The notes under the pieces are model-generated. The model was given only the letters and a program-made list of their open reading frames with translations, searched no databases and was not told the origin of the DNA. DNA of 64,000 bases from Tachypleus tridentatus. Its lineage: Eukaryota > Arthropoda > Merostomata > Xiphosura > Limulidae. The DNA lies in assembly GCF_004210375.1 (NCBI RefSeq), contig NW_027467782.1:29739276-29803275 (forward strand), written 5' to 3'. The translations under genes and the position numbers were made by a program. How positions within the stretch are numbered: the stretch's first letter is position 1; every line of letters begins with the position of its first letter. Below are positions 1-64,000 of the stretch, piece after piece.

Positions 1-1019
1 AAAAGAATAAAGTCCACATTTAAGTAAGTTACCGTTATCTAACGATTCGCTACAATTATGGGATAACTGTTAAAAACAGAATCAGATGTTCGTAGCTGCA
101 ACCGAACGTCATTTCAGTGTATGTACGGTTGAAAACACAAAAGGTTTGGTAATACTACTGAGACAAGGTATATTTTAGTTATAGTAAGACACAAAATAAC
201 TCACTTTAATATCAGTGGTGGAAATATGTGTGGTAATGAAAAATCACGAATGGACACTACGACCTTTATGTTTTCCAGATGTCATTAAGACGATACATAA
301 TATGCTGTCATATATGTTTACGTTTGGTTCTGACTTCAGCTGAATGGATGATAATTGTCTTCCCACGTGTAATGATATTGAAGAAGAGATGATTGACCAG
401 TTTAACTTGGGTACAGACTTATCAGACCTCAATAGTATCGAACATGTATCGGTCTCTTTTGGAAGAATTACATGTATTTAAATGACTGAACTTTAAGGAT
501 TCTCTGAATGCATCTTTTTCAGTAGTTGTGGATGCCTCAGGATCTTAACAACACTGATTGTAAGCATGCAACATCGATATGATATTGGTCACACAGTTTG
601 ACACAGTATACATTACATTGAAGTGAAATGTTTTTAACTCTAAAAATGTGAATTCATTTCTACTAAATATTAATCGTAAACGTAAGATAAATGAAAAATT
701 AATTGAATTTTGAACCAGATACAGATAATAAGATGTCAGATATTCACAGAAATTAAATATGAGAATGGTTGTAATTATTTTATAACAGTAATTTTGTATT
801 AGCATTAATAATGTACTATTAATTCCATTATATTTCAGTTGTTCAGTGCAATATATATATATGTGTAGGTATAAATAAACTTGTATGAAGTGAAAGTTTA
901 ATATTAAGAGCAGATCCTTGTTATTAATGGTTATATACTGATGCTGTATAATACTGAGTACTATAAAGAAAAAGAATTTTAAATCTACAAACCGTTGTCA
1001 GTAAATCAGAGTTTAATGT
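1..1019. other. AT-rich non-coding stretch
   Basis: No coding, RNA or repeat-family signal that I can support. There is a short AT-alternating tract near 848-860. Confidence 0.5.
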
Positions 1020-1718
1020 CTCTTTAGGTTTGTCATCATTCACGATTATCCTAGCGCATTTCTTTGGTTTAGTTTTATCAGAACCTGAAGCAGGCTTGCT
1101 CATGTTTTCCGCTCTTTCTGTTTTCCTTTCTATTGTGTACTTTTCATTTATTGTATGGGTGTTTGTGTGTATGTGTTTTTCTTATAGAAAAGCCACATAA
1201 GGCTATCTGCTGGGCCCACCGAGGGGAATCGAACCCCTAATTTTACCTTTGTAAATCCGTAGACTTACCGCTGTACAAGCGGGGTCGTTTTTGTCTGCAA
1301 GATGGTTGGTTGTGTCAGTTTTGCTTTAACATCATATTATTTTCTCTTTTATTAAACTTATTTGTCGGGGCCTTTTCATAATCAGGGATCATTGAAACAG
1401 CTTCTAAAATATCTAACTCACTAGGGGTGATCTTTTCAGTTACAAGCGCCTGGTCTTCTAGCATTGTATAGGCAAAAACTCCACAAGACCCGAGGACGCG
1501 GTTTTTCAGGGCTTTCCATTCGCCCTGGGCTTTTTCATTTCAGTATCTCTGATTGGTGGTGAAAATCGTCGAGAATGGAAAAGACATTCGGGATAGTTTT
1601 ATGGACTGTCAGAATCTGTTGTGGGGATTTCTCGGAACTTGTCTCTTAATTCTTTAAAATAAGGTGGTCTGTAAGCTCTATATTTCTTAAATGGTTTCTT
1701 TTTTTTCTTTGCTTCTTC
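1020..1718 (-). pseudogene. Unrecognised lysine-rich coding remnant, broken and interrupted by a repeat C copy
   Basis: I do not recognise the protein. On the minus strand an AG acceptor after a T-run (1719-1720) opens a lysine-rich frame (KKYRAYRPPYFKELRDKF) that stops at TAA 1599-1601. The text resumes in other frames (FSILDDFHHQSEILK, then a stop, then EWKALKNRVLGSCGVFAY and ITPSELDILEAVSMIPDYE) to about 1325. A repeat C copy occupies 1163-1286. Beyond it a further open stretch with an internal ATG (MSKPASGSDKTKPKKCARI) runs to about 1020. Codon-like composition, the long K/E-rich reading and the acceptor argue for former coding sequence. At least one shift and one nonsense codon argue that it is decayed or badly sequenced. 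It could be a host gene remnant or part of an unknown transposon. Confidence 0.45.
1163..1286 (-). repeat. Repeat C (small tRNA-like SINE), near full length
   Basis: Reads on the minus strand from a Pol III box A-like segment in the tRNA-like head, through an intact box B (GGTTCGATTCC) to a tail ending TATAAGAAAAACACATACAC. It lies inside the coding-like remnant at 1020-1718, so it inserted after that sequence existed. Confidence 0.75.
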
Positions 1719-1744
1719 CTAAAAACATCAAGAATCATGATAAG

Positions 1745-2220
1745 TTGATTTTAAATACCATTATATAGAAAATTTATACAGGGCAAAAACTTATAACTGG
1801 TTTATATCAATTTAATGGATATCAGCTAAAATAATGCGTCTTCAATCAACATTTCTAGTTAAATATCCAAATTTTAAACAAACTAATTGGCTCCATGATT
1901 GATTTTTAATGAGTAAAATGGGGGAATGTTTATCTTATATATAGCAAAATATTTACAACTTTAATGATTTGGGGGATAGTATGTGGAAAATATCACATTC
2001 CTCTTGTACTAATGAGAACAAAATGTAAACAATTATTTATAAGTTATATTAAAAATATGAGAATGTCAAAAGCAATAAAGAACAGAAGAAATTGAAATGA
2101 AAAAGGATTTCGGTATTTACAGCTTTACGTTTGAGGATGTTAAATTGCGTGATGCATATTTAAGTTAGCTTATTGTAAATATCGAGAAAATTGTGGGGCA
2201 ATAAGTTTCCTCCATGTTTA
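1745..2220. other. AT-rich non-coding stretch
   Basis: Nothing recognised on either strand. Confidence 0.5.
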
Positions 2221-2345
2221 TTTGTTTGTTTTTTATCAGAAAGCTACAAAATGGGCTATCTGTGTGTACTCGCCACAAGTATTAAAAGCAGTTTTAGAGT
2301 AATGAGCACTCGGTCTTACTACTGAGTTCCAATAGTGGTTCTTAA
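2221..2345 (-). repeat. Repeat B, degenerate copy
   Basis: Keeps the core reading AAGCTACAAAATGGGCTATC followed by a 'GCCAC'-type stretch, but the box B region is lost. Assigned by resemblance to the better copies at 10.7, 28.5 and 48.6 kb. Confidence 0.45.
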
Positions 2346-2683
2346 TTTATGACTGCTTTTTCATTTCAATATTCTAACATTCAAGGTTTGTCTGGAAGCC
2401 GTTTGGCTTCGAGATGGCGCTGCAACATTTATCAACATCGAGAATATAGATTTGAATTAAAACGCAAGAGGAAGAAGAACACGACAATAATGAAGCTTCA
2501 TAAAAATGAAATTAAACATTTTAAACTTTCTGTGGACCGTAAAAGAATCCAATACTTTCTAGCTAACATAAATGCAAATTCGTTAACCCAAAATAAACCA
2601 ATATAAAGGAACGCCATTATACCTATATTAATATAATATAATAAAATTATATATTGAGACATATAACACCGTCCTCTACATTC
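2346..2683. other. Non-coding stretch with one unrecognised open frame
   Basis: An 85-codon plus-strand frame (2349-2606) is rich in K/R but shows no domain and no convincing splice sites. I treat it as chance. Confidence 0.4.
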
Positions 2684-2860
2684 CGACACTCAGTTGCACA
2701 ACCCTTTCTAAACATGTGGTCAGCTTCCGGTCAGTTACCTCTTTCTTTGTGAACCTGACGATGACCGAAGAAGGTCGAAACGTTGTTCGCTCTTCTATGT
2801 AAAATATTTTCTCAACCCAAACGAGCCGTTTTGTGCATATATATATCTTTCCAAATGTTA
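2684..2860 (+). mobile_element. Penelope-like element terminal region with hammerhead-like motif
   Basis: Contains CCTGACGATGACCGAAGAAG followed directly by GTCGAAACGTTGTTC, then a tail ending CAACCCAAACGAGCCGTTTT. The same tail occurs at 39.8 kb, and the motif recurs at 18.6 and 30.8 kb, so this is a dispersed family. The motif has the order CUGANGA, a GACC/GGTC stem, GAAAC, as in the hammerhead ribozymes described in Penelope-like retroelements, but one extra U separates the first box from the stem. Assignment to Penelope is from memory of the motif; no reverse transcriptase is present here. Confidence 0.55.
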
Positions 2861-3420
2861 AAACAGTAGAAAATGTGTAATTTTTCCACTTTTGTTGTCT
2901 ATACATTTCATCATATACTTTCAGTTTACAGACAAACAACAATATCAGGTTATAACATTTGTTGTTAAGAGACATGACACAAAGTGATCGTTGTTATACA
3001 GGGAAGCTGTACACCAAACTTTGTTAAGATTCATCCGTAGCTGTGTAACTTGTGCATTTACTGTGGAAACGCATGACGCATAAACAGGGTCAAGTGAGTT
3101 TACAAATTTCATGCATGTTTGGAAATGGCTGCAGAGATAAAGAAGAAACCTGTATTTTATATAGATATATACAACATTTCCAGAAGGTAGTTATCATTAG
3201 GTGTCCATTCAAACCGTCTACAATTTCCATCCAAAAAGTGATACCGTGCCATCAAATTGAAACTTTTATTTTAAGGTGGAAGATTAGAGAGTAAAGTTTA
3301 TAACCTTAACACATTATATTTATAACGGAGTCTAACCTTCACGAAGAACACAAGCATAAAAATGTACAGAAAGTAAGTTAACATACATGATTGAAGATAT
3401 ATTACATTATTCTTATGTCT
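2861..3420. other. Non-coding stretch
   Basis: Contains an 80-codon plus-strand frame (3052-3294) with no recognisable domain; otherwise nothing. Confidence 0.4.
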
Positions 3421-3536
3421 GTTTATTTGAAATTAAGCATAGTGATCTATCTGTGCTTTACCCACCACGGCTAACGACACCCGGTTTCTAGCTTTATAAG
3501 TCCTCAGACCTACCGCTTTACCACTACAAGGCTCTT
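3421..3536 (-). repeat. Repeat B copy
   Basis: On the minus strand the head reads into GTCTGAGGACTTATAAAGCT, then a box B-like block and a tail 'CTTAATTTCAAATAAAC'. Nearly full length; the box B block has drifted (GGTGTCGTTAGCC). Confidence 0.65.
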
Positions 3537-3586
3537 GCTGGGAAAGAGAATAATATGATGACATTTTCTATCATTACATTACTTAC

Positions 3587-3773
3587 TTGAGGCAGTTGAA
3601 CATACCGCACTTTCCTTGGTCTATTTTTCATAATATCGTGTGGTTTTCTATTGTATTTTAAATGTTTATTTGATTTTACTATTGAGTTTTGTGGTTTTAA
3701 TGTATTTTTCTCGACGATCACCTCATCTTGTTTCCCCCTTTCTGACTGGCAGCACCATTTCAAACTTATAAGA
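3587..3773 (-). CDS. Putative internal exon, unrecognised protein
   Basis: A 187-nt open segment on the minus strand with a strong acceptor (TTTTCTTCCGTAG before 3773) and a consensus donor (CAA|GTAAGTAAT, intron starting at 3586). It enters in phase 2 and leaves in phase 0. The translation begins as LKWCCQSERGKQDEVIVE and ends NRPRKVRYVQLPQ; it is basic and hydrophilic, with no domain I know. No partner exon is visible nearby. The coincidence of both splice signals with an open frame is the only evidence, so chance remains possible. Confidence 0.35.
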
Positions 3774-3793
3774 CTACGGAAGAAAACCACCAA

Positions 3794-5728
3794 TAAATAA
3801 CATAAGTGATTTAATTTAATTATAATTTATACATCAGTGTTATTTCAATTAAAAATAGAATCTAATTATAATCTAGAAATAATAATATTTAGCAACCAGA
3901 GGAACAAGGGCTTCCTCAACATGTTGAATGGCAGTAATTAAACAGAAATAAAATGTTATAACATAACAGGGATAATTTAATAAATATTATACTTGCTAAT
4001 AAATTCCACTTTTAATTAAATATCGTATTAAAATAAATACGATAATCATTAATTAAAAATAACTTCTTTGAATGAAAATGCCTTTTGTATTTATCTCAAG
4101 TGTTTTCCAATTACTCTAATTGTAAAAGTTTAGGTTTCCAAATTTTTAACACGTTTCAACTTCAAGTATTTGTAATAACACACAGTACCTTATTGTATTT
4201 ACATATAAAACTGGTTAAACAATAACATACTTACAAGAACTTGTAATATTGAAAAAACTGCTCCACAATTTAAGTTTTAAATGATGATCCACACATAAAT
4301 TACAGTTCATTATAAACTAATGATGCTAATTTCACCTTATTATTTCTTTTTACTGCAAGTGTTTGTAACCATTATTTATTATTCCAGTTAATGAACATTT
4401 TGGATTTCTCAGCCACTTGAAATTTATCATCAAGAATGTACACAAATGGTTCAACTATTATTATCTTAGAAATTATATTAAGATCTATTCAACTAAACAT
4501 AAGAAAATAATATTTTTCCTTGCCTTAAACAAGTTATCAAAAGTATTATTCCTGCTGCACCAATCATGAGGGGAATGGGATGATCTAATATTGATGTTAC
4601 TGAAATGGAAAAATACAAGTTAAAAGAAAATGAATTTATAGCAGTTTGTTTTTGTTCTGTGATAATATTGAAGGAGATTATGTTTCATACATTATACCTA
4701 CGGTTAAGAGAACCATATGATGACAGCGTTCTGAGTTACTAGAATTAAATTTCCATTCAGTATTCAAACAGAGATACACATACACATCGATAAAACAGTA
4801 CAGGTAACGAAGTGTGAAATATCAGTATGGCTTTACTTCTCCAGTGATAATACCAGTAAATATATTTATTTATCACATTTTAAAATTTATTTTATCTCTT
4901 GTTTTTGTACTTTATAATAACCAAATATACTGACTGTGTTTTCACATTAAAATAGTATGATAATTTTATGTAACATGTGACTAAACACCTTTATTTCAGA
5001 TATATTTATAACAAGACAAAAGACAAGAGTAACGATTTCTCAGACTTTCAAAGATGCGTGATTGTCGATACTGACTTGCTTACAATTTGTAAACTGAATA
5101 CTGTTTATCTGATAGACTACTCATAGAAATCTATAATTAGTGTTTACAAGAACTAAAAACCAAAGAGAACACCTTGAAAAACTATCGGAAACAATTCAAA
5201 GTGAATAAACGTTTTTTTTAAAGTTGCTACGAGCGGTGAAATGGTAAGAGATGTATTCTTCATGATAGAAAATAATGACCAGTAACATTTTTCCGTCACG
5301 ACATCTTGTCACCAGCCTTTCTAAACATACTGTCTCATGTTGAAAATATGCGTTGAATAACATCATTTGTATAGTAACTAACTTTTGTTTGGAGAAGGAC
5401 TGAATGATGAGACATTCACTTCTGGTTCACATGGATCTAAAAAACGTCCGTATATGTAAATAGTGTTAACTTTGACAATTAATAATAAAATGCAGGATGA
5501 AATATATAATTAATAATTGACTGCTTAGTTTGTTCAAAACAGTGTTTCCTTTTTCGATTTATTTTAAAATTAGAAGTCACAAATACTGGTCACAACACAG
5601 ATTAAATCTCATCGCGTATCCATCAGGACATTCGTCGAAGTCTTTGTCTGGTTGTTCGAATGCTAAAATAAAGAATAATATAATTCATAGTTCAAGTATT
5701 GTTGACATCAGGAAAACTACTTTGTACT
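3794..5728. other. AT-rich non-coding stretch
   Basis: About 1.9 kb without a recognisable repeat copy or exon. A 71-codon plus-strand frame begins at 5530 but has no domain. Confidence 0.5.
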
Positions 5729-5848
5729 GTTTGTTTGGAATTTAACATAAACCTAAACAATGAGCTATCTGTGCTCTGCCCACCACACATATTGAGACCC
5801 GGTTTTTAGCACTGGAAGTCTACCGACATATCGCTGTACCACGGGAGT
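5729..5848 (-). repeat. Repeat B copy
   Basis: Core block AATGAGCTATCTGTGCTCTG and the 'CCCACCAC' box are intact; the box B equivalent reads GGTCTCAATATG on the minus strand. Confidence 0.7.
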
Positions 5849-6111
5849 ATGTTTTGAACTGATATAACATTAATGTTATTATACCAAACTTCTACAAGTC
5901 GATAAACTACGTTTTATTAAATAGATAAAGAGCAAGATAAACTATCAACTACATTTGTTAAACTTTGTTTATTCCTAACAGAATTTTCGATTTATGAGCT
6001 TTCCTGAAGAAAAGTAGTTAATAATTTATTATGGCCCTAAAATATATTTTTGGTATTGTAAGTCACCATAGGTTTCAACTCAATATATTTTCATTATTAA
6101 CGATATGTAAG

Positions 6112-6208
6112 GATTTACAGTGCTAAAATCTAGGGTTCGATCTCCCCTAGGGGTAGACACGAGGATTTCTCGTTGTTGCTTTCCTATAAGAAAAACACAC
6201 ATTTTCAT
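6112..6208 (+). repeat. Repeat C, 5'-truncated and degenerate
   Basis: Starts in the middle of the head (GGATTTACAGTGCTAAAATC), keeps GGTTCGATCTCCCC and ends CCTATAAGAAAAACACAC. Box A is missing. Confidence 0.6.
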
Positions 6209-6484
6209 AATAAGAAAAAAACATAACGTGACTGCAAATCTTGGAAAGACGATATTCCAAAAATATTAAAATTATTTACGAACTCCTGAGTTTATTATCT
6301 TTTACAGAAGAGAGAGTAAACAGGTCCCGGCATGGCCAGGTGTTTAAACTTGTTTAGCAAAATTTTAAATGTTTTCACACTTGAGAAGGGTAAACAATCT
6401 TCTAGAAGTTTTCTTTCTGTTTTCAGTCACTTCCTTATCAATTGATGTACATTGTAATATATACACAAATTTTGTTCAGTATTC

Positions 6485-6502
6485 TTTTTTTTTTTTTTTT
6501 TT
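6485..6502 (+). repeat. Poly-T tract (18 T)
   Basis: Homopolymer run just upstream of the SINE-A copy at 6512; possibly the remains of an A-rich tail of something on the minus strand. Confidence 0.7.
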
Positions 6503-6511
6503 GCAAATAGT

Positions 6512-6738
6512 TCAGGATAGCCAGGTGTTTGAGGCACTCGACTCGTAATCTGATGGTCACGGGTTCGATTCCTCGTCCCACCAAACATTCTCGCCCTTTC
6601 AGTCGTGGGGTCGTTATAATGTAAATGCGGTGGGTGATGATGACTACCTGCCTTCCTTCTAGCCTTACATTGCTAAATTAGGGACGGCTAGCGCAGATGG
6701 GCCACGTGTAGCTTTGTACGAAATTCAAAACAAACAAA
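6512..6738 (+). repeat. SINE-A, near full length
   Basis: The tRNA-like head keeps the anticodon region ACTCGTAATCTG and an exact box B (GGTTCGATTCC). The body GGTGATGATGACTACCTGCC and tail GAAATTCAAAACAAACAAAT follow. It abuts the Jockey-like LINE that starts immediately downstream. Confidence 0.8.
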
Positions 6739-6749
6739 TGTAAGTGAAC

Positions 6750-7870
6750 CAACTACAGAATACATTCAAAACATACAGATCCAGATATGAATGCTTATTT
6801 TTACAACAAAGTAACAAATTATACACTAAACAACAAAGAACAATTAGGACCAATTGTCCCAACAAGTGTATCTGAAACAAATACAAGACTCATCACAAAT
6901 TACAAAGACACGATCCTAATGAAAGAAATATCCATACATGAACTTCTTGAAGCAATAAAAGCAAATCTCCGTGTGAAGATGAGATACAAGCCATCCTTCT
7001 AAAAAAGGGCACTACAAAATTGTTTGACCACCTAAAAGCACTTTTTAACTTATCACTATCCTCAGAACACATACCAGTTTCTCGGAAGCATGCTAATATA
7101 TTGATGTTCCATAAGGAATAACAGCCAGCAAATAAACCTAATAAACCTTTAACAAAACCAGTGCACTGCTTTCTTGGCATTGAGAAAGCATGTGACACTG
7201 TATGGTACAATGGTCTACAGTTCCACATGAATGAACCGCGTGGAATTATTCGCTGTAATCTAACGTTTTCGAAACTAGAAAGTGTAGAATAAATGTAGAG
7301 GGAACCTTTTCTGAGTACTTTACTCCAGAAGCTGGCGTCCCTCAGGAAGGGGTGGTTAGCCCTATACTCTTCACCATGTATGTAAACAATTTGCCATTGA
7401 AGGGTCCTAATCATATTTTCTCCTCACAGTTCAGTGATGATGTGGCCGTCTGGAAAAGTGCCACAACAACAACAATAGCAGTCACAAACATATAACCACA
7501 ACTAAACAGAATAAGCGACTACTGTCAAAGATACAGAATAAAAATAAATACAGCAAAACGCAACTTGTGTGTCTTTACAAAGTTGATAAAATACAAAAAC
7601 TACAGCCTGAAATATATATGAATGGAACACTACTTCCGCCTACCACATCGGCAAAATTTCTAGGTCTAACCTATGACTCAAAATTAATATGTATTAACCA
7701 TGTAAATGAAATTAAAGTCTGGCAAAGAACCAACTATGCTCGGAGTCTCATTCGCAAGAAAAGTAGAGCATCAACAGACAACTTACTAAATATTTACAAA
7801 ACATACCTCAAACACGATGAAGATAGTCCTAAACATTTCTATCCGATCAGCATATATTTTAAACACAAAA
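6750..7870 (+). mobile_element. Jockey-like LINE reverse transcriptase, internally deleted and frameshifted
   Basis: Decayed RT of a non-LTR retrotransposon. Recognisable blocks in order: ISIHELLEAIKANLR (about 6925), ILMFHKE then a deletion to CFLGIEKACDTVWYNGLQF (palm motif A region, about 7170-7225), then after shifts the 'GVPQGSVVSPILF'-type turn (about 7335-7375), a FADDVAVW equivalent read as 'FSDDVAVW' (about 7430-7450), and the thumb region TTSAKFLGLTYDSKL (about 7640-7690) to NLLNIYKTYLKH. The missing finger segment and multiple shifts make it inactive. The order and motifs are typical of Jockey-clade LINE ORF2; the endonuclease is absent. Confidence 0.75.
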
Positions 7871-7978
7871 ATAAATAAATGAAAAAATAACAAAATAATA
7901 ATATATATATGTATTTTAAAAGGGCCACCACCAAACTAGACTTCAAACTGATAGGGCAAAATAATATCAATATATGTA

Positions 7979-8242
7979 CGGCCTGGCAAGGCCAAGCGCG
8001 TAAGGCGTGCGACTCGTAATCCGCGGGTTCGCGCCCGCGTCGCGCTAAACATGCTTGCCATCCCAGCCGTGGGGCGTATAATGTGACGGTCAATCCCACT
8101 ATTCGTTGGTAAAGAGTAGCCCAAGAGTTGGCGGTGGGTGGTGATTACTAGCTGCCTTCCCTCTAGTCTTACACTGCTAAATTAGGGACAGCTAGCACAG
8201 ATAGCCCTCGAGTAGCTTTGTGCGAAATTCCAAAACAAACAA
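7979..8242 (+). repeat. SINE-A, full length
   Basis: Complete from CGGCCTGGCAAGGCCAAGCG to CGAAATTCCAAAACAAAC. Anticodon region ACTCGTAATCCG kept; box B has drifted to GGTTCGCGCCC. Any open frames through it on the minus strand are repeat-derived, not genes. Confidence 0.85.
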
Positions 8243-8483
8243 TCTATATATGTATACCAGTACATGAGCATTGATGATAAAAGGGTCGGAGTAAATTCAT
8301 CCCATTCTGACCCTAAAGTAGTAACTAACACCAACCAACACTGCATGACCATATGATACCCAAATCCCAAGAGAGAGAACAATACGCAGTGCTGTATTTA
8401 TTCTCGAATTTTGCCTTTTCATTGACACGTATAACACTAACTTCCGACAGCCGAAGATATCTACTTAGATCAAAATTAAAGAT

Positions 8484-8755
8484 TTGTTTTTTGTAATTTC
8501 GCACAAACCTACACGAGGGCTACCTGCGCTAGCCGTCCTTAATTTAGCAGTGTAAGACAAGACGGAAGGCAGCTAGTCATCATCACCCACCGCCAACTCT
8601 TGAGCTACTCTTTTACCAACGAATAGTGGGATTTAACGTAACATTATATAGCCACGACGGTTGAAAGGACGAGCATGTTTGGTGCGACGGAATTCAAACC
8701 CGCAACCATCAGGTTACGAGTCGAACGCCTTAAGCCACCTGGCCATGTCGGGCCC
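8484..8755 (-). repeat. SINE-A, full length, opposite orientation to the copy at 7979
   Basis: Minus-strand head begins GGGCCCGACATGGCCAGGTG and the tail ends GAAATTACAAAAAAC. With the copy 240 bp away it forms a large inverted pair. Confidence 0.85.
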
Positions 8756-9261
8756 AAAATTAAAGATATACTCAGTAATAGATATTAACTACTTAATAAA
8801 ATAAGCTGTTCAAGGCGTCGAGTTTAATACCTTCACGTGTATCTTTTGTGCGTGTGGGCATTGCGGTTAATACAGCACCTTGTACTATAAAAATAAATGC
8901 CTGTAAAAATAAGTTCATCTTCACTAGAATTTAATGTATGCTTGCAGTAAATGTAATCGTTTTATGTAACGAAGGTAATAAAATTTTCCTAATTTCTGTG
9001 TCGCTAAGAAACTAAATCATTGTTAATAATATTAATATTGTAACCACGTGTTTCTATAATCCTTAGAGGGAACAAAGATACTAGACAAATAATGTATTAT
9101 AAAATTTACATGTTAAACACCAAAACTGACAAAGTACAGAAAATAGAAGGTGGAGCATTTGTGGTAACACAACAGAACTACAATTCAGTTTGGAAACAGC
9201 TTTGATTTGAATTCAAAGTATACAAATTTAAAAGGAGATGGAAAAAATCTAAAGATTATGT
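8756..9261. other. Non-coding stretch
   Basis: Nothing recognised. Confidence 0.5.
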
Positions 9262-9318
9262 CTGTGTTTGTTTTTCTTACAGCAAAACCACATCGGGCTA
9301 TCTGCTTAGCCCACAGAA
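9262..9318 (-). repeat. Repeat C, 3' half only
   Basis: Only the tail half is left: on the minus strand TGGGCTAAGCAGATAGCCCG followed by ATGTGGTTTTGCTGTAAGAA. The Pol III head is absent. Confidence 0.65.
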
Positions 9319-9684
9319 TGTTAAAGGTTACGCGATTTTTATTACAAAATATTGTTGTTTGACAACAATACTTGTTAGATAATCACAATTATTGTTGTAA
9401 AATTCTTTAAACAACTCGCCTGGCAGGTATATTATATAACTTAAGAGCAAACAAAACAGGCTATGTCAGTTTATATATTTTAGGCAAAAGCCCTTGGTCT
9501 AATACAAATCTGTCAAAGTCCCATATACAAGAGTCGTTCAGTTTAACAGTAAAAGATTGGCTTAAATTATAGTGAATAAAATCATTAAACGCGTAATTTT
9601 CGCTTACTGTTAAAGTGTTATTATTGTAACAGTTACAAGACATCAAATATATGACATTACATGATTTATGGTATAATGAGTGAT
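9319..9684. other. Non-coding stretch
   Basis: Nothing recognised; a short minus-strand frame (9461-9646) has no domain. Confidence 0.45.
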
Positions 9685-10340
9685 TAATCTTTAAAGCTAT
9701 CCAAGTGTTGTGTGGTTACTTGCGATAGGGCAAATAGGACTTCATATTGTATCTACAGAAATATTGAATACAAGCTAACGAGGTCATAACTTCATTAAAC
9801 ATGTCACTGGTTAGACTTCATTTGGAATATTGTGTTCAGTTTTGGTTTGAATTTCACGCAAAGCAGTACGAGGGCTATCTGTGCTAACCGTCCTTAATTT
9901 AGCAGTGTAAAACAAAAGGGAAAGCAGCTAGTCAACTCACCGTCAACTCTTGGGCTACTCTTTTTCCAACGAATAGTGGGATTAAGCGCTACATTATAAA
10001 ACCCCACGGCTGAAAGAGCGAGCATATTGGGTGTGACAGATTCAAACCTGCGCCCCTCCGCTTACGAGTCGAGTGCCTTAACCACCCGGCCTATTTGTTA
10101 CTACGGTACCTGGGATAGAGGGGGTTGTCATATAAGGAGAGGCTGAAATCTAAAAGTTTGATTGATCTTTGGATGTTGTAGTGGCAGTAAATATAAGTGA
10201 GTTCAAAAGAAAGCTTGATTAGTATATGAATGATAAGGGTTGGTTTTAAATCTTTTTACTTATGGAACAGCCGAGGTGGACCAACAGGTTACATGTTTTC
10301 CCAAAACGTTGTGTTAATAGTCATGTCGTTTATGTATCAA
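9685..10340 (+). mobile_element. CR1-like LINE 3' end, split by a SINE-A
   Basis: Before the SINE: AGCTATCCAAGTGTTGTGTG ... CATTTGGAATATTGTGTTCA. After it: TAAGGAGAGGCTGAAATCTA ... TATATGAATGATAAGGGTTG and the closing CCAAAACGTTGTGTTA. The same landmarks occur in the same order near 59,190-59,890 in the larger CR1-like copy, which is the basis for the call. No open frame is left. Confidence 0.75.
9845..10092 (-). repeat. SINE-A inserted in the CR1-like LINE
   Basis: Minus-strand head 'GGCCGGGTGGTTAAGGCACT' to tail TTTGCGTGAAATTCAAAC. It interrupts the LINE between blocks that are contiguous in the copy at 57.6-59.9 kb, so this SINE is the younger insertion. No clear target-site duplication. 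Confidence 0.8.
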
Positions 10341-10706
10341 ATTCCAAAATCTTTACAGTAAGAAAAGTAATAAATTGTTTAAAAAAGAAATATTATAATC
10401 ATGTTATTAAAAATTATTAGTCGCTAGATTTATAATTAAAGAGTCAAACTGTAAGTTTATTTAAACTAACTGTATTAGTTATACTCATACTGACCAAATT
10501 TATGCTAGTCCTACTTTGTGGAACTATAACGTCAATATATATTTAAAAGTGGCTGCTGTGGGTAGAGAAGGCATCACGGATTATAACGTCGTGACACAAC
10601 TCATGGCGCTCGAGAAACCAGCCTCTGGTGACACTTTCTGGAACAACGACGCCATACTGAGCAATGAGCGCGCCATTTGGTGACAAATTTTGGAAATATG
10701 TCGTCA
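10341..10706. other. Non-coding stretch
   Basis: Nothing recognised. Confidence 0.45.
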
Positions 10707-10823
10707 TTGTTTTCAATTAAGCACAAAGCTACACAATGGTCTATCTGTGCTCTGCCCACCACGGATATCGAAACCTGGTTTTTAGCGTTGCAAGTTCGCA
10801 GACATGCAGCTGAACCACTGGAG
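10707..10823 (-). repeat. Repeat B, near full length
   Basis: Carries the family core on the minus strand: 'AACCAGGTTTCGATATCCGT', then GGTGGGCAGAGCACAGATAG and a tail ending CTTAATTGAAAAC. Confidence 0.75.
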
Positions 10824-12217
10824 TGCAATATATTGTCATTATCTTTGATGATAACATTTCTTTCCCGCTTCAGACCGGCATATATGTAGCGACATCTAAC
10901 GGCCTGATGCAAAAGACCTGGGATAACTATTTACGCTTATTGATTTTTTGTAACTCATATACAAAGTTGCATGATGTATAGTAAAAGCAATTTGTATACT
11001 TCAAAATATACCTGACATGTAACATTTAAAATATTGTGTACCTGATTACGTTTTACCTATTTTTTTTTATTTACAAATGTATCAGAGTTTAAATACCTTA
11101 TAGTTTTACCAGCAACATTTCTATATTATTGTACACGTACAATTTGAAATTTATGCAGTAAGTTGGGTACAAAATATATGCTAACAATATTCTCTATTAC
11201 AATCTTTTTCAGGATAATGACGAAATTTACGTATCTAGAAAATACCTTTCCTGTAATCTATTCAGTCTTCACTGTTTTCGTTTATTTCCAACAGTGGCTT
11301 CTACTCAAAGTACTGTCAGCCATTAAAGTGTGCTGCAAAATTTTATCCAGTACAATCCTCTCATTATGATCATAACGCACGTTCGTTTGCTATGAATGGA
11401 ACTTAAATATTCAGGTCTCCAAAATAACAAAGGCCTACGACAATTCCAAGAAGCGTTCAGCCGTTTTTCAGGTATAACGGCCAAGTCGATAATACAGTTC
11501 GTTTTCGTCCCGTTACCTTTAATGTTAGAAAGAATAGAAATAGAATTAAATATGAGAACATAAAATGTGGAATATAAATGTGTCAGAGAGGAAATGGTAT
11601 AAACGATACAAATGTATTCTAGTGACACTTGAACCAGGTATCTAAAGACAAGTAGTGTTTATTATAATAGCGCATTATTCAGTTTAATGATAAAAAGAGA
11701 ATTGTTTAGTTTTAAATCACCAACAGATAGCGGGTCAACAATGATCGACGTACTTTTATTTCCAATTGTATTTACGGTGGTGAAGCATACTTTTGTTTTT
11801 TATTTCTAAGTCGTTTACTTCTCTTATGTGTTTCTGTTTAACATTAATTCCATCAACTTTTAAACTTTGTTCACCGACTTCCATCATCCAAGTGAGCACA
11901 TTCAGCGTTTTATTATCTCATCCGGGTTACGAACTGTACAGTTACGTGTCATTTATCAGCCAGTAGACACTAAAATGATGTCATACAATGGACGCTTAAT
12001 ACTTCAATTTGTACTGTTGTGAAGTCAGTAAAACGTGTGATTGTCATAAGTCACGAAAAGAATCAGGCATTCTGTAGACTAGAACACGATGTGACATGTA
12101 ACCTAAAAATAAGATAAAAATATTTGTTACTCCTTAATTTGGATTTATTTTACTCTTGAAACAGAATATTTTCGTAGACTTGTTTCAGTGTTTAAAAGTA
12201 GGTTTACTATATTTTAG
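10824..12217. other. Non-coding stretch with a CpG-richer island open on both strands
   Basis: At about 11,330-11,560 base composition shifts and both strands are open: minus reads IDLAVIPEKRLNASWNCRRP and plus reads YEWNLNIQVSKITKAYDNSK up to CAG|GTATAA. I cannot tell which, if either, is real, and I recognise neither; a fragment of an unknown repeat is as likely. The rest holds nothing. Confidence 0.3.
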
Positions 12218-12452
12218 GTTTGTTTTCGAATTTCGCGCAAACCTATACGAGGGCTATTTGCGCTAGTCATCCCTAATTTAGCAGTGTAAGATTTGGGGGA
12301 AAGCAGCCAATCATCACCAAGTCTCGGGCTACTCTTTTACCAACGAATAGTGGGATTAACCGTCACATTCTAACGCTCATACGGCTGAAAGAGCGAGCAT
12401 GTTTGATGCGACGGGGATTCGAACGCCTTAACCGCTTGGGCATGCCGGGCCT
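12218..12452 (-). repeat. SINE-A with internal deletion in the head
   Basis: Head and tail are present (minus: GGCCCGGCATGCCCAAGCGG; GCGCGAAATTCGAAAACAAA), but the anticodon/box B segment is shortened: the gap between GGCGTTCGAA and CCCCGTCGCA is smaller than in other copies. Confidence 0.8.
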
Positions 12453-15400
12453 ATTTTTTAGGTCCAGTGTCTTTCACACGTTAATATATTTTTAAATCCA
12501 GGTTTTATTTAAATATATTTCAACGCTTTCCGAACATTATTTCACCCTAAAACTAAAACGGTGCTTTTGTTTACATCACATTAAATATTAATATGAATAA
12601 TTTTAAAACACAGGATTTTTAGAATAACAAAAGTTTCTAATTGCACATACCTAAATAAGCATGTCTACTTGTGTTCGGTCTAACAGGAGTTAAGCCTTTA
12701 TTTAATAAGTACAGCCTGTATTCATTAAATAAGTAAACACTAACTTTTGTAAGTTTTTTGCTTTCCTTTACTAAGGAAAAAGTTCACCGTACGTAATACT
12801 ATCAACGGGTAAACTTATACTATATTACGTTAGACATTAAAAAAATTAATATATCGTACAAAATGTATGCTAAATTATATTTACACTCGCCTTTTGCTTA
12901 CATCAGTTATTATAAAATTATAAAATTTAACATATACTTAAACATATATGTTTAATTGGTCCTTTGTTTTCTCCAAAACTAGTGAAACATAAATGTTACT
13001 TCCACAAGTGAGACATCAAAATTAAGAACCTACAAAATTCCCCAAATAAAGAAAAGTTTTAAATGTGAGAGACCCGAAGTACTACTGTAACATCCTCACA
13101 AATTTACATTGTGTTTACGCAATTCACTCAGCAAATTCAATATGGTCTAAAAAACTACAAGAATTGTAAAATTAAAAAACATTAAATCCATTTGTGTCAA
13201 TTAGATAATCCGTTGTTAATGAATATTGTTCTAAAGATAAATTATTTTTGCATAGTAGAGACAACATTTTCAATTCTGTGAGAATTTTGTAGGTAGAAGT
13301 AAAACGTGGCTTCATTTCCCCATTCTAAGTGTATGGATTTACATGAAAACTTGACATTCCAAATTTCATAAAGTACAAATTCACAAAAAAGCAATCTTTT
13401 CAAAATCTTAATTAATTAATTTACAGGTACATATAAGAATCATATTAACAGAATCAACTTGGTTACAAATTTTCATCAGTACAAGTGTCCCTTACTGAAA
13501 ATATAATTTAATATCATAATATCACCATAAATAATTCTAATTCAAAAATTTTATTATAGCAGTTGTTTCACTAGTTTGAATATTTATATGCAATTCCATT
13601 AATGTCCAAGAAAAGTCAGTTTTATCACACCAAAATAATGAAAATGATTCTAGAAGCATAACGTATTTGTCAATCAGTCAGTAACACATTCAATTAAAGA
13701 TGTTCAAAATGTTTGTCTGTGTTGGAAACCACTATAGTAATCAAAACAACAGCAAAAGTTTAATATCAAAAGTAAGAGACATCCTACTTATTATTCTTTG
13801 TATGATTGTTATTAACCTACAACTGACAAGAGTTCTTTGTTTTCTGACTGGATTCCACCACCCTACTCTAACAATCTAACTGCAGGTTGCCACTGTACTG
13901 GTAAATTAACAAATACCATTAAAGTATACACATTTTGGTTAGTTGTTCATTATGTGATCATTTGAAATATCTGATGGAAGGAATTCAAGCTGTGTTTTCA
14001 AATCACTGGACATAATATTTGAAGAATGTTAATTACCTCTGTTTGAATGCAAACAGAATATGCATTCCTTTTCTATGAGTCTGTCAGATGTTTCTAAGTG
14101 AAAGTTAATACAGCCTTATATTATTTACTATAATTGAATCATAAATAGAAAAAGAAATATTACTATTCACACTTAAAATATAATTTCTTTCACACCTTAT
14201 ACTGCATATTACTGCATTTTTTGTCATACTTCACATGTGACATAATTAGTGTAACACACTGTGACATGAACAGAGAAAATGATTTTTTTTTTTTTTACAT
14301 TTAAGAGCATTTTGGAACAGTTCTATACACTTAACTTGCTTTGTTCAGAAGTTTGTTATTACAATGGTACTGCATTATTCTTCATGTAATTCCTTTATGC
14401 ACTGTAAAATAAATAATTAAAAGGCAGATGAAATAAGTTAAGTGTATGTAAATGCATCATAAAGATTAAACCTGTTAAAGGAGACAGTAAACAATTATTC
14501 AATGGATCAATATTTGATTGAATTTATTTGAATACAAGAATGTATATGATAATAATAAAGTACAATGTACTGGAAAATATAATATACTGAACTTGTATCG
14601 ACCAGATACTGGAATGTGCATGATATGGAATTCACCTGTTAACTTTGTGAGGTTCACATGTTTCTCTTAATACTTAAACCTATGCAATAAGAAATGGCTT
14701 GAGAAAATATATAAATAGATTATAACTTATATGTATGAAAGAATATTATTGTATACTTAAACAATTTAACATGTAACGTAATTATTAATTTACAAACAGC
14801 TTAAAACTGTCAACAAAAACCTTTTTTGTGACATTTGCAATAGAAGATATGATCTACATGTATGCCACCTTTAATAAACCAATAATAGCAATAATAAAAG
14901 TTATTTGACTAAGTCTTCAAATATAAATTTTAAGAAAAATACATTTCCTCATTACCATACATTTCTTACATTTTCTAGGACCCAATGAATAACTAAAACT
15001 TAACATAATATTAAAGACATTTCAATTTCATTTAGATGTGTACTCATGTTGAATTACCTTTATGTATTACTATTTTAAAATATTCGAATGATATTCAATA
15101 GGCTTAAACCACTACTTGTAAATAGATGTGCAAAAAATGTTAGGCATAAATATCATTACACAACAAGCAATGCTTAAGAGGAATACATGTCAAAACTGTT
15201 ACATAACAAACAACCTTTTTTGGGTCACATTTTAAAGTTTTTCTCTCAATTAAAAAAATAACATAAACCTTTTTTATTTACACCTAGTAATATAGCAGGA
15301 CTTTTAAATGTGATGTAATAAGTGATAACTAAGATTTATTAATCTATTAGAGTACTTTGTTTTAAATAAGGCACCATTTTTTTATTATTACACAAAATGA

Positions 15401-18156
15401 CTTTAAAATTACTTGTCAACTAGTATATACAAAGTATACTTAGTTTTGTTTCTTCCTGCCCAAAAAAGGATAAAATCAAACACTGTAAATGTCTGGAATT
15501 GTTCAATACTTTGTGAAGTGTACAGACAATGGATATGTAATACCAACAATTAATACAAAGTTATTAATGTTGGTTCACTGAACAAAGCTACTGTTAACCT
15601 TCTGTTTACATGTAGATACTACAGAAGTAAAATGTAGTTCATCTTGGTGCTACAGCTGTTTCTGTTTGTGCAACTGTCATTCCAACAGTTACTGTAAACA
15701 GATAACCTTCTTTTATACTAATTATTTCATCATTATGTTTAAAACTGACAACTATGAATAACTTCTGAATTCTTATATATATATATTGGAAACATGCAGC
15801 ATTTGAAGATCTGTTCATGCAGACACAGCTTAACATTCACTTTTGAAATGGCAGTAGAACAAGTATGAATAATGTTAATACCAAACTTTATTTCACAAGT
15901 AAGATATTCTATATTTATCAGACTATCATTAACATTTCAAAATGTGACATACTATAAGAAATACAAATGTACATTTACCATGTGTTACTGTTGAGCAGCT
16001 CCTAGCACAACTGAAGTGATTAATTATTTTATGGTGTGAAGTATAAAAAGCTCAGAGCTTTGGCTCTAAGTGAAACCAAGAAGGCAAAAAAGTTAACATT
16101 TTTAAAGTTCATGAAATAATTTATATTGGTAGATTAACCTAAACAGTAACTGTCATTGGGGACAGGTACTTTTGCTAGACTTAACTTAAACACCAACCAT
16201 CAATATAAATGGGTAATTTTGCTTGTTACATTCTATTTTAAATCTATACATCATCACCAACAATTAATTTTGAACAATTATAATGATTAGAAGTGATAAC
16301 TGTAACAGTTTTAACAAGACTCAATGTTAGACAAATGTAACATCCTTAATAAGCATGAACCAAAGTGATGACAGTAAAACCAACTACAGTAGTTTCACAA
16401 CTGCAAGTTTACTTTCTTCCAAAGCTCTGAATTCATATTCGTAAAGTGACAAAAGTGGCACACAGAATATTATACAACATTTTAGTTTATACCTGACAAC
16501 ATGTTCATATTTGATTGTTTCTGCACTAAATGAACAGTGCATATTTCAGCTCTGACTTGTAAAAATTAATATTTCCAAGATAAGGTGTAACAGATACAAC
16601 AGTAGAGAACTTGGATTACTGTAACAATTGAAATATTTACATATTTATATTTAAAGAAAAAATAATACAGTCACTGTATTAAATTTAAAATGCCAAAAAT
16701 TATTCTTAGCTCAAAATCACAGTTATGAAAACATCTTGTCAACAACAAAGAATAAAAACCACAAGGAACATAATTTTAACTCTGCTGGTATAGTGGTAAT
16801 GGAAACCATCTGTTAAATAAACAGTCAAAGTAACATATGTTACTGTGTTTTGGTAAGATGTTTTATGAAGTTCTAAAAACAAGTAAAAGAAAAGAAGGAC
16901 ACTGGTAAGTAATCCATAACATGAAAAATCTTCAAACCTGCTATCAAAGTATGTTCTAAAGCTAAGAAAAATATGGACCTCGTAACTCAATAGTACTACC
17001 TCAGATCCAACGAAATAATAGACATAATGAATTTCAAAATTTTCATTACATAAATAATTATTATTTTATACTGGGTTTGGTTAACTTACTGTCTTACCAA
17101 GAAAAAAGTTATTTTATACTACTATATTTGAATAAAATAGAAGCTTTTATGAGAGATTTTGAATACTTGTCCAAAAATGATACTTTACTTTGTACACTTA
17201 TCTTTCTATATACGTTTCAACAACTATCATCCAGCTACTTCTAAACTTAATCTTCCATTATATTTCTCCTTCTATTCATTTCTACCAATCACTTAAACTG
17301 CTGTCAAATTGTTCTGTTTCTTTTAAGTTTGAATGGCACATGAAGGAAACTCAAAAGACAAACACACTGAGAAGTTGGGTCCTCTCAAAAGTGATTACTT
17401 GTTGTGCTTCAATTCTTTGAACCTGTAATTTGTTGCACATTTTGCTGGAATGGTTTTCATGATTCCTTAAAAACTGTTACCATGCTTTATAAAATTTCAA
17501 TTTTCTTAATTTCACAGACGATAACATGGTTCGGGTTAGTTTTCAGTCAAAGAGACGTCAGATGCTGTCACTCTTGGTGGATAAAATCAGGATTTTGGCT
17601 GGATGCTGGCAGCATCCACTCTGGTTTAAGGAATTTATTACGAAGGAGAATTTTATCAAAAGAAAGTTTCTAAAAGAAATGAACCATCATAAAACTCACA
17701 CTTTGAATCCAAGTCTACCTTTTGTTTTACAAATAACCTATTACCAGTTACACATAAAACTACCCGATAGAAGTCCGGATGTAGTCCGTTTTATTAAAGG
17801 AGATCACATTTAGTTAACTAAATACTCCAACAATTTCACAGCACGGTATTTTGAAAGAATATTACACACAGTAAAAGCTGTGCTTTGACAGATTCGTGGA
17901 ACATATCACAAGTTTGTTTCTTCCAACAACTCTGGAAATTTCCATTCTTATACAAAATAGACAGAATAATAAAATCCTCAGACTAAACATACTCAAGAAA
18001 TCTAACTGTAAACATTATATAAACAAAATAATGACTAAAATGGTTTGTAGATATCAGATATTTAGACTAGTTAGAACAGTTTATCAGTAGATTCTTTGTA
18101 TGATGTGGTCATACTGACACAGATATGTATTTTAATTGCTCCATTATAAATTCCTA
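12453..18156. other. Repeat-poor AT-rich desert
   Basis: About 5.7 kb with no SINE-A, B or C copy, no LINE piece and no exon I trust. A 95-codon plus-strand frame (17,526-17,813) follows a good-looking acceptor (TTTCTTAATTTCACAG at about 17,502-17,517), but I recognise nothing in it. The stretch lies directly 3' of the minus-strand DNAJC22-like exon, so part of it could be that gene's 3' UTR or an intron of something larger; that is inference. Confidence 0.4.
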
Positions 18157-18383
18157 CTAAGTTTCGCATTGCCTCGGGATTATCTTGTTACTTTTGTTAC
18201 GATTCAGCCTCTTGAACTTAATCTGAGACAGCACTTCAGAAGCTTTTGGATCTCATTGAATTTCTCTTGTGCTACCTCCTTCTCCACAGGGTATTTATGC
18301 TGATCAGGATGCCACTGTCTGGAGAGTATCCAGTAACGACCCGTGATCTCTTCCTGCGTAGCACTGGGCTACAGATTGAAAAC
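18157..18383 (-). pseudogene. DNAJC22: DNAJC22/wurst-like J-domain terminal exon, disrupted
   Basis: Terminal exon of a DnaJ subfamily C member 22 (Drosophila wurst) type protein, a multi-pass membrane co-chaperone with a C-terminal J domain. An acceptor (CCTTTCATTTTAG) precedes GTTTTCAATCTG. The reading gives VFNL, a TAG at 18,369-18,371, then PSATQEEITGRYWILSRQW and HPDQHKYPVEKEVAQEKF, with the diagnostic HPD triad that stimulates Hsp70 ATPase. Near 18,245 one base is missing; in the next frame ASEVLSQIKFKRLNRNK leads to a stop at 18,157-18,159. Helices II and III, HPD and the basic C-terminus fit the family; the stop and shift suggest a pseudogene or sequence error. The upstream exons encoding the membrane segments were not found. 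Confidence 0.65.
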
Positions 18384-18540
18384 CTAAAATGAAAGGAAAA
18401 TATTAGTCTTATTACTTTCAATGCAAACTCATTTTTCTTTAGTTTGAGCATTTAAAACAATATCTTACCATGCATCTCTGTACCATAGGTAGTGCAAGAA
18501 GTAAGTTTCTCGTGATGACAAGAAACCCACTTGAAATAAA

Positions 18541-18715
18541 AATGGATCTTAGGATGGCTGGTATGGGTATTAACTCTTTCACTAATAAAGCAGAGAAGAA
18601 TGTTTTGAACTTCTTAGGTTAACTTGAAGATGATTTAAGGTCAAAATGTTGCTCTCCACTTTATTAGTAAAAGTGTTAATACCCATACTAGCCATTCTGA
18701 GATACAAGAAGTAAG
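18541..18715. mobile_element. Inverted dimer of Penelope-like tails
   Basis: Two copies of the same tail face each other. The right copy (+) reads AACTTGAAGATGATTTAAGG, then TCAAAATGTTGCTCTCC and GTGTTAATACCCATACTAGC. The left copy is its imperfect reverse complement (GGCTGGTATGGGTATTAACT). Arms are about 53 bp or longer with a handful of mismatches. The hammerhead-like core is decayed in both (GAAAC has become CAAAA). Same family as the copy at 30.8 kb. Confidence 0.6.
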
Positions 18716-19228
18716 TTTGTCCAGGACAGAAACTTGAAGGGGCACTAATTACCAATTTGACTGACAAAGTGAACTCTTGGGTCTGGTTTAAAGGGTAATG
18801 GATTTATATGTCTCACAGAGCATCACAACAGACATCTGTATGATTTACAAGAAACAAATCTGTTTTTATAATGTGGCCTGAGATGTATGTGGAGATTATG
18901 ATAATATACAGGACCAAAACCTGGCTTTCTGTACCAGCAGAAATCAAGCTTCCAAGACACAACTGAAAGCAGTTATAGAGGATGTCACTATTGACCTCTA
19001 ATCAGATGTTCTTTATGTTTCTCATTTATTATGACAACAGTATACAACCAATGCAACATGTGGCATGCTGAATCACACCGGCTTGAAAATTTTCTTTTAT
19101 GGTTCATTACGTTACCACAAATGTTAGTTATAAATTCCACCAACACAACAGGTTGTTTCTTTAGCACCCACCTTATTAATATATATTTGTTTTCTCTTTG
19201 CAGTATCACGACTTGTTGAAGGATTGAA
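18716..19228. other. Non-coding stretch
   Basis: Nothing recognised beyond short frames on both strands (19,031-19,219 and 18,988-19,254) without domains. Confidence 0.4.
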
Positions 19229-20275
19229 TCAAGGCATCCAGCTTCCCAACACAAACTTGTGTGTCGATGTCCTGATTCTTCTGTAGCTGTAACTGAAAAG
19301 TGAGAAAGTGCACGAAGTTGCCTGATGCCGCTTGCTGCCGGAACAACTGCAACTTTGTCCTGAAAGCTGAGACGTGATTTGCAGGCTGACAGACAAGCTG
19401 ATTTTGCCTTGCAACTACAAATTAAGATAATTCAAGTGTTGTGTCATGTCGACCAGAAAGGTCAAATCAGCTTGCCATACTGGTTCAGTCATGGAAATCA
19501 CTTCTGTGTCTTTGTTCTTGCTTTTGAGGAATTCTATCACCTCATCAATCAACTCCCAGAATCTTCTGGGCATCTTCCCTCGACTCAGCTAACGTACTTC
19601 ACAGTGATACACAAGGTCACCATAGTCTGAATCAATTTCTTCAAGAAGACCTGATGGTGATTGAGCCCTCATGATTTGATGAAATTAATGGTTTTGATCA
19701 CAAATACCATCACTGCCTGGAAACCAAGTTCTTTATTGCACAGGTTCTGTTGGTGAATAATACAGTGCAACTTCACCAACTGTTTGTTCAGCTTTCCTCG
19801 ATGCTTCATCAACAGTGCTAATAGCCCGCTACTTTCTCCTGTCATAATTGGTACACCATCAGTTGTCACACTTACCAGTTTCATGAAATCCAATGAAACA
19901 CTACTACACAGTCGTACTGTCTCCTCGAATAGTGCAGACCCAGTTGTCTGACCATTCATGGAACCCATGCCGATTAGTTCCTCTGTGATATCAAACGATG
20001 ACGACACACTACAAAAAAAAAACTCCTTGCTGTGCTGTCGACTCGTCTGCTGCCAAAGAGAAGTAGACAAAGTTGGCTGCTTTATTTGTAAGCTGCCTTG
20101 TCACATCTGCTGAGAGGTGTGGAATTCTTCGTTGAACTGTCATACGATTCAAAGCCACCGTCTGTAGCTTGCGAATTGCTTCCGGACATAATTTTTCCGA
20201 TGCAGTAATCATACATCATCAGTGAACGGTCGGCCAGATTTCACTGTCATCGACGAAATATCGTAACTGACCTCA
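19229..20275 (-). mobile_element. hAT-type transposase remnant (GTF2IRD2/ZBED-like)
   Basis: Decayed DNA-transposon transposase. In minus-strand order: VKSGRPFTDD (about 20,240), EKLCPEAIRKLQTVALNRMT, DVTRQLTNKAANFVYFSLAA with DES (the first catalytic Asp region, about 20,045), then after a shift FDITEELIGMGSMNGQTTGS, VSVTTDGVPIMTGESSGLLA (second Asp region, about 19,870), KQLVKLHCIIHQQNLCNKEL (the conserved C-H motif), then a weaker C-terminal stretch to about 19,230. Motifs match hAT transposases of the group that gave rise to human GTF2IRD2 and ZBED5. Frameshifts and missing C-terminal motifs make it inactive; terminal inverted repeats were not found. Confidence 0.8.
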
Positions 20276-20284
20276 CATGCTGCA

Positions 20285-20470
20285 CCTAAATCTGCTGACT
20301 GCGATCACCAGTTCTAAACTTATTGAACCATCTTTGACACTTCCCTACATTTAGAATGTCATTGTTGTACACATCTTGAATACTTCTTCAGTAACACTCT
20401 TTCATTTTTATGAAGTTGTAAAACATTATATTCTTTATGTGCTCCTCTGACACTTCCATGATAATTGGGA
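20285..20470 (-). mobile_element. mariner transposase N-terminal (HTH) fragment
   Basis: The minus-strand reading, with one shift, gives HIKNIMFYNFIKMKECY followed by VYNNDILNVGKCQRWFNKF and RTGD. This matches the paired-like helix-turn-helix region of mariner/SETMAR transposases, where 'CQRWF.KFR.GD' precedes the linker. Nothing of the DD34D catalytic domain follows; instead the hAT remnant begins about 15 bp downstream. Confidence 0.65.
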
Positions 20471-21990
20471 CTTCTAAAATAAATAAAAAAATTTAGTAAA
20501 GAAACAAACTGGTTTACTCTGAATGTTATCAAGTCATCCCATATAACTTGTGACTTTGAGAATAACTTCATTTAGCCAAGAAATATGCATTTACATTTAT
20601 TCTATCCCAAAAAATAACATTACTTATGGGATGACCTAATATGTGTATAAAAAAAACAAGCTATTCCATGCAAAAAGAATACTAATAACTTGTACACACA
20701 CACATATAAAAGTTAGTGTATGCTTTTGCTAGTAGGAGTTACTACCTGTTTGCTCTATTTCTATACATTTTTTCAATAGCAGATGTATTTATCATAGTAT
20801 ATTATTGTTAAATACCTGATATATATATATATAATAAAATTATTATGAGTTGCACATCTTTCATATCAAACTTGCCAATTTATGTTGCTATGAATGAAAT
20901 TTACTATATAATGCCTTGAGGAGGAAGTTACACTAGAACCTTACCAATTAGTTCTTCAGGTAAAAAAGAGAAAATGACAGAGGTACAATGTCGTTCATTA
21001 TGAAAATAATGATATAAATTATGTTAGTGGGTTATGTCAATTTTCGTAAAGAAAGACCATTTATGGATATTTATGGAAATATGATTATAATGAAGATGTC
21101 ATTCTATCTTTTTTTAATACTTTTTAGATCCATGAGTGAAAGAAAAATAAAAAAATCCACTAAAAAAACGTACATTCTAAATGTAAATGATATTATTATC
21201 AGTACTGGTAACTTGTAATAGAAAACAAATATTTTAAAAATGGTGATGATGAAGTTTAAATTCTTTGTAATATTTAATGGAGAATTTCACCAATTGTTTG
21301 AGAAACAAGTAGAAAATCTTATTTTTTGCTCTTCAAGTTTAGTTCCAAAGCAAAGAACATTCTGTAATATCTTGTATCACTAATAAAATTGGGAATTCTT
21401 CAAGAAATTGCGATAAGTCTCTTGTAAGACTGTTAATGAGTTGAGAGTTAATGTTTTGTAATCTTCTTTTTCTGATGCTTTTTATGATAAAGCATATGTA
21501 ACACTTTTGTATATGGAATATTTTTGGCAGTAGAAATTTCAAGTTTGAAAACATTTTCTTACAGAGGAATGGTTAAATATGAATCCCTAGAGATTCTTTC
21601 ACAATGCAAGTCAAATTTATAATACACTTTGCACTTGTTTATACAAATTGTGTTGGTCGGTAGTTGTAGTTTAATGTGAGGAGTTATGTACACTTCATTT
21701 ATCAGCTTATCTTTATAATGTTGTACCCTGTAACATATGTTAAACTTGTAACACAGAAGTGTGGAAACATGTTAGGACAAAGTCAAAAATAGATTTCAGG
21801 CTGCCTCAAAAGAACAATAGAAGGTGAATACCATATTAAACATCAATATTTTATTATTATTCTAACTTAGTACAACTGAAACATGGTTAGAGTGATTGAT
21901 TAAGGAAACAGTTAATATTTTGTTGTCTCTTTTTTCACTTTAATAACTGCAGATGGTTGTTCTGGTATTATTGTAAGATATTTAATGAAA
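20471..21990. other. AT-rich non-coding stretch
   Basis: Short CA and TA simple-sequence tracts near 20,695-20,710 and 20,818-20,832; otherwise nothing recognised. Confidence 0.45.
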
Positions 21991-21994
21991 GTGT

Positions 21995-22950
21995 CCTTTG
22001 CTATTTTACTTCAAGTGTTCCTGACATTCACTCACATAAAGCTTCTTTGCAAGTAACTTTTGATTTGTCAAGTTTTTAGTCATTCATATCTCAAATCTGC
22101 TCAATTGGGTTGAGATTGGGGATCTTTGGGAGGTAATTGTATTATTTGAATGATTTCAGCAGCTTAATTTATAGCTAAGTTATTTCATCGTAGGTTGTAT
22201 GAGCATTTCAGGTCATTATAATCTTGCTAATAGAATGCTTTGCCAGTAACATGCAAACTACAGGGTATTCCCAACTGGATCAATACATCATTGTACTTGT
22301 GCTGGTATTTTATTCCATATCTTTTGCAGATATTTTCTATCACTTCAGCAGAAAAATATTCCTAAATTATCACACTGCTTCTACCATACTTTGTGGCAGG
22401 TTCTATGCATTGAGATAAGTATCTTTCTACTGTCTTCAGCCAGATGTGTTACCTACACTTTGACCCAAATATTTCAAAGTTGGACTCATCCATCCGTAAC
22501 ATCTTTTTCCAATTATTATCAGTCCAATTTTTGTATTTTTCAGCAAAATTAAATCTTCCCAATATTTGGATATCAAAGTAAATGTTTTTTAACTGATACA
22601 CAACCAAATATTCCATTATCAGTGAGTCTTCTAGATTCTGTAGACCTGGACACCTTTCTGTCATTTAATATATGTTCATTTATATCATGTCTGACATCAT
22701 TGACAGTCTTCACTTTGTACTGAAGGCAGAGTAAACAAAGATACTTAACATCAATATCATTGAGTTTATGTTTTCTACCTCTTCCATTCTTATGTTCAGA
22801 TATTCCTGTCTTGGCCTCAAGGGTGTTCTTGACAGTGTTTTGGGAACAATTCAAGTCTGCAGCAATTTGTTGGAGAGCCCAAAGAGAATCACGTAAAGAT
22901 CTTATACAAAGTCTCTGATCTTTTTTTTTGTGGCTGTGGTATGACAACAA
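21995..22950 (-). mobile_element. Tc1-like transposase remnant
   Basis: Minus-strand reading starts with SLRDSLWALQQIAADLNCSQ and NTVKNTLE (two helix-turn-helix regions), passes a linker RGRKHKLND, then in a second frame gives NFAEKYKNWTDNNWKKMLRM and DESNFEIFGSK (catalytic Asp in 'DES.FE.FG.K', about 22,460-22,490). After further shifts the C-terminal block appears as a 'LPPKIPNLNPIEQI'-like stretch near 22,090-22,130, the usual site of the third acidic residue. At least three frame breaks. Typical Tc1 length is about 340 residues, so almost the whole gene is here in decayed form. Confidence 0.8.
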
Positions 22951-23735
22951 AACTTAATATATATTGTTAAACCCTGTTTATTGTTTCTGATGTCCAGGAC
23001 TTGTTTACTTATTCCATCTGATACTGTTGCTGTCAACGTCTCTTTTAATTTGTGATTTTAAACATTTTACAAACTTTCTGTAGATGTAGAAAGCATTTTT
23101 TTATCACTATTTGCATTAGTATTTTGGATATTTAAAGTTGTTAATTCAAGAATGCTGAACAGTTGAGACCTTATTTAAATTAGATATAATTAAGCTATAA
23201 CATGTTATTCCTGAAGTGTGTGACTTATCCACATTATAACAAATACATCAAATATAAGTAAATAAATTTGGAACTAATTATCCTTTATTATTTTTATGTG
23301 GAAAATAGTATTTTACACAATTTATAATATTTTTATTTGAATGTGATATTAAGTATACAAAACTAATATTCAAACACTAAAATAAATACTATATGTGGAA
23401 TACGTAATAGCCTATGAGTTACACTGCTAACTGATATACAATTTTGCTTTTCAAATCAGTTTAATGTTCTCATGCTATTGCTACTTGATAGCACTATGTG
23501 GCCCACCAGTGGTATGTCTACAGACATGCCACTAGAAACCTGGTTTCACTACCAGTGATGGGCAGAGTGCAGTTAGCATCGTATATCATAAGATTGCATT
23601 GTGACAATGCAGATAAACTGTAAAATTATTATGTGTTAACTGCTAAATGCCAAAATGTTATGGAGTAAGGTTATTACTAAGCATATGCTATGTATTATTT
23701 TCAAACAACTCCCATATTACTAAGTAGTGTTTATG
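22951..23735. other. AT-rich non-coding stretch, possible repeat B trace
   Basis: At 23,495-23,575 the words CTAGAAACCTGGTTTCACTA and GTGATGGGCAGAG resemble repeat B on the plus strand; too degenerate for a firm call. The rest holds nothing. Confidence 0.35.
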
Positions 23736-23739
23736 CTGG

Positions 23740-24600
23740 GAAGCTACTGGAAATATTTTTTTTTATTGATGTGTGCCATAGTTCTTCACCAGAGCCTAAA
23801 CCAGTTCCACATAATTTTCGGCCTTGCGACTGCCCAAGATGCCCTAAACCACTGTGACAAAGCTACCCCAATATTTCTTTTCCTTCCTACTGAGCTTCTT
23901 GGGGAATTCTATGCACTCCAGAATCTTCTTCATTTGTGGTCCAACAAAGACACCAGCTTTGACCTTTGCCTCAGACAGCTTAGGGAAGATGTCTGGGAGG
24001 TATTTGAAAACTGCAGACTCTTTATCAAGAGCTGTGACAAATTGTTTCATAAGACCCAATTTTATGTACAATGGTAGAAACAACACCTTCTGGACTTGGC
24101 CTTATGCCTGCCATCAGAGAACTTGATCTGTTTTGGCCAGTGCTTTCTGTTGTAGTGCACTATGGTGTCACTGCTGTCCCAAAGGCATAGATAACAGAGA
24201 AACTTGGTAAAGCCTCCTTGGAGACCCATCAGAAATGCCACCATTTTGAAGTCTCCAATAACATTCCAGCCATACTCATCATACTTCAAGGCTTCTAGCT
24301 AAGTTTTGATGCTGATGTATTCCTCTTTGAGGAGCACTGAATTTTAAAAGGTCTAAAATTTGTATAATATAAAGTCTTAATATTCAAGCAAGCAAAAATT
24401 GTCTTACTTTCTAGAGTTTTTTGCAGTGCTCAAAATGAGGTGCCCAGGGTTTGTCTTGATCTCCAACAAACATGCCAAAATATGCCTTATAGGTTTTACA
24501 CATTTTAGCAGATGCTGTCACAGAGTACTTTTCTGCTCTTGTCTTGAAAAATCAGCCACATACAGGTCTATGTGTTCACTTAGACAGCTAGAACTAAACT
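23740..24600 (-). mobile_element. Decayed copy of a multi-copy invertebrate ORF family (transposon-like, unnamed)
   Basis: I recognise this protein family as one that recurs in many copies in invertebrate genomes, but it has no accepted name I can give. Blocks on the minus strand: HIDLYVADFSRQEQK, then a shift to VTASAKMCKTYKAYFGMFVG and DQDKPWAPHF (24,575-24,390); a gap; YDEYGWNVIGDFKMVAFLMG and FTKFLCYLCLWDS (24,290-24,160); then IKLGLMKQFVTALDKESAVF, FPKLSEAKVKAGVFVGPQMK and KAENYVELV (24,080-23,770). Two in-frame TAG codons and shifts near the end, and the internal gap, show it is not functional. A complete-looking core promoter lies directly upstream. Confidence 0.7.
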
Positions 24601-24742
24601 GAAGTGGTGAGTGGTGAGCCCCTGTATATATATTATTATGAAAAGTTCTAGAAAATTCTACAAGGTTCTTGAAAATTCTTGTAGGTTGGAGAAAATTCTC
24701 TATCAGTTATTCAGCACTGAATCTACCTAGAATGTTCTAGAA
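24597..24742 (-). promoter_or_regulatory. Heat-shock-type promoter: HSE array, TATA box, initiator
   Basis: Read towards the minus-strand ORF. Heat-shock elements: alternating TTC and GAA triplets at exact 5-bp spacing from 24,646 to 24,698 (TTC, GAA, TTC, CAA, TTC, GAA, TTC, GTA, TTG, GAA, TTC; 8 of 11 perfect), plus a distal GAA/TTC/GAA at 24,730-24,742. TATA box TATATATA at 24,625-24,632. Arthropod initiator TCAGTT on the minus strand at 24,602-24,597. Taking the initiator A (24,600) as +1, TATA spans -32 to -25 and the HSEs start at -46. Spacing matches hsp70-type promoters. The ORF family begins within about 20 bp of the inferred start. Confidence 0.75.
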
Positions 24743-25747
24743 AATGGGTAAATTTGAAAATTTCATTACCCAGTTCACAAACCAAAGTTTGAAGAAAAAA
24801 ATATGTATTTTCCATTTATTTTAGGCATAAGAAATTAGGAAATAACACTTTCTGCCCAGGAACATGAAAAAATAAAAATTTTGTTATATAGTGTTAGCTG
24901 TGAAATTTTTTATTGAGATTGGTGCACTAACTAAATGTCAGAATTATTTGTGTTGACTTTTTTAATTTTTGTAATTATTAAATGGATTGATGTTTTACCA
25001 ACAGCAAAGAATAATGCAAGAGGTGTTATTTATAATAAAACATGAGACATTGATCCTTTGTCTGGGTAAGAGATTTAACTTTGTTCACAAGTTCAATGGT
25101 GCAATGTCAAATGTTTTGTACAGCAATCATTAGAAGTAATCTTTGTTGATTAACACATGTGTGTGTGGTGTACTAATTGTTGTTTTATAATACTTTGTTA
25201 AAGAGAAAGAAAATGAAATGAGGAACTTATGAAAAAGTTAAAAAGTATTGTTTTAATGAATGATCCCTATGAAAAATATGATGATAAAACAAACTGGCCA
25301 AGAGTAAGTTTAAAAGTAACATGTACCTCAAGAGCATTTTTCAAAAGAACGATAAAGTGATTTAAAGGTAAACTTTTGCTTAATAGTTAAATACCGGAGA
25401 TAAAAAACTCAGTTTTGGAACACAGCATTAATTAATTAGCAATTATTATTTTATTTTAACTGTATCACTTCAGTAGTTACTTGGTTTTTGTATGTTGGAA
25501 TTTTGTGTAATTTTTTGTACATTCATTAGTTTTTGTTGTTTTTTGAATTTCAGTTGAGTGAGTATGTGATATTTATTTTGTATCACAATTTCTTTCTTTC
25601 TCCTTCAAATTCCTTTATAGAAAAGGAAACTAAGTTACGTGTCATTATTCTGCTGAATTTCCATACAAGTGTTAATTAAATTTTATGTACTACCTACTGA
25701 AATGAGAAACAAGATGTGTTGACAATTTCTGCATATTTCTGCATCCT
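24743..25747. other. AT-rich non-coding stretch
   Basis: Nothing recognised. Confidence 0.45.
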
Positions 25748-25979
25748 TGGCCCGGCATGGCCAAGCGTGTTAAGGCGTGAGACTCATAATCTGAGGGTCG
25801 TGGGTTCACATCCTGGTCGCGCCAAACATGCTCGCCCTTTCAGCTGTGGGGGCGTTATAATGTGATGGTCAAACCTACTATTCATTGGTAAAAGAGTAGC
25901 CCAAGAGTTGGTGATGACTAGCTGCCTTCTCTCTCGCCTTACGCTGCTGAATTCGGGACGGCTAGCATAAATTTCAAGG
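25748..25979 (+). repeat. SINE-A lacking the 3' tail
   Basis: Canonical head TGGCCCGGCATGGCCAAGCG, but box B has drifted (GGTTCACATCC) and the copy ends at GGCTAGCATAAATTTCAAGG; the CTCGAGTAGCTTTG block is deleted. Confidence 0.8.
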
Positions 25980-27194
25980 TTAATGGTTTAACTTTGAGTA
26001 TCACACCTCTTACAAAACACTTTCTTGTTGGTGACACGTTGGATCAATTGTAGTTGGGTTTATCTGTGTTTGTTTGCCAAGATATTGATGACTATACAGG
26101 TCAAGCACATCCTCCGGAACTTAGCCCAAGAACATGTTAAACCTATTCAGTTTAACGAAGATTTTGATAGCCTTCTTTTTAACCCCCAGATTGTGCTGTA
26201 TTTCATTTGCCCCATCTGCAGAATCAGTTTGGCCTAAAAATGTGTTTAGACATAATTTCTTAGGTTGTGATGTGTCCTCAATCTTTGCTATTCCATAGAT
26301 CCCTGTCTTGCTTTGTTGCATGATATCCTCAATCTTTGCTATTCCATAGATCCCTGTCTTGCTTTGTTGCATGATAGTTCTTCTTATTTAGTCTTCCCAT
26401 CTCTGAATATTGGATATCTTGTGGAGCATCTTACTTCCCAGTTGGGTGAGGATGACAACATCTCTTTCCCCTCAAGGAGTTACCAATCACTTTGTTTTGA
26501 TATATCATCAAAACTTGTTCTTAGCAGCTGAAGTTATTTTGTCAACTTAGGGGCATACTATGATTTCGTGCAATGTTTTATTCATACCCAGTTTTCACAC
26601 ATACATCTAAACCTCATTTCATTCTGTGGTGTTTATCTACAATACATCATCTATCCCAGACTATGCATAAAAATCTTGAAGGTTTATATTTATCATCTCT
26701 TGACTAACTTATGTGATTTCTCTGTTGTTGGGATTTTGTGGGTTTCAATATGGTCCTAACCTACATTTATTTGCCACCCATTTATCTGAAAAAATTACAT
26801 GATGCCCTCTCTCTTTAGTAGCATGTATCAACCATGTTCCTGACACTTTGAAATCATGTGAGGAATCTTCTACCATTTCTTCCTTGGTAAATTGTTTGTC
26901 ACAGTCAAAACCTCAAAGCACCTATTTCCATTTCCATTTAATATTCGTCAGTGCTTACCTGTTCTTTCATTTAGGAGTTCTGTATTTCATCATTTTCTTT
27001 AATGTAAATTGACACAATGCCAACAGTATTGGTGACTACCTAGTGAATTCTGGTTTAGTAGGAACTCGATTGTGAGAATTTGTTCCCCTTTAGTGATTTT
27101 TGTTACAGATAAGTGGGTTATTTGGGTTCTATCAGATGGACTTTTACTGCAATCTCTTTCTCCACTTCTTTTGTCACAGGTACCCATTTCCTTC
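25980..27194. other. Unassigned stretch upstream of the DIRS-like element
   Basis: Holds the 51-bp duplication at 26,275 and several short frames on both strands. It may be further decayed DIRS-like sequence, but no domain is recognisable. Confidence 0.35.
26275..26376. repeat. Exact 51-bp tandem duplication
   Basis: Two copies of a 51-bp unit starting TCCTCAATCTTTGCTATTCC, identical by eye. The length is a multiple of 3, so open frames through it repeat 17 residues. Confidence 0.9.
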
Positions 27195-28250
27195 TCTCAG
27201 CCACAGGAACCCAACATTGACCAGCCATTTAACCTGTGAGTTAACTCAGATTTTATTCCAGGCGGTTTGTTGACTTCAAGAAAACTGAAGACTGACAGTC
27301 TGTTATATATTTGTTCCACCTTACTCAATTTGTCATTTCACCTCGTTTCATAATGAAATTGTTTCTCACCCTCAGGTGAGTTTTTACTTGAGGTATGTGG
27401 ATGACCAAGATGGATGTCATGAATGCTTTCTTACATGTTCCAATAGCCTTGCAGTCATCACTATATCTTTGTTTTTTCCAACAAGGGGTAAGTTATCAGT
27501 TTTAAAAATTTTCATTCAAGCTTAGTTTGGATTCTATATATTTTATTTTATTTGAATATTTCGAGTTTTTTCTCATCAGTTGCTTTAGGAGATAATTTGA
27601 GTGGGCTGGTTAATCATATTGGAACTCTTGATGTGCTGTTTCTTTTGAGGCTGTGTTCTTCTGTGACTGCCACAATCCCCTTTATTCAGTCTCATATGTA
27701 AGCTCATGAATGGGTTTTTTATGATTAGTTGACCCTTGCATAGGATCTTCTTCATGGTCTTTGGTGATTGGTCAGAATCCACACATCGACAGGTGTTCCA
27801 CTTTCTCATCCTCACCTAAATTTACATCTCAAATCTAGAGATGGAGGGCATGGGCTGATCTACTGGAGTCTTTAGAGTGTTGGTTTACAGCTGAGGAGTG
27901 TTATTATATTAAAACAGGAGCATTTAGCTGTATGTCAGGCTTTGGATCATTTCTTTCATCTGGCCAGACATTGTCTGGTCATGATTCATTCCAACAATTC
28001 CACAGTGGGTACTTATCTCAGTTACCAAAATGGCATTCATTCTGGATCCCTACATTGTTATATGTTGTATCTTTTTTTCTGGCCTGATATGCAAGATATC
28101 CATATCATTGTATGTCATATTCCAGGTGCTTCAATATTGTCACAGATCATATTTTCCATTCAGACAAAATCTATCAAATGAAATGATCTCTCAATTCTCT
28201 TGTCTTCCATGATTTTGATAGGTACTTACCTCCTTTCACACATCCCACTT
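27195..28250 (+). mobile_element. DIRS-like retrotransposon RT/RNase H remnant
   Basis: Reverse transcriptase blocks: GRFVDFKKTED, SVIYLFHLTQFVISPRF, then GMWMTKMDVMNAFLHVPIAL and SSLYLCFFQQGVSYQF (27,265-27,500), corresponding to the 'W..K.DL.DAF.HVPI' palm motif of DIRS-group elements. The RNase H-like block follows at 27,940-28,160: MIHSNNSTVGTYLSYQNG and CHIPGASILSQ, which parallels the 'MIHSDNSTVV.Y....GG ... CHIPG..N..AD.LSR' signature. Many stops and shifts; the tyrosine recombinase expected 3' was not seen and the terminal repeats were not found. Confidence 0.65.
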
Positions 28251-28299
28251 TTCTTTCTTGTTTAAAGCAGAATCTTCCAATTTCTGGCAAAATTTGTAG

Positions 28300-28380
28300 T
28301 GAGAGTCTGGTAGTCTGATAGTTCGACACCCGTGGTGAGCAGAACAGATGGTCCATTGTGTGGCTTAATTACAAAATAAA
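28300..28380 (+). repeat. Repeat B, 3' part
   Basis: Begins at the box B region (ATAGTTCGACACCCGTGGTG) and continues GGTCCATTGTGTGGCTTAAT. The head is missing. Confidence 0.6.
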
Positions 28381-28480
28381 TAGGCAAAAAGTAATCGGAA
28401 ATCGAAGGTAATTATGCTTCAACAGCTTTTGTAAATTGAATATTTTTTTCACTCAAATGAAACTGCTCGATTGTTTGTCT

Positions 28481-28600
28481 TTTGTTGTTGTTTCTTTTAA
28501 CTGCAAATTCACACAATTGGCTATCTGTGTTATGCCCACCACGGGTATCGAAACCCAGTTTCTAGTGTTGTAAGTCTGCAGATATATCGCTCTGCCACTG
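28481..28600 (-). repeat. Repeat B, near full length
   Basis: Minus-strand AGTGGCAGAGCGATATATCT head and TTTCGATACCCGTGGTGGGC core are both present. Confidence 0.75.
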
Positions 28601-28639
28601 AGTCAGTGAGGGCAATCGGGTGGAAACGGAACGATTGAA

Positions 28640-28738
28640 AGCTTACAGTGAAAAGTTCAGAGTTCGATCCCCACGGTGGGTGAATAAAGCTCCCGTGGTT
28701 CACTGTGTAGCCTTGGAAGTAACAACAAAACACACAAA
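28640..28738 (+). repeat. Repeat B/C-related copy, 3' part
   Basis: Box B-like AGTTCGATCCCCACGGTGGG followed by CCGTGGTTCACTGTGTAGCC. Intermediate between B and C; head replaced by other sequence. Confidence 0.55.
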
Positions 28739-28758
28739 TGTCCAGTCTTCATTTGTGT

Positions 28759-29036
28759 GGGGCCCGACATGGCAAGGTGGTTAAGGCACACGACTCGTAA
28801 TATGCGGGTCACGGGTTCGAAACCCCGTCACACCAAACATGCTTGCTCTTTAAGCCGTGGGGGCATTATAAGCTGACGGTCTATCCCACTATTTATTGGT
28901 AAGAGAATAGCTCAAGAATTGACGGTGGATGGAAATGACCAGCTGCCTTACCTCTAGTCTTACATTACTGAATTAGGGACGGCTAGCGCAAATAGCCCTC
29001 CTGTAGCTTTGCCCGAAATTCAAAACAAACCAAAAC
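28759..29036 (+). repeat. SINE-A, full length
   Basis: Head GGGCCCGACATGGCAAGGTG, anticodon region ACTCGTAATATG, box B GGTTCGAAACC, tail CCGAAATTCAAAACAAACCA. Confidence 0.85.
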
Positions 29037-29175
29037 TAAATTATTTGTGTGGAAGAAATTGTGAATGATTAAAATATTGCAAAAATTGAAGAATTTTAAT
29101 TAAGATTTTCATTTTAAAAACCATCTTATTAAACTAAAGCTATCCTGAATTAAATAACCTCATACCCCTGCCGAT

Positions 29176-29307
29176 AGCCCCCCGCTAGTACAGCGGTATG
29201 TCTCCGGATTTACAACGCTAAAATCAGGGGTTCGATTCCCCTCGGTGGGCTGAGCAGATAGCCCTTTGTGGCTTTGCTATACGAAAAATACACACACACA
29301 CACATCA
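29176..29307 (+). repeat. Repeat C, full length, with probable 8-bp target-site duplication
   Basis: Box A TAGTACAGCGG and box B GGTTCGATTCC both match Pol III consensus exactly. Ends in an (AC)n tail. CTGCCGAT occurs on both sides (29,168-29,175 and 29,308-29,315). Among the best-preserved copies in the window. Confidence 0.85.
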
Positions 29308-29445
29308 CTGCCGATTTGTGTTAATAAAACGTGCAGAAAAACACGTGGTTACCTGAAAGGATATCCACCATTGAAGACAAGACTGCTTCATGACCGAAAG
29401 AAAACGAAAATCGAATTTTAAAAGCTGTTCTCCCAAGGGGTTCGT

Positions 29446-29552
29446 TATTGTTTGTTATTAAGCACAAGGCTACACAAAGCGCTATCTCTACTTTACTCAC
29501 CACAATTATGGAAACCCTGTTTCTAGTGGTATAAGTATTCAGATTTAAAAAA
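29446..29552 (-). repeat. Repeat B copy, degenerate
   Basis: Core GCTATCTCTACTTTACTCAC and tail TTGTTTGTTATTAAGCAC remain; the box B block is altered. Confidence 0.6.
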
Positions 29553-29891
29553 ACGTAGCAAAGCGTTTGTAAATTAAATATTTTCTAAGATGTATTATAT
29601 ACAGCATTAGTTGTCTGTAATATTAAATATTTACTATTCAATTAATATTGTGTATCGATAGTTTGTATTTACAATTTTTAATACAGTATTTTATAAAGTT
29701 CAACAGAAAATATTAAATGCATTAAATAATAAGTATTTGACAGGTTTATTCGTGTTTTTACTACAAAGAAATATGAGTGCCTCGATGTCTTACTGTAATC
29801 ATCATCATCATCTGCCACTCGATTTCTTCAATGAACATAGGGCCGCCCGCAATTACTTGCGGATTCTTAAGGTTTTTAAGTGAGTAGGTTG
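29553..29891. other. Non-coding stretch
   Basis: AT-rich with a short ATC trinucleotide run near 29,800-29,812 and a brief GC-rich patch (GGGCCGCCCGC) near 29,840. Nothing identified. Confidence 0.4.
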
Positions 29892-30132
29892 TTAGCCCAC
29901 TGCACCTAGCCGTCCCTAATTTATTAATGTAAGACTAGAGGGAAGGCAGCTAGTCATCACCACCCACCGCCAACTCTTGGGCTACTCTTTTACCAACGAA
30001 TAGTGGGATTGACCGTCACATTATAACGCCCCCACGGCTGGGAGGGCGAGCATGTTTGGCGCGACGCGGGCATGAGCCCGCGACCCTCGGATTACGAGTT
30101 GCACGCCTTAACGCGCTTGGCCATGCCTGGCC
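29892..30132 (-). repeat. SINE-A lacking the tail
   Basis: Body and head well preserved (minus: GGCCAGGCATGGCCAAGCGC); the terminal GCGAAATTCAAAACAAAC segment is replaced by unrelated sequence. Confidence 0.8.
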
Positions 30133-30785
30133 ATTCTTGTTGTGATATTACAATAATTTGTATTACATTTATCATTAAATTCAGCCGCCACTCATTTAAA
30201 TTAGCGCTCGTTAAAATGTGAACAGTGCATAAAGATTTGGTTATTTTAAAAATCGATAAGATTTCCTATAAAAACACGAAGAAGGTATTCGTATTTGTAA
30301 CACATAAACTCTAGAACATGCCATAACGTGACCAATTAAATAAACGACATAATAAGTGCTGTCACCAAAGCGTTACATGGTGGCGCAGTTGAAAGTTCAT
30401 TGCGCTTGTAGAGGTTGGGAGTGTTTTATTTCAGTACGATTTATTATAACTAATATGTCGATAAAAAGGTCAGCACATGTGCTTGGCCTGGATATTGTTC
30501 TCTTCGGCGTCTCCTGCTCTTCTACGTTACCAATATTACCATACACCACGTGACATCAACAACTTTGAACCAAAGTATTGGCACGTACTCTCCGTTCTTC
30601 ACAGCTACGGACAGTATTTCGATTTAGAGATCTCTGTCAGGCCCTAAAAATACCCGTTTGTTGTAGAGCTTCTTCTTGAGTAAACACCATCAACTACGCT
30701 CGGAACCGCCACCTTTGTCTCGTGTCACACTTACTACACTTTTCTTAAAACTAATTAGCGGTAGAAAAATACTCCAGTCCTCAGT
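30133..30785. other. Non-coding stretch
   Basis: A 65-codon plus-strand frame (30,356-30,553) shows no domain. Otherwise nothing recognised. Confidence 0.4.
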
Positions 30786-30890
30786 AATACACACCTACCT
30801 GAAGATGACCTAAGAAGATCGAAACGTTATTCTCTCCTTATCAATAAAAGTGTTAACCCATACCAGCTATTCTGAGTTACATATCTACCT
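30786..30890 (+). mobile_element. Penelope-like tail with hammerhead-like motif
   Basis: ACCTGAAGATGACCTAAGAA then GATCGAAACGTTATTCTCTC and a tail GTGTTAACCCATACCAGCTA. Here the stem has one mismatch (GACC against GATC). Same tail as the inverted dimer at 18.6 kb. Confidence 0.6.
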
Positions 30891-31157
30891 TGTACGGGCG
30901 AAGGAAAATAGATTTTCTTCGAACACCCCGGATGTTCCCTCTCCTCTGCTAAGACGGTTCGTAACTCTCGGCAGCATCCACAGCTCATGGTTAGATACTT
31001 GAACTAATTAAATTCTCACGTCAAACCGGTATTACCTTCAGCTAACAACTTACCTTCCACTTGTGAGATTAAATTAAACAGTTTCTGAACAACTCAGACT
31101 GACGACAACGGTGATATACGGAGTAAGATCCCTGTTGTGGTGGGCCTGCTGTGTAGA

Positions 31158-31335
31158 CGTACCTTTAAAGTTCTTATGCAATACCTTTACAAGTATAGAA
31201 AAGTACCTTCACATGTTTAACCATTACCTTAACACTTTACAGTTCTAACACAGTACCTTTTCAGCTCTAAAACAGTACCTTTACAGCTCTAACACAGTAC
31301 CTTTACACTTCTTACACAGTATCTTTCCACCTCGT
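31158..31335 (+). repeat. Degenerate ~22-bp minisatellite
   Basis: About 7 diverged units around ACAGTACCTTTACAGCTCTA. Confidence 0.65.
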
Positions 31336-31640
31336 ACATAAGCTAGACCAATCCCAATAGTTCTACAGTAACTTTCTTGTTGCGAGCTGTTATGAATGAC
31401 AGAAAATGTGAAGCGACACTAAAACGTCACTTCTATAACGTGCGAATGCGCTTAATGTGACGAAATGTGCAAGTGAAATAGAAATGAAACCACATGACCA
31501 TCATGAAACCGGTAACCTCGGTAATAATAGCCAAATATCACTTTACTTATCTCCCCATATCAGCTGCAGTAAACATCATATTTGGAAGACTTGAGCTCTA
31601 ATAAAAATGTTGTCCACCATTTAAGCTATTAAACAATAAT
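31336..31640. other. Non-coding stretch
   Basis: Nothing recognised. Confidence 0.4.
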
Positions 31641-32640
31641 ATAATACATTAGAACGATAATAGAATAATGGAAACAGATGTGGAGAACAATATAAAACTA
31701 ACAATAAACTGAAAGCACAAACAAAGGCGAATCACAGTCACAAGGAAAACGAACCACTGAATCAACCCCGCTAAACATACCATAATAATCGAAGATATCT
31801 CAAGTATGTATAAACAACCACAGTTTGCCAAAGAAATTAAAATATTCAAACCAAACTCAAATATTACACAGATCAAATGACTGGTGAAAGACGGCGTCCT
31901 AGTAAAGGGCATTGACCCTGAAGACCTTAACATCCTAGTACAAGAATGACCCAAGGACACCTTTTAACAAATAACAATAAAAATATACCGAGTGGGAACA
32001 ACCCTCCCCATCAAATAAAACCTTTGTTATTCAAGGTTATACCCTACACAATGTACACGGGTGAAAACCTTAGTGACAAACATTAATATTCCACATACTA
32101 AAGTGGAAAGAATCATCTCACAGCGAATACAAGCACCTGAAAACTTAATAAATGTAAACACAGAAAATATCCACAGTATCCAAAACCAAAATCAACAACG
32201 GTATTAAATTATGATTCCAACAATATCCATTAGACGAAACCAAAATGGCTGCCACCACAGTTATACAATGCTACGGTCACCTTTGCTGCACCTAGTGCCA
32301 TGATTTGTTTATGGTCTAAACCTCAATGAAAAACCAATTCACGTGAACAACTAAAGTGCTGTAACTGTGATTAAAACCAGAGGGTAAACTCTAAAGGATG
32401 CACCATATACAAATATATAAAAGTGAACATTTTAATATAAGAGGCAGCATAAAACATGTGTCCAACAGGTACAAAATTAAAGACAAACAAAACGCAAACA
32501 CACAAAAAACAAACAGTACCAAGGACTAAAATATCTCTTCTAATAACTCCTAAAAATTATAAAACTGCACAAAATGAGCTTCCAATGATACGTCAAACAA
32601 AACAAAAACTGTCAAAATAAACCACAACAAATGAGCAAAG
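31640..32640 (+). mobile_element. Jockey-clade LINE ORF1 (gag-like) remnant
   Basis: Plus-strand reading from an ATG at 31,668: ETDVENNIKLTIN, then TIIIEDISSMYKQPQFAKEI and DGVLVKGIDPEDLNILVQE (31,780-31,950), a second RNA-binding-like block INIPHTKVERIISQRIQAPE (32,080-32,140), a decayed first zinc knuckle region, and near 32,355-32,425 KCCNCD followed by SKGCTIYKYIK, matching the last CCHC knuckle and the 'H....GC..Y' sequel of Jockey-type ORF1 proteins. Several stops. It would bind element RNA in an active copy. The 30-bp minisatellite follows directly in the position of the ORF1 C-terminal tail. Confidence 0.65.
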
Positions 32641-32649
32641 CAAACAAAC

Positions 32650-33020
32650 ATGTACATGCACGTATATCCTATACCAAAACACAGTAAAGCAACACATGCT
32701 ATAACAAAACACAATAAACCAATATATCACATACCAAAACACAATAAACCGACATTTCCTCTACCAAAACACAATAAATCAACATATGTTACTACAAAAC
32801 ACAATAAACCAGCATATCCTACACCAAAACACAGTAACCCAACATATCCCATACCAAATCACAGTAAACAAACATTTCCTATACCAAATCAGGGTAAACC
32901 AACACATCGTACATCAAAACACAATAAACTAACATATGCTACTCCAAAATACAGTAAACCAACATATCCTACATCAAAATACAGCAAACCAACATATCTT
33001 ATACTTAAACATATTAACTC
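32650..33020 (+). repeat. 30-bp minisatellite, about 12 units, open in one frame
   Basis: Unit resembles CCAACATATCCTATACCAAA plus ACACAATAAA. Because the period is a multiple of 3 an open frame (32,650-33,126, 158 codons) runs through it, giving about 12 copies of a decapeptide like KHNKPTYPTP. Units differ at many positions, mostly changing residues. It sits at the 3' edge of the LINE ORF1 remnant, so it may be an expanded segment of that ORF rather than a gene. Confidence 0.8.
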
Positions 33021-33090
33021 ATTGTTCAAAACAAACATCAAATATTCAGAAGATGCAAAACATCAGACGAACTTACAACCATACTACAAT

Positions 33091-33400
33091 AAAGTTAATA
33101 ACCATATTAACACAAACATTCTATAATAAAGAAATTAATAACTAAATCAACACAACTATTCTACAATAAAATTAATAACCATATTAACACAATCATTCTA
33201 TCTTGAAGTAACTAACCACATTAACACAAACATTCTATAATAAAGTTAATAACTATATTAACACAACCATTCTACAATAAAGTTAATAACTATATTAACA
33301 CAATCATTCTATATTGAATTTAATAACTATATTAACATAATCATTTTATAATGAAGTTAATAACCATATTATCATAACCATTCCACAATAGAGTTAATAA
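33091..33400 (+). repeat. 37-bp minisatellite, about 8 units
   Basis: Unit like AATAAAGTTAATAACCATAT plus TAACACAAACATTCTAT; divergence increases towards 33,400. Directly follows the 30-bp array. Confidence 0.8.
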
Positions 33401-33785
33401 CAATGAATCTTCTTTTAAGGGCCAAAGTAAAAGGTATCAAGTGGAATGTTGACTTTAACTGTTGGTGTCATGTTTATGTAGGAGCAAAAGTTATTGGAAT
33501 TTACCAATTAGAGGAACTGCTTAATACGAACAGCGGACTTTCTAGGGTTTTAAGGATAGAAATAGATGTGTAATCATATGAGGAATGTCTTCATTGGGTA
33601 TCTACATGCAGCAATGAATACATTAACAAAATCAAGGTTTAAATGAAAGATTATCTTGAAACAACAAAAAGGCCGGTTGAACATGCAGGATACTTTTCAG
33701 GGTAAGGGTGAATTATATATATGTGCTAGAGGTAGGCTACCCCTACGGATACGTTTCCGATAGCCCCAAAAATACACTTTACATA
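33401..33785. other. Non-coding stretch
   Basis: Nothing recognised. Confidence 0.4.
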
Positions 33786-33900
33786 CAGATTAAACTGAAC
33801 TTGCGTAGTAATGAGCTGTCCGTGCTCTGCTCACCATGAGTATCGAAACCCTGATTCCAACTTTGTAAGTCCTTACACCTACCGTTGTGCCACTAGGGGC
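33786..33900 (-). repeat. Repeat B copy
   Basis: Minus-strand head CCCCTAGTGGCACAACGGTA and block GGTTTCGATACTCATGGTGA; the tail has drifted. Confidence 0.7.
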
Positions 33901-34214
33901 TGGGAAGTAAACCTGGAAAACTGGGAGTAAACAAATTTATGGAATAGCTGGAGCAATGGAAAGATTTGAAACAGATGTAGAGTATAACAAGTTAAATAAT
34001 AGTTTTAAAGATAAGTGGATTCGGGAATAAACTTACTTTTTATTATTCTAATGTATTAAGAACAAAGCAGGAGTCCAGCGATGTATTAAAATAGAAGATT
34101 GATATAATGAAAATTATTGAAAATTGGTTAAATTTGGATATAATCGGTAACTGGAATTATTTTGACATTCGACGTCATACATTATTTAATAATTATAAGC
34201 TTTTTCTAAAAAAA
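33901..34214. other. Non-coding stretch
   Basis: Possibly more LINE-derived sequence upstream of the CR1-like endonuclease block, but nothing readable. Confidence 0.35.
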
Positions 34215-34770
34215 AAGTGGTTGTGATGACAGTCTGGTTGGATTGGAGACAAAAAGAAGTGAAGTTGAAACTATATGGGTTACAACCAGGGATTTCCCAT
34301 GTTGTAACTTCTTAATTAGAAGCTGTTAATGTTGTAGATCCTCTAATCTGACAAATTATTTTAATGAAAATTATGTACTGAAGTCAGAGTTGTTATTAAT
34401 AAGGATACTGATGTAATAATTATCGGAGACTTTGATTATATGAACATTTATTGGAAGTGTATGAAGTCAGACAGTGAGAGAAAGAGGTTTATTACAGATG
34501 GTTTCCCAAATCGAATGGTTAGATAGCTAATTAGATGAATGCCAATTTACGTTAATTGTTCACTATTAATGGTGACAGGGTTTCAAGAGTTTAAGTGAGG
34601 AATTATTTGAGGAATAAATTAGGTTTAACTTTATGTTATATGTTGAGAAAAAACATGAACCTTTAGTTCCTGATTTTGAGAATAGAGACAATATTTATTA
34701 ATTATTAGTGAACTGGGATTATAGATAATATGGAACATAACAAGGAAATATTTAAATACACATTGCTGTT
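34215..34770 (+). mobile_element. CR1-like LINE endonuclease fragment
   Basis: The reading DTDVIIIGDFDYMNIYWKCM (34,405-34,465) is the apurinic-endonuclease 'GDFN...IDW' motif, followed by SDSERKRFITDGF. Flanking sequence matches the order of the endonuclease region in the copy at 57.6 kb (there MSDFNFKHTHQEMLQS). No RT follows; truncated on both sides. Confidence 0.65.
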
Positions 34771-35538
34771 AATATAGACTTGTTCCTAAACGGATAACAG
34801 GAAAGACCAGACCTAACTAATTTATAAAGGATAAAAGTGCGGCTAAAAGCCACATACAAAGTGTCCATAGATTATTCACCCAATTATAATCTTTATAAAT
34901 TTTCTATTATATGAGCTATGTTAAAATGATTTACAGCAATTAATAAATATACGGAGTAGAAAAATCATGGATAACTGCCATAAGTTTCAAAAAGGGAAGA
35001 AGATTCCTTAAACTGTAAAAAGGCTAGGACTTTGTTTCAAAAATAGAGCAATTAAAAGGATAAATGAAAAACAGTTGGTTCATAATAGTAAAACTGTTCG
35101 TGCGTTGTTTTGTTTAATTTCGTAAAAAGTTACTAGAGGGGATTTATTTCATTTATTTGTTAACAAAGATTAGACAATGTGTATTAAGTTAGCTCAACAC
35201 TAGAGGGTACTAACAGTGTATTTTACAACTGAATTGGGATATATATATATATACATAGTGATGTAAACAAAAAAAGCCTCATAGTAGGTATATGTTACAA
35301 ACAACAGAAAATTGGTACAGAGGCAGAAAACGTTTGATAAAAACATTAGTTTCAAATGTCATCAGGAGTTTTTTATTATTTTATGAATAAAATAATTAAC
35401 GAAGAATAAATATTCGATTGTTTCTGGAGTTAAATAACCTCGAGCTTAAACGAATACAACTTATTGTTAACCGGAATTTAAGTTGTTATAAATAACGATA
35501 GAACTTTTACCAAGGCGTTTTCTACTGCATCTACACAC
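34771..35538. other. Presumed intron sequence 3' of the Ror exon
   Basis: No kinase motif or exon seen. TA simple sequence near 35,239-35,252. Confidence 0.4.
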
Positions 35539-35899
35539 CTTCGTAAACTTTACCAAAACAGCTTTCTCCTATAGTCTCTTGGAAAGTGATGCTTTCCCCA
35601 GGGATTTCCATGTCTCGTAGTATCTTCAAGAAGGGATTGTCAGGTGAATTTGGGTAATAGTTTGGGTTAGTAAGGTAACGCTGAGTAATATTACTCAACG
35701 AGCTGGCTGAGATTGCATGTGGAAGTTTCCGTCGACAGCAGTAATATATCCGGCGCCTCCACCAAACGCACACCAAGATGCTGGCAATAAGAACAAGCAC
35801 CACAGTAAACAGGCATCCGTAGAGAACGGACGACTGAGGGTCGACTATTGTGTAGGAGTAAAAGTAGTTGGTAGACATGTTTCCAGGACTTTTGGAATG
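35539..35899 (-). CDS. Ror: Ror receptor tyrosine kinase, exon with transmembrane and start of kinase domain
   Basis: One internal exon of a single-pass receptor tyrosine kinase of the Ror family (Wnt co-receptors). Acceptor TTGTATTTTTATAG precedes CAT TCC AAA; the exon leaves in phase 1 at GAAG|GTGTGT. The 120 residues read: short juxtamembrane ectodomain, a hydrophobic helix (SSVLYGCLFTVVLVLIASIL, about residues 19-39), the stop-transfer cluster WWRRRIYYCCRRK, a cytoplasmic linker, then ITFQETIGESCFGKVYEG, the kinase glycine-rich loop. Loss of the second loop glycine (GESCFG for GxGxxG) is seen in vertebrate ROR1/ROR2 (GECAFG, GEDRFG) but not in MuSK or Nrk, which favours Ror. Frame and both splice sites are clean. 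The frizzled, kringle and remaining kinase exons are not in the window. Confidence 0.75.
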
Positions 35900-36371
35900 C
35901 TATAAAAATACAAGTGTTACACTAATGTTGACTTATGATCAAACTGTCTTACTGTTAGTGATATTTGTGGTCGTAATCCCAACAATATCTTACGAAGTTC
36001 GCCCAGTTTAGAAAATGTAGGGTAAAAAATTTTAATTATATACATCTCTCTACATATATATATGTAATACACTTGGATTTGTCCGTCTGGAACTTTTCTC
36101 GCAAATTTCTTGATCAAACGCTACAAATCTTATATTGCTATAAGGAGTCTGGATTGCATATTGGGTTTTCAATTCAGAATAATCTTAGCTGTTTTGTTTT
36201 CTCAGTCAAGCATGACTGAGTAGCTATCGTACTCGATGTCACAATGTCGTTGTCATCAAGTAAGAACTAGCTTCGATTTCAACATATTTTTTTTATTTGG
36301 AAATTATTTTACACAAACAACACTTAAGCAGCGTGTTATTTCCTATTAAAATGAAGATTACAATGAATACC
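35900..36371. other. Non-coding stretch (intron of Ror by inference)
   Basis: Nothing recognised. Confidence 0.4.
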
Positions 36372-36531
36372 GTTACAGCCAATCCCACTATTCGTTGGTA
36401 AAAGAGTAGCCCAAGAGTTGGCGGTGGGTGGCGATGACAAGCTGCCTTCCCTCTAGTCCTTCACTGCTAAATTAAGGACGGATAGCGAAGATAGCCATCG
36501 AGTAGCTTTGTGCGAAATTCAAAACAAAAGC
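36372..36531 (+). repeat. SINE-A, 3' two-thirds only
   Basis: Begins at CAGCCAATCCCACTATTCGT and runs through to GCGAAATTCAAAACAAAAGC. No Pol III head. Followed after 26 bp by a second copy in the same orientation. Confidence 0.85.
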
Positions 36532-36557
36532 AAACTCAAACCAGCTGCGTTCCCTCT

Positions 36558-36792
36558 ATCGTAATCTGAGGGTCGCGGGTTTGCATCTCGGTCGCGCCAA
36601 ACATGCTCGCCCTTTCAGTCGTGGGGCGTTATAATGTGACTCAATCCCACTTTTCGTTGGTAAAAGAATAGCCCAAGAGTTGGCGGTGGGTGATGATGAC
36701 TAGCTGCCTTCCCTCTAGTCTTACACTGCTAAATAAGGGACGGCTAGCACAGATAGCCCTCGAGTAGCTTTGTGCGAAATTCCAAAACAAAT
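36558..36792 (+). repeat. SINE-A, slightly 5'-truncated
   Basis: Starts inside the anticodon region (CTATCGTAATCTGAGGGTCG), so box A is lost; box B region and tail are present. Head-to-tail with the copy at 36,372. Confidence 0.85.
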
Positions 36793-36980
36793 TGCCTTCG
36801 AACGCAATTCCAAATAGCGAGATAAACGTAACCATTAAAGCAGATTCTACAATGCATTGTGGAAAGGTTTCATGTTCCGGATGTTTTGGGTTCAAAGATA
36901 ATACTACATTTGATAAAAAAAGTATACCCATATTATAATAGGTCAATAGAAAAGATCGAAAATTGTACAGTATTTGCTAG

Positions 36981-37084
36981 GTTAAAAGCAATCTTAAGTT
37001 TCACAACCGAAACCACAAATAATATCACTTATGAAAATTACACCAGTAAATATGACACCGTTCTCATCTATATTCAATTAATTG
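36981..37084 (+). CDS. Putative internal exon, unrecognised protein
   Basis: Acceptor TACAGTATTTGCTAG, open segment LKAILSFTTETTNNITYENY with two potential N-glycosylation sites (NNIT, ENYT), then the consensus donor ATTG|GTAAGTGG. Leaves in phase 1 (one base, G). The exon at 39,144 begins with AT, completing GAT (Asp), so the two are phase-compatible. I recognise no family. It lies on the opposite strand to Ror, in what should be a Ror intron. Confidence 0.3.
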
Positions 37085-37217
37085 GTAAGTGGACGTACAT
37101 TCAATTAATAATTATTGTGTCTTACCACTTAAAAACTTTCGGGTTTAATATGTGACCACTAAATGAGTCTATCTTTTCCTGTTTTCCAAATTTTTTCGCA
37201 CCCTGGTGACACAATTG

Positions 37218-37318
37218 TATACCTGTAGATTTACAACGCTAAAATCCGGGCTTCGATACCCGTGGTGGGAAGAACACAAAGAATCGATTATACAGCTATG
37301 TGTCAATTACAAACAAAC
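37218..37318 (+). repeat. Repeat B, 5'-truncated
   Basis: From GTAGATTTACAACGCTAAAA through GGGCTTCGATACCCGTGGTG to a tail GTCAATTACAAACAAAC; the head sequence resembles repeat C, so B and C are related. Confidence 0.65.
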
Positions 37319-37439
37319 CTAATTTTTTAGTATTTTTTCTCTTGCCTTCATTTGCAAAAACCATGTAACATCACATATTTTTACAATACACAAACAAAAC
37401 TTTAAAAAAATACAAGAATGTTATCATAGAAATCAGTAA

Positions 37440-37554
37440 TTGTGTTTTTTTTTATAGCAAAGCCATACTAGACTATCTGCAGAGTGCACCAAGGGAAATC
37501 GGATCCCTGAATTTAGGGTTGTAAATCAGTAGATTTACCGCTGTACTAGCGGGC
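37440..37554 (-). repeat. Repeat C, full length
   Basis: Minus-strand GCCCGCTAGTACAGCGGTAA keeps box A (TAGTACAGCGG); box B is degraded (GGGATCCGATTTCCC). Adjoins the 47-bp minisatellite. Confidence 0.75.
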
Positions 37555-37574
37555 ACTGAATAATTACATCTTAC

Positions 37575-38097
37575 AGTTTTAAAACTGAATCAACCAGTTT
37601 GACATGTGTACCGCTAAAATCAACCATTTTGACTTGTGTGTCTTATATTTAAAACTGAATCAACCATTTTGACTTGTGTACCGCTAGTCGTATATTTAAA
37701 ACTGAATCAACCATTTTGACATGTGTACCGCTAGTTTTATATTTAAAACTGAATCAACCATTTTGACTTGTGTACCGCTAGTCTTATATTTAAAACTGAA
37801 TCAACCATTTTGACTTGTGTACCGCTAGTCGTATATTTAAAACTGAATCAACCATTTTGACATGTGTACCGCTAGTCTTATATTTAAAACTGAATCAACC
37901 ATTTTGACTTGTGTACCGCTAGTCTTATATTTAAAACTGAATCAACCATTTTGACTTGTGTACCGCTAGTCTTATATTTAAAACTGAATCAACCATTTTG
38001 ACTTGTGTACCGCTAGTCTTATATTTAAAACTGAATCAACCATTTTGACTTGTGTACCGCTAGTCTTATATTTAAAACTGAATCAACCTTTTTGATA
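37575..38097 (+). repeat. 47-bp minisatellite, about 11 units, with higher-order pattern
   Basis: Unit contains AAAACTGAATCAACCATTTT and GACTTGTGTACCGCTAGTCT. Two variable positions (ACTTG/ACATG and CGTATAT/CTTATAT) suggest a three-unit block present twice before a homogeneous run of about four units. First two units are rearranged. Confidence 0.9.
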
Positions 38098-38587
38098 TAT
38101 AAAATAACAAGCAAACAATAGCAAATAATTTAGCAAAAGATTATACTTATTTCTTCTTAAATAATCCCAAATAGTTTATCCTGTCAACTAAATTAAACTT
38201 CAAAGTAATATATATTTACTTCACGTTTCTCATCCTTTTCAAAATCTATTTATAATAGGATATCTTAAAACAAACGATAAATCGTATTACAGTAATTACA
38301 TAATTACTTACTCTTTTTTAAATTCTAAAAAACAAAATAATTACCAAACTTGTGTGGTTCTTTTTAACTTAGAAGTCTAATAGTTTAATTATATTATATA
38401 AATAAATGATATATCATAAACGTTGGGCCTTAAGTCTCTAATTTACTAAAAAATATATCACAAAACACTTCTGCCTCTCTACAGATGGTTATCAAGTGTG
38501 TTAGATAGTTGCAAATAAATTTCAAACAAATATATAATCATTTCTTACCCGTTCTGCTTGATAGAAAGGTTTGAATGACTCTTCAAA
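38098..38587. other. AT-rich non-coding stretch
   Basis: Nothing recognised. Confidence 0.4.
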
Positions 38588-38821
38588 CGGGCCGCCATGG
38601 CCAGGTGAGTTAAGTCATACGACTCTTAATCTGAGGTTCGAGGGTGCGCATCCCCGTTGTGGGAGCGTTATAATATTACGATCAATCCCACTAATTGTTG
38701 GTAAAATAGTAGTCTAAGAATTGGCGGTGGGTGGTGATGAGTAGCTGCCTTCCCTCTAGTCTTACACTGCTAAATTAGGGACGGCTCGAGTTGCTTTGCG
38801 AGAAATTCAAAAACAAACAAA
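38588..38821 (+). repeat. SINE-A with two internal deletions
   Basis: Head GGGCCGCCATGGCCAGGTGA; missing the CCAAACATGCTCGCCCTTTC segment after box B and the GCGCAGATAGCC segment near the tail. Confidence 0.8.
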
Positions 38822-39143
38822 CTCTTCAAAATGTATTCTACTGAATAATCTATAGTTTCCCCCAATAAGAATTTAAAATATCTTCCCCCTTTTTGCTATC
38901 GTCCAGGCCTCTTTTGTTTACCAAAACAATTCTACACTCTCAGATAGTATGACATGTTATTGTTAAACGTAAGTATAATTGCAATAGGAATTTGAACAAA
39001 GAAAGTTTGTTGTTCTTGTTTGTTTGTTTTACTGACCTTCGACTGTCTAAGCTATATCCTGATACAATATTTAAAAATATAGAACTAAAACTAAATTGAA
39101 TATTGCTTTGTTCATGACATGTGCTTTATCTCTTCTTCTTCAG
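38822..39143. other. Non-coding stretch, possible intron
   Basis: Ends in the pyrimidine-rich acceptor TATCTCTTCTTCTTCAG. Confidence 0.35.
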
Positions 39144-39328
39144 ATATGGGTGGGGACATGACAGTTAGAACTACAGAAGGAAAGACGAAATTCAACGTGG
39201 CAGGGTTCATCGTTGGAATGTTACCTCCTCTTTTTATTTCCTTTAACATCATCTTGAAGCTTGGGAATCGTTCTCGTTATGCTGAGGAGCAGGGTATACG
39301 TGAGGAGCCGTTTTTTGTTAGTTACTAA
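39144..39328 (+). CDS. Putative terminal exon, unrecognised membrane protein
   Basis: A strong acceptor (pyrimidine tract ending CTTCTTCTTCAG at 39,143) opens 61 codons ending in TAA. The translation has a polar start (GGDMTVRTTEGKTKFN), a hydrophobic segment of about 20 residues (VAGFIVGMLPPLFISFNIIL) and a charged tail RSRYAEEQGIREEPFFVSY. It looks like the C-terminal membrane helix and cytoplasmic tail of a host protein. Joined to 36,981-37,084 the frame is continuous. Family unknown to me. Confidence 0.4.
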
Positions 39329-39724
39329 AGGCGTTAGTTTAAAAATACAGTTGTGCTTTCATTAAAGATGAAAACCGATTGACATAACTCAGACGTTTGA
39401 AAGTGAAGAAAGGCACGGGATTGGAAAAACAATAAAAATGCCAATATTTGTGTTGTATATTACATACTCTTTCTGTGAAATATGTTATCGGAGAAATAAT
39501 AGTTAACGTGATTATCAATAGGAGGCAGCGCGTCTCAACTTTAACAGGGAAGATTTTATATAATATTAAATCGTGGGCTTTAGAAGCATTAGTTTTTAAA
39601 CTGAAAATTGTCATCTGAATTATAATTTAAATATCTTTGGTTATGACTGTTTCACCAAATTAAAAAAATTATAAGTAAAACGCCACCTAAGTGCTCTTAA
39701 ATTAAAAATGCACGTGTTATAAAC
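39329..39724. other. Non-coding stretch
   Basis: Nothing recognised; would hold the 3' UTR if the preceding exon is real. Confidence 0.35.
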
Positions 39725-39737
39725 TAGGAGCCTACTT

Positions 39738-39891
39738 CAGTGATGTCGAGAAACCCACTTGTTGAGAAATTTATATGCAAAAACGGCTCGTTTGGGTTGA
39801 GAAAATATTTTACATAAAAGAGCGAACAACGTTTCGACCTTCTATGTAAAATATTTTCTCAACCCAAACGAGCCGTTTTTGCATATAAATT
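39738..39891 (-). mobile_element. Penelope-like insertion folded as a near-perfect palindrome, with 13-bp target-site duplication
   Basis: Arms of about 48 bp (AAAACGGCTCGTTTGGGTTG and its complement) flank a short centre containing GAAGGTCGAAACGTTGTTCG on the minus strand. TAGGAGCCTACTT is found on both sides (39,725-39,737 and 39,892-39,904). The tail sequence equals that of the copy at 2.7 kb, present here once in each orientation, so the 5' part is an inverted piece of the element's own tail. Confidence 0.75.
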
Positions 39892-39904
39892 AGGAGCCTA
39901 CTTG

Positions 39905-41228
39905 TATTTACAAGTAAGAAACTGTTTTGAAAAACGTACTAGGTTAAAGTAGATCAAAGTTTATCTTTGAGTGTTCATAAACCAAATTTGCTACAACTAA
40001 CTTATGATCGGAATAAACTGAAAGTTATCTAAGTCAGCAGTACAGTTAATTAAACATATTGAAAGAGTGATTGTTAATATTATTTATACAGAATTATTAT
40101 AGTTTAGAATTCCACTAGAAGAGAAAATCATCATATTGCTAAAGATGGAGTTTTGTAGAAGTTTAACTCGAAAGGCTCACAATAATTTACAAATGTTTAT
40201 GAACAATTCTTTTAGAAAAAAACACAAATATGGTTTGACTGCTTAACACATAAGGCATGTTATAATTTAAAATTAATAACAGTAAATTATTAAATCAAAC
40301 ATGAAAATTAGTTTGTTATGTTTAAAACTTTGCTATTGAATACATTTGATAATATAATACTTTTCGATGCAAATATATTTAACACAGATTTGGAAATTTC
40401 ATTATTTTCATCGCTGTGTAGTAATACAATCACTTTTATTATTTTTTATTTATTTACAAAAATGTTATCATTTTGAGGCTATCCCGGGTATTGATGACTG
40501 TTTTAGTTAACCTTTGTATGATTCTAGCATATTAAATGATAAAACATCACTGTATAAATAACTTCCTAATTTATAATAAACTTTCATTCTTCCTCTATAT
40601 GTCTGTTTAAGTGAGAGACAAAAGTTATTTACTTGCTTTAGCAAGATCAACGAACCGGACAAACTTTTTTTAGTATGGTTAAAAGTCTCAACGTTAATAT
40701 GCCCAACAAATCTGGTACAAATCCAAGTACACTTTATAGAGTTATTAACCTAAAACCGCGAAAATGCGTTATCTCCGCATTACAAAAGATGTTTCAAAGT
40801 GATTCAGAGTCCAGATCCGACAATGGATCCAGATCAAATATGGAAACAGCAGTCCCTTACTGACTTCACACCTAGTGTAATGTTTACTGAGTACATTGGT
40901 CTATTAGTTTTCGAGATACGCACGCTGAAACAGACACGCACATATACATATGGACCCGACTGCAAACAAAACAAACAGAAAGCAACGGTAGAGAAACAGT
41001 ATCTCCATTGTTTATGTTAACATCTACACTATATATTGATAAAGCTACGTTACAAAAATAATGACCTACGATGTCACAAAATAATCTCAAAATAAGATGT
41101 GAGTGCGTTCTAAGAGTGGTAGTTAGTGTGAATTTTGGGCAACAAACTGCTTACGATTCTATGCTAAACAATTATTTGGTAAAAGTATGAATGTGTTTTT
41201 CTTCTTTTATTTTTGTAACTGACGATTT
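39905..41228. other. Non-coding stretch, possible unclassified repeat at 40.6-41.0 kb
   Basis: A 62-codon plus-strand frame (40,675-40,863) and the words TTTCGAGATACGCACGCTGA, CACGCACATATACATATGGA suggest an unclassified dispersed element; no domain found. The rest is AT-rich. Confidence 0.35.
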
Positions 41229-41500
41229 TGTTTGTTTTTGAATTTCGTGCAAAACTACACGAGATTTATCTGCGCAAGCAGCCCCGAATTTAGCAGTGTA
41301 AGACTAGAGGGAAGGCAGCTAGCCATCACCACCCACCGCTAACTCTTGAGCTACTCTTTTACCAACGAATAGTGGGATTGACTGTCACATTATAACGCCC
41401 CCACGGCTGAAAGGGCGAGCATGTTTAGCGCGACGGGGATGCGAACCCGCGACTCTCAGATTACGAGTCGAACGCCTTAACACGCTTGGCCATGCCAAGT
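41229..41500 (-). repeat. SINE-A, full length
   Basis: Minus-strand head CTTGGCATGGCCAAGCGTGT, anticodon region ACTCGTAATCTG, box B GGTTCGCATCC, tail CACGAAATTCAAAAACAAAC. Confidence 0.85.
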
Positions 41501-42235
41501 TTGAGAGCTCAAATCTCACCATGTAGCCCTTGAGTAGCTTTGAGCTTATCAACAAATATACAAATATGTTTTTACTACATACATTTACTTCAATTTATAT
41601 GGTAGATTTCATTATTGCAACAATAAAAGAGTCAAAAGGAGAAAACTTGCGATTTATTTAAAATGAATTACAGTTTAAAATATTATGAAGGTTAAAACGT
41701 TTAAAAATTATATTTGAAGGAGACATAATCAGGTCAAAAAACAAGCAACGTATATTTTTGGATAAAAATAGGCGAATATTGCTTGAACATACAATTTTTT
41801 TTCCTTTGAGTAAGAAACTGTAAAAAATGTTTTAATACATATCGTGGATAGAAACCCATACAACTTTTAATCATTAGCGTAAATGCCCTACAGTGCGATT
41901 ATCATTAACTTCTTAACTGTTAACCTTGAGTGTTAGCAATATAATTACAATTATTATTAATAACGTTGTGGTGATAGCAGATGTTCTTGTTGTAATAATC
42001 TTAGTGTACAATGTCTACCTGTACTTAGTTGTATCCAATATGGAACACACAAATTAAAGGGAAAGCAACAAATCAGTGAAATATTAGTTCTTGTGATACT
42101 TTTACCTGACCGAACATGAAATTTCAATGTTTCTCTTACAACACAAATGACAAGACACGTTTTCTTCAGCAATGGAATACGACGTATAAACTGTAGTGTT
42201 CACACATCCAAACATGAGATCCACACGACATGCCT
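41501..42235. other. Non-coding stretch
   Basis: Begins with a repeat-tail-like word (TAGCCCTTGAGTAGCTTTGA, 41,525); otherwise nothing recognised. Confidence 0.4.
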
Positions 42236-42276
42236 GGGGCCCGACATGGCCAAGGGTGTTAAGGCGTTATCCGAGA
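42236..42276 (+). repeat. SINE-A head only (about 41 bp)
   Basis: GGGCCCGACATGGCCAAGGG and TGTTAAGGCG, then unrelated sequence. Box A is present without box B, body or tail; an unusual 3' truncation for a SINE, best explained by deletion. Confidence 0.7.
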
Positions 42277-42865
42277 TTCTTACAACAGAGCCATCTACAA
42301 TCCTGAAAAAAAAAATAAACATGAGAAACTGAAATGGTTTTGAGTTTGTCTACTTCGTTTTTGTTTTATATTTAATTTAGTTGAAATTGACATTCATATG
42401 GGGCAACAGAAATAACACAGTTATATTAAATAACATATTTAGTACAAATGTAACAATTTTCTTTCTTCAATGATTAAGAACTTAGAATTTTGTTTTACTA
42501 ACTTCTTTTATTAAAATATAATTTGCCTTCCCTCCGGAGAATAATTAAACATATTCACCACAACAGAAAATCTAATATTAATATACTACTAAACTTTTAT
42601 TCAAATACTTAATGTATGGTAGTTTTTATTATATAAAACTCCTTTACATTATCCTTAATACACCTAATATGTAGTAAAATAGGCGTTATTTCTTCTTCTG
42701 CCCTGACTGGCATTTATTGGTACACCGCACATACATTTGTAGAATATTTTGAATAAATGAATAGTGTAGTGTATCAAATCACTGCTGTATAAATATTGTA
42801 AGTCATAAAATTATAAATTATTGAAGAGACGTAAGAGTCGTTATACTTCGTACCTGAGGATGCCC
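42277..42865. other. AT-rich non-coding stretch
   Basis: Nothing recognised. Confidence 0.4.
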
Positions 42866-42976
42866 GTCGCTCGCTGGTATGTCTACGGATTTACAACGCT
42901 AAAATCAGGGGTTCGATTCCCCTCGGTGGGCTCAGCAGATAGCCCAATGTGGCTTTGCTATAAGAAAACACGTACC
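42866..42976 (+). repeat. Repeat C, near full length
   Basis: Box B GGTTCGATTCCCCTCGGTGG and the tail GGCTTTGCTATAAGAAAACA are intact; box A has decayed to 'TCGCTGGTA'. Confidence 0.8.
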
Positions 42977-43037
42977 TCATCATACACTGGAGTGACCGTT
43001 TTAGGTAAAGAAATCATCTTACCTCACTTTCCCCAAC

Positions 43038-43152
43038 TGCCCCCTCCTAGTGGTACAGCAGTCTTCTATAACTAGAAACAGGGTTTTGATACCCGTGGTG
43101 AGAAGAGCACAGATAACCTACAGTGTAGCTTTGCGCTTAATTCTAAACAAAC
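43038..43152 (+). repeat. Repeat B, full length
   Basis: Head GCCCCCTCCTAGTGGTACAG, box B-like GGTTTTGATACCC, core GTGAGAAGAGCACAGATAAC, tail CGCTTAATTCTAAACAAACA. Confidence 0.8.
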
Positions 43153-43297
43153 AATCACAAATATAAGCGTCACCACCACAAATATTAAATAAGATAAAAT
43201 AATTATATTAATTTTTATATATAAAATTTAAACACAAATAAAATAACGCTGGAACTTATTTTTCTACAACAGAAACCTATGTAAAATAGAAGATTCT

Positions 43298-43365
43298 GTT
43301 TGTTTTGAAATTAAACACAACGCTACGTAGTGGATTATCTCTGATCTATCCACCATTGAAGCGCA
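43298..43365 (-). repeat. Repeat B, tail part only
   Basis: Core GGATTATCTCTGATCTATCC and tail TTTGTTTTGAAATTAAACAC; head absent. Confidence 0.5.
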
Positions 43366-44254
43366 TGTGCGAACATAATTTGGGGTTATATTATACCAGG
43401 TTTTTTTTAAAAGATATTTCATATTTGTTTTACTTCGAGAGTAGATATAATAGCTCATTATGTTTTACTGTGCAGAGAAAGATAGTAAATTTTAGAGTTT
43501 AATACAAAACGAAAAGTGCTTTTGGTGGTAGAAGTGTAAAACATTTGTGATTTAACTGCCTGCTGCCATCTACCAGTGGAAAAGTATAACATATTAACAA
43601 AATGTCCACAATTTTTATAAACATAAGTACCTGAAATAAACGTTAGACTTTATAGCCAGTCAGTTTAATACCAAATAAATGGTCTCCATGAAATGTCTTT
43701 GCAGGAAAACAATTTGAGACCACTTATAATGATAGCAACAGGGTTGTGAAATGTTTCGAAATATAGTATTAGAAAAATATTAACCTCATTAATTCGTAAA
43801 ATCGTGTAAAGGTCATTTCAACTACATACTTGTTTTTGAATAAAAAATTGCAGAGGAATTAAATAGATGAACAGAATTTTCACATTTTACCTTCCAAAAT
43901 GTTGTTAGACAGCGAGGTTTTGCTGGGGTTTCCTGTTTTCTTAAGTAAATGCAGTAGAAAGATATTTGAGTTTAAACTTTGTGGAGAAGGTCACCAATGA
44001 AATTAAAGGCTCTATCGGTAAATACGAAAGCGAAACTCCAATGAATATTTGAAATGAAAGGTATATTTTACAAAGAAATTTCATCTGATTTATAAGATTT
44101 TACAATAAAACTAAGTAAACGTTGTTTTTTTTTCAATCTTCTGTAACAATAATAAATGGGAGGGTTCCCCGGTTTTGAGTTTGAATAGTTTATTTGTGTA
44201 TATTTTTAAATTGTAATTAAAGTAAAATAAAATAAAGTTTATAATGAAACAGTT
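43366..44254. other. AT-rich non-coding stretch
   Basis: Nothing recognised. Confidence 0.45.
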
Positions 44255-44482
44255 GATCTAATGTACAGGTAGGTTATGTATAGGTTGGAATTGTACAGGT
44301 AGGTAATGACGTACAGATAGATAATGTACATGTAGGTAATAATGTACAGGTAGGTACTATAAAGGTAGGTAATGTACAGGTGGGTAATAATGTACAATGT
44401 AGGTAATATACAGTGAGGTTATAATGTACAGGTAGGTAATGATGTACAGATATGTAATGTGCAGGTAGGTAATGTCTGCTAG
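44255..44482 (+). repeat. GTACAGGTAGGTAAT-type minisatellite (15/18-bp units)
   Basis: About 14 diverged units of ATGTACAGGTAGGTA, some with an extra ATA. Open on the minus strand only because units are multiples of 3. Confidence 0.8.
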
Positions 44483-45297
44483 GTATCCGATACCTCAAAG
44501 AACTTCACAGCAAGGTTTCGAGAACCTAACTAGAGTTGGTTAATTTACAATTTTTTAACAAATATTCCTCTTTGATTAAATGTAAGAATTAAAACATGTT
44601 TTAATCTGGAAAAACAGTGGTCATCATCATTGCCCTTGTATTACGTTTGTTGTTTTTGAGTTTTTGCCTCAGATGAGGCCCTCTGGCTAAGTTACCTCTG
44701 AATCCAACCGATAGCTCATCTCATTACACAAAAGTCGTAATGCAAAATAATATGTATTTGTTTCCAACCATATGGTACAACTATTCGCTTTAGAGAGAAC
44801 AGTGGAATTTATTGGTCCAAAGAATGATTTATAGCCAAATGGACTTGACTCCAAACGAACCAGAAATCTGTAGAAATGACTCAGTCCTGCCCTATCACAT
44901 TTCAGCCATCAAAGTATTCAAAAAGTGAAAGAAACTTTGAGCTTACAAAAATTGTTTTAGGTAATTACAATGGTCAAAATAATTCTTTCATGTTATGAAT
45001 AAATTCGTTTTTGATTGAAGCTTGTATTGCACTAGATGTATTTTAATCTGTATTCTACTTGTGCTGATGTTATATAACGTTATTAAGTTTAAACCTGTTC
45101 AAGGTCTACTAGGACCTCGGAAGTTCTATTTAATAAACCTTATGAATTAATGCGTATTGTAACATAAATTAAGAAAGTGTCATAACCAAGAAAAATTGTA
45201 TAAAATTAACAGTTAAATGGCACTATTTGATTACAGTGGTTCACGAGTTGTCGTGAGGTGGCGTTGAATACCTGTCTTCTCCCAAGTGTATCTCTTT
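44483..45297. other. Non-coding stretch
   Basis: Nothing recognised. Confidence 0.4.
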
Positions 45298-45365
45298 AAA
45301 ATTAGGAACAGCTAACGCAGATAAACCGTATAATAACTTTGCACTATATTCAACAAAAAACAAAT
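45298..45365 (+). repeat. SINE-A 3' end fragment
   Basis: AATTAGGAACAGCTAACGCA to TTCAACAAAAAACAAATC; everything upstream is missing. Confidence 0.55.
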
Positions 45366-45671
45366 CAGCAACCATACTTTGGAGAATTAGATACACACAC
45401 TGATAACTATGTGTAATTGCCAACATGTTTCAACACGCATGGTGTGTACTTATCGAATGTTAGAAATGTATGAATTGTAGGCAATAATCGATAAGCTATA
45501 TAAAAATTGGCAGTTGTCGCATGCTGACTTTTTCACTGCAAAAAAAAAAAAAAAAATAATAACTTGGTTTGTGCTTCTGTTTAACTGGTAATAATGTTTA
45601 TAATTTTACTGGATTCACTTTTATCGTACAAGAATGTTATCTGTAGATTTTAATTTCCTCTGTCTTTAAGG
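45366..45671. other. Non-coding stretch with an A-run
   Basis: Poly-A tract at about 45,540-45,557; nothing else. Confidence 0.4.
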
Positions 45672-45965
45672 CACTGCTGTTTAAGGCACTTCACTCACCA
45701 TCTGACTCTCGTGCACTCGAATCCTGTCCCTCCAAATGCGGTGGTGTTATAACGTGATGAGCCCCCTGCTAGTACAGCGGTATTATTCCGGATTTACAAC
45801 GCTAAAATCAGGGGTTCGAATCCCCTCGGTGGGCTCAGCAGATAGCCCAATGTGGCTTTACTATAAGAAAACACACACAGACATAACGTGATGAACCTAA
45901 AAGTTGGCGGTGGGTGATATTAACTGTCTATTATTACAAAAAATTGCCCTGGAGCAGCTTTTCAC
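45672..45965 (+). repeat. SINE-A, degenerate, split by a repeat C insertion
   Basis: First part: GCTGTTTAAGGCACTTCACT, box B-like CTCGAATCCTGTCCC, up to GGTGTTATAACGTGATGA. Second part resumes after the insertion at ATAACGTGATGAACCTAAAA and GTTGGCGGTGGGTGATATTA. The 3' half is badly decayed. Confidence 0.7.
45761..45882 (+). repeat. Repeat C, full length, inserted in SINE-A with 12-bp target-site duplication
   Basis: ATAACGTGATGA is present at 45,749-45,760 and again at 45,883-45,894. Between them is a complete 122-bp element: GCCCCCTGCTAGTACAGCGG with exact box A, box B GGTTCGAATCC, tail CTATAAGAAAACACACACAG. This fixes the element ends and shows it moves by target-primed insertion. Confidence 0.9.
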
Positions 45966-46498
45966 AAAGTAACCACAAAAGAAAAATCTCTTCCACTGAC
46001 TTTATAGAAAATGCCTTTCTATTCCAGACTGGAATATGTTAAAGGAAATAAATCACGAATTGACAGTACAGTAAATGCTGGTAAAACACTTTTAACTTGA
46101 CCATAAACATGATTGAACGTTTGTATTTATATTTACAGAAACATCAAGTTTATGTTTCATGCATTATAATCAAAGTCATGAACGAGTATTTCCTAAATTT
46201 GTCTTCTAGCAACGACTTTCAACCATTGTAAATGTACATATAACGAACACTTCGACTTGTTTCTTAAAGTCAATCATAGTCGCGGTTTACTTTTCTTATT
46301 ATGAACATTAAAATATTTAAAATAGTCCCTTTAAATTTGAATGCTGTTTTCACCAATTAAGATTTAAGATATGGAAAGGTGAAAAGTTTCAAATGAATCC
46401 TAATTACATGTATTTTGTTACGTAAAAGAAAAACTAGAAATAGGCTTTTTTATTGATAAAAAATCATTTCTTGTTGATGGAGGTCTATTTTTTCCTGT
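45966..46498. other. Non-coding stretch
   Basis: Nothing recognised. Confidence 0.4.
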
Positions 46499-46743
46499 GC
46501 TTCGCATGGCCAGGTGGTTAGCGCGCTCGACTCGTAATTTGAGGGTTACGGGTTCGAATTCTCGTCACACAAAACATATTCGCCCTCTCAGCCGTGAGGA
46601 CGTCATAAATGCGATCAATCTCACTATTCGTTGGTGAAAGAGTAACCTTGATGGTAGGTAGTTATGACTATCTACCTTCCCTCTTGTCTTACACTGCTAA
46701 TATCCATTGTGTAGCTTTAGGCGAAATTCAAAACCAAACAAAC
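46499..46743 (+). repeat. SINE-A, full length, older copy
   Basis: Head CTTCGCATGGCCAGGTGGTT, anticodon region ACTCGTAATTTG, box B GGTTCGAATTC, tail GGCGAAATTCAAAACCAAAC; several short internal losses. Confidence 0.8.
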
Positions 46744-47009
46744 AATTTTCCTATAGAATGTGATAAAAAAAGGCCGCCCAAGGCGGGTAAAATGGTCCCA
46801 ATTTAATTCATAGCAAATGCAATTTAAAATATTGCTGCATTTAGCACATACATTTATATCACTTACATCAACGTGTAAATAGTTTCATTGAAACATTGTC
46901 ATCCTAGGAAACTCCACGATCATCAGGACAAAAATACAACATTGTAAACAAGTATGATGAAGTAGCGTCCATTCTTATATAGGAAAACATTTCTTAATAA
47001 TTGCCATAG

Positions 47010-47207
47010 GAAAGCTTTGTACACACTACTGCACCTACAGAAATGTCGAGACAACAAAATCAGGATCAAATGTCTCATTTTCACAATAAAACCACTGAAA
47101 AAAGAGGTGAAATGCCAATCATGAGACCAAATCACTATCTTTCGTTGTCCACAGGTTTGACTCGAAAACCTTCTGAAGGTGTGTTTTCCTATATGCTTCT
47201 GAGATAA
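47010..47207 (+). CDS. Small open frame, possibly an exon; unrecognised
   Basis: Directly after AATTGCCATAG a 65-codon frame opens and ends in TAA; an ATG lies at 47,043. Translation includes SRQQNQDQMSHFHNKTTEKR and YLSLSTGLTRKPSEGVFSYM. Composition is protein-like (balanced polar residues, no low complexity), but no family comes to mind and no donor-bearing partner was found. The opposite strand is also open over this interval, which weakens the case. Confidence 0.25.
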   Translation, partial: ESFVHTTAPTEMSRQQNQDQMSHFHNKTTEKRGEMPIMRPNHYLSLSTGLTRKPSEGVFSYMLLR

Positions 47208-48074
47208 ACAGTTTTCGGGTACCATATGACAATTATCTCTTCAACTTTCCTTTGGTTAGTTGGAATAAACATGGATATAGTTTAGCTTGGGTTGTAATTT
47301 GAAATTTTGTTGCCTTCCTAGGATCAACCTAATTAACGACACGCTCTTTGTCGATTATTAATATTAGTAAAAGCTGGTAACACAATGTTTTTTTGAAATA
47401 TTAGGACGGTATACCTACCAAGAATAGCTGAAGAACTGAGATGAAACAGCTAGGAATCTTAATTGAAGAACTAGGACGGTGTACTAATCTAAAGGACTAA
47501 CAATATGCAAGGACCTGCTTCACCTAAAGGACTAAAGCGATGTTCTTACCAACTTTACCTGAAACATTTCCAATCCTAAGTAAAAAAGTGAAGATAATGC
47601 TCATTTAATTTCATTTAGAGCAATAAGATGACAGACGTATAAACTTTATAGGACTAAGATGGTGTAATTATCAGGTTTATGTATAGGACTAAGATATATT
47701 TATCAGGACCAAATGTAAATGTTTGTACAATACCACTGATACTGGTCTTCTAAACGTAAAAAGTAAAAAATACTCAATATTAATCAATTCACAACTCATC
47801 TTCTCAAAACTGGAACAATGTTCTTAGAACATCGAAACGAAATGAACTGGTTTAATTATTAAATTTAAAACCAGTTTGTAAATAATCTGCATAGACAAAC
47901 AAAAAGCATTTTGTAATTAATGAACAAACTGAAATGTTCTAATTTTTTGTTATTTTCATTTATTCTTCATTTGTGTTCGCTGCTTTCTTTCCCTATACAT
48001 TTACTTTACGTATGTTTCAATGAAAGTATTGTCACAACAGCTAAACAAATCTATTCGTGCAAAGTTTCTACGAC
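47208..48074. other. Non-coding stretch
   Basis: A Penelope-tail-like word GTTCTTAGAACATCGAAACG sits at about 47,819; too short to classify. Otherwise nothing. Confidence 0.35.
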
Positions 48075-48339
48075 TGTTTGTTTGTTTGTTTTGGAATATC
48101 GCGCACAAGAACTATCTGCGCTAGCCGTCCCTAATTTAGCAGTGTAAGACTAGAGGGAAGGCAGCTAGTCATCACCACCCACCGCCAACTCTTGGGCTAC
48201 TCTTATACCAACAAATAGTGGGATTGACCGTCGATTTATAACGCCCCCCACGGCTGGGAGGGCGAGCATGTTTGGCGCGAACCCGCGATCCTCAGATTGC
48301 GAAGCGCACGCCTTAACGCGCTAGGCCATGCCAGGCCCC
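48075..48339 (-). repeat. SINE-A, near full length
   Basis: Minus-strand head GGGGCCTGGCATGGCCTAGC; the anticodon region has drifted (CTTCGCAATCTG) and a few bases after box B are missing. Tail CGCGATATTCCAAAACAAAC. Confidence 0.85.
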
Positions 48340-48440
48340 AGTATAATTTTTAGTGTTTCTATAATATTAATACTCCAATCTGGGTGAAGAGTTTTGTTAG
48401 ATTTAGGAAATGATGCAAGTAAGTGAAGTAATTGCTGCTT

Positions 48441-48537
48441 TGGTTTGGTTATAATTATGCTCAAACTTACACAGTGAGCGATTTTGCTCTGCCCACTACA
48501 GGTATCGAAACCCGGTTTCTCGCTTTGTGAGTCCACT
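48441..48537 (-). repeat. Repeat B, head truncated
   Basis: GGGTTTCGATACCTGTAGTG and GGGCAGAGCAAAATCGCTCA on the minus strand; ends at GACTCACAAAGCG, before box A. Confidence 0.65.
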
Positions 48538-48593
48538 ATGAGAAAAAGATCTACTAAGAGTTACTAAAGTTCTTGTTTCAAGGATGTTACGCT

Positions 48594-48720
48594 TGGCCCC
48601 TAGTGGCACAGCTAAATGTCTGCAGACTCACACCTCTAGAAACCAGGTTTCGATACCTGTGGCTGACAGAGCACATATAGTCCACTGTGTAATTTTGTGC
48701 TTAATTCAAAACAAACAAAC
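48594..48720 (+). repeat. Repeat B, full length
   Basis: The clearest copy: head TTGGCCCCTAGTGGCACAGC, box B-like GGTTTCGATACC, core GACAGAGCACATATAGTCCA, tail GTGCTTAATTCAAAACAAAC. It lies 56 bp from an oppositely oriented copy. Confidence 0.85.
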
Positions 48721-49464
48721 AAAAGCTACGTGTCACGTATTATGTAAAAAATGATTAATGTTTGCTTTAAAATAACTATTTATATAATTCGTAGAAAATA
48801 AAACATCTTACCAAACCTAGTATATTTTAACATTGTTTGCCTTGTATAAACCGTAGTTCATTTGTAGTTCACAATTATATTTAAAATAATATATAACACA
48901 GACATTAATAATGTAGTTTATGTATTAAAATATACGTATTACGTCTATAAACTTCATGAAATATAGTAAGAATGTACAGGTAAAGAAGATGTCCATTGTT
49001 GAACTACATTTCACACTTTCACAAAACTCTTTTTTTGAATAAAATGGTGTCTTGTTTTATGTTTACTCACGAAATACAAATATCATTTTATTACAGTTTT
49101 TACAGTAAGGAGGAATTTCTTTAGAGTACGTACGACGTTTAGATCACTGGTGTACTTAAGAATGATGAACCAGTGATCAAAGCATCGAACGTGTTCTGAA
49201 AATGTTCGTCCAACTGTTAAAGTTGTAAATTGTAACAGACTTTCTGTTCTTTAACTGTATTCGTACTTTTGCACAAAAGAAAGCAAAATTAATTTTATTT
49301 ACAAATAATTTATTATATTTCTATCTGGAGATAATGAACTTGTGTGAAATTGTTTTTATTATATGATTAAATAATTAACTGGGAGAAAATTAAAACACTT
49401 TGACATTTACAAAAATGTTCACGTTTATTCTAATTTAGTTCTCCCAAAACAAAACACGTTCCTG
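48721..49464. other. AT-rich non-coding stretch
   Basis: Nothing recognised. Confidence 0.4.
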
Positions 49465-49806
49465 TTGTCAGTTCTACCAGACAGAAAGTTCTACCGGACA
49501 GAAATAACACTATGCCTATTGTGTCAGTTCTACCAGACAGAAATAACACTATACCTATTGTCAGTTCTACCAGACAGAAATAACACTATACCTATTGTCA
49601 GTTCTACCAGACAGAAATAACACTATACCTATTGTCAGTTCTACCAGACAGAAATAACACTATACCTATTGTCAGTTCTACCAGACAGAAATAACACTAT
49701 ACCTATTGTCAGTTCTATACCTACCTACTGTCAGTTCTACCAGACAGAAATAACACTACTCCTACTGTCAGTTCTACCAGACAGAAATAACACAATACCT
49801 GTTGTC
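49465..49806 (+). repeat. 37-bp minisatellite, about 8-9 units
   Basis: Unit TGTCAGTTCTACCAGACAGA plus AATAACACTATACCTAT. Central units look identical; edges are rearranged. Each unit holds TTCTACCAGACAGAA, an imperfect palindrome. Confidence 0.9.
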
Positions 49807-49920
49807 AAATTAATTATCAAAGTAACATTCTCCTTCTAGTCTGACTAAAAGAGATGTGTGAAACATTTCTAGACCATAGAGGGCCACTGATATCCATAGC
49901 TTTCTAAACTGGTCTTTCAT

Positions 49921-50530
49921 TTATCTAGTAGTTAGTTTCTTTAGCTGTTTCTTGATTCATCTAGTAGTTTCTTTAGCTGTTTCTTGATCCATCTAGTAGT
50001 TTCTTGATCCATCTAGTAGTTTCTTTAGCTGTTTCTTGATCCATCTAGTAGTTTCTTTAGCTGTTTCTTGATCCATCTAGTAGTTTCTTTAGCTGTTTCT
50101 TGATCCATCTAGTAGTTTCTTTAGCTGTTTCTTGATCCATCTAGTAGTTTCTTTAGCTGTTTCTTGATCCATCTAGTAGTTTCTTTAGCTGTTTCTTGAT
50201 CCATCTAGTAGTTTCTTTAGCTGTTTCTTGATCCATCTAGTAGTTTCTTTAGCTGTTTCTTGATCCATCTAGTAGTTTCTTTAGCTGTTTCTTGATCCAT
50301 CTAGTAGTTTCTTTAGCTGTTTCTTGATCCATCTAGTAGTTTCTTTAGCTGTTTCTTGATCCATCTAGTAGTTTCTTTAGCTGTTTCTTGATCCATCTAG
50401 TAGTTTCTTTAGCTGTTTCTTGATCCATCTAGTAGTTTCTTTAGCTGTTTCTTGATCCATCTAGTAGTTTCTTAAGCTGGTTCTTGATCCATCTAGTAGT
50501 TTCTTAAGCTGGTTCTTCATTAATCTAGTA
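49921..50530 (+). repeat. 32-bp minisatellite, about 18 units, highly homogeneous
   Basis: Unit CTAGTAGTTTCTTTAGCTGT plus TTCTTGATCCAT. From about 50,014 to 50,462 some 14 units appear identical; two variant units (CTTAAGCTGG) follow and a 20-bp short unit occurs near the start. Confidence 0.92.
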
Positions 50531-51119
50531 GGTTAATATACAGCTTTTATCCACTTCGTAGTTTGACAACGTTTCTTGATCCATCTCGTATATTAACACG
50601 TTCTGTCTGATCCATGTAACAGATTACCTCTTTATCCATCTCATTGCTTGATAACCTGCTTCTTGTCCATATAGCAGATAAAGTATCTCAAGGAAACGAG
50701 CTTGTGCCACCAATTCTATTATTACAATATACATGAAACTGTCGAAAACCATAAAACGCTGTTGACAGATTCGGTCGTTACGCATGAGCTACTAGGAGGG
50801 TGGATAAGGTATTTTCTAATCACTTCTGTCTTTTGATAGGTCTTACAACGTATATGTTTGTAAAATATTCCGTAGAAGTATTAGCAAATTAAAGAGTTGT
50901 TCCACAGGATTTACTCAATAAATTGTGTGGTTTAGATTATATCAGTTTATACTTTTGTATTTATTTATTTATCACTAATATAGCAATCTAAACATCTCTT
51001 ACTCTAATTTTTTACTTTATTGTAACACTTAAAACTTGTTCCAGGAAATGTAGGCAGAACATGACATTTAAATAACAGTTATGTTTTGCTGTCATTTCTA
51101 AAGTGTAGTTTTGGATCGC
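50531..51119. other. Non-coding stretch
   Basis: The first 100 bp contain decayed relatives of the 32-bp unit; otherwise nothing. Confidence 0.4.
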
Positions 51120-51550
51120 TGACAGAGCCTGTGTGAACAGCTATGTATAAGCAGTGCCTGTGTGGTCAGCTACGTATAAGGTGTGCCTGTGTGGTCAGCT
51201 ACGTATAAGGAGTGCCTCTGTGGTCAGCTACGTATAAGCAGTGCCTGTGTGATCAGCTACGTATAAGCAGTGCCTGTGTGACCAGCTACGTATAAGGTGT
51301 GCTTGTGTGACCAGCTACGTATAAGCAGTGCCTGTGTGGTCAGCTACGTATAAGGAGTGCCTCTGTGGTCAGCTACGTATAAGCAGTGCCTGTGTGATCA
51401 GCTACGTATAAGCAGTGCCTGTGTGGTCAGCTACGTATAAGCAGTGCTTGTGTGGTCAGCTACGTATAAGCAGTGCTTGTGTGGTCAGCTACGTATAAGG
51501 AGTGCCTGTGTGGTCAGCTACGTATAAGCAGTGCTTGTGTTTCAGCTATA
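51120..51550 (+). repeat. 29-bp minisatellite, about 15 units, with higher-order pattern
   Basis: Unit CAGCTACGTATAAGCAGTGC plus CTGTGTGGT. Variants (GAGTGCCTCTG, GTGATC, GTGTGC) recur in the same order about five units apart, implying amplification of a ~145-bp block. Every unit carries the palindrome TACGTA. Confidence 0.9.
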
Positions 51551-52225
51551 TATAATATATATAATCCTAACACGTATTCGTTATTCTTAGTTTTACTAAC
51601 CTTACTTTGTCAAGTCACAGAAATCTCGTTTATTAAAATAAAACCTTATTTAAAGCTTACTTAACTTACACAAGTGTCAAGTTATAATTTCACTCAAGTT
51701 ACATAAGTGCCAAATAAACTACTAATTTATGAAAATACTCTTTTTGACCGTTTCTACAACATACAATAATTTATTTTGTTTTTAGTTTGAAATTAAGACA
51801 GGAAGGTAAATTTTATAACACCATTTAGGTTTCATATTTTCATACAACAGAATGTGGTAAGTTCTTTCTATAGTATTATGTGTCGTCATTCTTCACGGAT
51901 TACCGGATCATTCCATTCATCTTGCACGAGTTCTAAGTTTTTCATTTCAAAATAATCTTACTATAATTGTCATGTTTTTTATATATCATACTTCGATTAT
52001 TTGAAAGCCTAATAAAAATTAAAATAACTGAAACTAGTGCAAAGGCATTCAGGTTATACTTAAGTAACTTTTCGAATATTTACGACCTCTTTATGTATGC
52101 AATTTATATTTTGAATGTAATTTCTCTTTGTTTAATTGGAAAATCTCAACCGTATTTAGGTTCAACTGATGAATCAATCTAGTTTACCAGCTTACATAAA
52201 CTAATGAATCCATGAAGAATTTTCT
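51551..52225. other. Non-coding stretch 3' of the PPP1R3-like gene
   Basis: No repeat or exon recognised; would contain that gene's 3' UTR. Confidence 0.4.
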
Positions 52226-53700
52226 TCAGCCAATTGTCCAAAGGTTCTCGTATTGTAACCGTGACAGTGGAGGACAATTTTTTCCGTCGTTATTACCCCA
52301 AAATTCTTGGTTGTTGGTCACATAACAGATAGCAAAAATCAGTCGATAGCCATCAGTCATGAGAGGAACAGGCAAATTACAAGAAAACTTATCTGATAAC
52401 CCATCGCAGGATCCGTAAATGTAGTTGGCCAGAATATCTTTGTGAGATAACCACTCGTTAGTTGTGTAGCGGGCAAGCACTTTTTTCTAAAGAAGTGTTG
52501 AAAACTCGCACACAACAATGAATGTTTAAATCAGATACAACAATGTTCTCAAAACAGACCTTTTGGTTACGAACTTGATCATTAAAACCTTTTTATGTGA
52601 TAGACTGGAAAAATAGGGGTGTTTATACACGACTGCTCTGAGAAGTGGCAAATAGAGTGGTTCTATCGGCAAAGGGATTCAGTGTTATGTACTGAAAAGT
52701 CAAACCAACTGAAGAACCACAAGAGGTATCTGTTTGGGAAGGTACCTTAAGATCACTGAAAGCAGATGTTGGGATATTAGGTAAATCATCTTCTAGTCCT
52801 ATATACCGCACGACCTCCAGGTCAAGACCTAATGCATCGGCGAAACGCACAATTTTCCTGATGCATGGATTTCTGAGAGGGATTTTCACAGACTTAAGAG
52901 AAGTACTGCGAACAAGGACCTTTGGTTCGTGTCTGTTTTCTTCTTTACTACATTTAAGAAGAAACCATTTTGAGTCTGCTTTCTTCTTGTCGCTCTAATA
53001 ATGTTTCTAGCTTGAAATGCCGTGAAATCTCACCTCCTTTAATCAATTGATATTTTCTGGCTCTTCCTTGGGATTCAATAAATCCCTAGTATTTCGTTTT
53101 CTTTCAACTACTGACTTTTCTTCTTCCTGTATATTAACTAATATGTTTGTCTTTGACAAGAGACTAAATTCCAAGTTATCATGTAACTTGTTGGCATTTC
53201 TTCTATAATAATTTAATGAATCTTCAAAGTCGGATGTATCAACTGCATCCAGTATATCAATATATTCGTCAAACGGAGAGGTTATACCGCTATCTTTCAT
53301 CTGGTTGGAGTTATAGACATTTCCCAGTATAGTGTAACCATTCCCTTGAAAGTTTAGCTCTTTAACACTATTCCTACCACTGTCAACATCGTAAGATGGC
53401 TCAAAACCTTCTGATTCGGATTTCGATAATGTCCAGCTCTTCGTATAATTCTCAAGTTTCTCGTACAAAACGCGATGTTCGTTGTTATCCATTACCTGTG
53501 AACTTCGAATTTCATTTTCCACTCTATAATCCCCTAATAGAGTTTCAACTCTCTGCGAAAACAGAATCAATTTTAAAACTTAGTTGGAAATATTGTTCAC
53601 ATCCTGTCACACGTTCAGAAACACTACTTGACTTATTAACAACAGTTTCATTGTACTCTAAGTTAATAAATGAAGAATCGTCCGTCACCTCCTACAACAA
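52226..53700 (-). pseudogene. PPP1R3-like glycogen-targeting subunit of protein phosphatase 1, frame-disrupted
   Basis: These scaffolds bring PP1 to glycogen to activate glycogen synthase. Minus-strand order: an acidic, Ser-rich N-terminal region (about 53,690-53,045, e.g. FDEYIDILDAVDTSDFEDSL); then IRKIVRFADALGLDLEVVRY (about 52,860-52,800) with the PP1-docking RVxF-type motif VRF and the family-typical FADALGL; then the CBM21 carbohydrate-binding domain, starting KVCFENIVV and ending LARYTTNEW, SCNLPVPLMTDGYRLIFAIC and NNQEFWGNNDGKNCPP before a TGA at 52,226. Breaks: a shift near 53,570, stops between 53,043 and 53,000, a TAA at 52,623-52,625 with about 69 extra bases (possibly a tiny intron), and one surplus A in an A6 run at 52,481-52,486. 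Either a decayed duplicate or indel-rich sequence. Confidence 0.7.
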
Positions 53701-53895
53701 AATCTTCCTTGTTCACAGAAAGCATTGTCTTATTTTAAAACCCCACCGAGCGTAAAACTAAAACTTGTTTTCCACAGATGTGGCAAGTGGTCATCGACCA
53801 AAAAAAATCACCTAAGTTGTAAGTTGCACATTTCAAATGACTGCATCCAATCTGAAAACTTTGTGTGCTGCTAGTCTCAGCTGAAAGATCTCTAT

Positions 53896-54030
53896 TTAAC
53901 ACTCCTACGAAAAGTGGGGCCAAATAGGCCCCAGAGCAACTTGAAAGGTTATTAATATTAGGCTAATAATTTTGTATTTAAATGAAATTGCCATTTAAAT
54001 CCATTAATGAACGGATTAACGAGATTCCCA

Positions 54031-54065
<35 letters not shown>

Positions 54066-54120
54066 GGGGAACGGGCTTGGAGAAATCAGGACAAGAAACG
54101 TCTTTTCGTAGGAGTGTTAA
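53896..54120. repeat. 19-bp perfect inverted repeat, 187 bp apart
   Basis: TTAACACTCCTACGAAAAG at 53,896-53,914 and its exact complement at 54,102-54,120. Just inside the left arm is a GGGGCC/GGCCCC hairpin with an AAATA loop. Could be a small foldback element; no flanking duplication seen. Confidence 0.6.
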
Positions 54121-55411
54121 TGTGTTCGGCAAGATATTGGCAACTTGCCAAACTCAAGCGAGAAATGTCACGTGGCTGTAAACCGGGCAGCCCTTTTAGA
54201 GACTTTACTTAGACTATGACCTTGCTGTAACCTGCTTTTAAAATTAATTCTGGATCAGAAGCAAGTGTGATTTCCGTCACACGAATAATAATCACCGCAA
54301 TTAGTCATGACAGCATAAATAGAGGATTCAAAAATATATACAACCTGATTTGGCATGCATCCATTGGAGACCTTCAAACGTCAAGCTGGTCGATTGTTTA
54401 ACTTGTACCAGACTGTATTACCATTTAAATGTATCATTCGAAGTCTGATAACATTTCCATCAGAGGTAGTTTTGCACAAAATATATTTTATATATCTCTT
54501 ATATTCGTATAACACATTAAATTCACAACGAGTCTAATATATGTGTCAGAATTAGGAACAGCTAGCGAAAACAGCGCTTTAGCTTTGCACGAATATTCTA
54601 AACAAACTATATGAAGTTGGACTAAAAGAATTAATTTTATACATCTCAAAAGTTATCTTCATGAGTTTGAAGTGAGCTCAACCTATTTACACATCACTGC
54701 AGATTGTTGCAACTGTAAGGGAAACATTCTGATTCAATACGATAACCTGAAGTTTATTTTGTCATAAAAAACTATTTTTATTGCACATTTTGTTTTTGAT
54801 ATCTTAACTGTCTCAAAGAAGGCACTGGCAGTAGTTACATAGTAATGGTGAGCTTTGTTTGAGTGGAATTTTACCTGTTCAGGTTGTGGTGACCTTCGAT
54901 TTTGCCTTGCTATGGTTTTTAAGGTTGTGGTTATTAATGTGTGTTTTCTTTGTTAAATGCGTTGTTTTCATTTTTCTATAATCGACATAACGGGTAATAG
55001 CTTCCGTTTATTTTGTATTACACAATTACCATGACATCTTTAGACGATACGTTAAAAACTGATGTCTGTCATACCCCATACATTATGGCTATATACATTT
55101 ATGACAACTAACATTTTCCCTTGGTCTGCAATATTAAAAATAACCAGTAAATTGAAATATTGTTTTGATCTATTGCAATAGCGGTGACAAAAGCAGCTTT
55201 AATTGTGAAAAGTACCTTCGAATAATAAAGACAGTTAGATTCTTGTTATGTAGTCTAGTAAGGTGTATCTGTTGGAAAACCTAGCTCAATTCCGATTGTA
55301 TACATAGTTATTACATAACAAAATACTTATGTTATATAACTGAGAGATATCTTATGAATATAACTGTCTAGGTGATTAATTTAATTAGTTAAGTGTGTGG
55401 TTAAAGCTAGT
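54121..55411. other. Non-coding stretch with a SINE-A tail fragment
   Basis: At 54,547-54,608 (+) the words AATTAGGAACAGCTAGCGAA and TTTGCACGAATATTCTAAAC are the 3' end of SINE-A. Otherwise nothing. Confidence 0.45.
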
Positions 55412-55691
55412 AGGGCCTGGCATGGCCTAGCGCGTTAAGGCGTGCGCTTCGTAATCTGAGGGTCGCGGGTTCGCGCCCGAGTCGCGCCAAACATGCTCGC
55501 CCTCCCAGCCCTGGGGGGTGTTATAATGTGACGGTCAATCCCACTTTTCGTTGGTAAAAGAGTAGCCCAAGAGTTGGCGGTGGGTGATGATGACTAGCTG
55601 CCTTCCCTCTAGTCTTACACTGCTAAATTAGGGACGGCTAGCACAGATAGCCCTCGAGTAGCTTTGTGCGAAATTCCAAAACAAACAAAAC
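55412..55691 (+). repeat. SINE-A, full length
   Basis: Head AGGGCCTGGCATGGCCTAGC; the anticodon base has changed (CTTCGTAATCTG). Body and tail CGAAATTCCAAAACAAACAA are intact. CTAGTA on both sides may be a short target-site duplication. Confidence 0.85.
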
Positions 55692-56520
55692 AATAAACCT
55701 AGTAAATAGGAGTTAAAGATGCCCGATGGATTTCTTCTATAGTTTATAAATATTTGTATAGGTTGAAGAAACTAGTTGAGTTCCTGTTCGATGGTCTTTG
55801 AATACAAGTTAGTGAAGGACTGGAGAAACTAAGTCTTCGAGAGAGGAACTCAAATAATATAACGGGTATTATTTTTCTATGATGGTTATTCGTTTAAACT
55901 GTAAATATATATATGTATACAAATAGCAATTTTTATACTTTATTATCAATGTATAATATAAAAATGTATTATAAAAGCAAGAAATATATTTATTCAATTA
56001 AAATGTTTAAAATACTAAATTAAGGTATCGTTAGGCTTAAAGAATTTTACATTTTCTATTATTAATAACTCACATTTGCAGTTTTCTTTCGGTTTCACGT
56101 AATCGATACAGTACGTAAACTCATTTTAAATCTCTATCTTGAGATCCAATTGAAGTGGTTCTTAAGCTTACATTTCTCTGGGCTTCCACACCAACAGTTG
56201 AAAGATATCCTTGGTGTGTGGAAGAACTAGCTCTCATTTTGATCTGTTTTATTGCTTTGTGAAAAGTTACATGTTATCTTTCAGTTCTTGATATTTGGAA
56301 CAGAGTAATTAATCCTTTTATCATAGGAAATACTAGGTTGATACATCAGATTTCAGGCGAGATATTAATCTGAGAACTCCGTCTTCACATGAAGTGTAAT
56401 ATTGATACATCTACCTTCATGTGAGGTTCTATATTTGATGGTGTGAAACATTATAACTGAATACACTTGGAGAAGAAATCGAAGCAATAATTTGTTGCTT
56501 AAGCATGAAAGTAATTTTAC
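55692..56520. other. AT-rich non-coding stretch
   Basis: Nothing recognised. Confidence 0.4.
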
Positions 56521-56525
56521 AATGA

Positions 56526-56810
56526 TATACTGCTGGCCAACATCTTAATGAACATAAAGAAAAAATATGCATTTTGCGTTGTTAGACTCAACCACTTATT
56601 TAAGTAGAGTTTCAACAACATCAATGCTCACAACCTGCTCCTCAGCATCACTATGTGACACAAGGATGATGCCAGTGAAGTGCGGGTGAAAAAGAACACC
56701 TGAGACCTAGGCAAGGGGTTTCTCAGAATCCTCAGCCACAGTCCTGCCAGCAGGGAAGCCTGGGCCACCTCGGAGGCACCATCTCCCTCGGCTGACCCCA
56801 ACACTTATTG
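56526..56810 (-). pseudogene. GC-rich coding-like remnant, unrecognised
   Basis: A GC-rich island in AT-rich surroundings. On the minus strand one frame reads SEKPLA, a TAG, then VSGVLFHPHFTGIILVSHSD and AEEQVVSIDVVETLLK before a TAA, while a neighbouring frame upstream reads EGDGASEVAQASLLAGLWLR. The sequence CCCTTGCCTAG before GTCTCAGG could be an acceptor, making the second half a terminal exon. The adjacent ATACTGCTGGCCAACATCTT (56,528) resembles the terminus of a Tc1/mariner-type element, so this may have been carried by, or be part of, a transposon. Family unknown. Confidence 0.35.
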
Positions 56811-57599
56811 GAATTATTATTTACAACAAGAGTTAATATTTAATGGCTGTTACATTTTTCATACCCAGAAAGTTCAAAACAATTATTTGAAAGGGGATAG
56901 TTATGACAAATTTGGTTACATAACTCAGTAAGAGAGTAAAATGTTGTATTTCAAATTCATTACTGCTGAGGATATACAAAATTCCAAAGGCCTCAGTGAT
57001 AAACATATAAATAGCAGTGGCAAATTGAACAGAAGTGTACAGTTAGAAAATGTGAAATTAACCATACTTTGAGTGTACACTTTTACTGGTTGTTATTTAA
57101 AATGAATTTAACAGTTTGATAGAAATATGGAGAATAACTTGTTACAGGGTATTCTAAATTAGTTCAGCTTGTGAAGTGGATTCTAAAATAATTTAATCAA
57201 CCAAAGTGGACATTTAACATGAAATGAACTGTCACATTTAAAATGTAACTATGGTCATCATAGTCTAAAGATTTTTTGTATGTACATTTAACTTGTTTTA
57301 AATATATAATTTTAAAATAAGTAGATAACTTGCTGCATGCTATTTTCAAATTTATCACCAACAAGTCACAGGTATCTACTGTAGAAGAATCCTAAAACTT
57401 TGACGTATATAGTATCTGACCAGGAGTTGAATGTAAAAATCTTCACAAGTATGCAGTGGAGTTAAAGTATTGATAGAAGTCACATATTTAGTTCCTTTTG
57501 GTTACTCTGTCTCAAAACTGGAAAGTCTCACCTAAATACTGAAATTCATTAAGTTCTTATTTACTTTTGCTGGTGGCATACACAACATGATTAGATAGT
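56811..57599. other. AT-rich non-coding stretch
   Basis: Nothing recognised. Confidence 0.4.
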
Positions 57600-59945
57600 G
57601 GTGAGGTCCACTATAAAGTAATGAAAAATAAATATGAGACAGAGAAAAGTTTAGTTCAGGAAATTAGTATAGAAGTAATTATAAGGGTAGGCTTAATTCT
57701 TACTATCATAATAACAGAAGTAAAAGATATAAAATAGATAACTTTAGAGCATTAGTAGGAATGAAAGATTTTGATATAATGGGAATAACTGAAATATGGT
57801 TAACCAAAGATGATGTGTGACAAAAATTTCTTTCAAATATAGTGGTAAAGGCTTTTCAATGAATAAAGTATGAAAGAGAGAAGTGGATTTACATGTAAAA
57901 TGTGAATTACATCCTATTTTAGTTAAAGATATCAAAGATAACAGTAATGAGCTTGAATCCAGTGAAGGTTCTATAAGTGGATATAAAGGAAAATGACATT
58001 TAATGGGAATTTGTTACAAACAACCAAACGATATTGACAAAACTCAAACAGTTACAATGAGATTAAGGTTTCAGCTGTTAGTGAAGCCATAATTATGAGT
58101 GATTTTAATTTCAAGCATACACATCAGGAAATGCTACAGTCAACTTGTAAGATAGAAAGGTTTTTTGTAAATGTTCACAATGACTTTTTTTACCAATTGG
58201 TCAAGGAATTTACTAGAAACTGCTATTTGAGATTTGTTGTAACTTCAAAAATATAGGTAGGAAACTGGGAAACACATGGGTACAAATGAACACTGCTGTA
58301 TTAAGTTTGATGTTTTTTTCCTGCATATTGAAATCAGAATATTTTGCTTCCAAATTTTAAAAATCAAATTTTAAAGGGAAACCACAAAAATTATCTGTTG
58401 TGAATTGGGCAGCTGTGTTATGCTGAGACTCTGAGCAAATGTGGAAAATCTTTAACGAAAAAAAAATTCAATATTCAAGGTAAATATTTTCCTTACAGAA
58501 AGAACAGGGTAGCAACAAGTAAAAACAATGTTGGCTCACAAACAGTATTGGAAATAAAATGAATGAGAAACAAAATAAATTGAAAATTAACTGATGTAAC
58601 TCCTCTTATCAACAGGGGTGATGAAAATTGTCCCAGTGCTTATAGACCCATTAGTCTTACATCAGTTGTAGATCACATTTTGGAGAGTCTGATAAAAAGA
58701 AAAACTTCAAAAAAGTTATTTAACCAAGTTTAGAATTTTATTGGACAGCTAACATGGTTTCACTGATGGAAAACCTTGCCTTACAAATCTTATAACATTT
58801 TTTCCAAAGGTTATTACTTATGTTGATGAGAGTAAGAGTAGATCAGGAAGAAAGGATTGTCACCAATGCAGTTCAACCAAACTACATTAATGTCACAAAT
58901 GAGGTACCTCATGGTTCAAGTCTTAGGATCTTTGATCAATGGTCAATAAATTACTTAAATGTGCAATTACATTACAACGTAGGGTGTTACTACCTGTGAA
59001 GAGGATGTGACTGATTTACAGAAGGATTTATATCATTCAGTGAATTGGGTAAATAAATGGCAGATGAAATTTAATTATAATAAATGCAAAATAATGCCAC
59101 TGGGTTATCATTATATGAATAATAATTTGGATGGGAATAATCTAAACAATAGAGAAAAAGGGATCTTGATGTAATAGTTGATCAGTCTCAGAAGCTATCC
59201 AAGCATTGTGTTATTGCTGGTGGTACAGCAAATAAAATTTTAGGTTATATTTACAGAGATTTTTAATGCAAATCTAAAGCAGTTATAATTTCACTGTATG
59301 GTTCATTGGTTATGTCATATTTGAAGTATCGTGTTCAGTCTTGGTACCCTTAACTTGGGAAGTGCTTTGAATTGTTTAAAGAGGTTCAAAGTTGGGTTAC
59401 TAGAATGATGCCAAGGATGGAGGAGTTGTCATATGAGGAGTGGCTGAAATCTCTCATACTGCTTTCTCTTGGAAAAAGAAGAATTGGTGGAGGGATGTAA
59501 TATGATGAGGTGTCTGATATTGTAAAGGAAATTGATAATGTTGATGTATCATCTTTGTTCATACTTAACAGTGAGAACAGTAGGACTAGAGGACTTAAAT
59601 ATAAACACTGGCAGAGTAGAAGTCACCTTCAGCTGAGATAACTTAATTCTTCTTACAAGATAGTTGGCCTTTGGAGTGGGTTGTCTTTAAATGTTATAGA
59701 GCAAAAAAATTTAAATGAGTTTAACATAAATCTTGAAAAGTATATGAATGATATGGACTGGCTTTAAGATTTTTAAAAAATTTATTCATTAATATTTATA
59801 GTTTAAATTATTGGATGATAGAGCCAGGATTGACCAATAGATCCCATACTTTCCAAAACGTTTTGTATTATGTCTACTGCTTCAGACTGCAGTCTAATTC
59901 CAGAAGATTTTATGTTTCTAATGCAACAATAAAACTTTTGTTAAT
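57600..59945 (+). mobile_element. CR1-like LINE, nearly full-length ORF2, decayed
   Basis: Endonuclease: ALVGMKDFDIMGITEIWLTK (57,750-57,810), then SEAIIMSDFNFKHTHQEMLQ (58,085-58,140), with 'MSDFN' for the usual 'GDFN'. Reverse transcriptase: TPLINRGDENCPSAYRPISL and TSVVDHILESLIKRK (58,605-58,700), the finger/palm entry; later 'HSVNWVNKWQMKFNYNKCKI' (59,035-59,090). C-terminal region: WYPLTWEVL-like, then SLFILNSENSRTRGLKYKHW and NEFNINLEKYMNDMDWL (59,550-59,765). Many stops and shifts; the FADD box is not readable. The order matches CR1-type ORF2, and its 3' part matches 9.7-10.3 kb. Confidence 0.75.
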
Positions 59946-60989
59946 AATGTAGCTTCTAACTCAGCTTTATTGTTAGTATTACATTCTTCACTATGGTACT
60001 AAGGGTGAGAGTATGACCATACAACACAGAAGATTATGGTATTGGGAAAACTAACTTCTAAAAAGTTCTATTCTAACATCTAACTTCGTTTTTGTTTTGT
60101 TGGTCCCCATATGATTCTATTTCGGATCAACTGTCCATTTGATTGCACACATATCTTAAAAATGATGTTTATGCTTTAATGAGCTAGGTTGTGTTTACTT
60201 CTGCATACATCATACTAGGACCAACAGAGTATAGCAAAAATATAAATTATCTTTCTAAGAGTACGAATAACCTGGTCCTGAATTACATTGTTGAGTTGGC
60301 TACACCACTTGGCATATTACAATTTTGTCTCTTGCAAGAAAAAAACTCTGAACGACCAAGAAAGTTTGGCAACCAGAAAATAAAGCATTTAAACTCACCA
60401 TTTTCACAAAAGTTATCTGAATTATAATGACCGAAAACTGTAAATTTTCTTTTGAAAATCCTAACTTTCGGCATCAGTCACATAACTATGATCTACAAAA
60501 TACCTCTGCGCCACATAGTGGTTAGATTTTGTATAACGTTATATTTACATATTTAGACCTGCGGATGGATTGGTTAACTGATGAGTCTAAGCTTGTTGTG
60601 TCTGAAGCTAAAGTGTTGCTGAGTTGAACAATATGTAATGTTCGAAATCTATAAATATTGGTGATCAAATTTTATAGTTTCTTCGATTCGGGCATTAATC
60701 ACAATTACAGTTTCCCAAGCCTATAGCACACTGATTGCATATGTACAATAACAATATTCTTCTTCTCTCTTGGTGCGCTGCTTTTATATAAATCATGCGA
60801 AACTAACAAATTCACCGAAGGTCGTTTGGCAAAAATATTGTCAATCGCTAGCATTACATACACTCCTAGTACTTTGTTGATTCTTACGATCGAGAATCTT
60901 CTATTAATGTAGATAACAGGCAGACTTGTGAATTACACAGCCCACAGTATACGTCATAAGAATAAATAAAATTACACTGAAAGAAGCGA
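59946..60989. other. Non-coding stretch
   Basis: A 78-codon plus frame (60,191-60,427) and a minus frame overlap without a domain; nothing supported. Confidence 0.4.
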
Positions 60990-61186
60990 ATGTACTACAC
61001 TAAATGTACAACAGTGAATCTGTTACAAAATAAAACCGATAACTCAAGTGAGATTGAATTACCTTTTGACGAGGAAGAGATAAGCATACAGAAACTTCAG
61101 AGTTAGTTGACGAAGTAATAATGGCAAAGGACATCTCAGTTAAAGATACAAGAAGTGAAGGTAAAGGCCCCTGTAACAAAGAATGA
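60990..61186 (+). CDS. Coding-like acidic segment with one frame change; unrecognised
   Basis: From an ATG at 60,990 the frame reads YYTKCTTVNLLQNKTDNSSE and IELPFDEEEIS, to a TAG at 61,104. The next frame is open across the junction and continues TETSELVDEVIMAKDISVKD to TGA at 61,184-61,186. The E/D/T-rich text in both frames suggests one former coding segment split by a 1-base indel near 61,088. No domain recognised. The minus strand is also open (61,000-61,308, hydrophobic), so strand assignment is uncertain. Confidence 0.3.
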
Positions 61187-61387
61187 TATGCCAAATACTC
61201 CCCTAATGATACCTGATTAGAACTGAATATCATGCAGATCCTCGAGTAGTTGTATACAAACTCAAGAATGATGTGAATGAAAGTGGTTAGTACTGCCTCT
61301 AATAACACGACAAACAGTGTAATATAAGCACTGGATGATATGATACTCTATTTATGAAGATGTAATTATGCTAAGTAGGTTTATTTC

Positions 61388-61624
61388 TTTGTTTTGAATT
61401 TTGCGCAAAGCTACACGAAAACGATCTACGCTAGCTGCCCCTAATTTAGCAGAGTAAGACAAGAGGAAAAGCAACTCCTGGGGTACTCTTTCCAACGAAT
61501 AATGGGATTAACTATAATAACGCCCTATGAATGAAAGGGCCAACATGTTCAGTTTAACGTAGATTCCAGCCCGTGACTCTCAGAATACGAGTCGAATGCC
61601 CTAACCACCTGGCCATGCCGGGGC
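61388..61624 (-). repeat. SINE-A, with internal deletions
   Basis: Minus-strand GCCCCGGCATGGCCAGGTGG head and GCGCAAAATTCAAAACAAAG tail. The GTGGTGATGACTAGCTGCC segment is mostly lost. Forms an inverted pair with the copy 40 bp downstream. Confidence 0.85.
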
Positions 61625-61664
61625 ACGTAACGTAGGATAAGTTATATATGTATATAATTACATA

Positions 61665-61941
61665 ACAGTCCGGAATGGCTAAGCGTGTTAAGGCGTGCGA
61701 CGTGGTAATTTGAGGGTCGCGGGTTCGCATCCCCATCGCACTAAACATGCTCGCCCTTTCAGTCGTGGGGCGTTATAAAGTGTGGTCAATCCCACTATTC
61801 GTTGGTAAAAGAGTAGCCCAAGAGTTTGGCGGTGGGTGGTGATGACTAGCTGCTTTCCCTCTAATCTTACACTACTAAATTAGGGACGGCTAGCACAGTA
61901 GCCTCGAGTAGCTTTGTGCGAAATTCAAAAACAAACAAACA
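61665..61941 (+). repeat. SINE-A, full length, with 13-bp target-site duplication
   Basis: ATATAATTACATA occurs at 61,652-61,664 and 61,942-61,954. Between them: CCGGAATGGCTAAGCGTGTT head, box B GGTTCGCATCC, tail GCGAAATTCAAAAACAAACA. This defines the mobile unit at about 277 bp. Confidence 0.9.
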
Positions 61942-64000
61942 ATATAATTACATACGTTTATATGTTTATCAAGTAAATTATTTAAAAGTTCGTTAAGTGT
62001 GACTGTTGTTAATTTATTTTAAAAACAAATATGTAATTATTGTTTAGCTTTCTTCGTAACATGAAAGTCACAATCAATTAATTTATAGTAAACATTATGA
62101 CAAGTTTAAAAACGAAACTCTCTAAGAGATGTACGTGTTGTTTGTAACTCATTGATGTCGAGAATTTAGAGTCGCGGGAAATTTATTGATGTGTATAATA
62201 CAGAAAACAGACGATCAGGTAATAAAGATGAATAGTTTGGTTTGGTGTTTTATGACACAAAGCAACAAGGCTGTCCGCGCTAAAGATAAATAAGTAGTGT
62301 TAAATGAAAAGTAAAAGTTGAGAGACAGAAAAAAATTAGCAGATAAGATGTTACGAAACGGAATTAGGCCAAAGAAAAGAATGAAGGGAAGTTAATCATC
62401 GTGGAAGGCCTTACAATTAATATAGGCTTAACGATTGATATATTACTGTGAGTATTAAACAAAATAACGAAAATAATTTATTTCGCGAAAGAGAGTACTG
62501 ACCATATATTTATATCTTTAATCTTTTAAACTCAAAGTTACAGCTTAACTATAGTTTGATCTATCTTAAAAAGAAGCCAGCAAAGACAGAAGTTACCACG
62601 AACCAACGTTAGCCTTATCGAAAGAATGTGATTGTTATGGTGAAATAGGAAAGATGAAATTCAAAAATTGTTGTTTGTTAGTGATATTCTTTGCTGTAAT
62701 TCCAGAAATACCTCATGATAATAATTAGCTTAAGTGATTTATGATAGATTTAATTCCATGTAATAAGCTAGCAATATAAATTAATCTTTATAATTAAAAT
62801 GTAATGACAAAGCTCGTACTAATGAAAATAGATTTATAAAACAAACTAACTCGTACTGGTACCACAAAAATCCATAAAACAATTCTCCACTTTGTGCTTC
62901 ATTCAAGATTCAATAAATTAGAAAAAAGTTTATGCAAGAACTATTTCTTTATTGCAGAACGTAGTTTCAAATAAAAATACTCTGATAACAAGAACATTAC
63001 TTCACTGTGGCTGCACATGTGTGTTTCATTATATCTTTACTGATGTAATGTGTAAGTACAGGAAGTAATGAATAAAGTCAAACTATAAGAAGTAGCTGGA
63101 AAGCTAACATCATTATTATTATGACTAAGGACAAGATGTAGTACTAATGGTAAATACATTTACTGTAACAAAATTACTGTTAATTCTGTAATAATGCACC
63201 ATGCAAAGAACATGCTTTAATTATATATAGTAAGATATGAAAGAGAAGTAAAGCTAATTGTGGCTGAAATATGACACTGATTCATTATTACCTTAAAATT
63301 AATTTTAGAGGAATTGTTGATTGTGATGTATTATGATTTATCTCAGATCAGTCTCCAATTTATTATGTTACATACATTATGCATTACAATTTTAAACAGC
63401 TGGAAATTTTAATTTAAATGTTAATTAAATGTTGATATGTATTAAACATGTTTGAACTTTATTTCTTACAAGTTATGAAAATTCATTACTTAGTTTTTTA
63501 CTGATGTGTTTTTCTAAATGCTTCTGTGATGTACACTGTAACAGGTAAATGAACCATGTGTTTCCTTTTGGAAGAGACGGATACCGTGCACCATATTTTC
63601 CTGGTCTATGGTGTTACTACTTGTGAGTATTTATTTATGAATTAATTTGAAGTATATAGGTGTGTACACTAAAGTTATGTGAACATTTAAGATTTCAGAT
63701 TTAAAGAAGAACCAATTTTGAGAACAGTGAAGTTTAAAACAGGTTCAATAGGTAATGAAGACTATTTGACACAGTAATGGTATTTGGTATTCAGTGGGAA
63801 TGAGAAATTTATCTATATACAGGAATATGTATGTATGTGTACTTAATTATTAAAATTATTAATTTGGGAAGGGATGTATGGATCATCAGAAAAGTTGAAT
63901 CAAAATATAAAAATTGTATTTTCAAGCTGACAACTCGGGACTCTTAAAAGTAAACAAACTATTTTGTCCCCACTAAAATTGATAAGTACTGTAGGCATGG
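61942..64000. other. AT-rich non-coding stretch to the window end
   Basis: A possible SINE-A tail trace (minus) at 62,238-62,285 (GGCTGTCCGCGCTAAAG). No exon or other repeat recognised. Confidence 0.4.

Follow-up and report, generated by a model that had tools for sequence, protein, structure and literature searches.

Among the closest described systems are the HSE-bearing Helitrons of Caenorhabditis, which according to the available part of the report hold 61.4% of the heat-shock elements (HSEs) of C. elegans, and whose heat-induced transposase gene has a promoter with HSEs (Garrigues et al., 2019, PMC6927752). In Arabidopsis, transcription of the copia retrotransposon ONSEN was found by experiment to be switched on by the plant heat-shock factor, as set out in the accessible text (Cavrak et al., 2014, PMC3907296), and in Cryptococcus the long terminal repeats (LTRs) of TCN12 and TCN3 are described, in the portion of the report at hand, as having putative HSEs and heat-dependent movement (PMC12810828).

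Here we analyse a promoter-like sequence of the horseshoe crab Tachypleus tridentatus that lies within a window of 64,000 nt (the whole stretch of DNA under study, to which plain coordinates refer). Heat-shock factor (HSF) trimers bind arrays of inverted nGAAn units, and long arrays are bound co-operatively. We argue that the feature is very probably the promoter from which a Chapaev3 DNA transposon would express its transposase under the control of the host HSF, its heat induction being predicted from its layout. Like ONSEN, as far as that element is described in the available text, the carrier would be a mobile element with a switch of the host-HSF type, read here from sequence and established there by experiment.

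METHODS

Window positions 24000–25200 served as the query against the 2.17-Gb genome, in which the window lies on contig C19, and gave 71 matches from 40 scored of 5,743 first-look candidates; 31 dispersed copies were fetched with their flanks, in addition to loci L001–L008. Arrays were scored as chains of 5-bp GAA/TTC units, each perfect unit adding 2 and each one-mismatch unit subtracting 1. For a sample selected by coding sequence, we searched with a middle transposase piece that was read in L031 and not encountered in the open frames when the other copies were translated; the first look yielded 4,515 candidates, 150 matches were scored, and the upstream DNA of about every seventh of these was taken. 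A comparison of constraint at GAA/TTC positions with that at spacer positions was left unused, since the chains had been chosen by those very positions and the comparison is therefore biased.

RESULTS

Layout of the promoter-like sequence

On the minus strand, the main array comprises 11 GAA/TTC units in strict 5-bp register, three of them with one mismatch (in order: AGAAT TTTCT CCAAC CTACA AGAAT TTTCA AGAAC CTTGT AGAAT TTTCT AGAAC), and farther upstream stands a second cluster of TTC GAA TTC (Table 1). The chain score of the main array is 13, as against 6 for the distal cluster and 4 for the next-best places in the window; when the whole 64 kb was dinucleotide-shuffled 200 times the score reached 8 at most, and when the local 430 bp were shuffled 5,000 times it reached 6 at most. 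With the A at 24600 of TCAGTT taken as +1, the TATA box TATATATA lies at −32 to −25 and the HSE array starts at −46. The sequence-only reading had reported both the alternating units with their additional three-unit cluster and this geometry of TATA and initiator; each element can be read directly at its place, and no shuffle attained a score of 13. Judged by these parts, the promoter of the window copy looks intact.

Tandem Repeats Finder sees in the main array a 20-bp period repeated 2.8 times, each repeat spanning four 5-bp units, and copies of the family differ by whole units, so that one might think of a chance minisatellite, a 20-bp repeat that grew by slippage and never had a regulatory role. 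We regard this as extremely unlikely, considering that the repeat unit consists of four alternating GAA/TTC words, that the shuffles fell short of its score, that the array occupies the promoter end only, and that its architecture is common to two unrelated transposon families and to hsp70 (see below).

Table 1. Features of the window copy and its promoter-like region (window coordinates)
Feature	Position	Strand	Basis
Truncated, decayed Chapaev3 DNA transposon copy (putative)	23774..24893	-	BLAST against 31 dispersed copies
TAA adjoining the 5' end, expected half of the target-site duplication	24894..24896	.	Other copies have TWA duplications
5' terminal inverted repeat CACTATATAACAAAAT	24878..24893	-	Family form CACTATGTAACA
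Distal HSE, 3 perfect units	24730..24742	-	Sole cluster remaining in L035, L037 and L038 after loss of the main array
Main HSE array, 11 units, 8 perfect	24646..24698	-	Read on the sequence; family-wide
TATA box at −32 to −25, separated by 13 nt from the final GAA core	24625..24632	-	Same 13-nt gap in intronless hsp70 genes
Initiator TCAGTT, start inferred at 24600	24597..24602	-	Core CACTTCAGTTTAGTTCTAGCTGCCTAAGTGAAC, at most 2 mismatches, at 2,286 places
Point of ~60-bp loss	24563..24565	-	Match split at query 565, alignment and ATG position
Broken transposase remnant, two frames	23847..24298	-	C(2)C (CYLC), H(4)H (HYNRKH), PLYIKLGLMKQF...GPQMKKILEC

Identity of the carrier

Similarity of the dispersed copies to the window begins at position 24896. 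Two-ended copies, which are deletion derivatives, delimit an element of ~1.7 kb (1.44–1.88 kb) with the ends TWA-CACTATGTAACA...TGTTACATAGTG-TWA. Of 31 copies, 28 start with CAC at the 5' end. A 3' match is present in 24 copies besides that of the window, and 16 of these close with GTG, a count in which the best-match search gave a false 3' match at least for L012. The flanking 3-mers are identical in 15 of 25 pairs, which include the false 3' match of the window and the duplicated loci L012/L013, L015/L022 and L023/L025; 14 of the identical pairs are TAA or TTA, preceded by A in 13 cases and followed by T in 12. Several copies have the transposase motifs CYLC (C(2)C), PLHIKLG (LH) and HYNRKH (H(4)H).

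In the accessible part of its description, Chapaev3 is marked by CAC and GTG termini, by TWA duplicated between an A and a T, and by the transposase motifs C(2)C, LH and H(4)H (PMC4079192), and similar motifs are described for the CMC group, again in the text available (PMC12730594). Because the pieces have no significant relative in Pfam, NCBIfam or PDB, the family was named from its ends, duplications and motifs. By these marks the carrier is a Chapaev3 (CMC supergroup) cut-and-paste DNA transposon, and the multi-copy 'ORF' of the sequence-only reading, which had rightly seen a dispersed, transposon-like family, would be a remnant of its transposase. The viral contigs scanned contained no relative of the pieces, and none of the 31 copies translated has an intact transposase frame.

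The window copy and its surroundings

The last ~470 bp of the window copy, including the 3' terminal repeat, are gone, and because its 3' end is lost the copy has no 3' duplication partner. Some 60 bp missing here and in L002–L008 are present in the other copies and include the start codon (ATGGCATCAAGAAGC, ~54 nt past the initiator). In addition, the window copy reads PLYIKLG where the family has PLHIKLG. Since the start codon is lost, the frame broken and the 3' end gone, this copy is presumably unable to make a transposase or to move by itself.

The copy sits inside a larger repeated block (window 22498–25119 and beyond) that recurs on contigs C4, C9 and C19, with ~99% identity over >3 kb in L001–L004 and 97% over at least 2.6 kb in L005–L008. 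A fragment at 22573–22950 on the minus strand gives weak matches to helix-turn-helix domains of Tc1/Tc3 type (E about 1e-3). At ~25750–25880, as well as in L020, L021, L039 and L047, a tRNA-like, SINE-looking repeat (GGCCCGGCATGGCCAAGCG...) lies beside or inside Chapaev3 copies; ARAGORN called no tRNA gene in the window. An ORF at 35531–35878 on the minus strand encodes a putative transmembrane stretch and a glycine loop resembling that of kinases (GESCFGKVYEGV); it gave no Pfam match, and may be likened to a receptor tyrosine kinase. Kinase motifs and Pfam, applied to four short ORFs, revealed no host gene under the promoter of the window copy. The window also has very regular minisatellites at 37640–38095 (47 bp, 97%), 49999–50531 (32 bp, 99%) and 51123–51555 (29 bp, 91%).

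Occurrence of the promoter among copies

Removal of 11 near-duplicates from the 38 copies with a 5' end left 27, which represent 26 insertions (the window copy and L005 being one). The array in these has 3 to 36 units, with a median of 11, and at least 6 units in 24 of the 27, three alternating nGAAn units in 5-bp register being taken as the minimum for an HSF-controlled promoter of hsp70 type; the three copies named in Table 1 have lost the main array and kept the distal three units. The 5' part of L029 contains 36 in-register units, 22 of them perfect, an array longer than any in the hsp70 promoters read. Among 49 promoters (the 38 copies and 11 loci, L040–L050, found via their HSEs, near-duplicate loci included), TATAWA begins 21–34 nt upstream of the initiator A in 41, and the other 8 are without a TATA in range. 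The first codons ATGGCATCA are exact in 23 of the 49, and in 21 of those they stand 53–55 nt downstream of the initiator A.

The initiator-like core, at up to two mismatches, was counted 1,110 + 1,176 times in the genome, and its reversed control 0 times. About every fifth of 100 exact core matches listed on contigs C1–C3 was taken as a sample (n=20), in which the array score was at least 9 in 18 copies and below 9 in 2. Extending this fraction, obtained on exact core matches, to all 2,286 pattern matches, we estimate that the genome may hold ~2,000 arrays. In the coding-selected sample (n=20, one member of a tandem cluster having been swapped for its neighbour), the score was at least 9 in 15 copies and below 9 in 5, and the initiator core was present in 17; in L082 nothing is recognizable. 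Copies that retain more of the coding region thus appear to carry the HSE promoter too. In the 150 matches, open frames that include the middle piece reach 293 aa at most.

The sequence-only reading had proposed that other copies be collected, and had taken a lack of the array or TATA in them as evidence against itself; in most of the copies collected here, array, TATA and initiator are present, which supports its interpretation. The Chapaev3 copies are ~87% identical on average before the array, and conservation within this family, as within the second one described below, is explained by shared ancestry, which alone does not prove selection on the array. At C2:55651000-55736000, six six-unit HSE loci lie within 85 kb, each fetched as, or adjoining, Chapaev3, as if the element had been duplicated together with its surroundings.

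Position of the array within the element

In 20 two-ended copies, an array score of at least 9 was found in the 5' 400 bp of 17, in the 3' 400 bp of none and in the middle of none, and the flanks of these copies scored 4 at most. Between the two ends of four copies, the long part of the inverted similarity stops at position 141–160, and the array starts near 200; further short end-to-end matches, of 26 or 33 bp, occur in two of the four copies aligned.

These data bear on the idea that the array consists of subterminal repeats that resemble HSEs and are bound by the transposase, thereby serving transposition and not transcription. Plant CACTA elements have subterminal repeats that are bound by their transposase. 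Chapaev3 is placed in the same supergroup as CACTA in the available text of PMC4079192, and the array is indeed subterminal, partly tandem with its 20-bp period and variable in length among copies, with the short extra matches between ends as a further point in favour. However, transposase-binding repeats fit poorly with the want of arrays at 3' ends, with an inverted similarity that breaks off before the array, and with an array that ends a few bases from the TATA box, in the same placement as in the unrelated piggyBac element and in hsp70. Since the array is confined to the 5' end and the inverted similarity ends short of it, we read it as part of a promoter, and consider transposase-binding repeats very unlikely.

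Comparison with host hsp70 genes

About nine tandem intronless hsp70 genes, presumably the inducible ones, are located on C8 (C8:132821672–132867561 and 133773603–133793067). Four near-identical promoters of these genes have a distal HSE of 3 units and a proximal HSE of 4 units, and TATAAATA lies 13 nt past the last GAA, precisely the gap of the window copy; the resemblance to hsp70 promoters that had been suggested from the window's own letters therefore extends to the GAA-to-TATA spacing of this genome's intronless hsp70 genes. Of the 18 core-selected copies in which this gap could be measured, 11 have 8 or 13 nt and the other 7 have 2–65 nt, two more copies being without a TATA in range. 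No array was found at L060, an hsp70-like gene with matches split over several exons. Within the C8 cluster, several hsp70 copies appear as two matches that meet near profile position 185, as if the frame changed there, and a copy next to them contains many stops.

The common spacing is what one would expect if the element had taken over its promoter from a heat-shock gene of the host. We hold such a capture to be highly unlikely, given that similarity of the transposon promoters to hsp70 upstream DNA does not go past motif-size matches of 12–20 bp, in a comparison that covered hsp70 among the heat-shock genes.

A second family with a similar design

A genome-wide count of the exact six-unit pattern (GAANNTTC)x3 gives 218 places, some arrays being counted twice in two registers, and its reversed control gives 0; 115 of the 218 are of the subtype GAATATTCNNGAAGCTTCNNGAATATTC, the signature of the second family described here. 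Of the fifty six-unit places listed, 23 belong to the subtype, and the remaining 27 fall at 21 loci. Eleven of these 21 loci, chosen by hand, were fetched and all proved to be Chapaev3, and the five sites fetched from the 23 of the subtype are all copies of one other element, so that 16 of 16 six-unit sites fetched fall within one of two transposons. Four more of the 21 loci lie 45–434 bp from Chapaev3 matches.

The second element starts with TTAA-CACTCCTACGAAAA in all four copies aligned (L053, the fifth, being outside the alignment), and in L052+L061 it ends with the inverse of CACTCCTACGAAAA followed by TTAA. Its protein matches PF13843 (E 9.2e-51) and PDB 6x67 (E 5.6e-6), an entry labelled Transposase which we take to be the piggyBac transposase. 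On these signs the element is a member of the piggyBac family, unrelated to Chapaev3; its loci are L051–L055, L061 and L062 on C1, C2 and C3. The promoter comprises a 9-unit array with 8 perfect units and, 14 nt on, a TATA box, and the transposase ATG follows 39 nt after the first T of the TATA. As transcription would start ~30 nt past the TATA, the leader would be about 10 nt, which is unusually short and leaves either the start point or the start codon uncertain. The array is on the 5' side only in the one copy checked. Our best reading is that piggyBac reached a design similar to that of Chapaev3 independently, and that transposases under HSF control would thus have evolved at least twice.

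Four piggyBac copies are 97–98% identical, and the copies L052+L061 and L051 are out of frame (both halves fetched). Considered with the ~13% divergence of Chapaev3 before the array and its 31 broken translated coding regions, these broken piggyBac copies may mean that the ancestral promoter was real and that all copies are by now silenced or decayed, their arrays being fossils. As history this is compatible with HSF control of the transposase; as an account of the present state we find it rather unlikely, because many promoters are well preserved, the four piggyBac copies are only 2–3% apart, and copies that code for nothing can still be transcribed.

DISCUSSION

The analyses presented here point to HSF control of the Chapaev3 transposase as the explanation of the feature. 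In most copies sampled, the 5' terminal region is ordered as HSE array, TATA box, initiator-like core, a leader of ~54 nt and transposase start codon. Under heat or other protein-damaging stress, trimers of the host HSF may bind the array and switch on the transposase, whereupon the element would be transcribed and move, and the host could not silence this HSF route without impairing its own heat response. Moreover, dead copies, that of the window included, may still use their compact promoters to start transcripts into nearby DNA, or make that DNA heat-responsive, and may soak up (titrate) HSF.

Considering both families together, we lean slightly towards the wider view that Chapaev3 and piggyBac independently evolved promoters of the hsp70 type and between them own nearly all long perfect HSEs, as extrapolated from the sites read, so that the host heat response may be flooded by some two thousand parasite promoters, as against about nine tandem intronless hsp70 genes. 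If this is true, the two families would act as heat-triggered transposases, as an HSF sink and as a source from which new heat-responsive genes could be made. Where transposons become active under stress, a frequent explanation is that their silencing has been lost; in the present case the promoter of the element itself appears to be built for the host's strongest stress switch, and this in two unrelated families. Such a finding would mean that heat-triggered transposition has evolved convergently in elements other than Helitrons and retrotransposons. Given >2,000 recognizable promoters, and hsp70 as an internal control, the system may well offer a handle on whether transposons can dominate a heat response, and equally on whether insertions draw neighbouring genes into it.

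Finally, we compare these families with known systems, in each case within the limits of the text available for the system concerned. By their marks, the Chapaev3 copies are like Merrow, Garfield and Conan (Zhang et al., 2014, PMC4079192), which share the CAC and GTG termini, the TWA duplications set between A and T, and all three transposase motifs; the accessible part of their description makes no mention of a promoter or an HSE. Likewise, the available text on Cryptococcus does not mention HSEs in CMC-type elements (PMC12810828), and the TCN elements of that fungus differ from the present arrays in being retrotransposon LTRs with one or two sites. ONSEN, unlike the present families, is a plant LTR retrotransposon with a heat-responsive LTR. 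Among the open-access papers that our searches listed, covered mostly at the level of titles and the opening of abstracts, we found none that describes a heat-shock promoter in a Chapaev or piggyBac transposon.

The closest likeness is to the Caenorhabditis Helitrons, as far as the available part of their report describes them, for these too are DNA transposons with many HSEs and hold the majority of the HSEs of their genome. Helitrons are rolling-circle elements, whereas we describe two unrelated cut-and-paste families; and the Helitron study has binding and expression data, whereas our families are described from sequence. Set against the Helitrons, the present promoters have a compact layout of array, TATA and initiator at hsp70 spacing. 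The principle of HSE-bearing transposons is thus known, and its occurrence in two transposon classes, their convergence and the hsp70-like compactness of their promoters appear to be new.
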